Shown here: in pieces, positions 1 through 64,000 of the stretch | How the letters are laid out: each line of letters begins with the position of its first letter | Position numbering within the stretch: the first letter of the stretch is position 1 | Assembly (NCBI RefSeq): GCF_002305875.1 | Contig: NZ_CP022098.1 | Location: 12,090,001-12,154,000, forward strand | Source: Cystobacter fuscus | GTDB lineage: Bacteria; Myxococcota; Myxococcia; Myxococcales; Myxococcaceae | Length of the DNA stretch: 64,000 bases | Direction: 5' to 3' | The notes under the pieces: generated by a model | Seen by the model: the letters and a program-made list of their open reading frames with translations, nothing else | What the model was told of the DNA's origin: nothing | The model's database searches: none | Made by a program: the position numbers and the translations under genes

Positions 1-360
1 GGCCCGAGCCACCTCGTACAGCGACTGGTAGCCCGGCCACGTCACCACCGCGTGGTCCCCCGCCCCCAGGAGCACGTTCACCAGGATGAAGATCGCCTCC
101 TGCGCGCCCGCGAACGTCAACACCTGATCGGGCCGCACCCCGGGGTAGAGCCCGGCCAGCTCCTCGCGCAGCACCGGCAGCCCCGGCGTCTCGGTGTAGC
201 CCAGCGTCAACTGCTCCCAGCGCTCGCGGGCGTCCGCGTCCGCCAGCGCGAGCAGCTCGCTCATCCGCCACCCCTCGATGTCCGAGGAGCACAGCAGGTA
301 GGGCGCGCGGAACTCCCACTTCGAGAAATACCGCTCCAACTTGAACTCGGGAATGCGCAT
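1..360 (-). CDS. Class I/II PLP-dependent aminotransferase, N-terminal part only
   Basis: The gene starts with ATG at 360 and runs off the left edge, so about the first 120 residues are visible. They begin MRIPEFKLERYFSKWEF and contain the fold type I aminotransferase hallmarks: the N-terminal substrate-entry segment, a GYTETPGLPVLREELA block (the usual 'G-x-x-LR' region before the cofactor domain), FAGAQEAIF and then WPGYQSLYEVA, where the aromatic-rich PGY loop normally approaches the PLP ring. The PLP lysine lies outside the window. Substrate cannot be assigned from this part. It is divergently arranged with the LysM protein, with 108 bp between the starts. Confidence 0.85.
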   Translation of the reverse strand, partial: MRIPEFKLERYFSKWEFRAPYLLCSSDIEGWRMSELLALADADARERWEQLTLGYTETPGLPVLREELAGLYPGVRPDQVLTFAGAQEAIFILVNVLLGAGDHAVVTWPGYQSLYEVARA

Positions 361-468
361 ACCCCCCGTGTTACCGCGCTCCGGGTGCTCGATGAACGGG
401 AAGATGTGTGCGACACTCGGGCTCCCAACCGCTTCACCGCCATCCCCCCGAGAGAGAGGAGCTTCATC

Positions 469-1089
469 ATGGGCGACTACCGTATCCGCTCCGGCGACAC
501 CCTGAGCAGCATCGCGCAGCGCTACAACACCAGCGTCGACGCCTTGATGAAGGCCAACACGCAGATCAAGGACCCCAACCTCATCCTCGCGGACGACAAG
601 CTCAACATCCCGGGCGCCAAGGACGAGTTCGTGCAAGGGGGCCCCCAGGGCACCCTTCCGCCCGGCCAGCAGCTGCACGCGCAAGGTCCCGAGTCGGTGG
701 AGGGCCCCCAGGAAATCGGAGAGATGCCCGAGGGCCAGGTGGGCGATTGGATCCGCCAGGCGACGGAGAAGCTCAAGGCGGCGGGCGTGCCCGTGGAGAA
801 GATGAACCCCCAGGACATCGCGAAGATCATCCAGCACGAGTCCAGCGGCAATCCCAACGCCATCAACCTCTGGGATGACAACGCCAAGCGCGGCACGCCG
901 TCCATCGGCCTGATGCAGACCATCCAGCCGACGTTCGACGCGTACAAGCTGCCCGGCCACGACAACATCCGCGACCCGGTGGACAACATCATCGCGGCGG
1001 TGCGCTACTCCATCGACCGCTACGGCTCGGTGTCCAACGTGCCCGGCCTCCAGTCCATGAACGGCGGCGGCGGCTACGTCGGCTACTGA
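469..1089 (+). CDS. LysM and lytic-transglycosylase-like domain protein (206 aa)
   Basis: Predicted peptidoglycan-binding and cleaving protein. Residues about 3-50 form one LysM module (YRIRSGDTLSSIAQRY, then NPNLILADDKLNIP). After a Gly/Gln/Pro-rich linker, residues about 105-195 resemble a soluble lytic transglycosylase domain: an IIQHESSGNPNAIN segment supplying the probable catalytic Glu, then GTPSIGLMQTIQPTF and DPVDNIIAAVRY. I chose ATG 469 because a GAGAGAGGAG Shine-Dalgarno sits just upstream; the longer open frame upstream lies antisense to the aminotransferase. There is no signal peptide, so it is either exported by another route or released by lysis, like endolysins or tail-associated muralytic enzymes. 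The C-terminus is Gly-rich. Confidence 0.85.
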   Translation: MGDYRIRSGDTLSSIAQRYNTSVDALMKANTQIKDPNLILADDKLNIPGAKDEFVQGGPQGTLPPGQQLHAQGPESVEGPQEIGEMPEGQVGDWIRQATEKLKAAGVPVEKMNPQDIAKIIQHESSGNPNAINLWDDNAKRGTPSIGLMQTIQPTFDAYKLPGHDNIRDPVDNIIAAVRYSIDRYGSVSNVPGLQSMNGGGGYVGY

Positions 1090-1307
1090 GGCGCCCAGGG
1101 CCGCCCTCCCGAGCGGCGGCCCCCCTGGTTGGAGCCGCGAGGACACCGCTTCCCGGGCCCCCTCCATTGGCCCTTTCGCCACGGGTGCGATTTGGTGCTA
1201 CGATATCCTCCATCGTGCTCCTTTTTGATTCACCCTTCGTTCCCAACAGGCCGCCCCCCCTCTCGAACCCGGGGGCCGGCCGCTTCCCACTGGGGGGCGG
1301 CATCGTC

Positions 1308-1733
1308 GTGGAAGACACGCTCTGGCCGCTGCTGACGGTGCGGTTCGGGGCGGGCCTCTCGGGCGAGACGTTCGACGCCTACCTGGACTGGCGTACCGAG
1401 TGCCTCCAGCGGTGTGAGCCGCACGTGAGCATCATCGACGCGCGCGCGGTGCCCATCCGCGTGGCCCCCTACCGCCAGCGCTACATCGACTGGCTGCGCG
1501 AGCACGAGTGTGCCCTGCGCGAGTGGATGATCGGCTCGGCGTACGTGCTCAACTCCCCGGAAGGGCACATGCTCGCGAGCCTCATCCGTCACGGGGCCGC
1601 GCTGCACACGCCCTTCGTCGTCACCCGCACGCTGCCGGAGGCGGCCACCTGGGCCGCGGGACAGTTCCAGGAGCGGGGGCTCGGCGAGGCCGCGCGGCGG
1701 GTGCGCGCCCACTACGCCCTGCCCACGAGTTGA
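1308..1733 (+). CDS. Hypothetical protein, possibly STAS-like (141 aa)
   Basis: Function not recognised. The visible pattern, a beta-strand PLLTVRF, then SGETFDAYLDWRTE, then VSIIDARAV, followed by an amphipathic helix and a second helical half ending in RRVRAHYALPTS, is compatible with a STAS/SpoIIAA-like alpha/beta fold, but this is only a shape impression. The start is uncertain: the frame is open back to 1167, but the N-terminal 47 residues of that version are Pro/Gly-rich and non-protein-like. GTG 1308 follows a GGGGGG purine run at a suitable distance. It stands alone between the LysM gene and mtnP. Confidence 0.55.
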   Translation: MEDTLWPLLTVRFGAGLSGETFDAYLDWRTECLQRCEPHVSIIDARAVPIRVAPYRQRYIDWLREHECALREWMIGSAYVLNSPEGHMLASLIRHGAALHTPFVVTRTLPEAATWAAGQFQERGLGEAARRVRAHYALPTS

Positions 1734-1821
1734 GCCCGGCATCACTTCGGCGCTTGCCTCGGGAGCGCACGGCGGGAAGAGTGGCCGCCCACGCCCATTC
1801 CCCCACGCCCGGAGCTCCGCC

Positions 1822-2706
1822 ATGTCGCCTTCCCCCACCCCGGTCATCGGCATCATCGGAGGCAGTGGCCTCTACCAGATCGACGGCCTGGAGAACGTCG
1901 TCTGGCGTGAGGTGAGCACGCCCTTTGGCGCGCCCTCGGACGCGCTGTGCTTCGGCACCCTCGAGGGCACGCCCGTGGTGTTCCTGCCGCGCCATGGCCG
2001 GGGGCACCGCATCGCCCCGTCGGAGATCAACTTCCGCGCCAACATCGACGCGCTCAAGCGCTCGGGGGTGACGGACGTGCTGTCGGTGTCCGCGGTGGGC
2101 AGCCTGCGCGAGGACCTGCCCCCGGGCACCTTCGTGGTGGTGGACCAGTTCATCGACCGCACCTTCGCGCGCACCAAGAGCTTCTTCGGCACCGGGTGCG
2201 TGGCGCACGTGTCCATGGCCCGGCCGGTGTGCTCGCGCCTGGGGGACGCGGTGATGGGCGGCTGCGAGACGCTCGGCATCCCCGCGCGGCGCGGCGGCAC
2301 CTACCTGGTGATGGAGGGGCCCCAGTTCTCCTCGCACGCCGAGAGCGAGCTGTACCGCTCCTGGGGCTGCAGCGTGATCGGCATGACGAACATGCCCGAG
2401 GCCAAGCTCGCCCGGGAGGCGGAGCTCTGCTACGCGAGCGTGGCCATGGTCACCGACTTCGACTGCTGGCACCCGGGCCATGACGCCGTCACCGTGGACC
2501 AGGTCGTCGCGGTGATGACGGCCAACTCGGGCAAGGCGCGCGCGCTGGTGAAGAACACCGTGCCCCGGCTCGGCAAACACTCCGTGCCGTGCGTCCACGG
2601 CTGCCAGCGGGCGCTCGACCACGCCATCATGACCGCCCCCGACGCGCGCGACCCCGCCGTCCTCGCCCGGCTCGACGCCGTGGCCGGCCGGGTGCTCCGC
2701 CGCTGA
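1822..2706 (+). CDS. mtnP: S-methyl-5'-thioadenosine phosphorylase (MtnP, 294 aa)
   Basis: Cleaves methylthioadenosine, a by-product of polyamine and homoserine-lactone synthesis, with phosphate to adenine and 5-methylthioribose-1-phosphate. The N-terminal phosphate loop IGIIGGSGLY, the PRHGRGH segment, the EGPQFSSHAES substrate block and TDFDCW (the Asp residues that select adenine over guanine in MTAPs) are all present. Length matches the family. TNMPEA replaces the usual TxxPE segment and is conservative. The start at ATG 1822 fits the family N-terminus. The next genes, after one unrelated secreted-protein gene, are mtnA and a class II aldolase, so the three together define an MTA-disposal route. 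Confidence 0.95.
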   Translation: MSPSPTPVIGIIGGSGLYQIDGLENVVWREVSTPFGAPSDALCFGTLEGTPVVFLPRHGRGHRIAPSEINFRANIDALKRSGVTDVLSVSAVGSLREDLPPGTFVVVDQFIDRTFARTKSFFGTGCVAHVSMARPVCSRLGDAVMGGCETLGIPARRGGTYLVMEGPQFSSHAESELYRSWGCSVIGMTNMPEAKLAREAELCYASVAMVTDFDCWHPGHDAVTVDQVVAVMTANSGKARALVKNTVPRLGKHSVPCVHGCQRALDHAIMTAPDARDPAVLARLDAVAGRVLRR

Positions 2707-2773
2707 CGCTCGCGGGCCCTTCCGCTCCCAGTAAAACGGAAACACATGGATTAACCGGCCTTATCCGAAGTAG

Positions 2774-2810
2774 GAGGAGGACTCCCCGGCCTGCGCCGGG
2801 CATCCTCCTC
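2774..2810 (+). promoter_or_regulatory. Strong stem-loop between mtnP and the secreted-protein gene
   Basis: The arms GAGGAGGA (2774-2781) and TCCTCCTC (2803-2810) pair perfectly, and inside them CCCGGC (2785-2790) pairs with GCCGGG (2795-2800) around a four-base loop. There is no U-tract after it, so it is not a classical intrinsic terminator. It ends only 14 bases before the start codon of the next gene, and its 5' arm is itself a perfect anti-Shine-Dalgarno complement type sequence (GGAGG), so it could work as an mRNA stabiliser, attenuator or translational control element. I could not match it to a known riboswitch. Confidence 0.6.
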
Positions 2811-2824
2811 GGGAAAGGGCCGGT

Positions 2825-4168
2825 ATGCGTCTGGTTCGGCAGTGGGTGATTGGCTCCCTCGCGGTGCGGCTGCTGCTCGGCGCGACGGAGGCACGGGCGG
2901 ACAGCTACGACAACGTGTGGATGGAGAGCCATTACATCTCCCAGTGTTCCTTCACGTCGGCCAACCCCACGGTGAAGAACATCTCCACCGCGGCGCCGGG
3001 CCATGGCGCCCTGAATGATTGGCGCATCGGCAATGGCAGCGCGGACGCGGTGGACCCGGGCACCTCGGCCATCGGGGCCATCGGCCTGCTGTATGGCCAT
3101 CAGCGGCTGGTGGCCGCGGGGCGCAGCAACGCCGATCTGGACAACCGGGTGAAGACGGCGCTCAGCGGCTACTTCTGGAGCTGGGCGCGCAACCCGCAGA
3201 ACCACGTCACCGAGACGGTCAACGGCGTCACCCGCGTGGGCTTCATGCAGCCGCCCACGGGACAGTTCGTCAACTACGACGTCAACGGCAACCGCACCAA
3301 CTCGTTCCCCGGCGGGGCGGCCGCCACGGCCGAGGTGCTCATCGCCATGCGCAAGTACTGTCTGTATTCGCCCAATGGGGATCGGGCGAACTACCAGTCG
3401 GAGAACTATCTCCAGGCGCACCGGATGGCGGACTACGTCAACGCCCACCTGGGCTCGTGGACCATCGACCGCGCCTACGCCGTGGCGGCCTTCCGCGCCT
3501 TCTCGCACTGGGCCTCGGCGGTGGGCGATACCGCCACCGCGACCTTCTACGACAACCAGGCGAACACCGTCGCTGGCTGGCTCGCCAACGCGCAGGACAA
3601 GGGAAGCTGGGGCAACTACTACGCCTACCTCGATGGCGCCGGCAATGGCGTCTACAACGGGGGCATCGACCAGACGGGCTTCTCGCCCTACGAGTTCAGC
3701 GCGCGCGACCCGGGCGAGGCGTACGCGAAGAAGCTCGCGGACTGGTGGGAGACGGGCACGGCCTACAACGGCGTCCCCTTGAGCATCGCGAGCGGGCGCT
3801 ACGCGGGCGGCGTGCACCAGTGGACCCCGCAGAATGGCACCGACACCAAGGTGTACCCGGGCTCCGCGCTCCAGCTCGCCGACGCGGAGTGGAAGATCGC
3901 CCGCGCCACGGGCAACTACCATGACCTGTATGGCGCGGCGTGGCGCCACTACAACTTCGCCGTGTCGGCCCTGAACTCGACGAGCGGCTCGGGCTGCTGG
4001 GTCAACAACACGTCCGTGGACGGCGTCCCCGGTGGGTTCGTCGACTGGGTGGACACCGCCACCGGAGCCCGACCCGTCGCCTGGCAGCGCTTCGTGGACA
4101 CGAGCGCCTATATGATCATCGCCACCGAGCAGCTCGCCTTCTCCAACCTCGTGGACTGGAGCCACTGA
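2825..4168 (+). CDS. Secreted protein, probable (alpha/alpha)6-barrel glycosidase-like (447 aa)
   Basis: Residues 1-26 form a signal peptide ([12 protein letters not shown], hydrophobic core, cut near EARA-DS). The mature part is rich in Trp, Tyr, Gly and Asn and made of repeated helical units such as [43 protein letters not shown] and [19 protein letters not shown], a composition typical of six-hairpin glycoside hydrolases, but I recognise no family signature or certain catalytic pair. Three or more cysteines suggest disulfides outside the cytoplasm. It interrupts the mtnP-mtnA order on the same strand. A degradative role on polysaccharide would suit a predatory myxobacterium; this is inference. 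Confidence 0.6.
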
Positions 4169-4173
4169 GCGCT

Positions 4174-4220
4174 CCCTGGCCGGGCCGCCTGAATTCCACC
4201 AGACAGGCCCGCCGCCAGGG
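4174..4220 (+). terminator. Hairpin after the secreted-protein gene
   Basis: CCCTGGC (4174-4180) and CGGGCC (4181-4186) pair with GGCCCG (4206-4211) and GCCAGGG (4214-4220), giving a 13-pair stem with a two-base bulge and a 19-base loop. It lies between the stop codon of the secreted-protein gene and mtnA. No U-tract follows, so factor-dependent termination or processing is as likely as intrinsic termination. Confidence 0.45.
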
Positions 4221-4256
4221 CATGATGAGGGAGTTTGTCCCCCACGGGAGAGCCGC

Positions 4257-5368
<1,112 letters not shown>

Positions 5369-5372
<4 letters not shown>

Positions 5373-6028
5373 GCGCACCGGACGAGCGCGCGCTGCGCGA
5401 GGAGATGATCGCCACGGGCCGCCGGATGAACGCCACGGGGCTCAACCAGGGCACCAGTGGCAACCTGAGCGTGCGGGTGGAGGGCGGCTTCCTGCTCACG
5501 CCCTCGGGGATGGACTACGACACGCTCGCGCCGGGGGACATGGTGCGGATGCGGATGGACGGCACGTACGAGGGGCACCGCGAGCCGTCCACCGAGTGGC
5601 GCATCCACCGGGACATCCTCGCCACGCGGCCCGAGGTGGGGGGAGTGCTGCACGCGCATTCCATGTTCAGCACGAGCCTGGCGTGCCTGCGCCGGCCGAT
5701 TCCGGCCTTCCACTACATGGTGACGCGCGCGGGGGGCGAGGACATCCGGTGCTCGGACTACGCCACGTTCGGCACCGAGGAGCTGTCGCGGCACGTGCTG
5801 GTGGCGCTGGAGGGCCGGCTGGCGTGCCTGATGGCCAACCACGGCATGGTGGCGTTGGGGGCGACGCTGGCGGGGGCGTTCAAGCTGGCGGTGGAGGTGG
5901 AGACGCTCGCGGCCATGTACTGGCGCGCGCTCCAGGTGGGCGAGCCCGTGCTGCTGGAGTCGGCGGAGATGCAACGGGTGCTGGAGAAGTTCAAGACGTA
6001 CGGCCAGAAGCCCACGCGCGGAGGCTGA
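5369..6028 (+). CDS. FucA-like class II aldolase, probable methylthioribulose-1-phosphate aldolase (219 aa)
   Basis: A zinc-dependent class II aldolase. Glu76 (PSTEWRIH), His95 and His97 (HAHS) and His158 (NHGM) align, each with an offset of three, with the catalytic Glu73 and zinc ligands His92, His94, His155 of E. coli fuculose-1-phosphate aldolase. It is translationally coupled to mtnA and near mtnP. In Rhodospirillum and some E. coli, a FucA-like enzyme (Ald2) splits methylthioribulose-1-phosphate into dihydroxyacetone phosphate and methylthioacetaldehyde (the DHAP shunt). The alternative is the MtnB dehydratase, a more distant member of the same superfamily; the close FucA-like motif context favours the aldolase. 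The start is GTG 5369. Confidence 0.8.
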
Positions 6029-6370
6029 GCCCCTGAGCTCCGTCCTCTGGGGTCCCGGCACTTCTCACGAACTCGGTGCTGCTTCCGTAGCGTCTGGCCC
6101 CCGCGGCCTCGCTTCCTTCTCGAGGCGCGGCGTAGAGCGGCGCTGTCGCGAAACCTGCATTGCTCCCCTTGGGCAAATCACGCAACAGACCCATCCAACC
6201 GGCCAGCCCACAGGGGCACCGCGCTCCCAACACGCGGGCGTCACGTGGCCCACACTCGAGGCGGAAGTGTCCCTTCTGCCAATTGTGGCGGAAGCGTGTC
6301 TCACGCACCTTGAGCGATCACGATCTGGCATGTGGAATGGGCCGGTTCCTCCCTAGCCCGTGAGTCCCTC
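6029..6370. other. Intergenic stretch without a recognised gene
   Basis: About 340 bp between the aldolase and a lipoprotein gene. The open frames here are short, Pro/Arg/Ala-rich and overlap on both strands, which is the noise expected at this GC content. I see no convincing stem-loop or promoter consensus, although the promoter of the lipoprotein gene must lie near its right end. Confidence 0.5.
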
Positions 6371-6742
6371 ATGAACCTGAAGAACCTCGCCTCGAGCCTC
6401 GCCGTGCTGTCCCTGGGCCTGACGTCCGCGTGTGTCTACACCGAGCCCGTCCCCGGAGACGTGACCTTCACCTGGACCTTCGACGGCTACAGCTGCGCCC
6501 GCGATGGCGAGGTCAGGGACGTCCACATCACCATCCCCGGCGAGTCGCTCGAGAACCGCGGCTACTACCCCTGCAGCGCCAACGGCTACGACGGCGTCAC
6601 GCTCTACGACTTCTACCCGGGCGACTACGACTTCTACATCGAGGCCATCGATTATTCCGGCTACGTCTCCTTCGAGGCGAGCGGCCACTTCTACGTGGAT
6701 GGCGACACCCACGTGCGCGTGGATCTCTACCCCGCTCGCTGA
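6371..6742 (+). CDS. Small lipoprotein of unknown function (123 aa)
   Basis: Residues 1-20 form a lipoprotein signal (MNLKNLASSLAVLSLGLTSAC) with a lipobox ending at the Cys. The mature part is acidic and aromatic-rich with two further Cys (YSCARDGE and YYPCSANG) and repeated Tyr-Asp motifs, and looks like a small all-beta (Ig-like or carboxypeptidase-regulatory-like) domain: VTFTWTF, VHITIPG, YDFYIEAIDY, HVRVDLYP. I recognise no family. ATG 6371 is chosen over an upstream in-frame ATG at 6332 because only the shorter version starts with the signal sequence. Confidence 0.7.
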   Translation: MNLKNLASSLAVLSLGLTSACVYTEPVPGDVTFTWTFDGYSCARDGEVRDVHITIPGESLENRGYYPCSANGYDGVTLYDFYPGDYDFYIEAIDYSGYVSFEASGHFYVDGDTHVRVDLYPAR

Positions 6743-6829
6743 CGAAAACCGCACGCTCCGGGTGTCCGTTCCTTGTCAGACCCCCCCTGTATTCTTCCTC
6801 TCATGCACGACGCATCAGGGAGGCCGATC

Positions 6830-7513
6830 ATGAACGGACGCACGGAGTCACCCCACGTCTCGGAGAACAAGCTGGGGCGCTACCTCACGGCGGCACCCGC
6901 GCTGCGCAAGCAGCTCATCCACACCCAGAAGCATCCCCCGGATCCGCGTTACCTGCGCTACCCCGACGCCGCCCACGCCATCACCGACTTCCTCTGCCAT
7001 GGCCAGGACGAGTCCATCCTGCGCCGCCACCAGCACCGGCTCGCCACCACCGTCTTCGAGTCCGAGTACGACGCGCACCGCGCCCAGTCGTGCATCGAGG
7101 CCATCGAGCACTACCGCCGGCTGCACCCGTCCCTGGGGCTCGGCGGCCTCATCGCCACCACCGTGGGCGACGCGCCGCCCCCGCTCGAGGTGGCCGGCGT
7201 GAGCATCCAGGTGCGGCCCCAGGTCGTGCTCCAGGCGGTGGACGCGCACGGCGACAACCAGGTCGGCCTGCTCAAGCTCTACTTCTCCAAGCACCACCCG
7301 CTGGACGAGCGCTCCGGGCAGTACATCGCCACGCTGCTGAGCGCCTTCGCCGAGCAGCACCTCGCGCCGCTCGGACCGCTGGATTCCCGGCGGATGCTCG
7401 TGGTGGACGTGTTCGCCGGCCGGGCCTACTCGGCCCCCCGCGCCCGCACGCGCCGCCTGTGCGACGTGCGCCACGCCTGCGAGGAGATCGCCGCTCGCTG
7501 GGCCGTACACTAA
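6830..7513 (+). CDS. Hypothetical cytoplasmic protein (227 aa)
   Basis: Not recognised. It has no signal or membrane segment. The first half is helical (ENKLGRYLTAAPALRKQL, a His-rich stretch around RRHQHR), and the second half alternates strands and helices (VSIQVRPQVVLQA, VGLLKLYFSK, RMLVVDVFAGRAY). The latter, with short strands and a central acidic VVDVF, vaguely recalls nuclease-like folds, but I cannot point to catalytic residues. The start at ATG 6830 has an AGGGAGG Shine-Dalgarno; in-frame upstream starts at 6773 and 6803 lack one. The gene stands 87 bp after the lipoprotein gene on the same strand. Confidence 0.6.
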   Translation: MNGRTESPHVSENKLGRYLTAAPALRKQLIHTQKHPPDPRYLRYPDAAHAITDFLCHGQDESILRRHQHRLATTVFESEYDAHRAQSCIEAIEHYRRLHPSLGLGGLIATTVGDAPPPLEVAGVSIQVRPQVVLQAVDAHGDNQVGLLKLYFSKHHPLDERSGQYIATLLSAFAEQHLAPLGPLDSRRMLVVDVFAGRAYSAPRARTRRLCDVRHACEEIAARWAVH

Positions 7514-7627
7514 CCGACGTTCCCCCCTGCCCGGCGGGGAACCGGTTTCGCGCGCCGCCCTTGTCGCCAGGGGGGTGGGTCGTTCAGACTCCCACCCCTC
7601 ACGCTATCTCCTAGAGGGGCGACGGCC

Positions 7628-8590
7628 TTGGTGGACGCATTGTGGGAACGACGGGCCTTGCTCGTCTCGGGCAAGGGCGGCGTGGGCAAGACGACCGTCG
7701 CGGCGGCGCTCGCGCGCGCGGCGGTGAGTGCCGGCAAGCGGGTGCTGCTCGCCGAGGTCGAGCTGGGCTCGGAGAACGCGGACAGCCCCTCGCCCCTGGC
7801 GGAGCTCGTGGGCGCGCGCCCCTCTGGCGCCCAGGTCGTCTCCGTGTCCGAGCGCCTGTCCTTCGTGCGCCTGTCGGCCATCGAGGGCCAGCGCCTCTTC
7901 CTCCAGGACATCCTCCCCCTGAGGGTCATGGCGGACGCGGCCATGCGCATGCGCGCCCTGCGCCGCTTCCTGGAGGCCGCCCCCGCCCTGCGGGAGATGG
8001 GCGTGCTCTACCAGATGCTCCACCTGCTGCGGCTCACGCGGCCGGATGGCCAGGCGAAGCACCCCCTGTGCATCCTGGATCTGCCGGCCACGGGCCACGC
8101 GCTCGCGCTCGCGGCACTGCCCGACACGCTCCTGTCCGTCATGCCCGGCGGCCCCATCGGGCGCTCGGTGCGCGAGGGGCTCACGCTCTTGAGGGATCCC
8201 GCCCTCACCGGCACGGTGCTCGTCACCCTGCCCGAGCCCCTGCCCGTGAGCGAGACGCTGGAGCTGGCCACCGCCATCGGCAGCCACGGCATTCCGCTCG
8301 CCGCGGGGGTGCTCAACCGCATGCCGGACAATCCCTTCTCGCCGGACGGGCGGGACGCGGTGAAGCGGCTGCTCGAAGCGCACGGGCCGCACCGGGGCCA
8401 GCGCGCGCTGGGCCGCCTGGACAGGGCTCGCGCGGCGCAGAGCCGGCTGGAGACGAACTTCCCCGCGCAGCTGCTCACCCTGCCGGAGCAGGCCGCCACG
8501 GACAGGCGCCTGGTGGAGCAGCTCGCCGCGCACCTCACCCGAGTGCCCTCGACCCCCGCCTCGCGCGAGAGCGCCGGAGCCCAGCCATGA
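7628..8590 (+). CDS. Get3/ArsA-like ATPase, first of a tandem pair (320 aa)
   Basis: Deviant-Walker P-loop ATPase of the SIMIBI class. The N-terminus has SGKGGVGKTT, including the signature lysine (first K) that reaches across the dimer, and LCILDLPATGHAL as the switch II / Walker B region; LAEVEL is the switch-like strand. It lacks the usual DxDP in that strand (EVELGS instead), so nucleotide hydrolysis may be altered. It overlaps the next ATPase gene by four bases (ATGA), suggesting a heterodimer. Related tandem Get3-like pairs occur in actinobacteria (for example Rv3679-Rv3680). The first codon is TTG 7628 or GTG 7631, both after AGAGGGG. Confidence 0.85.
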   Translation: MVDALWERRALLVSGKGGVGKTTVAAALARAAVSAGKRVLLAEVELGSENADSPSPLAELVGARPSGAQVVSVSERLSFVRLSAIEGQRLFLQDILPLRVMADAAMRMRALRRFLEAAPALREMGVLYQMLHLLRLTRPDGQAKHPLCILDLPATGHALALAALPDTLLSVMPGGPIGRSVREGLTLLRDPALTGTVLVTLPEPLPVSETLELATAIGSHGIPLAAGVLNRMPDNPFSPDGRDAVKRLLEAHGPHRGQRALGRLDRARAAQSRLETNFPAQLLTLPEQAATDRRLVEQLAAHLTRVPSTPASRESAGAQP

Positions 8591-9699
8591 GCCTGCAATC
8601 CCTGCTGCGTGACAAGCGCGTCCTCGTGCTGTGTGGCGCGGGCGGCGTGGGCAAGACGACGACGGCGGCGGCGCTGGGCGTGGCGGCGGCGCGCTCGGGC
8701 CGCAAGGTGCTGGTGCTCACCATCGACCCCGCGCGGAGGCTCGCCGAGGCCATGGGCCTGAAGGAGGGCGGCGCCGAGCCCACCACCATTCCCCCCGAGC
8801 GGCTGTTTGCCGGGGGCACGCCGGGGACGGGCCGGCTGGACGTGTGGATGTTGGATCCGCGCGTCGTCTTCGAGCGCTTCGTGCACCGGTTGTCGCCCAC
8901 GCCCGAGGCGGCGCGCACCATCCTCGACAACCGGCTCTACCGCTTCCTGTCGGACCTGGTGGCGGGCATGCAGGAGTACGCCGCGGCCGAGGCGTTGGAT
9001 CACTTCCTCGACGAGGGGAAGTACGATCTGGTGGTGCTGGACACGCCCCCGAGCCGCCACGCGCTGGACTTCCTGGAGGCACCGGGGCGGCTGGCGCGCT
9101 TCCTGGATGATCGCATCGTGTCGCTCTTCCTGCCCGAGGAGAAGGGACGCGGGGGGCGGCTGTGGCGCAAGACGTCGCAGCTGCTCGGCAACGTGCTGGG
9201 GAGCATCTTCGGCGAGGGCTTCACCCAGGAGATGCGCGCCTTCCTCGGAGCCTTCAGCGGACTGTTCGCCGGCATCCGGCTGCGCGCGGACCGGCTGCGC
9301 GAGCGGCTGTCGGCGAAGGACGCGGCCTTCCTGCTGGTGACGTCGCCGGAGCAGGCGTCGCTGGACGAGGCGTCCTTCTTCCGGGACATGCTGCACGAGA
9401 AGGGCCTGCCCTTCGCGGGCTACGTGCTCAACCGGAGCTGGGCGCGCGAGGACGGACTCCTGCCGCCCGAGGGGCTGTTGCGGCACGTGGAGGACGACAC
9501 CGCGCGCGGCGGGGTGGAGGCGCTCATCCGCCTGGCCGAGCAGGAGCGAGCCCGGGCCGAGGTGCACCGGGGACTGTTGCAGCGGCTGGCGGAGAAGCTG
9601 CCCGCGGGCGCGGTGGCGGTGGCCGCCCCCGAGTCCGGAGGCGAGCTGGAGGACTTCGGGGGCCTGGTGCGTCTGGGCGACGCGCTCGCCATGGGCTAG
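8587..9699 (+). CDS. Get3/ArsA-like ATPase, second of a tandem pair (370 aa)
   Basis: Partner of the preceding gene. The P-loop reads CGAGGVGKTT: the canonical signature lysine of Get3/ArsA (GKGG) is replaced by Ala, while the Walker lysine and TT remain. The switch I strand is LTIDPARRLAEAMG with the canonical DPA, and switch II is VVLDTPPSRHALDFL. A central helical insertion (about residues 175-240) could form the client- or membrane-binding groove of Get3 proteins. The two subunits are therefore complementary: one has the signature lysine, the other the DPA. Role unknown; possibilities are tail-anchored protein handling or envelope maintenance. The stop is shared with the convergent NTF2-like gene through a CTAG. 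Confidence 0.88.
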   Translation: MSLQSLLRDKRVLVLCGAGGVGKTTTAAALGVAAARSGRKVLVLTIDPARRLAEAMGLKEGGAEPTTIPPERLFAGGTPGTGRLDVWMLDPRVVFERFVHRLSPTPEAARTILDNRLYRFLSDLVAGMQEYAAAEALDHFLDEGKYDLVVLDTPPSRHALDFLEAPGRLARFLDDRIVSLFLPEEKGRGGRLWRKTSQLLGNVLGSIFGEGFTQEMRAFLGAFSGLFAGIRLRADRLRERLSAKDAAFLLVTSPEQASLDEASFFRDMLHEKGLPFAGYVLNRSWAREDGLLPPEGLLRHVEDDTARGGVEALIRLAEQERARAEVHRGLLQRLAEKLPAGAVAVAAPESGGELEDFGGLVRLGDALAMG

Positions 9700-10121
9700 G
9701 CCGGCACGGTGGCGGGCGCCTCCGAGCGCGGCGCGCTGCCCCGGCTCAGCTCCAGGCCCAGCACGCGCGAATCGAAGTACGCGTAGAAGCGCGAGATGCA
9801 CTCGCCCTCCCACTCGATGATGGACACGCCCTCGTAGCTCACCGCCGCGCCGTTGTGCGCGGTGCCGTTGGACTCCCACTCGAGCGCCACCCGGTCCCCG
9901 GATTCGATCATGTTGCGGAAGGTGGACTTCACCTGCCGCAGCATGCCCTTGTACTCGGCCCAGAAGTCCCGCGCGCCGTCCTTGCCGTGGAAGGTCCGGT
10001 GGGAGACCACGTTGCTCACCTGGGAGTCCTCTCCGAAGAGCGCCAGCAACGCGTCCAGCTCGCCCGTCTCCTCCAACCGCGTCAACGCATCCACGAAACG
10101 CCGTGCTCGTTCCATCGCCAT
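9696..10121 (-). CDS. SnoaL/NTF2-fold protein (141 aa)
   Basis: A small nuclear-transport-factor-2-like protein of the SnoaL/polyketide-cyclase-like type. The pattern FVDALTRLEETGELDALLALFGEDSQV, then HGKDGARDFWAEYKGML, then WESNGTAHNGAAVSYEGVSIIEWEGECISRFYAYFD is the classic three-helix plus curved-sheet arrangement. Members bind or isomerise small hydrophobic ligands or serve as assembly modules; no ligand can be assigned here. The first two start options (10121 and 10115) differ by two residues. It converges on the Get3-like gene and shares four bases at the stop codons. Confidence 0.75.
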   Translation of the reverse strand: MAMERARRFVDALTRLEETGELDALLALFGEDSQVSNVVSHRTFHGKDGARDFWAEYKGMLRQVKSTFRNMIESGDRVALEWESNGTAHNGAAVSYEGVSIIEWEGECISRFYAYFDSRVLGLELSRGSAPRSEAPATVPA

Positions 10122-10276
10122 GGGGTCTCTCGCTCCGTCTGGGTGAGGGGTCCTGTCCCTCGACGGTGAGCACGACCCGCACGCCCGGCCCGGCGCACCG
10201 GCCGCCCGGCCGCCCCGCGAGCGGCGGGCCCCTCGTCACGGAGCGAGCCCGGCGCCGGGGAAGCCCGCAAAAGCAA

Positions 10277-10307
10277 GGACCGCGGCCCGATACGGGCACC
10301 GCGGTCC
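10277..10307 (-). terminator. Intrinsic terminator of the LysM-GH19 gene
   Basis: GGACCGCGG (10277-10285) pairs perfectly with CCGCGGTCC (10299-10307), with CCCG/CGGG extending the stem inside. Read on the minus strand, which is the direction of the muralytic gene, the hairpin is followed by TTGCTTTTGC, a U-rich tail. This is the best intrinsic terminator in the window. Confidence 0.75.
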
Positions 10308-10316
10308 AGGGGAACT

Positions 10317-10342
10317 CGACCCTGTCTCCCGGAGCAGGGTCG
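10317..10342 (-). terminator. Second hairpin after the LysM-GH19 gene
   Basis: CGACCCTG (10317-10324) pairs perfectly with CAGGGTCG (10335-10342). It lies between the stop codon of the GH19 gene and the stronger hairpin, so the two form a tandem terminator or an mRNA 3' end stabiliser. Confidence 0.5.
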
Positions 10343-10362
10343 GTCCAGGGGGGCAAAAGCTG

Positions 10363-11469
10363 TCAGCCCAGCACGTCGAGCGCGCGCTGGTAGTAGGCCT
10401 CGCGGGAGGCCAGGCCGTTGTAGCCACCGTTGATGCGGCGGGTGACCTCGCGGAAGTTGCCCGCGTCGGCGTACTGGTTGAGGTTGCGGCTGTTCCAGAA
10501 CCAGGCGGCGGTGCGGAAGCCCACGTCCGGATCCGCGGCGCGCTTGGGATTGTTCTCCAGGTCGATGCCGAGCGCCTGACCGGCGGCGCGGTAGTTGGCG
10601 CGGCCGGTGAGCTGGATGGGACCACGGCCCTTGAAGCGCACGCCATCGCCCGGCTGCGTGTTGCCGAGATCTCGGCGGCCCTCGTAGGCGGCGCCCGAGG
10701 CGATCTCCTCCATGTAGCGGAACTCACCGCTCTCGTGGGCGAGCTGCGCGAGGAAGGCGGCCTGGCGCTTGGGGGTGTTGATGCCGGCCTCGGCCATGGC
10801 GCGGTTGACGTGGGGCAGGTACTGCTCGGCCTTGGCCTGGGACAGGTTGGGCATGATGCGGCGCAGCTGCGCGAGCGACACGCCGCCCTTCGAGCCGGGC
10901 TCGTTGCTCGGGCCGGTGACGGGGCCGGCGCCGCCCGTGGAGGGCTTGCTGGGGGCGGGCTCGTAGTGGTCACCCGCGGGCACGCGCAGCTTCTGGCCCA
11001 CCTGGATGAGGTTGGGGTTCTTGATGCCGTTGGCCTGGGCGAGCGCGCTCACCGTGGTGCCGTAGCGCTGGGCGATGCCGCTGAGCGTGTCCCCGGAGCG
11101 CACGGTGTAGCTGCCGGAGCCGGAGCTGGGAGCGCTGGGGGCGCTCGCGCCGCCCTTGCCGGGGATGGAGAGCTTCTGACCCACCTGGATGAGGTCGGGG
11201 TTCTTGATGCCGTTGGCCTGGGCGAGTGCGCTCACCGTGGTGCCGTGGCGCTGGGCGATGCCACTGAGCGTGTCCCCGGAGCGCACGGTGTAGCTGCCGG
11301 AGCCGGAGCTGGGAGCGCTCCCCCCACCGGGGACCGTGAGCTTCTGGCCCGCCAGGATGTGGTTGGGGTTCTTGATGCCGTTGGCCTGGGCGAGCGCGCC
11401 GACCGTGGTGTGGTAGCGCTGGGCGATGGCCGAGAGGGTGTCGCCGCTACGGACAGAGTAGGTGCTCAT
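10363..11469 (-). CDS. Triple-LysM GH19 muramidase/chitinase-like protein (368 aa)
   Basis: Predicted cell-wall hydrolase. Three LysM modules occupy residues about 3-48, 59-104 and 120-165 (each with SVRSGDTLS or TVRSGDTLS, IAQRY/H and AQANGIKNP). After a Pro/Gly linker, residues about 195-368 form a glycoside hydrolase family 19 domain: AFLAQLAHESGEFRYMEE with the catalytic Glu, RFKGRGPIQLTGRANY and AAWFWNSRNLNQYAD. GH19 domains of this short type act on chitin or, in phage endolysins, on peptidoglycan. No signal peptide is visible, as in the LysM protein at 469. The gene ends at a tandem hairpin terminator. The start ATG follows a GGAG-containing region. Confidence 0.9.
   Translation of the reverse strand: MSTYSVRSGDTLSAIAQRYHTTVGALAQANGIKNPNHILAGQKLTVPGGGSAPSSGSGSYTVRSGDTLSGIAQRHGTTVSALAQANGIKNPDLIQVGQKLSIPGKGGASAPSAPSSGSGSYTVRSGDTLSGIAQRYGTTVSALAQANGIKNPNLIQVGQKLRVPAGDHYEPAPSKPSTGGAGPVTGPSNEPGSKGGVSLAQLRRIMPNLSQAKAEQYLPHVNRAMAEAGINTPKRQAAFLAQLAHESGEFRYMEEIASGAAYEGRRDLGNTQPGDGVRFKGRGPIQLTGRANYRAAGQALGIDLENNPKRAADPDVGFRTAAWFWNSRNLNQYADAGNFREVTRRINGGYNGLASREAYYQRALDVLG
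10988..11340 (-). repeat. Near-identical DNA repeats encoding the LysM modules
   Basis: The segment 10988-11136 reappears at 11171-11319 (offset 183) with only a few substitutions over about 148 bp, and the third LysM copy beginning near 11339 is more diverged. Since the conservation extends to synonymous positions and the linker, it points to recent duplication or gene conversion between modules 2 and 3 of the protein rather than to selection on the protein alone. Confidence 0.85.
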
Positions 11470-11612
11470 GTTGAGGGCTCCGTGCGGAAGAAGGGGGAAA
11501 GGTGGGGAAGCTTTCTCCTATTCTCGCAACGGCCGAGAAACAGTTGCTTGGAACCCGGGATTTTTCCCCCTGGCCGCGCAAGCCCCTGGATTCACAGGGG
11601 CCTCGGGCACCG

Positions 11613-12197
11613 CTACTTCTCCGGCGGGAAGTCCTTGAGGATCTTCTCGACGGCGCTATCGATGAGCTTCTGGCTCTTCCTGGCGTTCATGTTGTCGGCC
11701 AGGGTGGCCTCGGCCGTGCCGCGCCAGACGAGGTTGTTGGACCTGGCGTCCACCACGTCGAGGATGAGCGTGCCCTCGCGGTACTCGCGCACGCTGGCCG
11801 TGGGCACTCCCGCGCCGCCATAGGCGACCGGACCGAAGAAGGGGTCGTACCAGGGATCCCAACTGTAGCCGTAGAAGTTGTTGATGACGTCCACGTCCAC
11901 CCGCTTGTCGATGGCACCGTGCCAGCCCAGCTTGAAGTCGGGTTTCTGGTTCTCGTCCACCAGGCGGTAGCCGCGCTCGGCCAGCTCCCGATCCACCGCC
12001 AGCCGGACCCGGGACTGGATGATGGAGTTGTAGATGCGCGTGTCCGCGCCCTCCTTCATGGGCAGCCAGGAGTACGTACGGTAGCTCTCGAGCGCCTGCA
12101 CGGCACTGGGATCGAAGTTCGTCCGGGTCTGGATTCCCGAACAGGCGGCGAGCGCCCCCACCAACACCGCTCCAGCCAAACGCGAGGACAAGGACAT
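11613..12197 (-). CDS. DUF4136 lipoprotein (194 aa)
   Basis: Residues 1-19 form a lipoprotein signal with the lipobox LGALAAC. The mature protein fits DUF4136: TNFDPSAVQALESYRTYSWLP near the N-terminus, RIYNSIIQSRVRLAVDRELAERGYRLV, then PDFKLGWHGAIDKRVDVDVINNFYG, and a closing EGTLILDVVDARSNNLVWRGTAEA. The family occurs in envelopes of many Gram-negatives, function unknown. The gene stands alone on the minus strand, 143 bp upstream of the muralytic gene start. Confidence 0.9.
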   Translation of the reverse strand: MSLSSRLAGAVLVGALAACSGIQTRTNFDPSAVQALESYRTYSWLPMKEGADTRIYNSIIQSRVRLAVDRELAERGYRLVDENQKPDFKLGWHGAIDKRVDVDVINNFYGYSWDPWYDPFFGPVAYGGAGVPTASVREYREGTLILDVVDARSNNLVWRGTAEATLADNMNARKSQKLIDSAVEKILKDFPPEK

Positions 12198-12357
12198 GTC
12201 GTTCTCCTTCAGCGCACCACGGGTACGTTCGTGGGGGAAGGGTAGTCATCCCGCGTGCCCGGGAGCCCCGCAGGCGCGCGACGCCGCCCCGGTCCCGATT
12301 GGCTGCTCGCCCCCTCATTGACCGGCCTCAATGACCGGGAGAACGAGGCGGGCGGAC

Positions 12358-15294
12358 TCACCCCGTCTGGGCGCCCACGGTGTCGCGACCGGCGAGCCGC
12401 GCCACCGCCTCGATGAGCGCCGCGGGCTCCAGCGGCTTGGCCATGTGCACCTGGAAGCCCGCGCGGTAGGCCCGCCGCGCGTCCTCGGCGCCCGCGTAGG
12501 CCGTGAGCGCGATGGCCGGCACCCACTGATCCCTCTCCTCGGCCCACGCGCGCACCCGCCGCAAGAGCGAGTGCCCATCCTCGCCCGGCAGGCCGATGTC
12601 CGACACCAACACGTCCGGCAGCGACTCCTCCAGGCGCGCCATCGCCTCGGCCGCCATGCTCGCGGTGTCCACCCGCGCGCCGCGCTCGCGCAGCATCATC
12701 GCGATGAGCTCGCGCGCGTCCGGCGCGTCCTCCACCAGCAGCACGCGAACCCCGTCGAGATTCACCGCCGGTGCCGCCTCCACGCCCGGCAGGACCTCGG
12801 CATGCACCTCGGGCAGCACCGCCGGCACCGGCAGCGTCACCATGAAGGTGGCGCCCCGGCCCTCGCCCGGGCTCTCCGCCTTCACGCTCCCGCCGTGCAG
12901 CCCCACCAGGTGGTGCACGATGGCCAGCCCCAGCCCCAGCCCTCCGTGCTCGCGCGTGGCCGAGCCATCCGCCTGCCAGAAGCGCTCGAAGAGGTGCGGC
13001 AGGAAGTCCGCGCGGATGCCCTTGCCGGTGTCCGTCACCTGGAGGCTCACCTCGCGCTCGGCGCGCGTCACCCGCACGCGCACGTGCCCGCCGGCCGGGG
13101 TGAACTTCACCGCGTTCACCAGCAGGTTCCAGCACACCTGCTGCAGGCGCCCGGGATCGCCCACCAGCAGCGCCGAGCCCGTGGGGCCCACGTCCACCTC
13201 GAGCGCGAGCGACACCCCCTTCTGCTCCGCGTGCGAGCGCACCACCTCCACCGCCGCCTGCACCACGCCCACCCACTCCACGCCCTTCCTGTGCAGCGTG
13301 AGCTTGCCGGTGATGATGCGCGAGACGTCCAGCACGTCCTCAATCAGCTGCGCGAGCGCGCGCGCGTTGCGCTCGATGACGCCGAGCCCCTTGTCCACCG
13401 CGCGCGCGTCCCCCTGGCGGCCGCGCAGCATCTGCGTCCAGCCGAGCACCGCGGTGAGGGGCGTGCGCAGCTCGTGGCTCATCACCGCGAGGAACTCGTC
13501 CTTGGCGCGGTTGGCCGCCTGCGTCTCCGCCATCAGCCGCGTGTTCTCGATGGCCACCGACGCCATGCGCGCGAGCTGCACGAGGATGGCCTCGTCCTCG
13601 GAGCTGAAGTCGCCCTCGTACCGGTCGGACAGCTGGATGAAGCCGAGGTTCTTGCCATCCCGCCCCACCAGCGGAGCGCCCAGCCAGCCGCGCAGGGGCG
13701 GCAGGTGCGTCTGCCGGCCCGAGCCCCGCCACTCGGGGTGCGCCTCCAGCTCCGCCTGCGTCAGCCGCATGGGCAGATTCAGCCGGCACACCCACGAGTA
13801 GATGCCCGTCCCATCCAGCCGCGCCTGCTGCTCGCGCCACGCCGCGTACCGGTCCGACAGCGACACGGCGGTGCTCGCGCGCGCCCAGTCGCCCTCCAGC
13901 ACCAGGCTGGTGAGGGCCTGGTGCGCGCCAATCACCTCGCGCGCCTGGCCGGTGATGGCCTTGAGCATGTGGCCGATGGAGTCCGCCTCGCTGATGACGA
14001 GCGCGGCGCTGGCCAAGCCCTGGAGCTGCGCGGCGTGGTGCTGCTCGCGCGCGAGCAGGCGCTCCAGCGCGGCCTCGCCCTGGCGCTGGCGCGTCACGTC
14101 CCGGTGTGACCCCACCCACTCGCGCACCGTGCCATCCGGCTCGCGCACCGGCACCGCGCGCACCAGCATGTCGCGATACGCCCCGTCCTGGCGCCGCAGC
14201 CGGTACTCGTACTGGAAGGGCGTGCTCGCGGAGAGGCACTGGTTCCACAGGCGCGCGGTGGCCTCGCGATCCTCCGGGTGCACCGCGTCCAGCCAGCCCC
14301 AGCCCAGCAGCGCCTCGCGCGTCTGGCCCGTGAAGGCGCGCCAGTCCGGCTGGTCCTCGACGAACTCGCCCGAGGGTGGCGTCACCCAGGTGATGTCCAT
14401 GGTGGCCGTCACGAGCGAGCGGAAGCGCTCCTCGCTGTGCCCCAGGTCGCGCGCCAGGGCCTCGGCGGTGCGGCGCGAGCGCACCAGGTCCGTCACGTCG
14501 TAGGCGAAGATGGCCAGGCCCTCCACCCGCTCCGCGGCGTCGCGCTGGGGGTGGCAGGCGATGTCGAAGAACAGCTCCTCGGGGAGCTGGCCCGGCTCGC
14601 GCGTCAGCTTGAGCGGCCGGGCGCGCCCCACGTAGGTGCTGCCCGACACGTACACCCGGTCCATCACCTCGAGCAGGCCCTGGCCCATCAGCTCCGGCAG
14701 GGCCTCGCGCACCGGCAGTCCCACCAGCTCGCGGTTGCCGTGGAGGCGGCGGTGCAGGAGGTTGGAGAAGATGAAGCGGTGCTCGGGGCCCCGGGTGAGG
14801 CACACCGCGGTGGGGCCCAGCATCAACATGTCCTGGAAGCGGGCGCGCTCGCCCTCGATGGCCAGGCGCGCCTCGCTCTCCGCGGCGAGCAGCCGCACCC
14901 GCTCGTTCTCCACCAGGCGCCGCTCCGTCACGTCCCGCAGGAAGAGGGCCAGCCCGTCGCCCGAGGGCAGCGCCCGCGACTCCAGCCACATCTCCGCCGG
15001 GGCGAGCAGGTCCTCGAGCACCACGGGCGCGCGCGTGGCCATGGCGCGGCGCCACGCCGGGGCGAAGCCGCTGTCCGCCAGCTCCGCGAGCCCCTCCCAC
15101 AACACCCGCCCCAGCAGCGCCTCGCGCGAGCGCCCCAGGAGCCGCTCGAGCACGGCGTTGCACCACGACATCCGCCACTGTCCGTCCACCACGAGGATGC
15201 CATCGGTGACACCATCGAGCAGCACCGCGCGCTCCTCGGGGACGGGGCGCGCGAGGCCGCCGAGGGAAATTCTGGACGGCTCGTGGATGGGCAT
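12358..15294 (-). CDS. Hybrid sensor histidine kinase, PAS-PAS-PAS-GAF-HisKA-HATPase-REC (978 aa)
   Basis: Cytosolic hybrid kinase with no transmembrane segment. Approximate order: PAS 1 (20-125, VTDGILVVDGQWRMSWCN), PAS 2 (150-265), PAS 3 with PAC (285-405, DAVHPEDREATARLW), GAF (430-590), HisKA with the phosphoaccepting His in MSHELRTPLTAVLGW, HATPase_c with GLGLGLAIVHHLVGLHGG, and a C-terminal receiver with VLVSDIGLPGEDG as the phospho-Asp motif and KPLEP. The start is set at ATG 15294 because upstream residues are Pro/Arg-rich noise. A phosphotransfer or diguanylate output is absent, so a separate Hpt or response regulator is expected elsewhere, as is common for orphan hybrid kinases of myxobacteria. 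Confidence 0.93.
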   Translation of the reverse strand: MPIHEPSRISLGGLARPVPEERAVLLDGVTDGILVVDGQWRMSWCNAVLERLLGRSREALLGRVLWEGLAELADSGFAPAWRRAMATRAPVVLEDLLAPAEMWLESRALPSGDGLALFLRDVTERRLVENERVRLLAAESEARLAIEGERARFQDMLMLGPTAVCLTRGPEHRFIFSNLLHRRLHGNRELVGLPVREALPELMGQGLLEVMDRVYVSGSTYVGRARPLKLTREPGQLPEELFFDIACHPQRDAAERVEGLAIFAYDVTDLVRSRRTAEALARDLGHSEERFRSLVTATMDITWVTPPSGEFVEDQPDWRAFTGQTREALLGWGWLDAVHPEDREATARLWNQCLSASTPFQYEYRLRRQDGAYRDMLVRAVPVREPDGTVREWVGSHRDVTRQRQGEAALERLLAREQHHAAQLQGLASAALVISEADSIGHMLKAITGQAREVIGAHQALTSLVLEGDWARASTAVSLSDRYAAWREQQARLDGTGIYSWVCRLNLPMRLTQAELEAHPEWRGSGRQTHLPPLRGWLGAPLVGRDGKNLGFIQLSDRYEGDFSSEDEAILVQLARMASVAIENTRLMAETQAANRAKDEFLAVMSHELRTPLTAVLGWTQMLRGRQGDARAVDKGLGVIERNARALAQLIEDVLDVSRIITGKLTLHRKGVEWVGVVQAAVEVVRSHAEQKGVSLALEVDVGPTGSALLVGDPGRLQQVCWNLLVNAVKFTPAGGHVRVRVTRAEREVSLQVTDTGKGIRADFLPHLFERFWQADGSATREHGGLGLGLAIVHHLVGLHGGSVKAESPGEGRGATFMVTLPVPAVLPEVHAEVLPGVEAAPAVNLDGVRVLLVEDAPDARELIAMMLRERGARVDTASMAAEAMARLEESLPDVLVSDIGLPGEDGHSLLRRVRAWAEERDQWVPAIALTAYAGAEDARRAYRAGFQVHMAKPLEPAALIEAVARLAGRDTVGAQTG

Positions 15295-15505
15295 GACGGG
15301 CGTTCCTGGACGGGAGCCCCTGGTTAGCAGAGCACGGGGGGCACGCGCCCCGGCCCGGGCCCCGAGTGTTGAGCGCAGGCCGCTCCGAGGTGGGAGTAGC
15401 AAACACCTCGTCCACCTGAAGTTGTCCGGGGGGCGGGGAGGCGGCCTTCCCGGACGAGGCCTTGTGCCCCGGGAAGGCATCCGTTAGCAGTCGGGCCGCG
15501 CCCCC

Positions 15506-16183
15506 ATGTCCATGCCCCCTCCGTCTCCGTCCGCCGCCCACGCTCCCGAGCCCTCGCCCTCCGTCCCCGCCGCCGCGACCCGCCGGCCCTGGCTGCCCGT
15601 GGCCGCGGGCACCCTGTGTCTGCTGCTGCTCGGCGTCGCGTTCGTGTGGCCGCGCGCCCAGCCCCTGCAGCGCCTGGGCACGCTGCCGGACTTCACCTTC
15701 ACGCGTCAGGACGGCCAGCCCTTCGGCCGCGCCGAGCTGCTCGGCCGGCCCTTCGTGGCCAACTTCATCTTCACCCGCTGCCCCACCATCTGCCCCGTCT
15801 TCACCCAGAAGATGGCCCAGGTGCAGAAGCGCACGGCGGACCTCGGCCCGAAGCTCGGGCTCGTGTCCTTCTCGGTGGACCCCAAGTACGACACCCCCGA
15901 GCGCCTCACCGCCTACGCCGCCCGCTACGGGGCGGACCCCTCGCGCTGGAGCTTCCTCACCGGGGACTACACGCGGCTGCAGGACACCGTCGTCGGCGGC
16001 TTCAAGATCGCCATGGGCCGCAACAGTGACGACGAGAACGACATCCCCGGCATCTTCCACGGCTCGCACTTCGTGCTGGTGGACGCCACGGGGGAGATCC
16101 GCGGCTACTACGACAGCGAGGACGACGACACGGTGGAGCGGCTCACCCGCGACGCCGAGCGCCTGGTGCGCGGCGCCGAATAG
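15506..16183 (+). CDS. SCO1/SenC-family copper chaperone (225 aa)
   Basis: Periplasmic, membrane-anchored thioredoxin-fold protein that delivers copper to the CuA site of cytochrome oxidase. After a Pro-rich cytoplasmic tail there is one transmembrane segment (about 29-48). The copper motif is RCPTICPVF with Cys92 and Cys96, and the third ligand is probably His185 in IFHGSHFVLVD. VSFSVDPKYDTPERL and FLTGDY are also family-typical. It is divergent from the hybrid kinase, with 211 bp between the starts. No oxidase genes are seen in the window. The start ATG 15506 is preferred; an alternative ATG sits two codons inside. Confidence 0.93.
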   Translation: MSMPPPSPSAAHAPEPSPSVPAAATRRPWLPVAAGTLCLLLLGVAFVWPRAQPLQRLGTLPDFTFTRQDGQPFGRAELLGRPFVANFIFTRCPTICPVFTQKMAQVQKRTADLGPKLGLVSFSVDPKYDTPERLTAYAARYGADPSRWSFLTGDYTRLQDTVVGGFKIAMGRNSDDENDIPGIFHGSHFVLVDATGEIRGYYDSEDDDTVERLTRDAERLVRGAE

Positions 16184-16230
16184 GCGGAGTGCTGGAAAAC
16201 GCCCGGAAGGCCACACCGACCGGGCGAGCG

Positions 16231-16250
16231 TGCGTCATGTGGGTGACGCA
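16231..16250. promoter_or_regulatory. Perfect inverted repeat upstream of the basic protein gene
   Basis: TGCGTCA (16231-16237) and TGACGCA (16244-16250) are perfect reverse complements separated by six bases. The element is 64 bp upstream of the ATG at 16314 and 48 bp after the SCO1 stop codon, a position expected for an operator. The binding factor is not known. Confidence 0.45.
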
Positions 16251-16313
16251 CTGCTTCCAATCGTGCCCCCCGTGCATAGCTTGGCCGGGCAGCCAATCCA
16301 AAGGGGGACGCAC

Positions 16314-16781
16314 ATGTTGAACTACAAGGATCAGCTGGTGGGCAAGCTGAGGCACGTGGCGGTCAAGGCGGGCGTCCAGGGCGTCCACTACCTCGCCGAG
16401 GGCGCCGCCGTGGCGACGAAGGCCATCGAGCAACTCCAGGAGAAGCTGGCCCGATACGAGGAGCAGGAGGAGGAGCGCCCCTCCCGACGCGCCTCGCGCG
16501 AGGAGCGCGACGAGGCCGGGGAAGGGTCCGAGCTGCGCGCGCGGAAGCGGGCCACCGCGGAGCTCATCATGGACGAGGCGCGGGCGGTGCAGCAGCGCAT
16601 CAAGCAGGCGCGGCCGGCGCGGCACCCGCTCGAGGTGACGGTCGAGGCGAGCCCCGAGGCGGGCGAGTCGAGGACGCAGGGCCGCAAGACGACGCCGACG
16701 GCCACGGCGCCCAAGCGGGCCACGGCCCGGACGGGAGGCTTCAAGGCCAAGCGGGGCCAGAAGCACACCCACGACCACTGA
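16314..16781 (+). CDS. Charged low-complexity protein (155 aa)
   Basis: No recognised domain. The first 45 residues are an amphipathic helix (LNYKDQLVGKLRHVAVKAG, HYLAEGAAVATKAIEQLQEKLARYEEQEEE), then a stretch very rich in Arg, Glu and Lys with coiled-coil potential, and a basic tail rich in Thr, Ala, Pro and Lys ending in GQKHTHDH. Histone-H1-like or nucleic-acid-binding behaviour is possible but unproven. An AAGGGGGAC Shine-Dalgarno supports ATG 16314; a perfect inverted repeat precedes it. Confidence 0.65.
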   Translation: MLNYKDQLVGKLRHVAVKAGVQGVHYLAEGAAVATKAIEQLQEKLARYEEQEEERPSRRASREERDEAGEGSELRARKRATAELIMDEARAVQQRIKQARPARHPLEVTVEASPEAGESRTQGRKTTPTATAPKRATARTGGFKAKRGQKHTHDH

Positions 16782-16809
16782 CGTGGGAGCGCGCCCCGCG
16801 CGGGTGGAC

Positions 16810-17388
16810 TCAGGTGCGGGTGACCTTGGGGGAGGCGGACCGTGACAGCGAGCGGCTGTGCATGCGCGCGCTCTTGACGGACACCCCCGAGGCCTTCATC
16901 TGGGCGACCTTCTCGGCGGCGAGCCGCTCGGCCTCGGCCTTGCGGACCAGGTCGTCCGCGGCGAGCTGGGCGCGGCGCTGGACCATGCGCTCGCGCATGC
17001 CCTCGGCGGACATGTCCACGTGGGCGCGGTGCAGCCGGTAGAGGAGATCCTCGCGCAGGGTGCCCTTGCCGCGCGCCGGCTCCACGGCGCCGGACAACCC
17101 GACGATGAACTTGGGGCGCTCCTCCTGCGTCTGGAGGCAGCGCACGAGCAGCCCCTGGGTGACGAAGTTCAGCCGGGCCACGTCGGGGATGAACACCACG
17201 CCGCGCGTCTTCTTGAGCGCCTCGGTGAGCTGCTCGTTCTGGCGCACTTCCAGCAGCGCGCCCTCGTGGAGGAAGTTTCGCGCCGCCACCGAGGCCCACG
17301 TCCGCCGCTCATCCTCCGTCCCGCCACTCACGAGCACCGAAGCACGATTCGTCAGCAGTTCCTCTTCGCCGTAGCCTTGCGATGCCAC
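16810..17388 (-). CDS. Degenerate sigma-54-activator-like AAA+ protein (192 aa)
   Basis: Resembles the middle part of the NtrC-type AAA+ domain without its core machinery. The N-terminus ASVLVSGGTEDERRTWA replaces the Walker A P-loop with no lysine, while GVVFIPDVARLNFVTQGLLVRCL corresponds to the Walker B to sensor I region and EDLLYRLHRAHVDM to the R-finger/sensor II region of such activators. There is no GAFTGA loop, no receiver and no DNA-binding helix-turn-helix. The tail (about 130-192) is basic and Ser-rich. It may be a regulatory decoy or anti-activator; ATPase activity is not expected. It converges with the charged protein gene. Confidence 0.55.
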   Translation of the reverse strand: MASQGYGEEELLTNRASVLVSGGTEDERRTWASVAARNFLHEGALLEVRQNEQLTEALKKTRGVVFIPDVARLNFVTQGLLVRCLQTQEERPKFIVGLSGAVEPARGKGTLREDLLYRLHRAHVDMSAEGMRERMVQRRAQLAADDLVRKAEAERLAAEKVAQMKASGVSVKSARMHSRSLSRSASPKVTRT

Positions 17389-17439
17389 AGGTAGCCCTCC
17401 TGGTCATGACGGCTCTGGGCAAAGATTAACGCAAAACGG

Positions 17440-17464
17440 GTTCCCCTTGGAACACTTGCAAGTG
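17440..17464. promoter_or_regulatory. Adjacent palindromes upstream of the degenerate AAA+ gene
   Basis: GTTCC (17440-17444) and GGAAC (17449-17453) form one inverted repeat, followed at once by the 12-base palindrome CACTTGCAAGTG (17453-17464). They lie about 50-75 bp upstream of the start at 17388, where an operator of a minus-strand gene is expected. The protein that binds is unknown. Confidence 0.45.
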
Positions 17465-17563
17465 CTGACGAGCCGAAAAACCGGCCTCTCCGTGCGGCCG
17501 GGAGAGGTGGCGGAGCCAGGGCAACCAACCCGGCGGGTCACCCCGGATGGCCCCGTGTCATGA

Positions 17564-17923
17564 CTAACGTGGCAGGAAGGCCGAGTGGCCGTCGTGACTG
17601 GTATGATCCTCGTTGGGGCCATTGCCCCCGCGCATCCCATCGGCGCCATAGGACTGCAGGAAGGGCCGCTGACCATTGCTCGCGTAGGCGTACGGGTGGC
17701 CCCAGGGGTTCACCGGCACCTCGGGCAGGTACTTGGGCACGAGGAAGGACAGGTCGCCCTCCTCGGGGAGGGAGCCATGCTCGGTGCGATAGACCTCGAG
17801 CGCGGCGGTGATGCGGGCGAAGTCCGCGTGGGTCTGGGCGACTCCCGGGTCGGTCTTCCCGCGCAGCCCGAGCCACACGGACAGGCCGATGAGCACCGGG
17901 GCCAGGAGCAGGAAGGGAATCAT
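17564..17923 (-). CDS. GspG-like pseudopilin-type protein (119 aa)
   Basis: One hydrophobic N-terminal helix (MIPFLLLAPVLIGLSVWLGL), then a soluble part with the type II secretion major pseudopilin C-terminal pattern: ITAALEVYRTEHGSLPEE, PEVPVNPWGHPYAY and YGADGMRGGNG, where the Asp/Gly-rich loop binds calcium in GspG. Unlike real pseudopilins there is no prepilin peptidase site (no G-F-T-x-x-E), so the protein is probably a membrane-anchored relative rather than a processed pilin. It is immediately downstream of the cyclase gene (64 bp). ATG 17923 is chosen over longer starts because the preceding residues are Arg/Pro/Ser noise. Confidence 0.65.
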   Translation of the reverse strand: MIPFLLLAPVLIGLSVWLGLRGKTDPGVAQTHADFARITAALEVYRTEHGSLPEEGDLSFLVPKYLPEVPVNPWGHPYAYASNGQRPFLQSYGADGMRGGNGPNEDHTSHDGHSAFLPR

Positions 17924-17987
17924 GGGGTGGACGCGGCGGCGGGGCGTCCCAGACGTTTGACTCGAGGGGGCGTTCACCCCCCGGCAC

Positions 17988-19556
17988 CTACCACAGGGCG
18001 CGGAAGAGCGGCACCGGATGGGGCTTGCCCTTGAGTCGCACGGGCGGCAGCTCCTCGAAGGAGGACTCATGACCGGGCAGCACCGCCACGGTGCGCTCGC
18101 CCACCAGGATCTCCCCGGGGCCGGCGAGCGCGCACAGGCGGGCGGCCACGTTCACCGCGTCGCCGATGCAGGTGTACTCGGCGCGCACCGCGCCGCCGAT
18201 GTTGCCCGCCACCGCCGCGCCCGTGTTGATGCCGATGCCCAGCTCCAGCTTGAGCGGCCGGCCCTCGCGCGTGGTGGCCCACTCGGCCTCGGCGCGCCGG
18301 CGCAGGTCCACCATGAAGGCCATCATCATCTTGGCGCACTGGAGCGCGCGCAGGGCGTCGTCCGGGCGGAACACCGGCGCGCCGAACACGGCCATGAGCC
18401 CGTCCCCGAGGAACTTGTCCAGGGTGCCCCCACACGTGAGCACCGCGTCGGACAGGCCGCCGAGCACCTGGTTGAGCACGCCCACCGTCTGCTCGGGGGG
18501 AAGGTTGTCGGCGAGCCCCGTGAAGTTGCGGATGTCGGCGAAGAGCGTCGTCACCTCGCGCTTCTCGCCCGTGAGCACCACCGCGTCCGGGCTCTTGAGG
18601 ATCTCCTCCACCACGGCATCGGAGGTGTAGCGGGCGAAGAGCTTGCGGATGCGCTCCGTCTCGCCCGTGCGGCGCATGACGCTCTCGATGCGCGCGGCCA
18701 GCTCGTCCATGGAGGCCGACTTGTTCACGTAGTCGTCGGCACCCGCGCGCAGGCCGCTCACGCGCTCGGCGTCGTTGTCGTTGGCGGTGAGGATGATGAC
18801 GGGCATGGCCCGCGTGGGGCCTTCCTTCAGCCGCCGGCACAGCTCCATGCCGTCCAGCCCCGGCATGTCCAGGTCACTCAGGACGATGGCCGGCTGCACC
18901 TTGTTCACCTGCTCCAGCGCCTCGTACGGGTCCTGGAAGCACACCACCTCGTAGCCGAGCGACACGAGCCCGTCCTGCACGAAGGCGCACGCGAGGGGGC
19001 TGTCGTCCACCACCATGACGCGGTGGTGCCCCGCCTCGGGCTGGGCGCGCGCCGGGGACTCCTGGCGGCCGGCGACCCGCCCCTGCAGGGCCAGTCCCTC
19101 GTAGAGCTGCTTATAGGAGCAATAGCCGTGCTCGACGAGGATCTCCCCCAGCTTGCGGCCCGAGCGGCGCTGGAGCGTGAGCGCCTCGTCGAGCTGGGAC
19201 AGGGTGAGGTACTTGAGCCCCACGAGCACCTCGCCCAGCGGGGGGTGGATGGGAAGGAAGCCCGGGGGCGCGTGGTTCAGGCCGAGCGCCTCGCCCAGGG
19301 CCTCCTGGATCTGCTCGCGCGTGACGTAGCCCAGGGAGATGAGGGCCTCGCCCAGGCGTTGGCCGTTGAGCGCCTGGAGCGAGAGGGCCTCCTCGATCTG
19401 CTTGGGCGTGACGATGCCGAGCTTGAGCAGCAGCTCGCCGAAAAGCGGGCTGTCCGCGCGAACCGCGCGGTGGGGGTCGGGGCGCTCGGGGGCCGGCACG
19501 TTGTCCAGGGAAGGACGGCTCAACGGGCTCTCCACCTTGGTGGGGGGGGATTCCAA
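17988..19556 (-). CDS. MshEN-receiver-class III adenylate cyclase fusion (522 aa)
   Basis: Residues about 35-165 hold tandem MshEN-type units ([70 protein letters not shown]), a family that binds c-di-GMP in T2SS/T4P ATPases. Residues about 185-300 are a receiver domain with [12 protein letters not shown]. Residues about 330-520 are a class III cyclase: [12 protein letters not shown] and [13 protein letters not shown] contain the two metal Asp; the Lys before FLGDG is what adenylate rather than guanylate cyclases use, and [14 protein letters not shown] follows. The product is therefore predicted to be cAMP, made in response to phosphorylation and possibly c-di-GMP. The start ATG 19556 lies before the first MshEN unit. 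Confidence 0.9.
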
Positions 19557-19656
19557 GGCCCCCAGCGTACCCCAGCACCGGCCCCTCGAAATACCCCGGA
19601 GAAACGCTCCCCTGGCCGCCCAGCCTTCGAGTGGCCGCCAGGGGACGGCCCGGGGA

Positions 19657-21594
19657 CTACCCGCACGGTAGCGTCACGGTGAAGGTGGAGCCCTCGCCCG
19701 GCGCGCCACTCACCTGGATGGAGCCCCCGTGCGCATCGATGATCTCCCGGGTGATCCACAACCCCAGGCCGAGCCCCTGGTAGCGATGGTCCTGCACCGC
19801 CCGCTCGAAGCGCTCGAAGATGCGCGCCCGGTCCTCGGGCGCGATGCCGATGCCGTGGTCCCTCACCACGAGCCGCACTCCTACCGGACCGCCGTCCTCC
19901 ACCCGCACCTCCACGGGCTGGCCGCGGCCGTACTTGACCGCGTTGGACAAGAGGTTGACGAGCACCTGCTCCAGGCGCATCCGATCCCACCGCCCCGTCG
20001 GGACGGCGTCCGCGAGCAGCCGCACCTCGCTGCCCGAGCGCGAGAACGCCTCGGACATGCGCCCGAGCACCTCGCGCGTGAGCTGCGCCAGGTCCAACTC
20101 CTCGCGCTCGAGCAGCAGCCGCCCCGAGGAGATGCGGCCCACGTCGAGCAGCTCGTCCACCAGCACCCCCAGCCGCTCGCTGGCGCGCTCGGCCTTCGCC
20201 ACGCGCTCGGCGACGTCCGGCGCGGAGGCCACGCCCCGCGTGAGGCGCGCGAGCATTTGAATCTGCAGCCGCAGCGCGCACAGGGGCGTCTTCAGCTCGT
20301 GTCCGGCGACGGAGAGGAAGTCATCGCGCAGCCGCACCGCCTCGGTGGCCGCGCCGTACAGCCGCGCGCCGACGATGGCCAGGGCCGCGCGCTCGCCGAG
20401 GCTCTGCAAGAGGAGCCGATCCTCCTCGGTGTAGGGCCGGCTGCCGCCCGCCACGTCGCGCACCACCCCGAGCGTGCCCACCACCCGCCCCTGGGCGCGC
20501 AGGGGCACCACGAGCAGGCTCTGGGACCCGTAGCGCTCCAGGTAGGGCACGTACTCCGTCAGGCCCTCCGAGACGCGCGCCGCCTCCGCGTCGATGTCCG
20601 GCAGCAACACCGAGTGGCCCCCCAGCACGACGCCCCCGTGCAGCCCCTCGCCCGAGCGCTGCCGGCGCGCGTGCACCGTGCTCGCGAGCAACCAGCGCGC
20701 CTCCGGGTCCGGGTGGTGGAGGGCGACGGGCTCCAGGGTGGAGTCCTCCTCGCGGATGAGCTGGAGCACGCACCCGTCGCCGATGACCTCGGACACCTTG
20801 TGGGCGATGACGTCCAGCACCGCCGGCAGCTCCAGCCCCGCCTGGGCGAGGAGCCGATCCACGTCCACGAGGATGCGCAGGCGCGCGGCGTGGCGGCGCG
20901 ACTCGGCCTCGGCGGCGCGCGACTCGCGCAACAGCCGCGCATGGTCGATCGCCAGTCCCACGCGCGATGCCAGGTCCTCGGTGAGGATGCGCTCCGCCTC
21001 GCCGAAGGGCTCGCGTCCGGGCCCACGCACGAAGGACATGGCGCCCAGGGTGCGATGGCGCGCCGCCAGGGGCACGACGAGGAGCGAACCACCGGACTCG
21101 AGGCCTCCGGGCTCCGGCGCGAGCCCCCGCGTGCCCGGCACGCCAATCCCGGTGACGAGCAGGGGGCAGCCGGTGCGCACCACCTCGGTGATGGCCGAGG
21201 GGCGCACGCGCTCGGGGGTGAAGGCCTCGAGACACCCGGTGCACGGAGCCCGTTCCACGTGCGCGTGCCGCGCGGTGAGGCGCCTGAGCGCGCCGTGGTC
21301 GTCGAGGAAGTCCACCGCGCACCAGTCGGCGAAGCCCCCCACCACGAGCTGGGCCACCGCGGCCACCGCCTCCTCCCACTCGAGCGGTCCGGACAGCAGC
21401 ACCCCCGCCTCGGCGAGCAATCTCAGCCGCAGCGCGGCCGCCTCCGCCTGGACTTGCACCACGTGCACCGCGTCCGCGGCGCTGCGCACCAGCTCGCGCA
21501 GCATGCCCGTGGCCGAGGGAGCGCCCACTGGCTGCTCCGACGCATGAGACATGCGATTCACGATCGTCATGATGTTGTCTTGGGGCACTTGCAT
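19657..21594 (-). CDS. GAF-GAF sensor histidine kinase (645 aa)
   Basis: Soluble sensor kinase. Residues about 50-200 and 225-390 form two GAF domains (VNR... then [20 protein letters not shown] in the first; [21 protein letters not shown] in the second). HisKA follows with the phospho-His in [15 protein letters not shown], and the HATPase_c domain has [11 protein letters not shown] (N box), [13 protein letters not shown] and [13 protein letters not shown] (G boxes). No receiver is attached. The first residue is uncertain; ATG 21594 (MQVPQDN) follows GGGGTGGG, with 21621 and 21552 as alternatives. It is downstream of the cyclase region but oriented the same way, so the two could share signals. 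Confidence 0.92.
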
Positions 21595-21744
21595 GCCCAC
21601 CCCCCCCGCCCGGGACTCCATCGGGCGAGCGGACAGCTTTTCACGCCTCGTGACGCTTGCCTACCCGCCTCGCCTCCGAACGTCTTCCCCCGGATGCTCC
21701 CACCGGGTGTGTGTGTCCAGCTCCGCCTGGAATTGTCCCCCGGT

Positions 21745-22857
21745 TCAATGGACGAAGATGGCGAAGAGGACTTCCAGGACGATGAGCAGGACGATGGTGA
21801 GCTCCAGGGAGAGGGAGCGATCCGTGTCCACCTCGCCCTTGAGCAGGCCGTAGGTCTGGGCGAGGAGCTGTTGTTTGCGCGTCACCGAGGCCTGCCAGGA
21901 GGGGATGCGCATGCGTTTGACGGCGGCCTCGTAGACCTTGGACAGGTAGAAGTCGCCGATGATTTTCAGGCTGTTCTCCACGCGCTCGACGAACTCGTTG
22001 AGGTCCACCAGGGTGGCGAGCGTCTCGCGGGTGAGGTGGCGGTAGGGGCTGCGCACGAGGGTGGACCAGCCCCGGCGGCGCTCCTGCATCCGGTCGTGGA
22101 TGCGGCCGATGTGCGAGTCCAACAGGTCGTCGTAATAGCGGAACTCCAGCAATTGCGCGTTGGCCACCTCCAGGAGGTCCGGGATGTCATTGGAGCCGGA
22201 GGGCTCGTAGACGAAGGCGCTGTTCCAGTCGACGATGACCAGGTCATCCACGGTATAGCTGAAGCGCGAGGAGAGGACGGACTCGCGCTCGCGCGGGGAC
22301 AGGGCCTTGGAGTCCACCTCCCCGAGCAGCAGCCGCGCCAGGTCCGCGCGCGCGAGCAATTCCTCGGCGTTCGGAGCGCCCTCGATGCGCTCCACGAAGA
22401 GCACGGTATAGCTCTCGTTCTGTTCCCAGAGGTGGGGCCCCTGGGCGGCCGGGGCAATCATGTGCCGCACCGACTCGACGAGCTCCAGGGCGAGCGCTTC
22501 CAGGGCCACACTGTCATACAGCTCATCGGCGAGCGCGGTGAGCGCGTCGAAGCCGGTGCCCGGCGTCACCGGGACGCGCAGGATGATGGAGGCGGCGCCA
22601 TGGTCGAACAGACGCGCCGTCACATCCACCGTGACGGGCCCCTGGCGCAGGGCGAGCACGCGCCGGCCCAGCTCGAAGGCCAGGGGCGGGTTGAGCAGGA
22701 GCAGATACTGGCTGTTTTCCCGGCTCAGCTTGAGGCGGCGGGCGTCCGCGGAGATGACCTGCCGGGCCCGCTCCAGGTCGAGCTCCTCCGCGATGTCGAA
22801 GGTGCGATAGCAGAGGACGTGAGCCTTCTCCAGGAGGAGCGGGGTGGGAGCCGACAT
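21745..22857 (-). CDS. RMD1/DUF155-type protein with C-terminal membrane helix (370 aa)
   Basis: Best match by pattern is the RMD1/Sif2/RMND1 (DUF155) family. The C-terminal half shows VDDLVIVDWNSAFVYEP, IPDLLEVANAQLLEFRYYDDLL and a coiled segment with IGDFYLSKVYEAAVKRM, followed by a single transmembrane helix (LELTIVLLIVLEVLFAIF) at the extreme C-terminus. Such tail anchoring with the domain in the cytosol is typical. In eukaryotes the family is mitochondrial; in bacteria the role is unknown. The gene is preceded by a clean start ATG 22857 with GGGGGC upstream, and lies 30 bp from the next gene in the same direction, suggesting co-transcription. Confidence 0.75.
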   Translation of the reverse strand: MSAPTPLLLEKAHVLCYRTFDIAEELDLERARQVISADARRLKLSRENSQYLLLLNPPLAFELGRRVLALRQGPVTVDVTARLFDHGAASIILRVPVTPGTGFDALTALADELYDSVALEALALELVESVRHMIAPAAQGPHLWEQNESYTVLFVERIEGAPNAEELLARADLARLLLGEVDSKALSPRERESVLSSRFSYTVDDLVIVDWNSAFVYEPSGSNDIPDLLEVANAQLLEFRYYDDLLDSHIGRIHDRMQERRRGWSTLVRSPYRHLTRETLATLVDLNEFVERVENSLKIIGDFYLSKVYEAAVKRMRIPSWQASVTRKQQLLAQTYGLLKGEVDTDRSLSLELTIVLLIVLEVLFAIFVH

Positions 22858-22887
22858 GGGGGCGGCAGCTTAACCGCTTGGGAAGGC

Positions 22888-23640
22888 TTACGGTCCACCT
22901 TCGGAGGGGCCCGGAGGCTGGGGAGGATCCATCTGGGCGAAAAGACTGTCGGCGAAGCGCTGGACGCAGTCGGTGGGGCGCGCGGGGACGAGGGCGCACT
23001 GGTGCGTGGCGAGCAGCTCGGGACCGGCCAGCACGCGCTCCAACCTTTCCACATAGGGCTTCCAATCATCCCGGGACAGCTTGCGCGAGGGGCGCGCCGG
23101 ATCCACGGCCCGGGTGGGAGCGCGGGCGACAGTCTGGAGGACCCGGTCGCGGTAGGCATTCCAGGCGCTGCGGGCCTCGGCCGCGGGCCCCTCGAGCGCC
23201 GGGGACAGGGGCGCGAGCGGGTTGCGCTCTCCGCGGGCCCAGGCATCGGCGTAGTAGCCACGCCAGGCATGGTGACGCTGGAGACATTGACTCTCGGTGA
23301 AACCATACCCGGTGCCCATGGAGCGCTCGCCGGTGGTGAGGTCCACCCAGTTGGCCTCCTCGGCGGCGGCACAGGCCTCCGCCATCCAGCGGTTGTAGTC
23401 GTCCTGCAAGGCCATCCACTCCTTGAAGGCGTCGGGCCTGGACTTCTTGAGCGGGAGGATGGCGCGGTCGAGCGCCTTGTTCATGGCCTTGCGCAGACAC
23501 TCGGCGCGCCGCTGCCCCATGAGCTTCATCTCCACGTTCGAGTCCGGCTCCGCCTTGGACGGAGGACACGCCCGGGTGGCCCAGGTCTCCAGGGCGGGGG
23601 GGGTGGCCGTCAGCAGCAGGGCGAGCGGAAACACGAGCAT
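22888..23640 (-). CDS. Exported protein, LprI/DUF1311-like region (250 aa)
   Basis: A short signal sequence (MLVFPLALLLTATPPALE) precedes a mature protein with at least five cysteines (RACPP, AECLRK, EACAAAE, SQCLQR, HQCALV, TDCVQR), so disulfides are expected. The segment RAECLRKAMNKALDRAI ... LQDDYNRWMAEAC resembles the helical Cys-spaced pattern of LprI/DUF1311 lysozyme-inhibitor-like proteins, but the match is weak and only visual. The C-terminus is Pro/Gly-rich. It precedes the DUF155 gene by 30 bp in the same direction. Start and signal cut are approximate. Confidence 0.5.
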   Translation of the reverse strand: MLVFPLALLLTATPPALETWATRACPPSKAEPDSNVEMKLMGQRRAECLRKAMNKALDRAILPLKKSRPDAFKEWMALQDDYNRWMAEACAAAEEANWVDLTTGERSMGTGYGFTESQCLQRHHAWRGYYADAWARGERNPLAPLSPALEGPAAEARSAWNAYRDRVLQTVARAPTRAVDPARPSRKLSRDDWKPYVERLERVLAGPELLATHQCALVPARPTDCVQRFADSLFAQMDPPQPPGPSEGGP

Positions 23641-23713
23641 TCCCAGGCTCTAGCACGCGCGCGCCGAGCCCCCAATCCACCCCCATCCACCGGTGAACAC
23701 TCTCCGCCCGGCC

Positions 23714-24580
23714 CTAGCGGACCCCGGGGGGGACGAGCTCCGTGCGCACATCCCACAGCTCGGGGAAGAAGCGCAAATCCAACGCCTTGCGCAGGAACCC
23801 CACGCCCGAGGAGCCTCCCGTGCCGGGCTTGAAGCCGATGACACGCATCACCGTCATCATGTGGCGGTAGCGCCACAGCTGGAAACGCTCCTCCACGTCC
23901 ACCAGCTTCTCGCACATCTCATAGGCGTCCCAATGGCGCTCGGGGTTCTCGTAGATGATCCGGAACGTCTCCATCACCCCGGCGCTCTTCTCGTAGGGCT
24001 GACGCCAATCCCGCTCGATGCGATCCGCTGGCACGGCGAAGCCCTTGCGCGACAGGTGGCGCAGGAATTCGTCATACACGCTGGGAGACTCCAACAACCG
24101 CTCGAGCTGCGCATGCTCGGTGGGCGAGTGCCGGAAGGGAGCGAGCGTGGCCTCGTTCTTGTGGCCCAGGAGGAACTCCAGCGCCCGGTATTGATGGCTC
24201 TGAAAGCCGGACGCCTGCCCGAGCGCGCCCCGGAATTCGAGGTATTCGTTGGGCGTGAGCGTCTCCAGGACACTCCACTGCTCGAAGAGCATGCGCTGGA
24301 TGTGGCCCACCCGGGAGAAGATCTTGAAGGAGGGCTCCAGCTCGTCCTTCTGCACGTAGCGGATGACGGCTTCCAGCTCATGGACGAGCAACTTCATCCA
24401 CAGCTCGCTCGTCTGGTGCTGGATGATGAAGAGCAGCTCGTCGTGATGGGGGGGTTGCGAGCGGGGAACCTGCGCGGAGAGCAATCGCTCCAGCTGCAGA
24501 TACTCGCCATACGTGGTCCGACCGGCCAGGTCGGTAAAGATTCCAGGCTCCAACTCGCGCTTGTTCATGAACGCCAGCAT
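23714..24580 (-). CDS. kynA: Tryptophan 2,3-dioxygenase (288 aa)
   Basis: Haem dioxygenase that opens the indole ring of L-tryptophan to N-formylkynurenine, the first step of the kynurenine pathway. Diagnostic segments are [14 protein letters not shown]-like [32 protein letters not shown] with the distal His, and the C-terminal block [21 protein letters not shown] with the haem-binding His in YRHMM. Length and order match the family. Start ATG 24580 has a GGGGGG run six bases upstream; the shorter ATG at 24568 is also possible. No other kynurenine-pathway genes are in the window. The gene is transcribed away from the AT-hook gene's stop. Confidence 0.95.
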
Positions 24581-24667
24581 GGCGGGCCCCCCCGAGGCCC
24601 GCAAGGAGGACTGGATCTTCCCCGTCAGGAGAAAGACCCGCCCCCCGGTCGCCGTGCCAGGCGGAAA

Positions 24668-25213
24668 CTACCCGGCGTTCTTCTGGGCCTCGGCCAGGGC
24701 CTTGGCGGCGGCGCGGCCACGGGGCAGCTTGATGTCCTCCACGCTGTTGGGCTCGGCGTAGTCCTTCCACTCGCCCGGGCGGCGGTTGGTCTTCTCGAGC
24801 ATGCGCAGCTTCTGGTAGTGCGCGGCGCAGTAGCCCTTGGTGCGGCTGGGCTTGCCACAGCCAATGATGGCGCAATCCCGCGCACCGCCCTCGGTGCTGG
24901 CGGCCGGCTTGCGGCCACGACGCTTGCCACCCGACGAGGCGGAAGACGAAGCCGACGGAGCCGCGGAAGAAGCGCGGGGAGGACGGCCCGGGCTGCGCCG
25001 CGTGGCGGCGGCACTCGACGCGCGCTGAGCACCCGACACGCCGAAGAGGGGACCCACCGCGCTGGCCAGCGGCGCGAGCTGCTCGGCCACGCTGCGCAGG
25101 CTGTCGAGATCCGACGTGCCCGCCTCCAGACGCGACACCAGGTCGCGCAGCGGCTTGAGCTGAATCTCGATCTCGTTACGAACCATATCCCTGAATGCCT
25201 TGTCGACCGACAT
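24668..25213 (-). CDS. AT-hook and Cys-cluster DNA-binding-like protein (181 aa)
   Basis: Residues 1-60 are helical (MSVDKAFRDMVRNEIEIQL ... VAEQLAPLASAVGP) and may dimerise. Residues about 70-115 are a disordered Ser/Ala/Pro/Arg-rich stretch with two AT-hook-like cores, SPGRPPR and RRGRKP, which bind the minor groove of AT-rich DNA. Residues about 125-160 contain a Cys/His cluster, CAIIGCGKPSRTKGYCAAHY, that looks like a small zinc knuckle. The whole is probably an architectural or regulatory DNA-binding protein. The start ATG 25213 follows AGGATAC. Its own upstream region is the most AT-rich DNA in the window and contains palindromes. Confidence 0.7.
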   Translation of the reverse strand: MSVDKAFRDMVRNEIEIQLKPLRDLVSRLEAGTSDLDSLRSVAEQLAPLASAVGPLFGVSGAQRASSAAATRRSPGRPPRASSAAPSASSSASSGGKRRGRKPAASTEGGARDCAIIGCGKPSRTKGYCAAHYQKLRMLEKTNRRPGEWKDYAEPNSVEDIKLPRGRAAAKALAEAQKNAG

Positions 25214-25846
25214 GCTCTTGTATCCTCGTGCTCGATGGCCGCCGCTCCGGCGCGGCACGGCTCATCACTGGGGGTTTGCTGTTGGAGCTGCTGTTGTACA
25301 CAACAGCCCAACAAACATAACGCCATAAATACACCGTTTGTCGATTAAATTTAATTAAATGTCGTCTCCCCCGTGAATCATGCTGCTACATCTGAACGCT
25401 CTTTCAGTACGCGATTGAGCAGGAATCCCAACCCCAAAAGCCTCGCGTGGGCCGCCAGACACGAGGCACCGGCCCCGAGTACAACACCTGGGGTTGCAGT
25501 CGTACGCCGCCAGGCACACAGCCGGTCTCATCGCCGCGAGGCCGAGAATCCGCGCTCCGGCCCCCCTCACCCCTCCCTTTGGGCCGACCGTCCCGCTCGC
25601 CTGACAACACTTCATGAGACTCCGAGAGCCCTTCCCCGGGCTCGGAGCCACCGTCCCACGTCCGGGATGGCCCCTCGGTGCGCCCGGCTGCAAGCCGTTG
25701 AGACACCGATGACGCACCGGAGAGACACCGGGGGCTCCCAGACACCGCGCGTCACCGCCCCGCCAGGAGTTGACGGGCAGACAGGCAAGCCCCGGCGCCT
25801 CTCTCGCAGGTGCCATCCCAACCGGCCATCCCCATCTTCATTCCCC
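25214..25846. promoter_or_regulatory. Long intergenic region with AT-rich palindromes
   Basis: No gene is supported here. The left part, upstream of the AT-hook gene, contains CTGTTGT/ACAACAG (25291-25306, spacer AC) and ATTAAATTTAAT (25344-25355), a perfect 12-base AT palindrome inside a stretch of about 45 bases that is almost free of G and C. On the minus strand, TCGACA and TTATGT near 25316-25345 could serve as a weak -35/-10 pair. The right part, 25400-25846, is Pro/Arg-rich in all frames and looks non-coding or a degraded remnant. Confidence 0.5.
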
Positions 25847-26180
25847 GTGGAGTCCGCGCCCGACCCGAATCCGTTGCGCCGTGCGTTCTTCCGCTTCGCC
25901 GAGCGGGGCGCGGCGCTGTCCGCGCGCTATCACCGGGCCCGGCTGCTGGGAGCACGGCATCTGCCCGCGGCGGGTCCAATCCTGCTCGTGGGCAATCACG
26001 GACTCTGGGGTTACGAAACCCCCGCCTTCTTCCATCTGCTGCATCGCGCTACAGGCCGCTACCCGCTGGGGCTCGCCGAGCGGGGATGCCTCAAGCTCCC
26101 CGTGGTGAAGACATTGCTGCCCTGGCTCGGGAGGGTGGAAGGCACACGGCAGAAGGCGCTGGAGGTGCTCGACGCGGCGG
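25847..26180 (+). pseudogene. Truncated PlsC-like acyltransferase remnant
   Basis: From GTG 25847 a lysophospholipid-acyltransferase start is clear: LRRAFFRFAERGAALS, then the catalytic box LVGNHGLWGYETPAFF (the NH-x4-E form of the HX4D motif) and LKLPVVKTLLPWLGRVEGT. Homology stops near 26175 at ALEVLDAAG, where the family would continue with a glycerol-3-phosphate-binding VYPGG-type segment and another 100 or more residues. The frame continues but only as an out-of-frame copy of the next gene, so the C-terminal half is missing. A deletion that joined this gene to the hydrolase gene is the simplest explanation. Confidence 0.65.
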
Positions 26181-26915
26181 GTGCACGGAGCATCCGTGCG
26201 CCTGTTCACCTTTCCAGGGGGAAACCAGGAGCCCTCGCGCACCGTGGTGTGTCTGCCAGGACTGGGTGCCTCGGGCCGCTCCTTCGCGCCCATGCGTCCG
26301 CTCGCGTCCGGCTGGCGGCTGTTGTTGTGGACGCCCCCGTTGCAGACGCCGCTGACGCATACACCCCTGCAATGGAACGTCGACGCGCTGGCTCGCCCCG
26401 AGGCGGGACTCCCCGAGCGCTTCGCCCTGGTGGGCTCTTCCTTTGGAAGTCTCCGCCTCAAGGCCCTGGTGCTGGTATCGCCCGTGGCGAGCGTGCAACG
26501 CATCCGCCGCGGCGCCGTGGCGCTGTCCACCCTGGTACGCATTCCCAAACCCTTCGCCTACCTCTTCGCCCCCACGGTGGCGCGCATCCTGGGCGGGCGC
26601 TCCCTGCCCTCGGAGGGCCGGGCGGAAATCGTGCGCGAGGGCCGCCGCCTCTCCCCCCTGGAGATGTTGCGGCGGCTCAAGGACATCCTCGCCGCGCGCT
26701 ATCTGGAAGAGCTTGGGGGCTTGAAGGTCCCCACCCTCATCCTCCATGGAGGGCAGGACAAGCTCGTGCCCCTGTCCTATGCACGGGACGTGGCCGGGCG
26801 CATTCCCGGCGCGCGGCTGGAAGTGCTGCGCGAAGCCAGCCATCTGCCCTACATGAGCCATCCCGACGCCTTCAACGCCTTCATCGACGACTTCCTCCGC
26901 CAACACACCGCCTGA
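26181..26915 (+). CDS. Alpha/beta-hydrolase, with internal deletion (244 aa)
   Basis: An alpha/beta-hydrolase fold: VVCLPGLGASGRSF is the HG-type oxyanion loop region, ALVGSSFGS the nucleophile elbow (Ser in G-S-S-F-G), VPTLILHGGQDKLVPL the acid strand with Asp, and EASHLPYMSHPDAF the His. Immediately after GSSFGS comes LRLKALVLVSP: normally about 12-15 residues of helix C, ending in a '-RHPER' segment, sit between these. The helix is missing in frame, so fold and activity are doubtful. The start is GTG 26181 or the in-frame GTG at 26196. It follows the acyltransferase remnant with no gap. Confidence 0.7.
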   Translation: MHGASVRLFTFPGGNQEPSRTVVCLPGLGASGRSFAPMRPLASGWRLLLWTPPLQTPLTHTPLQWNVDALARPEAGLPERFALVGSSFGSLRLKALVLVSPVASVQRIRRGAVALSTLVRIPKPFAYLFAPTVARILGGRSLPSEGRAEIVREGRRLSPLEMLRRLKDILAARYLEELGGLKVPTLILHGGQDKLVPLSYARDVAGRIPGARLEVLREASHLPYMSHPDAFNAFIDDFLRQHTA

Positions 26916-26932
26916 GCCGCCCCCGCCCCTCC

Positions 26933-27868
26933 ATGGATCCCACCACCTCGCTGTCCCGCTCCGCCCTGATGTTCCTCTCGCGCCGCGAGGGGTTGAAGGA
27001 AGCCGCCACGCGCGTGCCCGCCCTGGGGCGGGTCGCCCGCCGCTTCATCGCCGGCGAGACGCTCGAGGACGCCGTCGCGGCGGTGAAGGAATTGAATGCC
27101 CGCGGCATCACCGTCTCCTTCGACCATCTCAACGAGGCGGTGCGCACCCCGGACGAGACGCGCGCGGAGGTGGCCGAGTACCTCCGGCTGTTCGCGCGCA
27201 TCGACCAGGAAAAGGCACGCGGCAACGTCTCGCTCAAGCTCACCCAGTGCGGTCTGCTCATCGACAAGGAGCTGGCGCTCGCCAACGCGCGCGAGGTGGT
27301 GGCCGAGGCGAAGCGGCGAGGCTCGTTCGTGCGCGTGGACATGGAGCAGAGCGAGGTGACCCAGGCCACGCTGGACGTGGTGCGCGCGCTGCACCGGGAA
27401 TTCGGTGGCAGGCACGTGGGCGCGGTGCTGCAGAGCAGCCTGTACCGCACCGAGGCGGATGCGAAGGCCCTGTGCGCCGAGGGCATCCGCATCCGTCTGT
27501 GCAAGGGCGCCTACCTCGAGGGGCCCGACGTGGCGTATCAGGACAAGCGCGAGGTGGACGAGTGCTTCCTGCGCACCCTGCGCGTGCTGCTCGACAGCGG
27601 GCTGTACCATGGCATCGCCACGCATGACGAGCGGATGATCCAGGAGACGCTCACCTACGCGAAGGAGAAGAAGCTCAAGCCCAACGCGTTCGAATTCCAG
27701 ATGCTCTATGGCATCCGCCGCGACCTGCAGGAGCTGCTCGTGGGCGAGGGCTACCCGGTGCGCGTCTATGTGCCCTACGGCAAGCACTGGTACCCGTACT
27801 TCATGCGGCGGCTCGCCGAGCGCCCCGCCAACGTCTGGTTCGTGTTGAAGAACTTCATGAAGGGCTAG
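26933..27868 (+). CDS. Proline dehydrogenase, monofunctional (311 aa)
   Basis: FAD-dependent enzyme that oxidises L-proline to pyrroline-5-carboxylate. The barrel pattern is complete: VSFDHLNEAVRTPDET, VSLKLTQCGLLID, FVRVDMEQSEVTQ, HVGAVLQSSLYRTEAD, IRIRLCKGAYLEGPDVAY and HGIATHDERMI. The C-terminus YPYFMRRLAERPANVWFVLKN carries the Tyr/Arg/Arg residues that bind proline. Length of about 310 residues matches the short monofunctional type of myxobacteria and Gram-positives rather than PutA. Start ATG 26933 has no strong Shine-Dalgarno but follows the hydrolase by 17 bp, so it may be translationally linked. The stop shares CTAG with glutathione reductase. Confidence 0.92.
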   Translation: MDPTTSLSRSALMFLSRREGLKEAATRVPALGRVARRFIAGETLEDAVAAVKELNARGITVSFDHLNEAVRTPDETRAEVAEYLRLFARIDQEKARGNVSLKLTQCGLLIDKELALANAREVVAEAKRRGSFVRVDMEQSEVTQATLDVVRALHREFGGRHVGAVLQSSLYRTEADAKALCAEGIRIRLCKGAYLEGPDVAYQDKREVDECFLRTLRVLLDSGLYHGIATHDERMIQETLTYAKEKKLKPNAFEFQMLYGIRRDLQELLVGEGYPVRVYVPYGKHWYPYFMRRLAERPANVWFVLKNFMKG

Positions 27869-29268
27869 GCCCCCGCCGCGTCCCGGCCGAGATCTCCCAC
27901 CCGCTCGGCCTCGGGATCCGGCCGTTTGACGCGCAGGGTGACGAACTCCTCGGCCACCGTGGGGTGGATGCCCACCGTGGCGTCGAGCTGCTTCTTCGTG
28001 ACGCCACACTTCAACGCCACCGCCAGGCCCTGGATGATTTCCGGCGCGTCCGCGCCCACCATGTGGATGCCCAGCACCCGGTCGCTCTCCCGCGCGACGA
28101 TGACCTTGAGCATCACCCGCTCGTCACGCCCGCTCAGCACGTGCTTCATGGGCCGGAAGCTGGACACATACACGTCCACCGCGCCGAACTTCCCACGCGC
28201 CTCGCGCTCGGTGCACCCCACCGTACCCACCGGCGGCTGGCTGAACACCGCCGAGGCCACCCCCGTGTGGTCCATCCGCGTGGGATTGTCATGGAAGAGC
28301 GTCTCGGCCACCGCGCGCCCCTCGGCGATCGCCACCGGTGTGAGGTTGATGCGGTCCGTCACGTCGCCCACCGCGTAGATGCTCTCCACCCGGGTGCGCG
28401 ACCCTTCATCCACCTTCACCGCGCCCCGCTCGTTCAACTCCACCCCCACCTCCTCCAACCCGAGCCCCTTCGTGTTGGGCACCCGCCCCGTGGCGAACAA
28501 CACCGTGTCCACCTCGAGTGTCTCCAGGCCCGTGAGCACACTCAACGTCCCATCCGCCTGCTTCTCGATGCCTCGCAGCAGGCTCTCGGTGCGCAAGCCA
28601 ATCCCCTTCTTGCGCATCTCCTCGGCGAGCACCGCGCGCACGTCGTCATCGAAGCCGCGCAGCACCGTGCCGCCGCGCAGGAACATCGTCACCCGCGACC
28701 CCAATGCGTTGAAGATGCCCGCGAACTCCACCCCGATGTAGCCCCCACCCACGATGGCCACCCGGCGCGGCAGCTCTGGCAGCCGCAGCGCCCCGTCCGA
28801 GGTGATGACATGCTCGATGCCGGGAAGCTGGGGCAGGAAGGGATGCGAGCCCGTGGCCACCAGGATGTACCTGGCCGTGTAGCGCTGGCCGTTCACTTCC
28901 ACCGTGTGCGCATCCACCACCCGGCCCCGGCCCTCGATGAGCCGCACGCCGGATTCGTGCAGCAGCCGCCGGTACACCCCATCCAATCGCTCGAGTTCCC
29001 GGTCCTTGCCCGCCTGGAGTTTCTTCCAATCGAAGCCGGGCTCGGCGACGGACCAGCCATGGCCCACCGCGTCCTCGAACTCCGCGCGGAAATGAGCGCC
29101 ATAGACGAGCAGCTTCTTGGGCACACAACCGCGGTGCACGCAGGTGCCGCCCACCGCCTGGTCCTCGCACAGCGCGACCCGGGCGCCGTACCCGCCCGCC
29201 CGGCGGCTCGCGGCCACGCCTCCCGAGCCCCCTCCAATGGTGAACAGGTCGAAGTCATATTCCGGCAT
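27865..29268 (-). CDS. gor: Glutathione-disulfide reductase (467 aa)
   Basis: NADPH-dependent flavin disulfide reductase that keeps glutathione reduced. FAD-binding GGGSGGVAASRRAGGYGA, redox motif GGTCVHRGCVPKKLL (disulfide Cys pair), NADPH domain VAIVGGGYIGVEFAGIF, YAVGDVTDRINLTPVAI and the C-terminal IHPTVAEEFV with catalytic His and Glu. In the NADPH loop, FLRGGTVLRGFD has the Arg residues that contact the 2'-phosphate, supporting NADPH. The His-Arg pair between the active Cys is unusual (Asn-Val in most). It converges with proline dehydrogenase and shares four bases. Start ATG 29268 has GAGGAAGAG upstream. Confidence 0.93.
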   Translation of the reverse strand: MPEYDFDLFTIGGGSGGVAASRRAGGYGARVALCEDQAVGGTCVHRGCVPKKLLVYGAHFRAEFEDAVGHGWSVAEPGFDWKKLQAGKDRELERLDGVYRRLLHESGVRLIEGRGRVVDAHTVEVNGQRYTARYILVATGSHPFLPQLPGIEHVITSDGALRLPELPRRVAIVGGGYIGVEFAGIFNALGSRVTMFLRGGTVLRGFDDDVRAVLAEEMRKKGIGLRTESLLRGIEKQADGTLSVLTGLETLEVDTVLFATGRVPNTKGLGLEEVGVELNERGAVKVDEGSRTRVESIYAVGDVTDRINLTPVAIAEGRAVAETLFHDNPTRMDHTGVASAVFSQPPVGTVGCTEREARGKFGAVDVYVSSFRPMKHVLSGRDERVMLKVIVARESDRVLGIHMVGADAPEIIQGLAVALKCGVTKKQLDATVGIHPTVAEEFVTLRVKRPDPEAERVGDLGRDAAGA

Positions 29269-29493
29269 GGGCTCTTCCTCGCGAGGGGTCGGGTTCAGCC
29301 TTCAAGACCACACGATGGGCATGCCCCCGGACGCGTGTCCTCCATGCAGAGGACGGGAGTGCCCACCCCTCCAGCAAGGAAGCGGCCTCACACGCCCGGG
29401 AGGCCAGGGCCCCTGACCTTGAGTGCCTGGGAACCCTTGCACGATAGGGCCTCGTCACCGAGGCCGTGCTCTCCGCGACCGGGACGTGAGGGT

Positions 29494-29931
29494 TCAGGGG
29501 TCGCGCCGCAGCGGCACCAGCGCGCGGATCCGCGCGTCGCGCAGGTAGAGCCCCGCCCACACCACCACGCCAATGATGATGGGGCTGGTGAACGGGTCCG
29601 AGATGCGCACGTGCGTCGCGACGGCCCCTCCGAGGTAGGCCGTGAGCAGCAGGGCACCCAACACGGCGGTGCGCGGCACCGCGTAGAGCACCACGCAGAG
29701 CAACTCGACGACGCCGATGGGGACCAGCGTGGACAGTGGGTAGCCCTGCTTCTCCTGCCAACCTTGGACCACCTGCGGATTCTGGGACAGCTTCATCACG
29801 GCGCTCATCAGGAACAAGGCCACGGACAGGCCCGACACGGCGCGTCCGATCCACAGCATGGTCTTGCTGGTGGTGGGAGCCGAGGAGGAGGGAGGAGACG
29901 ACAGGGTGGAGGCTTCGGCGGGGGTGGACAT
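29494..29931 (-). CDS. DoxX-family four-helix membrane protein (145 aa)
   Basis: A DoxX-like small integral membrane protein. After a Ser/Pro/Thr-rich leader (MSTPAEASTLSSPP), four transmembrane segments are visible: TMLWIGRAVSGLSVALFLMSA, TLVPIGVVELLCVVLYAV, VLGALLLTAYLGGAVATHV and PIIIGVVVWAGLYLRD. The Lys-Leu in VMKL and the GVVEL motif are typical for the DoxX group, which is often linked to thiol or electron-transfer stress. The real start is ATG 29931; the longer open frame is Arg/Pro-rich. It is 225 bp from the glutathione reductase start and divergent from yigZ. Confidence 0.8.
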   Translation of the reverse strand: MSTPAEASTLSSPPSSSAPTTSKTMLWIGRAVSGLSVALFLMSAVMKLSQNPQVVQGWQEKQGYPLSTLVPIGVVELLCVVLYAVPRTAVLGALLLTAYLGGAVATHVRISDPFTSPIIIGVVVWAGLYLRDARIRALVPLRRDP

Positions 29932-30091
29932 CGGGGGGCTCCCAGCGGCGGAGAGAGACTTCTGGATGGGGTGAACCGAACGAATGCCCGGCTGAATAGC
30001 GACCGGACGGGGCGCGCGCAAGGAGACACGGAAGGTGAATTTCCACGCCGGAGCGTGCAACCAGCGTCCGAGGCCGTAGAGTGGACGGGGG

Positions 30092-30718
30092 ATGGAAGCC
30101 AAACGCTACCTCGTGCCCGCGCGCGTCCACCGGGTCGAGCAGGAGTTGCAGAAGAGCCGCTTCCTCACCACGGCCGCTCCGGCGCCCACGGTGGAGGAGG
30201 CCCGGGCCTTCATCGCCCGCGTGCGCGAGGAATTCCCCGACGCCACCCACAACTGCTGGGCCTATGTCGCGGGTCCGCCCGGCTCCACCGCCCAGGTGGG
30301 CATGAGCGACGATGGCGAGCCTCACGGCACCGCCGGCCGGCCCATGCTCAATGCCCTGCTCCACGGCGGCGTGGGCGAGGTGGCCGTCGTCGTCACCCGC
30401 TATTTCGGAGGCACGCTGCTGGGCAAGGGCGGGCTCGTGCGCGCCTATACCGGGTGCGTGCAACAGGCACTCGAGAGCCTTCCCACCCTCGAGCGCGTGC
30501 CCAAGGCACGTCTGGCCATCGAAATCGAATACGCGAGCGTGGACGGGTTGCGCCGCATGCTCCCCGCCCACGAAGCGGAGCTGGTGTCCGAGGAGTACGC
30601 CGCCACCGTGGGCTACCAGCTCCTGCTACCCGTCTCGCGGCTGGAAGCCTTCCGCAAGGCGCTGCTCGACCTGACCCTAGGCGAGGTGCTCATCGAGGTG
30701 CTCGAGCCCCGTCAGTAG
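30092..30718 (+). CDS. yigZ: YigZ/IMPACT-family protein (208 aa)
   Basis: The N-terminal domain is UPF0029: VPARVHRVEQELQKSRFLTTA, ATHNCWAYV, MSDDGEPHGTAGRPML and VVVTRYFGGTLLGKGGLVRAY, the highly conserved phosphate-binding-like loops of the family. Residues about 135-205 form the smaller C-terminal ferredoxin-like domain (DUF1949). Its role is thought to lie in translation or ribosome-associated control, but the reaction is unknown. ATG 30092 is the family start. Its last seven bases overlap the tail of the putative immunity gene read from the other strand. Confidence 0.92.
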   Translation: MEAKRYLVPARVHRVEQELQKSRFLTTAAPAPTVEEARAFIARVREEFPDATHNCWAYVAGPPGSTAQVGMSDDGEPHGTAGRPMLNALLHGGVGEVAVVVTRYFGGTLLGKGGLVRAYTGCVQQALESLPTLERVPKARLAIEIEYASVDGLRRMLPAHEAELVSEEYAATVGYQLLLPVSRLEAFRKALLDLTLGEVLIEVLEPRQ

Positions 30719-31344
30719 ATGATGCAGTCGAACTTCTCGATGACGGCCCGGAGTTCTTCCGGGGTGGTCTCCATCCGCTTGGCTACCGAAGGAGCGTGAT
30801 AGGTCAACGATTTGGTGGGAGCTGGTTGGGTGTGAAGCTCCTCCACGGTGACACGCCCAAATCGGCCCGGCCATCTGACGCTGCTCAACTCGGAGGCACG
30901 GCCGATGGGGTCCACGAAGGTGAAGCAGGGCCACTTGGGAAAGCGTAGGGTGGAGGGATCACACCCCATGATGCGGCAGCCATCCATCCAAGCCTCGGTG
31001 AAGTCGCAGTCCTCGATGGAACCGTGCTGATACCACGGCAGGCTGCTGTACTCAGGCCAGAGGCCGAAGTCGCACCCTGTCAGCCACCCCTTGAACCGGC
31101 AGCCCTTGAGGGACGCGGCCACCCAGCTCTGGAAATTCTTCAACTCCTGCTTCACCTCGAAGGTGCAGTCGCTGAAGCGGGGCTGCTTGAGGCTCAGGCG
31201 CCGAGCGGACACCTTCAGCACCAGGGTACAGTTTCTCAGCGTCAGCTTGGGACCGAGGATGTAGTTCGCCTTCTTGTCCGTCAGTTCCAACCGCTCGTTT
31301 TCGATTTCCTGGTCTTCGAAGACGACGTTACCGAGCGAATCCAT
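30712..31344 (-). CDS. Putative SitI-type immunity protein, pentapeptide-like repeats (210 aa)
   Basis: Immediately downstream (11 bp) of the SitA-type toxin and on the same strand, the usual place for the immunity gene. The protein has irregular repeats with C-x-F or C-x-I centres: RFSDCTFEVK, LKGCRFKGWLTGCDFGLW, IEDCDFTEAWMDGCRIMGCD, typical of a right-handed beta-helix of the pentapeptide-repeat class. The N-terminal half has tight strand spacing (LTDKKANYILGPKLTL) and the C-terminal 60 residues are unrelated. It has no signal, as expected for a cytoplasmic immunity protein. ATG 31344 follows AAAGGGG; a TTG at 31359 is an alternative. Function is inferred from position. Confidence 0.65.
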   Translation of the reverse strand: MDSLGNVVFEDQEIENERLELTDKKANYILGPKLTLRNCTLVLKVSARRLSLKQPRFSDCTFEVKQELKNFQSWVAASLKGCRFKGWLTGCDFGLWPEYSSLPWYQHGSIEDCDFTEAWMDGCRIMGCDPSTLRFPKWPCFTFVDPIGRASELSSVRWPGRFGRVTVEELHTQPAPTKSLTYHAPSVAKRMETTPEELRAVIEKFDCIIY

Positions 31345-31355
31345 CGCCGCCCCTT

Positions 31356-33014
31356 TCAAAAGGCGAGCATCCGGAAGAACTCGCCCGCCATGCGCCTGCC
31401 ATGCCGCGCCAGATTCGACGCCGATCCGGAGAGAATCTCGTATCGGGTGCCCGTTGCCGGGTCAACCACGTCGATGCCCTTACTCAGGCTGAAGTCGTAG
31501 AGGTGCTCGAACTGCGCTTTCACCTTCGTTTGCACGTAGCGCCCCCGGGCCTCGCGCTCCAACAGCCGCGCCAGCCAATACTCGCCCTTGTCCAGAGCAG
31601 TTTTGATGGCCTCCTTCTCCGCGTCCGAGAGTCTATCGGGCCCCCACTCCTTGGAGGCCCTGGTGACGGCCTCCTGGAGCATGTCCCCCACCTTGTCCTG
31701 GGCGGGAATGTCCGCGGCCGATTTGCCGCGTGGCAGGTGCCAACGCTGCCCATCACTGAGTTCCACCTGCCGGTTGCCGCCCCGGTGGCGAATGACGGTT
31801 TCCGCGAAGCGGCCCCCAGGAGCCTTCGCCTTCCCACTACCCAGCCCCTTCTTGAACATCACCACGGCCATGGGGCCTTGCGGTGAGGTGGCCACCGTCT
31901 CCACCGCCGCGATGGCGTGGGCCAGCGCCCCCTCCGTCACGAGTGCCGTCTCTTCAGCCTCCACCCGGCTCATGACAGCAGCGCCCCCCTGTGCCTTCCA
32001 CTGTCTCCCCGCAAGGTTGAAGCCCGGAAGCGACTTCACCCGCGGCAGCACCTGCCCCAGCGTGTGCCCGCTCAGCGTGGCTACCGCCAGAATCATCGCC
32101 CGTGCCGCGTCCTCGCCCAGCACTCGGCCGAAGTCCTCTCCCGCCGCGCGCAGTTCCTCGAAGGTGCTGGCGTGGTGCGCCGTGTCGGCCAGACGAGCCC
32201 AGCCATCCATCAGCCCGTACACCGTCTCGAGGCCCAGGTAGCTCATGAGAAGGACGGTGAGGGTGGCGGCCAGTGCCTTGGTCGTCGGCTCGGGCACCAC
32301 CCACATCATGCAGTAGAGGGCCACCGTCCAGACGACCATGGAGACGATCGCCCGCGCGTCGAGCAACTCTCGCCCCAGGGCCGCGCGCGTCTCATCAAAC
32401 ACGGTGCCAAAAGCCAGCGCCAGGGCCAAGGTGCGCCGGTCATCGGTGCGCAGCCAGGCGTCGTCGTCCAGCAGGCCCAGGCAGTCACCGCCCCCCTGGT
32501 GCTCACACCACCGGAGGTACTTCTCCTTGAGGGCTTGTTCAGCTTGGGGCGTGAGGACAACCAGGCCCTCCTGGCGCTCGGGAATGAAGGTGAAACCCTC
32601 GCCTCGGTACTGCTCCAGCTTCCAGACTCCCGTCGCCGCCACCCAGGGGGCGTCTGGTGACGGATCCAAGAGGCTGAGCAGTTCGTGTGCGGCCTGCCGT
32701 GGTGTCTTGTGCTTCAGCCGCACGTCCCGGGACAGGCGCAGGAAAGCCCGCTGGAACTCGGCCCTGGAAATGCGCACCGGCCGGGTGGAGACAGGGCCAG
32801 GCTCCAGGAAGTCCACGGCGTATACGGTAGCGGACTCGAGGCCGGGCTCCGCCTTGAGGGCCTCACCCACCTTGGGAGCCGGTGGGGGGACGCGATCCCG
32901 TGGAGTGCCCGTGGCGCAGGCGGATTGGAGAAAGAGGACAAAGAGGAACCAGCCGCACAGCAAGGGACGGAACTGAGCGGCAGGCAGGCGCGGACCAGCA
33001 GGTCGGGTGGACAC
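31356..33014 (-). CDS. SitA5-like lipoprotein polymorphic toxin (552 aa)
   Basis: Fits myxobacterial SitA toxins, lipoproteins that move between outer membranes of kin by TraA-dependent exchange and poison cells lacking the immunity gene. The N-terminal signal ends in a lipobox-like LFLQSAC (Cys33). A central hydrophobic stretch (about 220-320) includes ALYCMMWVVPE, ATLTVLLMSYLGL and a helical AILAVATLSG block typical of this subgroup. The C-terminus (about 465-552), RYVQTKVKAQFEHLYDF, GIDVVDPATGTRYEIL and NLARHGRRMAGEFFRM, is the likely toxic domain and may be a nuclease, but no catalytic residues are certain. The start is GTG 33014, after AAGGTGA. The next gene is the presumed immunity gene. 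Confidence 0.72.
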   Translation of the reverse strand: MSTRPAGPRLPAAQFRPLLCGWFLFVLFLQSACATGTPRDRVPPPAPKVGEALKAEPGLESATVYAVDFLEPGPVSTRPVRISRAEFQRAFLRLSRDVRLKHKTPRQAAHELLSLLDPSPDAPWVAATGVWKLEQYRGEGFTFIPERQEGLVVLTPQAEQALKEKYLRWCEHQGGGDCLGLLDDDAWLRTDDRRTLALALAFGTVFDETRAALGRELLDARAIVSMVVWTVALYCMMWVVPEPTTKALAATLTVLLMSYLGLETVYGLMDGWARLADTAHHASTFEELRAAGEDFGRVLGEDAARAMILAVATLSGHTLGQVLPRVKSLPGFNLAGRQWKAQGGAAVMSRVEAEETALVTEGALAHAIAAVETVATSPQGPMAVVMFKKGLGSGKAKAPGGRFAETVIRHRGGNRQVELSDGQRWHLPRGKSAADIPAQDKVGDMLQEAVTRASKEWGPDRLSDAEKEAIKTALDKGEYWLARLLEREARGRYVQTKVKAQFEHLYDFSLSKGIDVVDPATGTRYEILSGSASNLARHGRRMAGEFFRMLAF

Positions 33015-33072
33015 GGCTCACCTTACACCGAGACCACCTGACCGCCTCGGATGCCCGTCCTCCCGTGCGAGC

Positions 33073-34056
33073 CTAACGGGCCGCGCGCGCGAGCCTCGCC
33101 ACGCCCAGCACCGCGCCCCCCGCGAGCGCCGCGATGGCCGCCGTCGCCGAGAAGCGCTTCCAGCGCGGCGTGGCTGGCACCGGGCCATAGGGGCCCATCA
33201 CCCGGGGCATCGGCTGGAAGAGATTGCCCTCGAGGCGCGCCACCGACTGCTCGCGCATCTGCATGCGCTTGCCCCAGCGGCCGAGGATGAAAGTCCCCAG
33301 GAAGGGCACAATCGTATCCATCACCAGGATGAGCCAGCCCTGGAGGAACACGGGCACGAGCGTCCTGCCCGGTGACCTCGCGGCCCGCACCACCGCCCGC
33401 GCCACCACGTCCACGTCATACGTGGGTGGCACCGGCTTGGGCGCCCGGCTGAACATCGTCGGCGCGTGCGCGAACATGTTCGACGACACCGAGGGCACCA
33501 GGATGTTGGACACCTGGATGTCCGTGTCCGACAGCTCCAGTTTCAGCGACTTGGCCCAGCCGAGCGTCGCGTGCTTGCTCGCCGAATACGTGGACAACAG
33601 CGGCGCCCCACCCTTGGACAGCATGGATTGGACGTTGAGGATGTGGCCGCTGCCCTGGTGCCGGAAGTGCGGCAACACCGCCCGCGCAAAGCGCATGAAG
33701 CCAAAGCAATTCACGTCGAATACCCGCGTGATGTGCTCCCACGGCAGCTCGTCGAAGAGGCCGTAGGACTGCACTCCCGCATCGTTCACCAACAGATCCA
33801 CCCGCCCATAGTGCGCCACGCACTCGCGCACCACGTGCTCCACGTCCGATTGCACCGTCACGTCCCCGGGCACCGCGATGCACTCGCCCCCCTTCGCCTG
33901 GATGTCCTGGCACAGCCGCGCGAGCGCCTCCTCCGAGCGCGCCGTCACGCACAGCCGCACCCCCGCCTCCCCCAGCCGGACCGCCGCCTGCCACCCCACC
34001 CCGCTCGACGCCCCCGTCACGATGGCGACCTGGCCCCTCAATTCCTGGCGACCCAT
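33073..34056 (-). CDS. Short-chain dehydrogenase/reductase with C-terminal extension (327 aa)
   Basis: Classical SDR. NAD(P) loop VTGASSGVGWQAA, DLLVNDAGVQSYG, then catalytic Ser-Tyr-Lys in STYSASKHATLGW. The Arg after the loop (TARSEEA) suggests NADP. The region beyond about 235 differs from short SDRs: a hydrophobic stretch (LQGWLILVMDTIVPFLGTFI) and a second one at the end (AAIAALAGGAVLGVARLA) could tether it to the membrane. Substrate unknown. ATG 34056 is preferred because AGGAGGAG lies upstream. It is 58 bp downstream of the SitA start on the same strand, so a shared transcript is unlikely unless it reads into it. Confidence 0.88.
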   Translation of the reverse strand: MGRQELRGQVAIVTGASSGVGWQAAVRLGEAGVRLCVTARSEEALARLCQDIQAKGGECIAVPGDVTVQSDVEHVVRECVAHYGRVDLLVNDAGVQSYGLFDELPWEHITRVFDVNCFGFMRFARAVLPHFRHQGSGHILNVQSMLSKGGAPLLSTYSASKHATLGWAKSLKLELSDTDIQVSNILVPSVSSNMFAHAPTMFSRAPKPVPPTYDVDVVARAVVRAARSPGRTLVPVFLQGWLILVMDTIVPFLGTFILGRWGKRMQMREQSVARLEGNLFQPMPRVMGPYGPVPATPRWKRFSATAAIAALAGGAVLGVARLARAAR

Positions 34057-34249
34057 GCCCCCTCCTCCTGTCCGGCTCCGCGCCACGCGGACCCCCGTGC
34101 GCACAGGATGCGAACGCCCCTCTCCCAACGCACACACGCGCCTTTCCCCTGGCCGCCTGTCCGCTCGGGTGTCCCCACGCCAGACGACTCCAGACGTCCA
34201 GTGGTGAACGCATCGCGGTGGGATATTCCACCTGGACTCTCCAGGTTGG

Positions 34250-35698
34250 ATGAAGCTGTCCGCCATGAGTTCGGTGCTCGACGCGATCGTGGTGGGCGCG
34301 GGACCCAATGGGCTCGCCGCCGCGGTGACCCTGGCCCGCGCGGGCCGCTCGGTGCGAGTCGTGGAGGCCGCCCCCACCCCCGGCGGCGGCGCCCGCTCGG
34401 CCGAGCTCACCCTGCCCGGCTACGTCCACGACGTCTGCTCCGCCGTCCACCCGCTCGCCGTGGCCTCGCCCTTCCTGCGCCAGCTCCCCCTCGCCGACCA
34501 CGGCCTGGAGTGGGTCCACCCGGACGCGCCCCTCGCCCACCCCCTGGAGGATGGCAACGCCGCCGTGCTCGAGCGCTCCCTGGAGGCCACCGCGCGGGGA
34601 CTCGGCCCCGACGCCAGGCGCTACGAGCGCTGGATGCGCCCCATGGTGCACGCCTTCGAGGACGTCATGGCCCAGCTCGGCGACCCCCTGCGCCTGCCCC
34701 GCCATCCGCTGCGGCTCGCCCGCTTCGGCCTGCGCGCCCTGCGCTCCGCCCATGCCCAGGCCCGGAGCGCCTTCCGCGGACCCCTCGCCCGCGCCCTCTT
34801 CGCCGGTGGCGCCGCGCACTCCTTCTCCGCCCTCGAGCGCCCCCTCACCTCCGCCTTCGGCATCCTCCTGCTCACCTCGGGCCACGCCGTGGGCTGGCCG
34901 TTCCCCCGAGGCGGCACCCAGAAGCTCGTGGACGCGCTCGTGTGCTACCTGCGCGCGCTCGGCGGCGAGGTGGTCACGGGCCAGCGCGTGACGAACGTGG
35001 ACGAGCTGCCCCGCTCCCGCGCCGTGCTGCTCGACGTGACGCCCGCGCAGCTCGTGAAGCTCGCCGGCCACCGGCTGCCACCGCCCTACGTGGAGAAGCT
35101 GCGGCGCTTCCGCTACGGGCCCGGCGTGTTCAAGGTGGACTGGGCCCTCGCTGGCCCCATCCCCTGGCGCGCCGTCGGGTGCTCCCGCGCGGGCACCGTG
35201 CACGTGGGCGGCAGCCTGGAGGAGATCTCCGCGAGCGAGGCCGCCGTCGCCCGGGGTCAGGTGCCCGAGCGCCCCTTCGTGCTCGTGGCCCAGCACACCC
35301 CCTTCGACGACAGCCGCGCCCCCAAGGGCCGACACACCGGGTGGGCGTACTGCCACGTGCCCAACGGCTGCACCGAGGACATGACCGCCCGCATCGAGGC
35401 GCAAATGGAGCGCTTCGCCCCGGGCTTCGGCGACCTCGTGCTCGCCCGGCACACGCGCTCGCCCGCGCAATACGAGGCGTACAACGCCAACTGCATCGGC
35501 GGGGACATCTCCGGTGGCGCCATGGAGGGCCTGCAACTGCTCGCCCGACCCGTGGCGAGCCTCGTGCCCTACGCCACGCCGGATCCGCGCATCTATCTGT
35601 GCTCGTCCTCCACGCCCCCCGGGGCCGGAGTACATGGGCTGTGCGGGTTCCTCGCCGCGCGCGCCCTGCTCGCCAGCGAGGTGTGGCGCAAGGGGTAG
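34250..35698 (+). CDS. Phytoene-desaturase-like FAD oxidoreductase (482 aa)
   Basis: FAD/NAD(P)-binding amine-oxidase-type protein of the CrtI/phytoene-dehydrogenase-related group. The Rossmann loop is IVVGAGPNGLAAAVTLARAG followed by the acidic VVEAAPTPGGGARS, and the C-terminus has IYLCSSSTPPGAGVHGLCG, the FAD-contacting segment near the isoalloxazine. PRGGTQKLVDALV and FALLLTS-like GILLLTSGHAVGWPF are also typical. No carotenoid genes are adjacent, so it may act on another polyene or lipid. ATG 34250 is the first start; ATG 34265 is an alternative. It is divergent from the short-chain dehydrogenase with 193 bp between. Confidence 0.85.
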   Translation: MKLSAMSSVLDAIVVGAGPNGLAAAVTLARAGRSVRVVEAAPTPGGGARSAELTLPGYVHDVCSAVHPLAVASPFLRQLPLADHGLEWVHPDAPLAHPLEDGNAAVLERSLEATARGLGPDARRYERWMRPMVHAFEDVMAQLGDPLRLPRHPLRLARFGLRALRSAHAQARSAFRGPLARALFAGGAAHSFSALERPLTSAFGILLLTSGHAVGWPFPRGGTQKLVDALVCYLRALGGEVVTGQRVTNVDELPRSRAVLLDVTPAQLVKLAGHRLPPPYVEKLRRFRYGPGVFKVDWALAGPIPWRAVGCSRAGTVHVGGSLEEISASEAAVARGQVPERPFVLVAQHTPFDDSRAPKGRHTGWAYCHVPNGCTEDMTARIEAQMERFAPGFGDLVLARHTRSPAQYEAYNANCIGGDISGGAMEGLQLLARPVASLVPYATPDPRIYLCSSSTPPGAGVHGLCGFLAARALLASEVWRKG

Positions 35699-35859
35699 AG
35701 AAGTACGTGCGAGTACTCGGAGGTCTGTGTTCGCATCCCCAGCAGGCGGGCGAGCTTCCACCCCACGCTCCCCGGGAGATGGAGCAAGCGTGCCGCCGTG
35801 CACAACTTCTCCGCCATTCGTCTCATGACCCGCCTCCACCGCGCCGTCCCAGTCCTCGA

Positions 35860-37089
35860 ATGAGCCACACGCCCCCTCAAGGCACCCTGGTCGTCCCGCC
35901 CCACCCGGGGCTCCAGCTCGTCCAGGGCCCTCTCCAGCCCATCGTTCCCACCGCCCTCCCGCCCGAGGGCGCCTCCGAGCCGTGCCCCCAGTTGCTGCCC
36001 GGTCACCAGGTGGAGCTGGTGTGCAACGGCCACATCTTCCAGGTCATCGAGCGGGAGATCGCACGGGCCCGCTCGAGCATCCACCTGTGCATCTACATCT
36101 GGCGCCCGGGGAAGGTATCGGATCGCCTCGTGGCGGCCCTCGAGGAGCGGGCGCGCGCGGGTGTCGCCTGCCGGTTGCTCGTGGACGCCGTGGGCAGCCG
36201 GGGCGGCTTCGAGAAGCACGTGCGCCCTCGCCTGGAGCGCGCCGGGTGCGAGGTTCGCCGCTTCCACCCTCCCCGCCTCCGCCGCTTCTGGCGGCTGCTC
36301 CTGCGCAACCACCGCAAGCTGCTCGTCATCGACGGACGCGTGGGGCTCACCGGCGGCTGGTGCATCTCGGACGAGTGGGACGGCCACGGCCAGCGCGAGC
36401 ACGAGTGGCGTGACACCAACGTGCGTGTGCTCGGCCCCGCCGCCCTCGCGCAGATGCAGGCCACCTTCTCCGAGGACTGGCAGCACTCCGGCGGCGAGCC
36501 GCTCCCTCCCGACTCCTTCCCCTCCCTCGCCCCCGAGGGCCCCGCCCGCGCCGCCTTCATCCAGAGCCGCGCCCGCCCCGGCGCCGAGCCCGCCGAGCAG
36601 ATGCTGGAAGCGGTCTTCAGCTCCGCCCGGCGCCGGCTGTGGATCTCCAGCGGCTACTTCGCCATCAACGACGCCTTCACCCGCCTGCTCATCCGCCAGC
36701 GCCATGCCGGCGTGGACGTGCGCGTGCTCGTGCCGGGTCCCATCAACGACGTCCCCGTGGCGCGCGCCATGCAGCGCTCCACCTACCGCTCCCTGCTCAA
36801 GCACGGCGTACGCATCTGGGAGTACCAGCCCTCGATGATGCACGCCAAGACGGCCGTGGTGGACGAGGACCAGTGCATCGTCGGCTCCACCAACCTGGAT
36901 CCCTTCTCCCTCAACGTGCTGCAGGAGGGCTCGCTCGTGGTGAAGGACCCCGCCCTCACCACCGCGCTCGCGCGGGCCTTCCTCGAGGATCTCGACGTCT
37001 CGCGCGAGGTGCACACGACGCCCTGGTACTACCTCCTGATCTCCGGCATGCGCCGCGTCCTGTGGTGGATATTCGACCGGTTCGATTGA
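35860..37089 (+). CDS. Cardiolipin synthase-like phospholipase D protein (409 aa)
   Basis: Two HKD motifs make the phospholipase D active site: HRKLLVIDGRVGLTGG near residue 150 and HAKTAVVDEDQCIVGSTN near residue 330. The strand AIRSSIHLCIYIWRPG and the GGWCISDEWDG block between the halves fit bacterial cardiolipin synthases of the ClsB type. The hydrophobic C-terminus (YYLLISGMRRVLWWIFDRF) is probably a membrane-associated helix. There is no N-terminal membrane segment, unlike ClsA. ATG 35860 follows TCCTCGA, with no clear Shine-Dalgarno. It lies 161 bp after the desaturase-like gene on the same strand and is followed by the formate dehydrogenase operon. Confidence 0.88.
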   Translation: MSHTPPQGTLVVPPHPGLQLVQGPLQPIVPTALPPEGASEPCPQLLPGHQVELVCNGHIFQVIEREIARARSSIHLCIYIWRPGKVSDRLVAALEERARAGVACRLLVDAVGSRGGFEKHVRPRLERAGCEVRRFHPPRLRRFWRLLLRNHRKLLVIDGRVGLTGGWCISDEWDGHGQREHEWRDTNVRVLGPAALAQMQATFSEDWQHSGGEPLPPDSFPSLAPEGPARAAFIQSRARPGAEPAEQMLEAVFSSARRRLWISSGYFAINDAFTRLLIRQRHAGVDVRVLVPGPINDVPVARAMQRSTYRSLLKHGVRIWEYQPSMMHAKTAVVDEDQCIVGSTNLDPFSLNVLQEGSLVVKDPALTTALARAFLEDLDVSREVHTTPWYYLLISGMRRVLWWIFDRFD

Positions 37090-37207
37090 CGTCCACTCCC
37101 GGACAGCCACCTGGCGGGCAGGCGGATGTCGTCCCGGGGACCCATCGCCACCGTTCCCCGGCATGCCCATGGTTGCGCCGCAGCCCTGTCCATCCGAGAG
37201 GCGAACC

Positions 37208-40200
37208 GTGGGACTCTTCAACCTGCTGTCGCGCTGGCCCCTCTTGCGTCAAATCCAGCGCAAGGACGCGCTCGGCCTGGGCGAGTCGGCCATGAGCGAG
37301 CGCAGCCGCCAGTTGGAGCCGCGCACCGTCCGGGCCGACAAGGTCGTTCCCTCCGTGTGCCCCTACTGCGCCGTGGGCTGCGGCCAGAAGGTCTACGTGA
37401 AGGACGGGAAGATCCTCGACATCGAGGGGGACGAGGCCTCCCCCATCTCGCGCGGCCGGCTGTGTCCCAAGGGCAGCGCCAGCTTCCAGCTCGTCACGGG
37501 CAACCACCGCGTCCTCGACGTGCTCTACCGGCGCCCAGGCGCCATGCAGTGGGAGAAGCTTCCCCTGCACAAGGCCATGGACATGCTCGCCGAGCGCGTG
37601 AAGAAGGCACGCGACACCACGTGGCAGGCGAAGACGGAGTCGGGCGACATCGTCAATCGCACCCTGGGCATCGCGCACCTGGGCGGCGCCACGCTCGACA
37701 ACGAGGAGAACTACCTCATCAAGAAGCTCTTCACCGCGGGGCTCGGCATCGTCCAGGTGGAGAACCAGGCTCGAATATGACACTCCTCCACGGTGCCCGG
37801 TCTGGGCATCACGCTAGGACGCGGCGGAGCCACCGGATTCCAGCAGGATCTGGCCCACTCGGATTGCATCCTCATCCAGGGGAGCAACATGGCCGAGTGC
37901 CATCCGGTGGGCTTCCAGTGGGTGATGGAGGCGCGTGAGCGCGGCGCCACCGTCATCCACGTGGATCCGCGCTTCTCGCGCACCAGCGCCATGGCCGACG
38001 TGTTCGTCCCCCTGCGCGCGGGCACGGACATCGCGTTCCTCGGCGGCATCATCCACTACATCCTGGAGAACGAGCGCTACTTCCACGACTACGTGGTGCA
38101 CTACACCAACGCGCCCGCAATCCTGCGCGAGGACTTCCGGGACACCGAGGACCTGGACGGGCTCTTCAGCGGGTATGACCCGGAGACGGGCAAGTACTCG
38201 CCCCACACCTGGCAGTACGAGGGGCTGGACGGGGTGGTGCCCGCCGCGGGTCACAAGGAGATCTTCGCCGAGCCCGGTGCCGGCGGTCACGGCAAGGTGC
38301 AAGGCAAGCACATCACCGAGGTGTCCCGGGACAAGACGCTCCAGCACCCGCGCTGCGTCTTCCAGGTGCTCAAGCGCCACTACGCGCGCTACACGCCGGC
38401 CGTTGTCTCGCGCATCTGCGGCGTGCCCGAGGAGCTGTTCCTCAAGGTGGCCAGGACGCTGTGCGACAACTCGGGGCGCGAGCGCACGAGCGCCATCTGC
38501 TACGCGGTGGGCTGGACGCAGCACTCGGTGGGCGTGCAGAACATCCGCGCCGCGGGCATCATCCAATTGCTCCTGGGCAACATCGGCCGGCCCGGTGGCG
38601 GCATCATGGCCCTGCGCGGCCACGCCTCCATCCAGGGCTCCAGCGACATCCCCACGCTCTACAACCTGCTGCCCGGCTACATCCCCATGCCGCACGCGCC
38701 GGACGCGCAGCGCTTCGACCAGTACCTCCACAACAACGTGTCGGCCAGCGGCTGGTGGAGCGAGTTCCCCAAGTACGTCGTCTCGCTGCTCAAGGCGTAC
38801 TACGGCGACGCCGCGACGAAGAAGAACGACTGGTGCTTCCACTGGCTGCCCAAGCTCACCGGGGACCACTCGCACATGACGACCGTGGCCGACATGGCCG
38901 ACGGCAAGCTCAAGGGCTACTTCGTCATGGGGCAGAACCCCGTGGTGGGCTCGATGAACGGCGCGCTGCACCGCAAGGCGCTGCACAAGCTCGAGTGGCT
39001 GGTGGTGAGCGACCTCACCCTCATCGAGACGGCCGAGTTCTGGCGCACCGCCCCGGAAGTCCTCCGCGGCGACGTGAGGCCCCAGGACATCCAGACCGAG
39101 GTCTTCTTCTTCCCGAGCGCCGCGCACACGGAGAAGTCCGGCTCGTTCACCAACACCCAGCGCCTGTTGCAGTGGCACTCGCAGGCGGTGGAGCCACCGG
39201 GCGAGGCCCGGAGCGATCTGCAGTTCATCTTCGAGCTGGGGCGCCGGCTCAAGGCGCTCTACGCGGACTCCACCGAGGAGAAGGATCGGCCCATCCAGGC
39301 GCTCACCTGGGACTACCCCACCCACGGCCCGCTCGACGAGCCGGACGCCGAGGCCGTGCTCAGGGAGATCAACGGCTACACGGTGAAGGACGGCGTGCCC
39401 GTGCCGGGCTTCACGAAGCTCGAGGCGGACGGCAGCACGGCGTGTGGCTGTTGGATCTACTCGGGTGCTTACGCGAACGGGGTGAACCAGCCCGCGCGGC
39501 GCAAGCCGGGCCAGGAGCAGACGTGGGTGGCGCCCGAGTGGGGCTGGGCGTGGCCGGCCAACCGGCGGATGCTCTACAACCGCGCCTCGGCGGATCCCGA
39601 GGGCCGCCCGTGGAGCGAGCGCAAGAAGTACGTCTGGTGGGACGAGGGCCAGCGCCGGTGGACGGGCGAGGACGTGCCCGACTTCATCGTGGACCGGGAG
39701 CCCTCGTACCGGGCGAGCAAGGGAGACCAGGGGCTGGACACGCTCTCCGGGGATGATCCCTTCCTGCTGCAGGCGGATGGCAAGGGGTGGCTGTTCGCGC
39801 CGAGCGGCATGGTGGACGGCCCGCTGCCCACGCACTACGAGCCCCTGGAGTCCTCGGTGCACAACGCCCTCTACGGGCAGCAGTGCAACCCGGCGCGCTA
39901 CGACTGGCGGCGCCGCGACAACCCCATGGCGCGGGCGTGGGAGGATCCGCGCTACCCGTACATGCTCACCACGTACCGGCTCACCGAGCACCACACGGCG
40001 GGCGGCATGTCGCGCTGGCTGCCGTGGCTGAGCGAGCTGCAGCCGGAGATGTTCGTGGAGGTGTCGCCGGAGCTGGCGGCGCGGGCGGAGCTGGAGAACG
40101 GCGGCTGGTGCACGGTGTCCACGGCACGGGGCCAGGTGGAGTGCCGGGTGCTGGTGACCGAGCGCCTGCGTCCGCTGCGGGTGGACGGCAAGCTCGTGCA

Positions 40201-40474
40201 CCAGGTGGGCATGCCGTACCACTGGGGCTACTCGGGGCGGGTGAAGGGCGAGAGCACCAATGATCTGACGGCCTTCTCGGCGGACCCGAACGTCTCCATC
40301 CAGGAGTCCAAGGTGCTCGCGTGCAACGTGCTGCCGGGGCGGCGCGGGCAGGGAAGGCTCGCGGCGATGGGCTGGGAGCCGCCACCCCTGCCTCCAGGCG
40401 TGGTGGAAGTGCCACGGGACAATGAAGGCGTGGGTCCGCCCTCGCCCCAACCCGAGCAGGACCCGAGGGAGTAG
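37208..40474 (+). CDS. fdnG: Formate dehydrogenase catalytic subunit, selenoprotein (1088 aa)
   Basis: Molybdopterin (bis-MGD) formate dehydrogenase of the FdnG/FdoG type. Cys51, Cys54, Cys58 and Cys86 (CPYCAVGCG, LCPKG) bind a [4Fe-4S] cluster. An in-frame TGA at 37778-37780 lies at codon 191 in ENQARI-U-HSS, exactly where these enzymes carry selenocysteine, and a SECIS hairpin follows it. Reading resumes in the same frame for 898 codons: TDRTxx-like MAECHPVGFQWV, YAVGWTQHSVG, NIGRPGGGIMALRGH, GYFVMGQNP and the C-terminal beta-barrel. No twin-arginine leader is seen. The start is GTG 37208 after GAGAGGCG. It heads an operon with the iron-sulfur and membrane subunits; Mo-cofactor genes are 10 kb away. 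Confidence 0.95.
37778..37780 (+). other. UGA selenocysteine codon of the formate dehydrogenase
   Basis: In-frame TGA between NQAR-I and HSST. The next open frame resumes without gap and is in the same frame, and the encoded protein aligns across it with FdnG-type enzymes. The residue is codon 191 and corresponds to selenocysteine 196 of E. coli FdnG. Confidence 0.92.
37793..37809 (+). promoter_or_regulatory. Bacterial SECIS hairpin
   Basis: GUGCCC (37793-37798) pairs fully with GGGCAU (37804-37809), a wobble at the base, around the loop GGUCU (37799-37803). The loop sequence and its distance from UGA (the two G at +19 and +20 after the codon) are the same as in E. coli fdhF, where the GGUCU loop is the SelB-binding site. 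This is the minimal mRNA element for selenocysteine insertion and lies in the coding sequence. Confidence 0.88.
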
Positions 40475-40480
40475 CACCGC

Positions 40481-41278
40481 ATGGGACACAAGGGCTTCTT
40501 CACCGACACGACCCTCTGCATCGGCTGCAAGGCGTGCGAGGTGGCCTGCAAGCAGTGGAACCAGTTGCCCGAGGACGGCCTGGAGTTGACGGGCATGTCC
40601 TACGACAACACGGGGCACCTGGGCGCCTCCACCTGGCGGCACGTGGCGTTCGTCGAGCGGCCCGTGCCCCTGCCCGGGCAGACGGTGGGGCTGCTCGACT
40701 TCTCGTGGTTGATGAGCTCGGACGTGTGCAAGCACTGCCAGCGCGCGGGGTGCCTGGAGGCGTGTCCCACGGGCGCCATCATCCGCACCGAGTTCGACAC
40801 CGTGTACGTGCAGCCGGACGTGTGCAACGGCTGCGGCTACTGCGTGACGGCATGTCCCTTTGGCGTCATCGACCGGCGCGAGGACGACGGGCGCGCGTGG
40901 AAGTGCACGCTCTGCTACGACCGGCTGGGCGAGGGCATGACGCCCGCGTGCGCCAAGGCGTGCCCCACCGCGTCCATCCAGTACGGCGACGTGGACGAGC
41001 TGCGCGAGCGCGCCCGGCGCCGGGTGGAGCAATTGCACGAGCGGGGCCTGGGCCAGGCGTACCTGTATGGCGCGGAGCCGGAGAACCAGCCGGGCACGGG
41101 GGGGCTCAACGCCTTCTTCCTGCTCGTGGACAAGCCCGAGGTCTACAACCTGCCGCCCGATCCCGTGGTGCCGACGATGAAGGGCAAGGAGTCCTGGGCG
41201 ATGGCGGGCTGGGGTGCGCTGGGCATGGCGGCGCTGGCGCTCGGGGCGGTGCTGCTCGGAAGGGGGAAGCACGCGTGA
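40481..41278 (+). CDS. fdnH: Formate dehydrogenase iron-sulfur subunit (265 aa)
   Basis: Ferredoxin-like electron-transfer subunit with four [4Fe-4S] Cys groups: CIGCKACEVACK (13-24), CKHCQRAGCLEACP, CNGCGYCVTACP and CTLCYDRL...CAKACP. It accepts electrons from the catalytic subunit and passes them to the membrane. The C-terminus (WAMAGWGALGMAALALGAVLLG) is a single transmembrane helix, as in FdnH. The gene begins 6 bp after the catalytic subunit stop and overlaps the next gene by GTGA, giving one operon. Confidence 0.95.
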   Translation: MGHKGFFTDTTLCIGCKACEVACKQWNQLPEDGLELTGMSYDNTGHLGASTWRHVAFVERPVPLPGQTVGLLDFSWLMSSDVCKHCQRAGCLEACPTGAIIRTEFDTVYVQPDVCNGCGYCVTACPFGVIDRREDDGRAWKCTLCYDRLGEGMTPACAKACPTASIQYGDVDELRERARRRVEQLHERGLGQAYLYGAEPENQPGTGGLNAFFLLVDKPEVYNLPPDPVVPTMKGKESWAMAGWGALGMAALALGAVLLGRGKHA

Positions 41279-42435
41279 GCAAGGGCATCCGGCCAGAGGA
41301 GCTGGACAAGCGCGGGGATGGGCGCGACATCGACACGAGCCGGGGCGAGCTGTCCGGCGAGGGCGCCTGGCAGCGGGTGAAACAGTTGGACGAGGCCAAC
41401 CCCGCGCGCGAGGTGATGCACACGCGGCCCACCCGATCCGACGTCACCTCGGCGACGCCGAGCTACTACGGGCAGCCCGTGCTCAAGGAGCCGGTGTGGA
41501 TCTGGACCATTCCGCTCTACTTCCACGTGGGCGGCACGGCGGGCGCGGCGAGCCTCCTGGGCGCGACGGCGGAGGTGCTCGGCGGCGAGCGTCTGCGGCC
41601 GCTGGGGGTGCGGTGCCGGTGGATCGGCGCGGTGGGCGACAGCGTGAGCGCGGGACTGCTCATCCATGACCTGGGCCGGCCCGAGCGCTTCCTCCACATG
41701 CTGCGCGTCTTCCGTCCCACCTCGCCCATGAACCTGGGCACGTGGATCCTCTCGGGCTCGGGTGCGATGAACGGCGCGGCCGCGGTGCTCTCGGGCCAGA
41801 AAGGCTGGCTCGGGCGCGCGGGAGACGGCGCGGCCCTGATCGGGGGCCTCCTGGGCATGCCACTCGCGGGGTACACGGCGGTGCTCATCACCAACACGTC
41901 GGTGGCCCTGTGGCAGTCCGTCCACAAGAGCCTGCCCCTCTTGTTCATGGCCGCGTCGGTGGCGGGCGCGGGCAGCCTGCTCCAACTGCTGCCCCACGCG
42001 CCCGAGGAGGAGCGAGTCCTCCACCTGTTCGGCATGGGGGGAAAGGTGGCCGCGCTCGCCGCGGGGCTCGCCACCCACCGCGACGCCTCGCGCGTGGAGG
42101 CCGTGGGCAGACCGCTGCGCCGGGGCTGGACGGGGGCGATGTGGGTGGCGGCCCACGTCTGCACCGCGGCCTCGCTCGCGCTGGACGTGTGGCCAGAGCG
42201 GCGACGTCCGGCGACGAAGGTGGCCGCGGCGGTGCTGGGCACGGCGGGGGCGCTGCTCACGCGCTTCGCCCTGTTCCACGCGGGCAAGACGTCGTCGAGA
42301 GATCCCCAGGCCACCTTCCAGGGACAGCGCCAGGGCCTGGGCGCCGCCGAGGTGACGGGACACTCCCACGCCTCGGACGGCAGGCCGCTGAAGTTCCCCC
42401 TGCCCGTGCTGCGCGACGCACCCACCTCGACGTGA
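41275..42435 (+). CDS. NrfD/PsrC-type membrane subunit of formate dehydrogenase (386 aa)
   Basis: Integral membrane protein of the NrfD family. After a soluble, charged N-terminal region (SKGIRPEELDKRGDG ... KQLDEANPAREV), about eight hydrophobic segments follow, for example WTIPLYFHVGGTAGAASLLGA, LNLGTWILSGSGAMN, ALIGGLLGMPLAGYTAVLI, PLLFMAASVAGAGSL and AMWVAAHVCTAASLAL. GTWILSGSG and GRPERFLHMLRVFRPTSPMNLG are typical of NrfD and place a quinone site at the membrane edge. It replaces the cytochrome b FdnI subunit. GTG 41275 overlaps the iron-sulfur gene. The C-terminal 60 residues are soluble. Confidence 0.9.
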   Translation: MSKGIRPEELDKRGDGRDIDTSRGELSGEGAWQRVKQLDEANPAREVMHTRPTRSDVTSATPSYYGQPVLKEPVWIWTIPLYFHVGGTAGAASLLGATAEVLGGERLRPLGVRCRWIGAVGDSVSAGLLIHDLGRPERFLHMLRVFRPTSPMNLGTWILSGSGAMNGAAAVLSGQKGWLGRAGDGAALIGGLLGMPLAGYTAVLITNTSVALWQSVHKSLPLLFMAASVAGAGSLLQLLPHAPEEERVLHLFGMGGKVAALAAGLATHRDASRVEAVGRPLRRGWTGAMWVAAHVCTAASLALDVWPERRRPATKVAAAVLGTAGALLTRFALFHAGKTSSRDPQATFQGQRQGLGAAEVTGHSHASDGRPLKFPLPVLRDAPTST

Positions 42436-42606
42436 TCCGGATGTGGGGCCGCGAACAGCGCCCTGCCTTCCAGGGCCATCACTGTCCACCAATCCACAGA
42501 TGTCGGGCTAACCAGTGAACCCCGGTGGTCCGAGGCCGCGTGCCTGCGCAGCAGGAGCGTAGGATGATGATCGCGTCATCTCAGAAAACCCACGCCCACG
42601 CAGGGG

Positions 42607-42631
42607 GGAATGTACCGGGGGGGTACGTTCC
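42607..42631. promoter_or_regulatory. Inverted repeat upstream of the Ser/Thr kinase
   Basis: GGAATGTACC (42607-42616) and GGTACGTTCC (42622-42631) are reverse complements with one mismatch (a G-U pair in RNA), separated by five Gs. It lies 40 bp before the ATG at 42671 and may be an operator or an mRNA hairpin near the ribosome-binding site. Confidence 0.4.
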
Positions 42632-42670
42632 GCCGGCCCCTTCACGTCCGCCCCGACGGCCGACCGGTCC

Positions 42671-44551
<1,881 letters not shown>

Positions 44552-44615
44552 GGACCGCTCCCCTCCCGGAGGGCGCCGTGCTAACTCCCGGGGCCTTCCT
44601 CCGGAGGCCCCCACC

Positions 44616-45323
44616 ATGCCGCCCCCGTTTCCTCCCCTCGACATCCCCGCCCCGGTGCGGCGCGTGGCCACCCACGCCGTGGCCGCGGGCCTCACCCCCC
44701 TCGTCCCCGTGCCCTTCGTGGATGACTACGCGCTGCGCCGCGTGCGCGAGGACATGGTGCGCTCGCTGCTCGCCGAGCGGGGCCTCTCCGCGCCCCGGCC
44801 CACCCTGCGCGTGCTCGCCGGCCTCCACCCGCGCGAGGGCAGCCGCCTGCAACAACTCGCGGGCAAGGCGGCGCTGCTGTCGCTGCGGCTCGCCTGGCGC
44901 AAGAGCTACCGGCGCCTCATCACCGCCCTGTGGCTCAAGGACTGCGTGGACATGGCCTCGCTCTGCCTGCACCACGGCTATCTCCTGCAATACGCGCTCG
45001 AGCGGGGAGACCTGCCCGCGCACGCCCTCGCCACCCCGGACACCGCGCGCCGCGTGCAGGCCGCCATCCACGCCGCCTGCGCCGAGCTGGACGCGCGCCC
45101 CATCAACCAGGCCCTGCGCCGGCTGTGGGCCGGCAGCCGGCTGGTGAACGAGGCCCTTTCCGAGGCCCTCGCCCACTTCCAGGGCGCACCCCTGCGCCCC
45201 CACCTCGACGACTCCGGCGAGGAGACTTCACTCGCCGAGCGGCTCGCCGCCGTGCTGTGGGAAGAACGTGGCTATTTCCTGACTCTGGAATCGCTTTACA
45301 CGAAACACCTGAACTCCCCGTGA
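44616..45323 (+). CDS. Hypothetical protein, mostly helical (235 aa)
   Basis: Function not recognised. It is alanine-, leucine- and arginine-rich with an opening VATHAVAAGLTPLVPVPFVDDYALRRVREDMV, where the VPVPFVDD block resembles small membrane-associated helices of DUF697-like proteins, then several long amphipathic helices. No signal, motif or catalytic residues can be assigned. The ATG is preceded by GGAGGC. It follows the kinase by 65 bp on the same strand and may be co-transcribed with it. Confidence 0.6.
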   Translation: MPPPFPPLDIPAPVRRVATHAVAAGLTPLVPVPFVDDYALRRVREDMVRSLLAERGLSAPRPTLRVLAGLHPREGSRLQQLAGKAALLSLRLAWRKSYRRLITALWLKDCVDMASLCLHHGYLLQYALERGDLPAHALATPDTARRVQAAIHAACAELDARPINQALRRLWAGSRLVNEALSEALAHFQGAPLRPHLDDSGEETSLAERLAAVLWEERGYFLTLESLYTKHLNSP

Positions 45324-45463
45324 GCGTTTCCGGGGACCGATAAACTTGCGCTCACCACGCTCCGTCGAAAATCATTCACTTCGCGCCGGTCATCCACATC
45401 GCGCGAGTCGTCCCACCAGCCCCCCCGGCGGCAGTGCCCATCGTTGATCTGGCGAGGTAGCTC

Positions 45464-46309
45464 ATGGCCAACCTGATTGATGCCGTGCGTCTGGGAGACG
45501 CGGGCGTGGTCCGAGCGCTGTTCGAGCGGGATCCCCAATCCCTGCACCGGGGAGACGCGCGGGGGATGACGCCACTGATGTGGGCCGCCTGGCATGGCAC
45601 GGTGGAGCTGGTGAGCTGGCTGCTCGCGCACGGCGCGCAGGCGGCGGTGAAGGACATCCGGGGCGCCACGGCGCTGATGCTCGCGGCCGAGCGGGGCCAC
45701 CTGGAGGCGGTGCGCGAGCTGATCCCCCGGGCGGACGTGGACGAGCGGGGCGAGGCGCTGCGGCACGCGGTGGGCGCCGGGCAGCACGAGGTGACGGCCT
45801 GGCTGTTGGACGAGGCGGGAGCGCCGCTCGAGTACGGCGGAGCGGAGGGCAAGACGCCCCTGACGTGCGCCGTGCTCGGAGGCCACTCGGCCCTGGCGGA
45901 CGAGCTGCTGCGGCGGGGGGCGGACGTGGCGGCGCCCAGCTCCCACTTCCTCGCCCTGGAGAACCTCCAGGACTCCGGCTGGCAACCCCTGCACTACGCC
46001 GCGGACCGCCGGCACGCGCTGCTCGTGCAACAACTGCTCGACGCGGGCGCCGCGGTGGACGCCGCGACGACCCTGGGCACCACCCCGCTGATGCTGGCCG
46101 TGCTCCAGGGGGACGAGGACACCGTGCGGCTGCTGTTGCGCGCGGGCGCGGAGCCACTGCGCGAGGACCTGGGCCGCGCCAGCGCGCTGTCGCTGTCGCG
46201 GCGGCAGGGCAAACCCCACATCACCCGGCTGCTCGAGCGCCGGGCCGAGGAAGCCCCCCTCACGCGCGTGCTGCACCGCGTGCGGGGCGTGGGCGGGCGC
46301 GCCACCTGA
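45464..46309 (+). CDS. Ankyrin-repeat protein (281 aa)
   Basis: About eight ankyrin repeats. Examples of the TPLMWAAWHGTVELVSWLLAHGA type are GMTPLMWAAW, GATALMLAAERGHLEAV, GKTPLTCAVLGGHSALADELLRRGADV, GWQPLHYAADRRHALLVQQLLDAGAAV and GTTPLMLAVLQGDEDTVRLLLRAGAEP. There is no signal, so it should act in the cytoplasm as a protein-binding platform. The first residues MANLIDAVRLGDAGVVR form the capping repeat. A GAGGTAG site precedes the ATG. Its partner is unknown; the convergent gene at 46325 shows no link. Confidence 0.92.
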   Translation: MANLIDAVRLGDAGVVRALFERDPQSLHRGDARGMTPLMWAAWHGTVELVSWLLAHGAQAAVKDIRGATALMLAAERGHLEAVRELIPRADVDERGEALRHAVGAGQHEVTAWLLDEAGAPLEYGGAEGKTPLTCAVLGGHSALADELLRRGADVAAPSSHFLALENLQDSGWQPLHYAADRRHALLVQQLLDAGAAVDAATTLGTTPLMLAVLQGDEDTVRLLLRAGAEPLREDLGRASALSLSRRQGKPHITRLLERRAEEAPLTRVLHRVRGVGGRAT

Positions 46310-46324
46310 GCGGCGCCCCCCGCG

Positions 46325-46849
46325 TCAGTGCAGCAGTCCTCCGCCGGAGTCCTCCCCCTCGTCCGGCGTCTCGCGCACGCGCGCCATGGCCGTCCGGAAG
46401 CGCTCCAGGGAGCGGCGCAGCCGCGAGTCCATCTGCACCGAGGGACTGTCCGAGCGCGCCAGGCACAGCGTCACCGTCCGGCCCGCCAGGGGCGGCTCGC
46501 CCGGCTCCAGCACCGCGTCCCGGGTGCCGCCGAACACCAGCCAGTCCAGCCGCCACAGCGCGTCGAGCCGCTGACCGAAGTACTCCTCCATCTCCACGCG
46601 CAGCGGCTCGGGCAGCCCCGTCACGTCGCAGAACTCCGCGCAGTCGCGCAGGAAGCCCTCCACCACCGAGCCCTCCTCCGCCTGCTCGGGCTCCTCGTGC
46701 GAGAAGCTGCACGCCAGCGCCCCGTCCAGCAACCGGGCGAGTTGCTCCCCACAGGTCACCAGGCTCAATCGGGTGCCCTGCTCCAGCACTCCCTCGTCCT
46801 GACGCAGGAACGTCTCCCCCGCGAGCGTGTCGAGTCTCATCCTGGCCAC
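46325..46849 (-). CDS. Hypothetical acidic protein (174 aa)
   Basis: Not recognised. Composition is acidic with a helical middle (GEQLARLLDGALACSFSHEEPEQAEEGSVVEGFLRDCAEF) and no signal or membrane segment. Two Cys near residues 50 and 70. The ending EDSGGGLLH is Gly/Ser-rich. The start is probably GTG 46849, which has GGAG six bases upstream; ATG 46840 and TTG 46861 are alternatives. It converges with the ankyrin gene, with 16 bp between the stops. Confidence 0.55.
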   Translation of the reverse strand: MARMRLDTLAGETFLRQDEGVLEQGTRLSLVTCGEQLARLLDGALACSFSHEEPEQAEEGSVVEGFLRDCAEFCDVTGLPEPLRVEMEEYFGQRLDALWRLDWLVFGGTRDAVLEPGEPPLAGRTVTLCLARSDSPSVQMDSRLRRSLERFRTAMARVRETPDEGEDSGGGLLH

Positions 46850-47386
46850 GTACCCCTCCAAAACCCCGAACCCCGCACCCTACCGGCACCCCGTCCTGGC
46901 GGTCACCTTTTCCCCACCCACCCCCGCCCTACGCGTCTTCAGCGTCGACCCCGCCAGCGTACAGCAGCCCCCTGACATGACCCGGAGCCCTCCCGCCGGT
47001 ACCTGTCCTCCAGTACATGTCCTGGAGGAAGACACCCCCACCGTCCTGTTTCAGGACAGTCACGTGGAAGACACCAACCCCTGGTTTTTCTTATGGCTCC
47101 CACGAGTCAGTAGCGAAGAGGCGACAAAAGGGCCGCCGGGGAAAGTGGAGCATCCATGCTCCACATCCTGGAGGTAACGCGACGCGTCGTCCTGGCATTC
47201 GTGACGCATCAGGTCTGGCGTGGAAGTTGCTCAACATGCGAGGGCTGGGGGACGACTGGATGGTTTCAGCGCTTCCCGACGGCGAGTTCCCCGGCGAGCC
47301 AGACCAACGCAGCGTCCTTACCCCCCCTGCCTCCGTCCCCGGACCGGATGACCTCCGGCCCGGGGAACCCCAAGGAACCTTCTTCC
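46850..47386. promoter_or_regulatory. Long intergenic region with repeats, upstream of lipase
   Basis: No gene is supported. Near 47000 two inverted repeats occur: CCTCCAG (47007-47013) with CTGGAGG (47022-47028), and GTCCTG (47043-47048) with CAGGAC (47052-47057, spacer TTT). A direct repeat GGAAGACACC lies at 47027-47036 and 47066-47075 (offset 39). They fall 310-380 bp before the lipase ATG and look like a regulator-binding array; the region after 47080 has no clear signals besides the Shine-Dalgarno AAGGA before the ATG. Confidence 0.5.
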
Positions 47387-48487
47387 ATGAAGCAACTGCC
47401 TGCCCTCGTGCTGGCGCTGTGCGCGTTTGGCCTTGCCCCCGAGGCCCATGCCGGAGCGGCGAAGACGACGTATCCCGTGGTGTTCGCCCATGGCATGGGC
47501 GGTTTCGACGACATCCTCGGCTACGACTACTGGGGGGATGACTACGGCATGTTCGTGGGCACCACGTGCAAGAGCGCGTGGACGTGCAACGAGGACATCG
47601 ACGACAACCAGCAGACGTTCGTGGGCCAGGTGCAGCCCATGCAGTCCTCCGAGGTGCGGGGCCTGGATCTGGCCAACGACATCGAGGGCTACATGGCGAG
47701 CGTGGGCGCCACGCGCGTGAACATCGTGGGCCACTCGCAGGGAGGCCTGGACGCGCGCAAGGCGGCCAAGGTGCTCCAGCAGCGCAAGGGCTACACGGTG
47801 GTGTCCGTGCTGGTGAGCGTGTCCTCGCCCCACCGCGGCTCGCCCGTGGCCAAGTACATCCTCGACCTCAAGCCCGGCGTCGTCAGCGTCATCAACGCCC
47901 TGGCCACGTATTACGGAGACGTCATCTACGGGCCGGGCAACGACGGCTACGCGGCCGCCAAGCAGCTCGTCTACAACGACTACAGCGCGAGCGACGGCAT
48001 CACCACCGGCGCCAAGGCCTTCAACGTCAACAACCCCATCGACGCGAAGTACGCCTCGCGCTACGCCTCGTTCGTCACCTCGCAGCGGGGCGCGAGCGTG
48101 AACCCCGCGCTCTACCTGATCAAGGAATTCCTCTACGACATCGACGGCAACGGCTATTGCGTCGACGACTGCGACAACGACGGCGCGGGCGGCAAGGGCA
48201 ACGGCAACGCCGGTGACGAGGACGATGACGGGCTCGTGGGCATCAACTCGCAGCAGATGGGCTACCGGCTCAAGTACACCGAGAGCCTCTTCGGCTTCGA
48301 CTCCGTCACCAACGACACCAACGTCGCCTACCTGGGGGACCTCAACGCGCCCACCTCCGCGCAGATGACCTCCTCCTCGGGCCTCATCAACCAGGACCAC
48401 ATGGACGTGATCGGCGTGGGGCCGGATACCTTCGACGAGCCCGAGTTCTACGCCGCGATCTTCCAGTACATCGGCAGCTACGACTGA
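47387..48487 (+). CDS. Secreted triacylglycerol lipase, Pseudomonas-type family I (366 aa)
   Basis: Signal peptide of about 22 residues (cut near AHA-GAA). The mature enzyme has VVFAHGMGGFD (oxyanion loop), VGHSQGGLDARKA with the nucleophile Ser, and a C-terminal QDHMDVIGV with the catalytic His; the Asp is expected around DDDGLVGINSQQMG, where bacterial lipases also bind calcium. The insertion DIDGNGYCVDDCDNDGAGG is Asp/Gly-rich, calcium-binding-like, and holds a Cys pair; a second pair is CKSAWTC. It is followed by a gene shaped like the lipase-specific foldase, consistent with family I.1/I.2 export through type II secretion. Confidence 0.9.
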   Translation: MKQLPALVLALCAFGLAPEAHAGAAKTTYPVVFAHGMGGFDDILGYDYWGDDYGMFVGTTCKSAWTCNEDIDDNQQTFVGQVQPMQSSEVRGLDLANDIEGYMASVGATRVNIVGHSQGGLDARKAAKVLQQRKGYTVVSVLVSVSSPHRGSPVAKYILDLKPGVVSVINALATYYGDVIYGPGNDGYAAAKQLVYNDYSASDGITTGAKAFNVNNPIDAKYASRYASFVTSQRGASVNPALYLIKEFLYDIDGNGYCVDDCDNDGAGGKGNGNAGDEDDDGLVGINSQQMGYRLKYTESLFGFDSVTNDTNVAYLGDLNAPTSAQMTSSSGLINQDHMDVIGVGPDTFDEPEFYAAIFQYIGSYD

Positions 48488-48555
48488 CCCGCCGTGCCTC
48501 TCCGGACGGCTCCCCCGTCGCGCGGGAGGGGCCTCCGGGAGTAGCCTTCCGTTTC

Positions 48556-49614
48556 ATGAACCGCCGCAAGGCCCCCCTGCTGATGGCCCTGGCCCTGCTC
48601 CTCGCGGGCACCGCCGTCCTCCTCACCCGGCCGCTGCCGGAGTCCGGCGCTCCCCCAGGAGCGTCCCCGGCGCGGCGGGAAGCCACCTCCCCCACCGGCG
48701 CGACTCCGGGCATCCCCCGCGCCCTCGCCCGTCCGCCGGGCACGCCCCCCGAGACTCCCGACGCCGCGCGCTCCGAGGAGGAGCTCATCGCCGCCCTGCG
48801 CGCGCGCTACGGCGGGCGCCTGCACGAGCCCCACACCCAGATGCGCCTGCTGGAGCAGCTCATGCGCCACTTCCAGCAGCTCAACCCCATGGGGTGGGAG
48901 GCCCAGCTGCTGGCGCTCGTGCGGCGGGCCTTCCCGGAACAGGCCGACCTGCTCGCCCAGCGGCTGCGCCAGCGCGTGGAGTACGGGCGGTGGATGGAGG
49001 AGCACCAGAAGGAGCTGCTCGGCCTGCCCGAGGCCGAGCGCCGGGCGGCGGTGTGGGCGGAGCGCGAGCGGCTGTTCGGAAAGGACGTGGCGGAGCGGTT
49101 GTGGGCGGGGGAGCTGCGCTCCGCGGCCGTGTCCGACGCGCTCGGGGCCATCGACGCCCTGCCCCAGGCGAACGTGGGTGAGCGGCTCGAGCGCTACCAG
49201 AAGAGCCTCGCCCAGACGTATGGCGCGGAGTCCACCGAGTACGTGCGCGAGCACCAGCAGGAGCTGATGAACCGCTTCCTCGACCTGGGCTCGGTGCAGC
49301 GAGAGCTCTCGGCGATGTCGCCCGAGGAGCGCGCCCGGAGCCTGCGCGAGGTGCGCCGGGGCATGGGCCTGGACGAGGCGGCGCTCGAGCGGTGGAAGGA
49401 GCTGGACCTGCGGCGCGACACGCGCTGGGAGCTGGGAGAGCGCTACATGGCCGAGCGCGCCGCCCTCACCCAGCAGGCCTCGGGCCCCGAGCTGGACGCG
49501 CGGCTCGCCGCGCTGCGCGCGCGCTACTTCCCGGACGAGGCGGAGACGCTTGCCGAGGAGGAGGCCAGCGGCTTCTTCCGCTTCGGCCAGCCCCGGCAGT
49601 GGGGCCGCAACTGA
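48556..49614 (+). CDS. Probable divergent lipase foldase (Lif-like, 352 aa)
   Basis: Lies 68 bp after the lipase on the same strand. It shows the Lif layout: one N-terminal transmembrane anchor (KAPLLMALALLLAGTAVLL), a Pro/Ala/Gly-rich linker (about 28-75) and a long charged helical domain (about 75-352) with phrases such as RERLFGKDVAERLWAGE and LERYQKSLAQTYGAE, similar to the helical hairpins of Lif. Length is like LifO. The classic RxxFDY-F/C motif of Lif is not found, so the assignment rests on architecture and position. Confidence 0.55.
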   Translation: MNRRKAPLLMALALLLAGTAVLLTRPLPESGAPPGASPARREATSPTGATPGIPRALARPPGTPPETPDAARSEEELIAALRARYGGRLHEPHTQMRLLEQLMRHFQQLNPMGWEAQLLALVRRAFPEQADLLAQRLRQRVEYGRWMEEHQKELLGLPEAERRAAVWAERERLFGKDVAERLWAGELRSAAVSDALGAIDALPQANVGERLERYQKSLAQTYGAESTEYVREHQQELMNRFLDLGSVQRELSAMSPEERARSLREVRRGMGLDEAALERWKELDLRRDTRWELGERYMAERAALTQQASGPELDARLAALRARYFPDEAETLAEEEASGFFRFGQPRQWGRN

Positions 49615-49647
49615 CGGGCCCCCCTTCTCGAGCCATCCCTCGGGCCC

Positions 49648-50502
49648 TCAGTGCCGCACGGCGGCGGCGACGGCGTCGGCGAGCCGGGTGGTGGGACGGC
49701 CGATGAGCCGGCCGAGCTGCCCGGAGGCGTCGTTCAGCTCGCCCCGGCCCGCCCCCTGGTCCGAGTCCACGAGGATCCCCGCGAAGGCGCCCGGCACCCC
49801 CGCCTGCTCCAGCACGCCCTGGTGCTGCGCGGGCGGCAGGTTCTTGAAGACGATGCTCCGGCCCGACTGACGGGACACCTCGGCGGCCAGCTCGGACAGG
49901 GTGAAGGCGGTGTCGCCCGCGAGCTCGTAGACGCGGTTGTCGTGGCCGGTACCGGTGAGCACCTCCACCGCCGCGGCGGCGTAGTCCGCCCGGCTCGCGG
50001 CGGCGACCCGGCCCTCGCCCGAGCTGCCCACGAGCGCGCCGTGCGCCAACGCCGGCGCGAGGTTCTCGGTGTAGTTCTCGAGGTACCAGCCGTTGCGCAG
50101 GAAGACGAAGGGGAGGCCGGAGTCACGGATGAGCTGCTCGGTGGCCTTGTGCTCGGCGGCGAGCGCCAGGCCCGAGCTGTCCGCGCGCAGGATGCTGGTG
50201 TAGACGAGCAGGCGGACTCCGGCCTTCCGGGCGGCCTCCACCACGGCGCGGTGCTGGGCGATGCGCTGGCCCACCTCGCTGGAGGAGATGAGCAGCACCC
50301 GCGTCGCGCCCGCGAAGGCGGCGGCGAGCGTCTCGGGCCGGCCGTAGTCGGCCGGGCGCACCTGCACACCCTTCGCGGCGAGGTCCGCCGCCTTCTGGGG
50401 ATCGCGCACCGCCGCGATGATCTGCCCCGCGGGGACCTTCTTCAGCAGCCCTTCGATGACGTGACGGCCCAGCTTTCCAGTGGCTCCGGTGACGAGAAAC
50501 AT
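49648..50502 (-). CDS. NmrA/YtfG-like NAD(P)H quinone oxidoreductase (284 aa)
   Basis: Atypical short-chain dehydrogenase of the QorB/YtfG group. NADPH motif FLVTGATGKLGRHVIEGLL and the following strand AVRDP point to NADP(H), VLLISSSEVGQRIAQHRAVV to the Rossmann core, YTSILRAD replaces the usual catalytic Tyr region and NGWYLENYTEN fits YtfG/QorB. It may reduce quinones or sense redox state. It is divergent from the HxlR regulator with 102 bp between, containing the operator palindrome. Start ATG 50502 is the family start. Confidence 0.9.
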   Translation of the reverse strand: MFLVTGATGKLGRHVIEGLLKKVPAGQIIAAVRDPQKAADLAAKGVQVRPADYGRPETLAAAFAGATRVLLISSSEVGQRIAQHRAVVEAARKAGVRLLVYTSILRADSSGLALAAEHKATEQLIRDSGLPFVFLRNGWYLENYTENLAPALAHGALVGSSGEGRVAAASRADYAAAAVEVLTGTGHDNRVYELAGDTAFTLSELAAEVSRQSGRSIVFKNLPPAQHQGVLEQAGVPGAFAGILVDSDQGAGRGELNDASGQLGRLIGRPTTRLADAVAAAVRH

Positions 50503-50542
50503 GGGGACTCCCTTTGCGTCGCGGGTGTGCCGCGTTCGAGTT

Positions 50543-50601
50543 GCACTTACCCTAACGCCGTCACTTACCTTGCGTAAGTACCCACCTTTGAGTAAGGTAC
50601 T
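50543..50601. promoter_or_regulatory. Operator region between ytfG-like and HxlR genes
   Basis: The inverted repeat ACTTAC (50563-50568) CTTGC GTAAGT (50574-50579) is perfect. Half-site-like copies flank it, GCACTTACCC near 50543-50551 and GAGTAAGGTAC near 50590-50600. Such paired ACTTAC sites in the divergent promoter are what an HxlR-family dimer recognises, so autoregulation and control of the reductase are likely. Confidence 0.7.
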
Positions 50602-50604
50602 AAC

Positions 50605-51036
50605 ATGGCGGAAAGAAAGCAGCCGGGACGGTTGGCCACGAAGGTGGCGAAGGCGGCGCGCGAGGCGAGGGAGCAGGGAAACGTGCTCGCGCCCATGTGC
50701 CCCTCTCGCGGGGTGCTGGAGCACGTGACGAGCCGCTGGGGCGTGCTGGTGCTCGTGTGCCTGCTGGAGGACACGCACCGCTTCAGCGAGCTGCGGCGCA
50801 AGGTGGGGGGCGTGAGCGAGAAGATGCTCGCCCAGACGCTGCACGCGCTCGAGCAGGATGGCTTCGTGCTGCGCGAGGCCTACGCGGTGATTCCCCCGCG
50901 CGTGGACTACAGCCTCACGCCCCTGGGCCGCGAGGTGGCCGAGCGCGTGGAGTCCCTCGTGGATTGGATCGAGGACAACCTCGGGCGGGTGCTCGAGGCG
51001 CGCGGCAGGTACGCGGCCGACGACCGAGCCTCCTGA
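50605..51036 (+). CDS. HxlR-family transcriptional regulator (143 aa)
   Basis: Winged-helix regulator of the HxlR/YtfH type. CPSRGVLEHVTSRWGVLVLVCL is the characteristic start of the DNA-binding domain, FSELRRKVGGVSEKMLAQTLHALEQDGFVLREAY the recognition helix region, and RVDYSLTPLGREV the wing. The conserved Cys (PMCPSRG) is the residue that senses thiol or quinone stress in YodB/QorR proteins. It lies divergent from the NmrA-like reductase, with the ACTTAC operator between. ATG 50605 follows TAAGG. Confidence 0.93.
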   Translation: MAERKQPGRLATKVAKAAREAREQGNVLAPMCPSRGVLEHVTSRWGVLVLVCLLEDTHRFSELRRKVGGVSEKMLAQTLHALEQDGFVLREAYAVIPPRVDYSLTPLGREVAERVESLVDWIEDNLGRVLEARGRYAADDRAS

Positions 51037-51051
51037 GTCCCCGCGCGGGGC

Positions 51052-51834
51052 CTAGCGCGCGGTGTAGCCGCCGTCCACGACGAGCTCGGTGCCGGTGACG
51101 TAGCGCGAGGCGTCCGAGGCCAGGTAGAGGATGGCCTCGGCGATCTCCTCGGGCTCGGCCATGCGGCCCAGGGGGGCGGAGGCATCCAACTGCTTCCACG
51201 CCTCGGCCTCGCTGCCCACCTGATCGACGAAGCCCTTCCACCAGTCGGCGTTCTGCCAGATGGGCGTGCGCACCCCGCCCGGGAAGACGGTGTTGACGCG
51301 GATGCGGTCGGCCGCGCACTCCATCGCCACCGCCTTGCTCAACATGCGCACCCCGCCCTTGCTCGCCGAATAGGCCGCGGTGCCCGGACTGCCCACCAGC
51401 CCCGACACGCTCGCCACGTTGACGATGGAGCCCTCGCGCTTGCCCGCGCGCATGGCGCGCACCGCGTACTTGATGCCCAGGAAGACGCCGTCCAGGTTCA
51501 CCGCGAGCTGCTCGCGCCACTCGGCCAGCGACAGCTCCGTCACCGCGCGCGACGTGGAGATGCCCGCGTTGTTCACCAGCACGTCCAGCCGCCCATGCGC
51601 CTCGAGCGTCCGGCTCATCACCGCGTGCCACGCCACCTCGTCCGTCACGTCGTGCAGGAGGAACAGCGCCTGCCCGCCCTCGGCGCGGATGTCCCGCGCC
51701 ACCTCCTCGCCCATGGTGGCGATGTCCGTCGCCACCACCCGCGCGCCTTCCCTCGCAAACAACAACGCCGTGGCCCGGCCAATCCCCGACGCCGCCCCCG
51801 TCACGAGGGCCACCTTGTCCTTGAGTCGATCCAT
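51052..51834 (-). CDS. Short-chain dehydrogenase/reductase (260 aa)
   Basis: Classical SDR. VALVTGAASGIGRATALLF (NAD(P) loop), VVATDIAT (Asp after the strand, so NAD is likely), NNAGIS, catalytic VASVSGLVGS ... YSASKGGVR, VNTVFPGGVRTPIW and the C-terminal YVTGTELVVDGGYTAR. The nearest subgroup by overall pattern is the cyclopentanol dehydrogenase/3-oxoacyl reductase type; the substrate is not identifiable. The stop is 16 bp from that of the HxlR gene and converges with it. ATG 51834 is preferred over an ATG five codons upstream. Confidence 0.9.
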   Translation of the reverse strand: MDRLKDKVALVTGAASGIGRATALLFAREGARVVATDIATMGEEVARDIRAEGGQALFLLHDVTDEVAWHAVMSRTLEAHGRLDVLVNNAGISTSRAVTELSLAEWREQLAVNLDGVFLGIKYAVRAMRAGKREGSIVNVASVSGLVGSPGTAAYSASKGGVRMLSKAVAMECAADRIRVNTVFPGGVRTPIWQNADWWKGFVDQVGSEAEAWKQLDASAPLGRMAEPEEIAEAILYLASDASRYVTGTELVVDGGYTAR

Positions 51835-51895
51835 AGCTGGAGGAATCACACCTTACCTGGAACCCGGGCCTGTCCTGTCTGAAATGAAACGGGAT

Positions 51896-52536
51896 TCAGC
51901 CTCCGCCTCCCGCCGGGGGCAGCGAGGCACCATGACGCGCCAGGTCCTCCGGCGTGTTCACGCTCACCACCGCGCGCAGCGCCGGGTCCACCGCGCGCAG
52001 CGCCTGCTCGGGCAGGAGCCTCGCGCGGCAGCCGGCCAGCAGCGCGCGCAGCGAGGGCTCCCCGGCCTCGAGCGCCTCGCCCCAGGGGCGTGCCAGGGCA
52101 CGGTGGTACAGGGCCAGCAGCGGCTCCACCCGGCCCGCCACCGAGAAGGCCACCGCGTCCACCCCGGGCGCGCGCGCCGCCAGCAGCACCCGCGCCACCT
52201 CCCGCGTCACGAAGGGCATGTCGCACGCCACCGCCAGCACCCACTCGGTGCGAGCGCCCACCAACGCCGCGTGGACCCCGCCCGGCGCCCCCGCCCGCGC
52301 ACCACGTCCGCCATCGCGCGCAGGCCCCAGCGCGCGTAGGGCCCGGGCTCGTTGGCCACCAGCAGCACGTCCCCACACAGCCCGCCCAGCGCCAGCACGC
52401 GCTCGAGCACCGGCCGCCCCTCCACCTCCAACAGACCCTTGGCCACGCCCCCCAGCCGGGACCCCCGTCCCCCCGCGATCACCGCCAGCGTCACCTCCGG
52501 AAACTCCACCCGCTCGCTCACCTCGTCGCTCCTCAT
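51896..52536 (-). pseudogene. mobA: Molybdenum cofactor guanylyltransferase MobA, frameshifted
   Basis: MobA joins GMP to molybdopterin to make MGD. From ATG 52536 the N-terminus runs VTLAVIAGGRGSRLGGVAKGLLEV (nucleotide loop) and LLVANEPGPYARWGLRAMADVV in one frame. The C-terminal half, GGVHAALVGARTEWVL, AVACDMPFVTREVARVLL and VEPLLALYHRALARPWGE, is in the next frame. The break lies at the run of five C at 52288-52292; one extra base would restore GRG-APGGVH. It may be a real null mutation or a sequence error. It is divergent from moeA by 93 bp. Confidence 0.85.
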
Positions 52537-52629
52537 GACGTCCCCGGGGGTCGTCCACCACGCGAAACTCCCCTCCACCCCGTCGCCGCCCGCCTCCGCT
52601 TGGGCTAAAGCCCGGTGCACGGCTTCCCC

Positions 52630-53877
52630 ATGTCCCTCACGCCCCTCGCCACCGCCCGGCGGGCCGCCCTCGGCGCGCTCTCGCCCGCGCCCCCCGAGCC
52701 CGTCCCCCTCCTGGACGCCCTCGGAGGCTTCCTCGCCCGGGAGCTCGTCGCCTCGCGCTCGGTGCCCGGCTGCCCCGTGTCCGCCATGGATGGGTACGCC
52801 GTCCGGGCCGAGGACACCACGCACGCCACGCGCGAGCAACCCGTGCGCCTGCGCGTCACCGACACCATCTACGCCGGCCACCTGCCCTCGGGCTCGCTCC
52901 AGCCCGGCCAGACCGCGCGCATCTTCACCGGCGCGCCCCTGCCCGCGGGCGCCACCGCCGTCGTGCGCCAGGAAGTCACCCGGCCCGTGACGGACGGCGG
53001 CGCCGTGGACATCTTCGTCCCCGCGCCCCCCGGCAAGGACATCCGCCCCGAGGGCGAGGAGCTGCTCGTGGGCACCCCCCTGCTGCGCGTCGGGCAGCGC
53101 ATCGATGCCTCCGTGCTCGGTGTCATTGCCTCGCTCGGCGAGTCCCAGGTGCTCGTGCGCCCGCCGCCCCATGTCGCCGTGCTCGCCACCGGCGACGAGC
53201 TCGTGCCGCCCGGCCAGGCGGCCCTCCCCCACCAGGTGTACGAGAGCAACCTCGTGCTCATCTCCGCGCTCGCGCGGGAGGCCGGCGCCCAGGTCGTCGC
53301 CCGGGAGCGCACCGGGGACGACGACGACATGCTGCGCCTGGCCCTGCTGCGCCTGGCGGACCGCGCCCAGGTGCTCATCACCACCGGGGGCGCGTCCGTG
53401 GGGGACAAGGATCGCGTCAAGCGCGTGCTCACCCTGCTGGGTGCCACCTTCCTCGTGGATGGCGTGGCCCTCAAGCCCGGCAAGCCCGTGGCCGTCGCGC
53501 GCCTGGGCACCACCGCCGTCGTCGTGCTGCCCGGCACGCCGGGCGCCGCCCTCGTCGCCTTCGACCAGTTCGCCCGGCCCCTGCTCCTGCGCCACCAGGG
53601 AGTGAGCGAGGAGCGCCAGCTCGTGCGCGCGCGGCTGGACGAGGAACAGCACAAGCAGGCGGGACTCACCTACCTCATCGGCGGCACCCTGGAGACGCGC
53701 GAGGACGGCACCGTGTGGACGCGCCTGCGCGACAAGGGCGGCGGCCATGCCCTGCGCCACATCGGCGCCGAGGGCTTCGCGCTGCTGCCCCCGGGCCGCG
53801 CCGACTTCGCCGAGGGCGAGTTCGTGGACTTCGAGCGCTTCGACCATCCCCGCTACGTGCCCGTGGAGCCGGAATGA
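52630..53877 (+). CDS. moeA: Molybdopterin molybdenumtransferase MoeA (415 aa)
   Basis: Inserts molybdenum into adenylated molybdopterin. The four-domain MoeA pattern is present: VPGCPVSAMDGYAVRAED in the N-terminal part, PLPAGATAVVRQE, the MoCF-binding core VAVLATGDELVPPG and VYESNLVLISALAREAGA, ITTGGASVGDKDRVK, and PVAVARLGTTAVVVLPGTPGAALVAFDQFARP. The C-terminal beta domain follows. ATG 52630 is chosen because the five preceding in-frame codons are weakly supported. Its stop overlaps the next gene by ATGA. The set mobA, moeA, mobB-fdhD equips the formate dehydrogenase. Confidence 0.95.
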   Translation: MSLTPLATARRAALGALSPAPPEPVPLLDALGGFLARELVASRSVPGCPVSAMDGYAVRAEDTTHATREQPVRLRVTDTIYAGHLPSGSLQPGQTARIFTGAPLPAGATAVVRQEVTRPVTDGGAVDIFVPAPPGKDIRPEGEELLVGTPLLRVGQRIDASVLGVIASLGESQVLVRPPPHVAVLATGDELVPPGQAALPHQVYESNLVLISALAREAGAQVVARERTGDDDDMLRLALLRLADRAQVLITTGGASVGDKDRVKRVLTLLGATFLVDGVALKPGKPVAVARLGTTAVVVLPGTPGAALVAFDQFARPLLLRHQGVSEERQLVRARLDEEQHKQAGLTYLIGGTLETREDGTVWTRLRDKGGGHALRHIGAEGFALLPPGRADFAEGEFVDFERFDHPRYVPVEPE

Positions 53878-55298
53878 CGCCCATCGCGGTCTCGATCATC
53901 GGCTGGTCCGGCGCGGGCAAGACGGCGCTCATCACCCGGCTGGTGCCCGAGCTGCGCGCGCGGGGACTGCGCGTGGGCGTGGTGAAGCACACCTCGCATC
54001 CCCACCCCCTGCACCCCGAGGGACGGGACACCGCGCTGCACGCCCGGGCGGGCGCGGCGCTCGTGGCCTTCGCCACCCCCGAGGGCGTGCAGGTGTCGCT
54101 CCCCTCGCCGCCCGCGCGGCTGAGCGCCCTGCTGGAGCGCTTCGCCGGACACCTGGACCTGGTGCTCGTCGAGGGGTGGAAGGACGGGCCCCTGCCCAAG
54201 CTGGAGGTGTGGCGCGAGGGACTCGAGGCACCCCTGTCGGCCACGCGTTCGGACGTGCTCGCCTTCGTCGGGCCGGGAGGGGGTCCGGGCTCCATGATGG
54301 AAGGCCGTCCGCGCTTCGACCCCGAGGACACGCGAGGCATCGCCGACTTCCTCCAGCGCGGCCTGGGCGAGGGAGGCTGGCGTCCCGTGGCGCACTCGCG
54401 ACCCGAGGCTCCGGATCCGGGACGGGCGGGTCCCGCCGTGCTTCCCCCGGGAGTCACCCGGCGGCCGGTGCGGCGGCACACGGTGGACGGCGGCCTGTCT
54501 CCCGAGCGGGACGACGCGGTGGCCATCGAGGAGCCGCTCGACATCCGCGTGAGTGGAGACACGGTGGCCATCACCCTGCGCACGCCCGGCGCGGATCGCT
54601 TCCTCGTCACCGGCTTCCTCTTCGCCGAGGGCCTCATCCACGGGGCGGAGGACCTGGGAGGCCTGGTGCACTGCGGCCGGCCCGGGGAGGAGGGGTATGG
54701 CAACACGGTGGAGGTGACGCCCGCGCCGGGGCTGGTGCTCGATTTGGAGCGCGTGAGCGCCACGCGCCGGGGCACCCTCACCACGGCGGCGTGTGGCGTG
54801 TGTGGCCGGCGCAGCGTGGATGACCTGGTGGCCGCGTGCCACCCGGTGCCCCCGGGCCCGCTGTTCTCCGCGTCCGTACTGGCGAGCGCCCCCGAGCGCC
54901 TGCGCGCCACGCAGCTCAACTTCGCCCACAGCGGCGGAGTCCATGCCGCCGCGGCGCTCGACGTGCACGGCGAGGTGCTCGCGGCCTTCGAGGACGTGGG
55001 GCGCCACAACGCGGTGGACAAGGTGGTGGGGGCGCTGGTGCTCGAGCACGGCCTGCGCTCGGCGCGCACGGCCCTCAAGGACTCACCGCGTCCGGCGCTG
55101 CTCGTGGTCAGCGGACGGGTGGGCTTCGACATCCTCCAGAAAGCCGCCGTGGCACGCATTCCCATTGTCGCCAGCGTGTCCGCCGCCACCTCGCTCGCCA
55201 TCGACCTGGCCGAGCGCGCCGGAATCACCCTCGCCACGTTCGTGCGCGGTGGACGCTTCAACGTCTACTGCCACCCCGAGCGCCTCCGCGAGGACTGA
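53874..55298 (+). CDS. MobB-FdhD fusion protein (474 aa)
   Basis: Residues about 1-165 are MobB, the GTP-binding helper of MobA: VSIIGWSGAGKTALITRLV (P-loop), VVKHTSHPHPLHPEGRDT and LVLVEGWKDGPLPKLEVWR. Residues about 200-474 are FdhD, the sulfurtransferase that passes sulfur from IscS to the Mo cofactor of formate dehydrogenase: EEPLDIRVSGDTVAITLRTPG, FLFAEGLIHG, TTAACGVCGRR with the Cys-x-x-Cys, EDVGRHNAVDKVVGALVL and VASVSAATSLAIDLAERAG. The two are separate genes in most bacteria. The start ATG overlaps the moeA stop. The linker is Arg/Pro-rich. Confidence 0.93.
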   Translation: MTPIAVSIIGWSGAGKTALITRLVPELRARGLRVGVVKHTSHPHPLHPEGRDTALHARAGAALVAFATPEGVQVSLPSPPARLSALLERFAGHLDLVLVEGWKDGPLPKLEVWREGLEAPLSATRSDVLAFVGPGGGPGSMMEGRPRFDPEDTRGIADFLQRGLGEGGWRPVAHSRPEAPDPGRAGPAVLPPGVTRRPVRRHTVDGGLSPERDDAVAIEEPLDIRVSGDTVAITLRTPGADRFLVTGFLFAEGLIHGAEDLGGLVHCGRPGEEGYGNTVEVTPAPGLVLDLERVSATRRGTLTTAACGVCGRRSVDDLVAACHPVPPGPLFSASVLASAPERLRATQLNFAHSGGVHAAAALDVHGEVLAAFEDVGRHNAVDKVVGALVLEHGLRSARTALKDSPRPALLVVSGRVGFDILQKAAVARIPIVASVSAATSLAIDLAERAGITLATFVRGGRFNVYCHPERLRED

Positions 55299-55322
55299 GG
55301 GCAAGCATGCCTCGCGGTGTCG

Positions 55323-55787
55323 TCAGCCGCCTTCTTCTGTCTTTTGACTCCCACCCACCGCCGATGAAGCGGCTCCAGTCTGCGCTGCGCGTGGAATCGC
55401 ATCCTCCGCGAGCCCCTTGCTCTGCTCCGCAGGGGTGAGGATGGACAAAGCACCTTCAACGAGAAGGCGTACTTGAAGAAAAAGATCGGGCGGACAACGA
55501 CCGGAGCTTGCCCTCAAGTGGCCGAGCCGGACGCTGCGCAGTTGCGTCGCATAGAAGAAGGTGTCCTTGGTGAGTGCCAGGGCCTTTCCCGCAGCGGACC
55601 TGCTCGGCACCTCGATGACGGCGTACTCAGCACGCCTGGTGCCCGTGCCACACAGCACGACGGCCCTGTCTTCGCCAGGCTCGAGGCGAACCACGATGGC
55701 CGGATGAGGCGCACCGCCAACATCCACCCACACCAGACTGCGCGCAGCGATTTGATGTTTACGAGGAGGCGGGGAATACCGGTTCAC
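55323..55787 (-). CDS. Possible PemK/MazF-like protein (154 aa)
   Basis: Weak assignment. The core SLVWVDVGGAPHPAIVVRLEPGEDRAVVLCGTG, then VIEVPSRSAAGKALALTKDTFFYATQLRSVRLGHL, is similar in shape to the small SH3-like barrel of PemK/MazF growth inhibitors. The tail (about 100-154) is Ser/Ala-rich. GTG 55787 has GGAGCG upstream and makes the gene overlap the end of the upstream gene by 29 bp; the longer frame back to 55859 is less likely. Codon use is less GC-biased than in neighbours. No obvious antitoxin of the MazE type is adjacent, though the exported protein upstream could be the partner of a two-gene cassette. Confidence 0.4.
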   Translation of the reverse strand: MNRYSPPPRKHQIAARSLVWVDVGGAPHPAIVVRLEPGEDRAVVLCGTGTRRAEYAVIEVPSRSAAGKALALTKDTFFYATQLRSVRLGHLRASSGRCPPDLFLQVRLLVEGALSILTPAEQSKGLAEDAIPRAAQTGAASSAVGGSQKTEEGG

Positions 55788-56640
55788 CCGAACGCTCCGC
55801 AGCGGTGTTGAATCGCACGTATGCTTCTCGAACAGCCCGTGCGGTGCCTGCCAAGGCACTCAGATCGAGTCGCTCCTCCGGGGGGAGGAGGCTCACTGGC
55901 ACATCACTTCCTGGCAAAGCCGCCACGAAGGCCAGCATGCGCCGACTGTTTCTCGCCAGCAATTCCGCGATGGCCAATCCCAACCACCGTTCCGCAGAAG
56001 ACTCCTTGAAGGCGACAGAACCCGCGGCGAAGAGAAGCGCACAGAGCCGCAGCATCGCGAGCAAGGCTTCCGCCATGGGAACCGGAACATCCGGTGAAGA
56101 GACGAATGCGAGCGGATCATCCCCGATGTTGGCTGGAATACCGGAGGCCGCCCCGGAAGGGAGCACCACGAGCCAGGGCTTGATGCACCGGGCGATTTCA
56201 ATCACGTGCGCATCGAACTGCCTCAATGCTGGCAACGCCGCGGGCCCGAGCGCATGGGCAAGACGCGATGAGGCGATGTCCCTCCCCGAGGCCTCATCGA
56301 GGGCCTCGACAGCGTCGAAGCCCTCCTCGGCTGCTTGGGTCGAGAAGCGAAGGAGCGCCTCATGGAATTGGGGATCCTCGAGGACGGCATCGACCCGGGT
56401 GAGGACATCGTCCCGGTTCTCGGATTCGAGGATGTAGGCGCCAAAACTATCGGTCAGCTCGCGAACGCCCTTGAGCAGCGCCGTTTCCGCCGGAGTCAGT
56501 CGCTCACCTGGCAGCAGGGAGAGGATGAACTCCACGAGCGCGAATATGCCTCCCCCCGAGGAGATGGGCAGAGCCGAGGCAATAGTCGGGGAGAGCACCA
56601 TGATCAGGGCGAATATACAGGGTACCGGAGCGTTCCGCAT
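55759..56640 (-). CDS. Exported protein of unknown function (293 aa)
   Basis: Residues 1-23 form a signal peptide (MRNAPVPCIFALIMVLSPTIASA). The mature part is helical and alanine-leucine-rich, with LTPAETALLKGVRELTDSFGAYILES near residue 50, RVDAVLEDPQFHEALLRFSTQAAEEG, then a hydrophobic stretch (AMLRLCALLFAAGSVAF) and a tail ending in GEPVFPASS. No family recognised. Base composition is lower in G+C than its neighbours and codons such as AGA, TTG and TCA appear more often, so it may have been acquired. It overlaps the possible PemK-like gene by 29 bp and is in the same orientation. Confidence 0.6.
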   Translation of the reverse strand: MRNAPVPCIFALIMVLSPTIASALPISSGGGIFALVEFILSLLPGERLTPAETALLKGVRELTDSFGAYILESENRDDVLTRVDAVLEDPQFHEALLRFSTQAAEEGFDAVEALDEASGRDIASSRLAHALGPAALPALRQFDAHVIEIARCIKPWLVVLPSGAASGIPANIGDDPLAFVSSPDVPVPMAEALLAMLRLCALLFAAGSVAFKESSAERWLGLAIAELLARNSRRMLAFVAALPGSDVPVSLLPPEERLDLSALAGTARAVREAYVRFNTAAERSGEPVFPASS

Positions 56641-56779
56641 CCCCAGCACCTGAAGTAAAAAATCCAATGTTTACTAGACGTTACGCCTGTTCTCCACAGC
56701 CGTGGCCTCGTCGGCCGAGGCTCTGGGTGGGACAGCGTCGCCTGCTCCGTCTCCGCCCATGGACCACTTGCCCGCCCGC

Positions 56780-58234
56780 TCAGTAGGACACCTGCGCGCG
56801 CAGGGTCACGGTCTCGCCGTCGTCTCCGCCGGTGAAGTCGCCACCGCGGTTGTCCGTGTGCCAGTGGATGCCATTGAGCATCAGCCGGGTGAAGCTGTTG
56901 AGATACCAGTTCACCCCCACGGTCGCCGCCCAGCCCTCGCCCAGCCGGGACTCCTGGGTGAAGGCCAGACGCTCGTAGCGCGCGGTCAGCTCGATGGCCC
57001 CGGGGCCCCCATCGAGGATCGACCGGCTCACCTTCGGCTGGGTGAAGTTGCCGAAGCGGGGGTTGTAGGGCGGCGTCTCGCCCGTCACGAAGCCGCCCAC
57101 CGACACACTCCAGGCATCGCTCAGGAAGTCCCGCTGGCCCACCAGCCGCACCTCGCGCCGGCCCAGCTCGGCCATGGCCCACAGCGCGCGCCAATAGCCT
57201 CCCAGCTCGGCCCCATAGCCGGTGTCGCCCGTGGCCCCGGTGAGTGGACCCGTCGACACGCGCAGGCTGCCATTGAACCGGCCACCGATGACGGTGTTGC
57301 GTGTCACCGTACCCGCCGCCGAGGACAGCTTCTCGTCGAAGCCCCACGCCCCCACGTGGACGACCGTGGTGTCCGTCTTCACCGGGTTCCAGTGCGCTCG
57401 CGCGAGCACGGTGCGACTGTCATTGACGGCATAGGCGCTGTCGACGTCGTCCCCCGAGAGCGTCAGCGAGGCGTGCCAGTTCGGCCCGAACAGCCGGCCC
57501 TGCGCGCCAATGCCATAGAAGCCCCGCTGCGGGATGATCGCCGTTCCGACGACCGTCCGCTCGACGAAGGGCGTCGAGTCCGAGCCCGTCGAGCCCTCGA
57601 GGCCACGATCGTTGAAGAGATTGCCAATGCGGAGGTCGTAATCGAGCCCCAGCACCTTGTGACGCCAGCCGAGGAAGGCGGTGACCACGTCGACGCCGTT
57701 CTCGGCGAAGTCGCTCTCGAACTGGTAGAAGAGGTGTGGACCGACGCCCCCCTCGATGCCCAGGCGCAGCGCCCGCGAGCCCGTCGTCGTGATGTTCCGG
57801 GCCTCGTAGGCAGAACCCCCGCTGCCGCTCGCATCGAGCAGGATTCTCCCACGCGGCTTGAACGAGAAGACCCCGTCCCCCGAACGGAAGATCGGCGCAC
57901 CCGCGCCCCACTCGACCTGCACGTCCGTCGCCTTCGCGCCGGGCAAGGGCACGGCCACCGCTCGCGCCGTGTCGACCGGGGCCGTGGCCGGACCAGGAGG
58001 AACCAACTGCGGAGCGATCGGCGCCATGACCGCGCGGACCTCCTCCAGCTCCGCATGATCCCTCGCTTGTCTCTTCTCGAGCGCTTCCAGCCGGGCGCGC
58101 AGCGCGTCGATCTCCGCCCGCCGCGCCTCGTCCGTCGCATCGTTGGACACGGCGTCAGCCACGGGCTCCTGTGCGAGGGCGGGAGCGGACGCCACCCACA
58201 ACGAGCCCACGAGCACACGCGTCAGAAGATCCAC
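56780..58234 (-). CDS. OprP/OprO-like phosphate-selective porin (484 aa)
   Basis: Outer-membrane porin. After the signal peptide ([22 protein letters not shown]) a coiled segment (EIDALRARLEALEKRQARD) precedes a beta-barrel with alternating strands ending in aromatic residues: KPRGRILLDASG, FYQFESDFAENGVDVVTAFLGW, GIGAQGRLFG, ARAHWNPVKTDTT, ELTARYERLAFTQESRLG, GVNWYLNSFTRLML, and the C-terminal VTLRAQVSY with the terminal aromatic of OM proteins. The layout matches the O/P porin family for phosphate, pyrophosphate or other anions. GTG 58234 has GGAG at six bases; its start overlaps the ATPase stop by 13 bp, so it is the last gene of the transport operon. Confidence 0.85.
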   Translation of the reverse strand: MDLLTRVLVGSLWVASAPALAQEPVADAVSNDATDEARRAEIDALRARLEALEKRQARDHAELEEVRAVMAPIAPQLVPPGPATAPVDTARAVAVPLPGAKATDVQVEWGAGAPIFRSGDGVFSFKPRGRILLDASGSGGSAYEARNITTTGSRALRLGIEGGVGPHLFYQFESDFAENGVDVVTAFLGWRHKVLGLDYDLRIGNLFNDRGLEGSTGSDSTPFVERTVVGTAIIPQRGFYGIGAQGRLFGPNWHASLTLSGDDVDSAYAVNDSRTVLARAHWNPVKTDTTVVHVGAWGFDEKLSSAAGTVTRNTVIGGRFNGSLRVSTGPLTGATGDTGYGAELGGYWRALWAMAELGRREVRLVGQRDFLSDAWSVSVGGFVTGETPPYNPRFGNFTQPKVSRSILDGGPGAIELTARYERLAFTQESRLGEGWAATVGVNWYLNSFTRLMLNGIHWHTDNRGGDFTGGDDGETVTLRAQVSY

Positions 58235-59277
58235 AGCCGCTCCTTCGGGAACGCGAGGGTGTACGCCCCGGGGGACAGCGCCTCGCGCGTGGTGGCGCGC
58301 AGCGCGTGCCCCTCGAGCTGGAACTGGTGCTCCCAGCGGCCACCCACGTAGATGGAGCTGTCCAGGTGCGCCGGCAGCCGGTTCTCCCCGGGCCCGGACG
58401 CCAGTGACAGTTCCTCCACGCGGATGACCCCCGTGGCGGTCCCCTCACCGCCCGTCCCGCCCCGCTGCTGGCCCCACAGCGACAGCCCACCCACTTCCAG
58501 CCGGGCCTCGTTCCCACGGCGCTCCACCACCCGCCCCGGCAGGGTGTTGTTCACCCCCATGAAGTTCGCGGCGAACAAGCTCTGGGGCTCCGTGTAGAGC
58601 TGCTCCGGCGTGCCGTCCTGCACCATGCGCCCCCCGTCCAGGAGCATGATGCGATCCGCGATGGCCATCGCCTCCACCTGGTCATGCGTGACGAAGAGGG
58701 CGGTGAGCCCCATCCGCTTGATGAGGGCGCGAATCCAGATGCGTGCCTCCTCGCGCAGCTTCGCGTCCAGGTTGGACAAGGGCTCGTCCAGCAGCACGAG
58801 CGGCGGGCTGTAGACGAGCGCGCGAGCCAGGGCCACGCGCTGCTGCTGGCCTCCGGAGAGCTGGCTGGGAAGGCGATCGCCCACGCCCTCCAGATCCACG
58901 CCCTTGAGCACCTCGTGCACCGCCCGGTCGATGGCCTCCTTCGACTGCTTGCGCAGCTTCAACCCATAGGCGACGTTCTCCGCCACCGTCTTGTGAGGCC
59001 ACAGCGCGTAGGACTGGAAGACGAGCCCCAGGTCGCGCTGCTCTGGCGGCAGGTTCACCTTCGCCGCCGCGTCGAACACCGTGCGATCTCCAATGTGGAT
59101 ACGACCCCGGAGGGGCGTCTCCAGCCCGGCGATGGAGCGCAGCAGCGTCGACTTGCCGCAGCCCGAGCGCCCGAGCAACGCCACCACCTCGCTGTGGCGG
59201 AAGTCGGCGGTGATGCCCTTGAGGATGTCATTGGTGCCGAGCCGGACGTGCACGTCCTCGACGAGCAACCTAGCCAT
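58222..59277 (-). CDS. ABC transporter ATPase, AfuC/FbpC type (351 aa)
   Basis: ATP-hydrolysing subunit: Walker [20 protein letters not shown]-loop in [19 protein letters not shown], signature [19 protein letters not shown], Walker [13 protein letters not shown] and H-loop [10 protein letters not shown]. The C-terminal 110 residues are a TOBE-type regulatory domain. The group transports ferric iron, sulfate, phosphonate or sugar phosphates with a two-domain permease. ATG 59277 overlaps the permease gene end by 8 bp. Order in the operon: binding protein, permease, ATPase, porin. Confidence 0.93.
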
Positions 59278-60940
59278 GATGTGCCTTCCTTCCGAACAGG
59301 GTGAGCAACAAGAGACCCGCGCCGACCATCGCGATGTTGATGACCGACAAGGCGACGACGGTGTCCACCGCTCCGGTGGCCCAGAGCGACACGAGCAACG
59401 AACCAATCACTTCCGTTCCGGGCCCCAGCAGGTAGACACCCGTGGAGTACTCGCGCACGAAGGTGACGAAGACGAGCATCCAACTGCCGAGCAGGCCCGC
59501 GCGAATCAGCGGCAACGTGACGTCCAGGCTGACACGCCCCGGAGAGGCACCCACCACCCGGCCGGCCTCCTCCAGCTCCGGGCCAATCTGCAACAGACTG
59601 CCGGACACCAGGCGCATGCCATAGGCCATCCACACCAGCGTGTAGGCCACCCACATGGCCAGCAGCGTCTGCCGCAACGGCTGCAACGGGGGGAAGAAGA
59701 GGAAGACCCAGAAGATGGCCAGACCGGCGACGATGCCCGGCATGGCGCGAGGCAACAGCACGAGGTAGTCGATGACGCGCGCCCACGCCGACTGCCAGCG
59801 ATGCACCGCGAGGTTGATGAGGGTGTAGACGACCACCGACGCGGCCCCGCCCACCGCGGCCAGCACCAGGGTGTTGGTGATGCCGCGCACCAGGTTGGGG
59901 TAGTGGGTGAGTTCGCGGAAGTGGTCCAGCGTCAGCGCACTGGCCAGCTCCACGCCCTCGCCCCAGCTCGACAGGAAAGAGCGCAACACGAGCGCGCACA
60001 CGGGCGCCACCACCACCGTGAGCAGCCAGAGCGCGATGAACGCCGCCGCGGGCCAGCGCCACGCGCCCAGGGCGATGGGCCGCGCGCCCTGCGCCTTGCC
60101 CTTGATGGACACGTAGCGGTTGGCGCTTCGCAGCAGCCGGTTCTGCAACCACACCAGCGGCACCGCGATGAAGACGATGACCATCACCACCACGGCCATG
60201 AGCTGGTAGGAGGGAATGCCCAGCACGTTCGTCAGCTTGTAGAGATAGGTGGCCAGCACCAGCACGCCCTTGGGGTCCGCGAGCACCAGCGGCAGGCCGA
60301 ACAGCTCGAAGCCCAGGAAGAACACGAGCACGGCGGCGTACAGCAGCGCGGGGCGGATCATCGGCAGGCTGACGGTGACCGCCACCCGCAGGGGCCCCGC
60401 GCCGATGGAGCGTGCCGCCTCCTCCACGTCCGAGCCCAGGCTGCGCAGCGCCGTGGCGGCGTAGAGGAACACGTGGGGCGCGTGCGTGAGCCCCGCGATC
60501 AGGATGAGCGACGGCAGCGAATAGACATCCCAGGGCAGCGAGCCCAGCCACCCCTTCACCCACAGGCTGACGATGCCCACCGGCCCGAAGGCCACCACGA
60601 AGCCGAACGCCAGCACGATGGAGGAGATGAACATGGGCGTGAGGATGAGCGGCTCCATCCACCGCCGGCCCGGCAGGTCCGTGCGCACCAGCAGGAAGGC
60701 CAGCAGCGCCCCCACCGGCACGGCGATGAGCGTCATGCCCACGGACACCACCACCGAGGTGCCCAGCGCGCGGTAGAAGTCCGGATCCTCGAAGACGAAT
60801 TGATAGGCCCCCAGCGTCGGGTGCACGTTGCGGGCAAAGAAGGGGCCATCCAGGAAGCTCTGCCAGACGACCAGCAGCAGGGGAGCGAGGATGGCCAGCG
60901 CGGAGGCCAGGACGATCCCGATTCTCAGTGAGCGGTTCAT
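59270..60940 (-). CDS. ABC transporter permease with two fused halves, FbpB/AfuB type (556 aa)
   Basis: Inner-membrane channel with about 12 transmembrane segments in two homologous halves. Each half contains an EAA loop for the ATPase: EEAARSIGAGPLRVAVTVSLPMI in the first, EEAGRVVGASPGRVSLDVTLPLI in the second. The first half starts with SLRIGIVLASALAILAPLLLVVWQ; the middle carries a cytoplasmic loop (LLRSANRYVSIKGKA). The fusion of two halves is the feature of ferric-iron, phosphonate and AfuB permeases. ATG 60940. It lies between the binding protein gene (19 bp away) and the ATPase. Confidence 0.93.
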   Translation of the reverse strand: MNRSLRIGIVLASALAILAPLLLVVWQSFLDGPFFARNVHPTLGAYQFVFEDPDFYRALGTSVVVSVGMTLIAVPVGALLAFLLVRTDLPGRRWMEPLILTPMFISSIVLAFGFVVAFGPVGIVSLWVKGWLGSLPWDVYSLPSLILIAGLTHAPHVFLYAATALRSLGSDVEEAARSIGAGPLRVAVTVSLPMIRPALLYAAVLVFFLGFELFGLPLVLADPKGVLVLATYLYKLTNVLGIPSYQLMAVVVMVIVFIAVPLVWLQNRLLRSANRYVSIKGKAQGARPIALGAWRWPAAAFIALWLLTVVVAPVCALVLRSFLSSWGEGVELASALTLDHFRELTHYPNLVRGITNTLVLAAVGGAASVVVYTLINLAVHRWQSAWARVIDYLVLLPRAMPGIVAGLAIFWVFLFFPPLQPLRQTLLAMWVAYTLVWMAYGMRLVSGSLLQIGPELEEAGRVVGASPGRVSLDVTLPLIRAGLLGSWMLVFVTFVREYSTGVYLLGPGTEVIGSLLVSLWATGAVDTVVALSVINIAMVGAGLLLLTLFGRKAHHG

Positions 60941-60959
60941 GGTCGGAGTCCTCCGCCGC

Positions 60960-62045
60960 TCAGCGGCCGCGCACGATGCGCTTCCACTGCTTGAGGAAAC
61001 GCAGGCGGGTGAGTTGATCCAGGTTGGCCAGCAGTTGCGGTCCCACGCGGATGGCACGCACCTGCTCGGCGGGAGGCCGGGGCACGTCGACGTCTCCCAG
61101 GTCGGTCCTCACCGGCGTCATGTCGCGCTGAGCCAGCAAGGACTGGCCGCGCCGCGACAGCATGAAGTCCAGGAACAACTTCGCGGCGTTGGGGTGGCGC
61201 GCCTCCGTGGGAATGAACGCGATGCGCGAGAGCGTCAGCGTGAAGTCGGCCGGGAAGACGATGCCCACCGACGGGTCCTTCTTCCGCCGCTGGAGCGCGT
61301 AGGAGCCAATCATGTTGTAGACGAGCAGGTGCTCGCCGGAGACGAGCCGCTCCATCATCGCGCCCGTGGAGGTGTAGAGCCGGGGCTCGGTGCCGGCCAT
61401 GGCCTCCACCAGGCTCCACGTGTCCCGGCTGATCTGCACGTCCTGGGAGATGAACAGGAAGCCCACGCCGCTGCGCTCCGGGTCGTAGCTGGCCACCTTG
61501 CCCCGGTAGAAGTCCTTCTTCGCGCGCAACAGCTTCTCCAGGTCGGCGCGCGTGCGCGGCACGTCCTCCGGAGGCATCAGCCGCTTGTTGTAGGCGATGA
61601 CGAGCGGCTCGGCGGTGACGCCATAGCCCTCGTTCTTCCACACCGCCCAATCGGGCAGGTTCGGCTTCTCCGGCGAGGCATACGCCTGCGCGTAGCCGTC
61701 ATTGATGAGCTTCACCTGGAGGTCCATCGCCGAGCTCCACACGAGGTCGGCCGTGCCCTGCCCGGCCGCCACCTCCGCGATGAAGCGGCTGTAGATCTCC
61801 GTCGAGTTCTGGTCCGCGTACTCGACACGCACACCGGGATAGGTGGCCTCGAACTCACGGATGAGCGCGGCGGCCTCGCTCGCGTCCGTGGCGGAGTAGA
61901 TGCTGAGCACGCCCTCCTTCTGGGCGGCCTCGATGATGCGAGCGTAGGAGCGGGGATAGCCTTCGGGCAGCGGAACGTCGGAGCCCTCGGCCGCGGCACC
62001 TGTCGACAACAGGGCCACCGCCAGGGCGGTCAGCATTCGTTTCAA
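60960..62045 (-). CDS. Periplasmic substrate-binding protein, AfuA/FbpA type (361 aa)
   Basis: Extracellular solute-binding protein of COG1840. Signal peptide LKRMLTALAVALLSTGAAA. The fold is shown by LSIYSATDASEAAALIREFEATYPG, DLVWSSAMDLQVKLINDGYAQAY, VIAYNKRLMPPEDVP, LLVYNMIGSYALQRR and FIPTEARHPNAAKLFLDFML. In ferric-binding proteins a pair of adjacent Tyr binds iron where GSYALQR stands here, so only one of the two Tyr is kept and iron is not certain; a sugar-phosphate, organophosphate or similar anion would also suit the neighbouring porin. TTG 62045 has a well-placed AGAGG; ATG 62036 is the alternative. Confidence 0.88.
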   Translation of the reverse strand: MKRMLTALAVALLSTGAAAEGSDVPLPEGYPRSYARIIEAAQKEGVLSIYSATDASEAAALIREFEATYPGVRVEYADQNSTEIYSRFIAEVAAGQGTADLVWSSAMDLQVKLINDGYAQAYASPEKPNLPDWAVWKNEGYGVTAEPLVIAYNKRLMPPEDVPRTRADLEKLLRAKKDFYRGKVASYDPERSGVGFLFISQDVQISRDTWSLVEAMAGTEPRLYTSTGAMMERLVSGEHLLVYNMIGSYALQRRKKDPSVGIVFPADFTLTLSRIAFIPTEARHPNAAKLFLDFMLSRRGQSLLAQRDMTPVRTDLGDVDVPRPPAEQVRAIRVGPQLLANLDQLTRLRFLKQWKRIVRGR

Positions 62046-62150
62046 GGAAGACCTCTCGGGTGTCGGGGTTCCCAATTCGGCTTGTCTTGCAACACCGACG
62101 ATATGAATCGAAGCTGTCACCGACCTGTCGCGCGCCGGTGAGGAGGTCGC

Positions 62151-62816
62151 TTGCGCATCCTGATTGTCGAAGACAACGCATCCCTGGCGCGTGGACTCAC
62201 CGCGTCATTCAGGGCGTCTGGGTTCGCCGTGGACCATGTAACGCATGGCGTCGCGGCCTTGGATGAAGAGCGGCTCGTCCCCTACAACCTGATGATCCTC
62301 GACGTGGGCCTGCCGGACCTCAGTGGCTTCGAGGTGCTCAGACAGCTCCGCCAGCGCGGCTCGAAGACGCCGGTGTTGATCCTCACCGCGCGCGCCGCCC
62401 TCAACGACAAGGTGAAGGGACTGGACCTGGGAGCGGACGACTACCTGCTCAAGCCTTTCGAGCCCGCCGAGCTGGAGGCCCGCGTGCGCGCGCTGCTGCG
62501 ACGCGGCCAGGGACAGCCAGCGCCCGCCCTCACGCTCGGTGGGTTGGTGTTCGATCGCTCCACGGGGACCGCCACGCTGCATGGGCGTCCGCTGGAGCTG
62601 CGCCGGCGGGAGTGGGCCGTCCTGGAGAGCCTGATGATGCGGGCGGGAAAGGTCGTCACCAAGGAGCGGCTGAGCACCGAGGTGTTCGGCCATGACGAGC
62701 CGGTGGGCCCCAACGCGCTCGAGGTGTACGTGGGGCGGCTGCGCAAGAAGCTCGAGCCCGACGGCCCCACCATCCGCACCATCCGTGGCCTCGGCTACCT
62801 GCTCAACGCCTCGTGA
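62151..62816 (+). CDS. OmpR-family response regulator, TctD/QseB-like (221 aa)
   Basis: Receiver domain (1-115) with Asp51 in LMILDVGLPD as phosphorylation site, the acidic pocket IVEDN, Thr in ILTARA and Lys in YLLKPFEP. A winged-helix DNA-binding domain (about 125-219) ends in EVYVGRLRKKLEPDGPTIRTIRGLGYLL. The start codon is TTG 62151 after a strong GAGGAGG. It overlaps the sensor gene by GTGA and is divergent from the binding-protein gene, so it is likely to regulate the transport operon in the manner of TctD. Confidence 0.95.
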   Translation: MRILIVEDNASLARGLTASFRASGFAVDHVTHGVAALDEERLVPYNLMILDVGLPDLSGFEVLRQLRQRGSKTPVLILTARAALNDKVKGLDLGADDYLLKPFEPAELEARVRALLRRGQGQPAPALTLGGLVFDRSTGTATLHGRPLELRRREWAVLESLMMRAGKVVTKERLSTEVFGHDEPVGPNALEVYVGRLRKKLEPDGPTIRTIRGLGYLLNAS

Positions 62817-64000
62817 AGACACCGGGTGAATCGAGCTCCCTCACCACGCGGCTCGTGGTGGCCATGGCGGGTCCCCTGCTGGCGCTGGCACTGGTGCTGG
62901 GATTGGGAGGCGCCTGGCTGATTCACGGCGTGGTGCAGCGCAGTGGGGATCGCATCCTCGCGGGCTCGGTGGGCGCCATCGCGGAGACCGTGGCGCTGGA
63001 AGACGGGGAGCTGACGCTGGACCTTCCGCCCGCGGCCTTCGGCATGCTGGAGAACAGCGAGCGCGACAACGTCTACTACGCCATCCGGCACGAGGGACGG
63101 CTCATCACCGGCTACCCGGAGCTGGCGTTTCCCCCCGAGCCCCCCGAGCGCGACACCGTGGCCTTCCGTGACGAGACGTTCCGAGGCCAGCCGGTGCGCG
63201 TGGCGGCGGTGAGCCGGAGGATTCCGCGGCTCAAGGAGCCGGTGGTGGTGCAGGTCGCGGAGACGCTCGAGGCGCGGCGGGCGCTCCAGGCCCGCATGGT
63301 GTTCGGACTGGCCCTGCTGGAGGCCGCTCTCATCCTCGGCGCCGCGCTGACGGCCCGGCCCGCCCTGCGGTGGGGACTCAAGCCCCTGGCCCGCGCGCGC
63401 GCCAGCGTGGAGGCCAAGGCCCGCGCCGCGCCCGTGGAGCTGTCACCGCTGCCGCTCGCGTCCGTGCCCACCGAGCTGCGCCCCTTCGTCGAGGCCGTCA
63501 ACGCACTGCTGTCCCGGCTGGAGGAGTCCACCGCGCGCATGCGCCGCTTCACCGGCGATGCCTCCCACCAGATGCGCACCCCGCTCGCGGTGCTGCGCAC
63601 GCACCTGGCGCTCGCCCTGCGCGAGGACGCGACAGAGCAGGAGCGGCACACCGCCCTGTCGGAGGTGCGGGACGCGACGCTGTCGCTGGAGCGGCTCCTG
63701 ACGCAATTGCTGACACTGGCGCGAGCGGAGGAGCGCGGCGCCCTGCCCGCGCTGCAACGGGTGGATTTGAATGGCCTCGCGGCCCAGGTGACGGCGGACT
63801 TCGTGCCCCAGGCGTTGCGCGCGGACGTCGAGGTCCAGTTCGAGGGCCATGAGCCGGAGCTGCCCATCCGCGCGGATCCCGTGCTGGTGCGCGAGGTGGC
63901 TGGCAACCTCCTGGACAACGCCATCCGCTACCACCGGCGGGGCGGGCAGGTGACGGTGCGGGTGACGTCCCGCGACGGAGCGCCCTGGCTGGAGATCGAG
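62813..64000 (+). CDS. TctE-like sensor histidine kinase, 3' part off window (396 aa visible)
   Basis: Partner of the preceding regulator. Two transmembrane segments (about 12-45 and about 165-190) enclose a periplasmic domain of the 2CSK_N type (GDRILAGSVGAIAETVALEDGELTLDLPPAAFGMLENSERDNVYYAIRHEGRLITGYPEL). The HAMP-free region leads to HisKA with FTGDASHQMRTPLAVLRTHL (phospho-His) and the beginning of the HATPase_c domain with NLLDNAIRYH. The end of the window cuts the ATPase part. GTG 62813 overlaps the regulator stop by four bases. Confidence 0.93.
   Translation, partial: MKTPGESSSLTTRLVVAMAGPLLALALVLGLGGAWLIHGVVQRSGDRILAGSVGAIAETVALEDGELTLDLPPAAFGMLENSERDNVYYAIRHEGRLITGYPELAFPPEPPERDTVAFRDETFRGQPVRVAAVSRRIPRLKEPVVVQVAETLEARRALQARMVFGLALLEAALILGAALTARPALRWGLKPLARARASVEAKARAAPVELSPLPLASVPTELRPFVEAVNALLSRLEESTARMRRFTGDASHQMRTPLAVLRTHLALALREDATEQERHTALSEVRDATLSLERLLTQLLTLARAEERGALPALQRVDLNGLAAQVTADFVPQALRADVEVQFEGHEPELPIRADPVLVREVAGNLLDNAIRYHRRGGQVTVRVTSRDGAPWLEIE

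Follow-up and report, generated by a model that had tools for sequence, protein, structure and literature searches.

The window that was analysed here is a stretch of 64,000 nucleotides of the Cystobacter fuscus genome. It contains two adjacent genes on the same strand that encode ATPases of the ArsA/Get3 fold, and they are called A and B in the order in which they follow one another. The coordinates of both genes and of their key residues are compiled in Table 1. Both proteins passed the cut-off of the Pfam family ArsA_ATPase, and they were found to be distant relatives of one another (27% over 176 residues). The P-loop of A reads GKGGVGKT, and at the place of switch I the stretch LLAEVELGS is found, which is devoid of a DPA motif. 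The P-loop of B reads CGAGGVGKTTT, and its switch I reads TIDPARRL. Each protein has a single cysteine, at position 148 in A and at position 16 in B. An earlier, sequence-only reading of this DNA had claimed that the first protein has the signature lysine (GKGGVGK) and no DPA, that the second has a DPA and an alanine at the signature position, and that the two genes overlap by four bases. The two motif claims could be read directly from the sequence, and the overlap was verified as the ATGA that is shared by the stop codon of A and the start codon of B.

Table 1. Positions of the BagAB-like gene pair and of its key residues in the window.
Feature	Position	Strand	Basis or remark
Gene A, BagA-like ATPase, 320 aa	7628..8590	+	TTG start (GTG at 7631 also possible); Pfam ArsA_ATPase; closest solved structure 6bs3_A, Rv3679
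Gene B, BagB-like ATPase, 370 aa	8587..9699	+	ATG start; Pfam ArsA_ATPase; closest solved structure 6bs3_B, Rv3680
ATGA, shared by the start codon of B and the stop codon (TGA) of A	8587..8590	+	Sequence
A Lys16, signature lysine, putatively reaching into the nucleotide site of B	7673..7675	+	K in 248/248 A counted
A Lys21, Walker A lysine acting in cis, intact here	7688..7690	+	Lost in 20/248 A relatives
A Glu45, corresponding to the switch-I Asp of B	7760..7762	+	Same distance from the P-loop
A Asp151, switch II (D-L-P-ATGH)	8078..8080	+	Invariant in 94/94 Myxococcota A
B Ala18, signature-lysine position	8638..8640	+	K in 0/269 B; 80 of these from a scan pattern restricted to S, A or P
B Lys23, Walker A lysine	8653..8655	+	K in 269/269 B
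B Asp47-Pro48-Ala49, switch I	8725..8733 (Asp47 8725-8727)	+	DP in 269/269 B
B Asp152, switch II (DTPPS)	9040..9042	+	Invariant in 101/101 Myxococcota B

The sequences of both proteins were compared with all solved structures. The best match of A was Rv3679 (4.6e-16, chain A of 6BS3) and the best match of B was Rv3680 (1.2e-61, chain B of 6BS3), and the title of this entry reads "ADP-bound bacterial Get3-like A and B in Mycobacterium tuberculosis". Models of the single chains were predicted with pLDDT values of 88.5 (A) and 85.1 (B). The model of A matched the fold of 6bs3_A with a Z score of 28.7 (rmsd 3.4, 298 aligned, 24% identity), and the model of B matched that of 6bs3_B with a Z score of 34.1 (rmsd 4.5, 343 aligned, 37% identity). 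The next fold match was the archaeal TRC40 3zq6 (Z score of 26.8 for A and 25.9 for B), and the Get3 structure 2WOJ was among the top fold matches as well; a second look based on Foldseek lists only the families that it found. The likeness to actinobacterial Get3-like pairs, which had been proposed in the earlier reading, was therefore confirmed by the two chains of one mycobacterial structure. In NCBIfam, the BagA and BagB models were the top matches of A and B, respectively. The scores against these equivalogs (the pair NF053622/NF053621) were 73.4 bits for A and 272.7 bits for B, while the curated cut-offs are 400 and 521, and the BagB cut-off was exceeded in none of 40 genomes of the order. 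Because the scores are below the cut-offs, the window pair is named BagAB-like and not BagA/BagB. Rv3679/Rv3680 already show the asymmetric motifs, thus the kind as such is known from M. tuberculosis, and the window pair is its myxobacterial representative.

The genome is present as a single contig of 12.35 Mb (C1), and it encodes a second adjacent A-B pair at C1:10095433-10097429. In the following, the window pair is called type I and the second pair is called type II. The window pair is thus one of two in this genome, and it is a paralogue of the type II pair, the B protein of which is 87% identical to a B protein of Archangium violaceum. In 65 genomes of the family to which the window belongs, strong matches to the type I proteins A (<1e-60) and B (<1e-90) occurred in the same 47 genomes and neither of them occurred in the other 18, whereby this tally was counted by eye from two tables, with a clear gap between the strong and the other matches.

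The Pfam ArsA_ATPase matches and the label "Anion transporter", which the depositors had given to Rv3680, would also fit to an arsenite pump ATPase (ArsA) that is split over two genes and energises the export of anions. This explanation is extremely improbable, because the two proteins scored 41.5 and 50.0 bits against the arsenical pump ATPase model TIGR04291, which has a cut-off of 650, because one cysteine per chain means that there is no metalloid-binding cysteine cluster, and because a separate fused ArsA-like protein is encoded in the genome. An ArsA pump and likewise a symmetric Get3 homodimer were rejected on the basis of cut-offs, motifs, and cysteines. The fused ArsA-like protein (L001:412-2427, at about 4.850-4.852 Mb of C1) consists of two domains with a GKGGVGK in the N-terminal and a GQGGVGK in the C-terminal half, and it is possibly another asymmetric pair in one chain. 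A further single Get3-like protein (L002:1231-2370, at about 7.438 Mb of C1, minus strand) carries a C-terminal ArsA_HSP20 (alpha-crystallin) domain, like Get3d; its P-loop reads GGGGAGKT, and it has neither a signature lysine nor a DPA.

The pairing of the two genes was analysed in Myxococcota and beyond. A match to B (E up to 1e-20) was found in 136 of 146 Myxococcota genomes, and a match to A (E up to 1e-6) was also found in 136 of 146. In addition to the window, 100 Myxococcota regions were analysed, which had been chosen and are not a random sample, and B was present in all 101 loci. It was linked to A in 94 of them, invariably on the same strand (94/94). Of these linked pairs, 80 had a spacing of -32 to +29 bases (27 of them at -4), nine had one of 30-900 bases, and five had one of more than 900 bases, whereby the starts of B are approximate. 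Seven B genes had no linked A: two of them are located at contig ends (L119, L140), one has about 2 kb of upstream sequence with a dehydrogenase-like open reading frame within it (L096), and four have ample upstream sequence (L101, L102, L110, and L122, i.e., 4 of the 101 loci). In one genome (G095) a lone A is about 290 kb away from a lone B, and A-like genes located elsewhere were found in G133, G134, and G095. A scan of named genomes yielded more loci, and of the best 80 of these 70 had a linked A, always on the same strand (70/70); according to the records, many of the organisms are Actinomycetota, and one Desulfobacteraceae and one Acidobacteria assembly are among the others. With profile searches that did not make use of a pattern, B was found in 60 of 149 genomes of the phylum of locus L196, in 11 of 99 of that of L182, and in 12 of 99 of that of L215. 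These searches gave 94 loci, three of which were already among the best 80. A was linked in 87 of them, on the same strand throughout, three had no A (L262, L306, and L321, with short flanks), and four were A-B fusions (L292, L304, L305, and L332). In the fusions, which were drawn from the sets of three phyla, a single open frame of 596-769 codons encodes A-like domains followed by B-like ones, and L305 does not contain the start of the A half. The conservation of the gene pairing, on which the earlier reading had made itself dependent, was thus verified with linked A genes in 94 of 101 Myxococcota loci, 70 of the best 80 named-genome loci, and 87 of 94 further loci, plus the four fusions.

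The joint history of A and B was characterized with phylogenetic trees. A joint tree of 43 pairs and three outgroup rows from this genome, which was a quick tree without bootstrap, placed all A proteins in one clade (support of 96) and all B proteins in another (support of 99). The tree included the Mycobacteroides chelonae pair (L230), but not Rv3679/Rv3680 themselves, and the A and B of L230 fell into the respective clades. Separate trees of A and B from 90 pairs had 54 of 87 splits in common, compared to a mean of 0.2 and a maximum of 3 after shuffling. From the 41 well-supported splits of the A tree, 37 were present in the B tree, and all 41 were compatible with the well-supported splits of B; the patristic distances of A and B were correlated with a coefficient of 0.84. 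The trees indicate that A and B probably parted once, long ago, and would since then have been inherited and duplicated as a unit.

A different explanation would be that A and B each also form homodimers or act with other partners, that the operon is a convenience, and that the motif differences reflect two separate jobs. It would account for the B genes without a linked A and for the A-like genes elsewhere in G095, G133, and G134. Furthermore, homodimers of A would carry the signature lysine in trans, and such a homodimer may be weakly active. Nevertheless, this explanation is very unlikely in light of the congruent trees of A and B, the occurrence of the type I A and B either together or not at all across the family of the window, the natural A-B fusions, and the solved A and B of M. 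tuberculosis in one entry; in addition, B alone would be without any signature lysine.

A catalytic site that is shared between the chains predicts that the signature lysine of A is fixed and its Walker lysine is dispensable, and the reverse for B. These predictions were compared with the pooled relatives. In A, the signature position was occupied by K in all 248 proteins, and the position of the Walker lysine by K in 228, R in 18, and S in two. In B, the signature position was occupied by S in 152, A in 93, P in 19, T in four, and E in one of 269 proteins and never by K, while the Walker lysine and the DP of switch I were both present in 269 of 269. For 80 of the 269 B proteins, i.e., those from the named-genome scan, the search patterns excluded a K at the signature place and fixed the Walker lysine or the DP. 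The pattern-free count of B is 189. The A proteins of Myxococcota had been anchored on a pattern in which the Walker position is limited to K or R, and all 94 fitted to it. As both proteins pass the ArsA_ATPase cut-off and the signature asymmetry is found in every relative counted, the observation is not due to chance. With regard to switch I, the absence of a DPA from A was nearly universal, and the motif was found close to the switch-I place in only one of 248 proteins (L118). The switch-I position was Asp in 41 of 248 A proteins, mostly from other phyla and without the PA that would follow. Hence, the motif asymmetry holds in the relatives for the signature lysine and nearly always for the DPA, but the lack of the switch-I Asp in A is not universal.

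Several sequences are not included in the pooled counts. These are a second A fragment (L254), extra Get3-like open reading frames (L295 and L298), another fragment (L342), a cut A (L282), the B proteins without a readable P-loop (L321 and L306), both halves of the fusion L305, which has no P-loop in the A half, three loci that are identical to others (L274, L289, and L296, the same as L196, L182, and L215, respectively), and two lone A proteins (L345 and L346). The count at the switch-I offset also leaves out the A of L181, which is cut, and the A of L224, which has no P-loop in frame.

The losses of the Walker lysine of A were mapped on a tree of 123 A proteins, which remained of the 248 after the removal of near copies. 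At least nine changes were required, and the well-supported branches likewise force a minimum of nine, one of the changes being to Ser; an earlier tree of 90 A proteins without the extra phyla had needed four. Nine changes at the Walker lysine versus none at the signature lysine have a chance of about 0.002 (one-sided), assuming that both positions are equally mutable. The two A proteins with Ser (L329 and L331) have the P-loop GKGGVGSS, and both genomes show three B matches each.

The single-gene relative NosGet3d has an Arg at the place of the Walker lysine and a Glu at that of the switch-I Asp and still hydrolyses ATP, while its Vmax is possibly lower owing to these substitutions (PMC10248533). 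Therefore, an Arg or a Glu in A is no proof of a dead site, and, in combination with the Asp at the switch-I place of 41 of the 248 A proteins, it follows that the pocket of A may still accommodate a nucleotide. According to another reading, ATP would be hydrolysed in both pockets, slowly in that of A, and the asymmetry would tune the rate or the order of turnover instead of silencing a site. The activity of NosGet3d would be in accordance with such a two-site enzyme, and so would the retention in A of the switch-II Asp (94 of 94 Myxococcota proteins), of the P-loop Ser/Thr, and of the Walker lysine in most relatives. However, none of the 269 B proteins offers a signature lysine to the A pocket, and the Walker lysine of A was repeatedly replaced, once by Ser, so that two working sites seem rather unlikely.

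The preferred interpretation, which we regard as likely, is that A pairs with B in a heterodimer that has a single composite catalytic site, situated in the pocket of B and completed by Lys16 of A. In cytoplasmic Get3, the signature lysine crosses the dimer and stabilises the charge that is built up in hydrolysis, and the role of the switch-I Asp is to align the water (PMC10248533). In the proposed mechanism, A and B, both of the Get3/ArsA fold, would pair 1:1. The pocket of B would bind the ATP for hydrolysis, which would be held by Lys23, Thr24, and the switch-II Asp152, the attacking water would be positioned by the switch-I Asp47 of B, and the catalytic signature lysine would be supplied across the interface by A. 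The pocket of A receives no lysine in trans, as B has Ala18 at this position, and has a Glu in place of the switch-I Asp, and therefore it would at most bind nucleotide without hydrolysing it. The pocket of B is complete as soon as Lys16 of A is added and the pocket of A is not, so that one productive ATP per heterodimer would be expected. This distribution suggests that only one of the two ATP sites does work, and the terms "obligate" and "one catalytic site", which had been chosen in the sequence-only reading, may apply to this pair, although some B genes have no linked A and the single-gene NosGet3d with similar substitutions is active. At this site, the binding and hydrolysis of ATP would drive the opening and closure of the dimer and thereby the binding or release of a client, as in Get3. 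The genes, their motifs and the conservation of these, the co-inheritance of A and B, and the fold match of each chain are direct results, and the A:B dimer in C. fuscus, the arrangement of its shared site, and a cycle like that of a chaperone are predictions. The chances are about even for a wider proposal, namely that BagAB-like pairs, which according to the records are spread over four or more phyla, work as true half-site ATPases while their A protein turns into a catalytic helper instead of an enzyme, and that the window pair is a specialised second copy with a client set that differs from that of type II.

The neighbourhoods of the type I and type II pairs were examined for a client, and no client was indicated. 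Directly upstream of A lies a gene for a protein of 246 aa (window positions 6773-7510), which had no match in Pfam (E up to 0.01) and none in NCBIfam (E up to 1e-5). Relatives of this upstream gene and of a SnoaL-like gene downstream of the pair flank 19 of the 60 type I loci, including the window. By eye, methionine-salvage-like genes were recognised at window positions 1822-2706 and 4257-5372 (MTA phosphorylase-like and MtnA-like). In three type I loci (L093:9177-10028, L098:7103-7951, and L099:9131-10036) a short-chain dehydrogenase gene on the opposite strand lies between A and B, which are separated by about 0.9 kb. Pfam was run on the protein of L098 only, and those of L093 and L099 were assigned by similarity; dehydrogenase matches were also present in L094 and L096, and in L092 A and B are likewise split by a gap. 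Of the 41 type II loci, the two query loci included, 26 have a phasin-like gene that lies upstream of the pair in divergent orientation, and 27 have a TPR gene downstream of B at a distance of up to 3.8 kb (e.g., L148:9070-10371, L141:6251-7474). The TPR gene was considered as a co-chaperone of a Get pathway and was set aside, as its product has a lipoprotein-like start (a signal peptide followed by a Cys, read by eye) and is therefore probably located outside the cytosol.

With respect to the cellular role, mycobacterial reports, including M. smegmatis, describe a link to survival in streptomycin (PMC10597346, PMC12216072), and the phenotype of M. tuberculosis is described in a citing paper (PMC10597346). 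In the literature searched, no link of the myxobacterial genes to a role was found, and no paper on an anion-transporting ATPase of Myxococcus xanthus was found. The repeated loss of the Walker lysine of A, the A-B fusions, and the joint duplication were not met in the literature searched, and they may be partly in print. The results extend a two-gene Get3-like ATPase, for which all solved structures found are from M. tuberculosis, to myxobacteria and other phyla. They represent a natural mutagenesis experiment, in which the Walker lysine of A itself was lost repeatedly and the lysine in trans remained untouched; this makes the one-site model directly testable and names the residues to be mutated. 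For structural work, the natural A-B fusions provide both halves in a single chain.

Among the known systems, BagA/BagB (Rv3679/Rv3680, PDB 6BS3-6BS5) are also unlike ATPases of the Get3 fold, and Rv3679 has a GKGGTGKS and no DPA, while Rv3680 has a GAGGVGKTTT and an IDPA. The window pair differs from them in missing the equivalog cut-offs and in being one of two pairs in its genome. Get3 is encoded by a single gene and forms a symmetric homodimer, each chain of which carries both the lysine and the DPA and, as a rule, a zinc-binding CXXC. Get3/TRC40 share the fold (3ZQ6 and 2WOJ) and the deviant Walker A type of the P-loop with the window pair, which, in contrast, splits the signature lysine and the switch-I DPA over two genes and has no CXXC in A or B; anywhere in the relatives, a CXXC was found in two of 248 A and two of 269 B proteins. 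ArsA is one chain with arsenite-binding cysteines. It resembles the window pair in that two unlike ATPase halves work together, whereas the latter consists of two genes with one cysteine each, and natural A-B fusions occur elsewhere. Finally, Get3d/NosAFP has the Get3 fold and, in some members, degenerate catalytic residues, and it is described as conserved in photosynthetic bacteria and land plants (PMC10248533). In contrast to the window pair, it is encoded by a single gene and has a C-terminal ArsA_HSP20 domain, which is absent from the matches listed for A and B but is present in the single Get3-like protein of the same genome, which looks myxobacterial.
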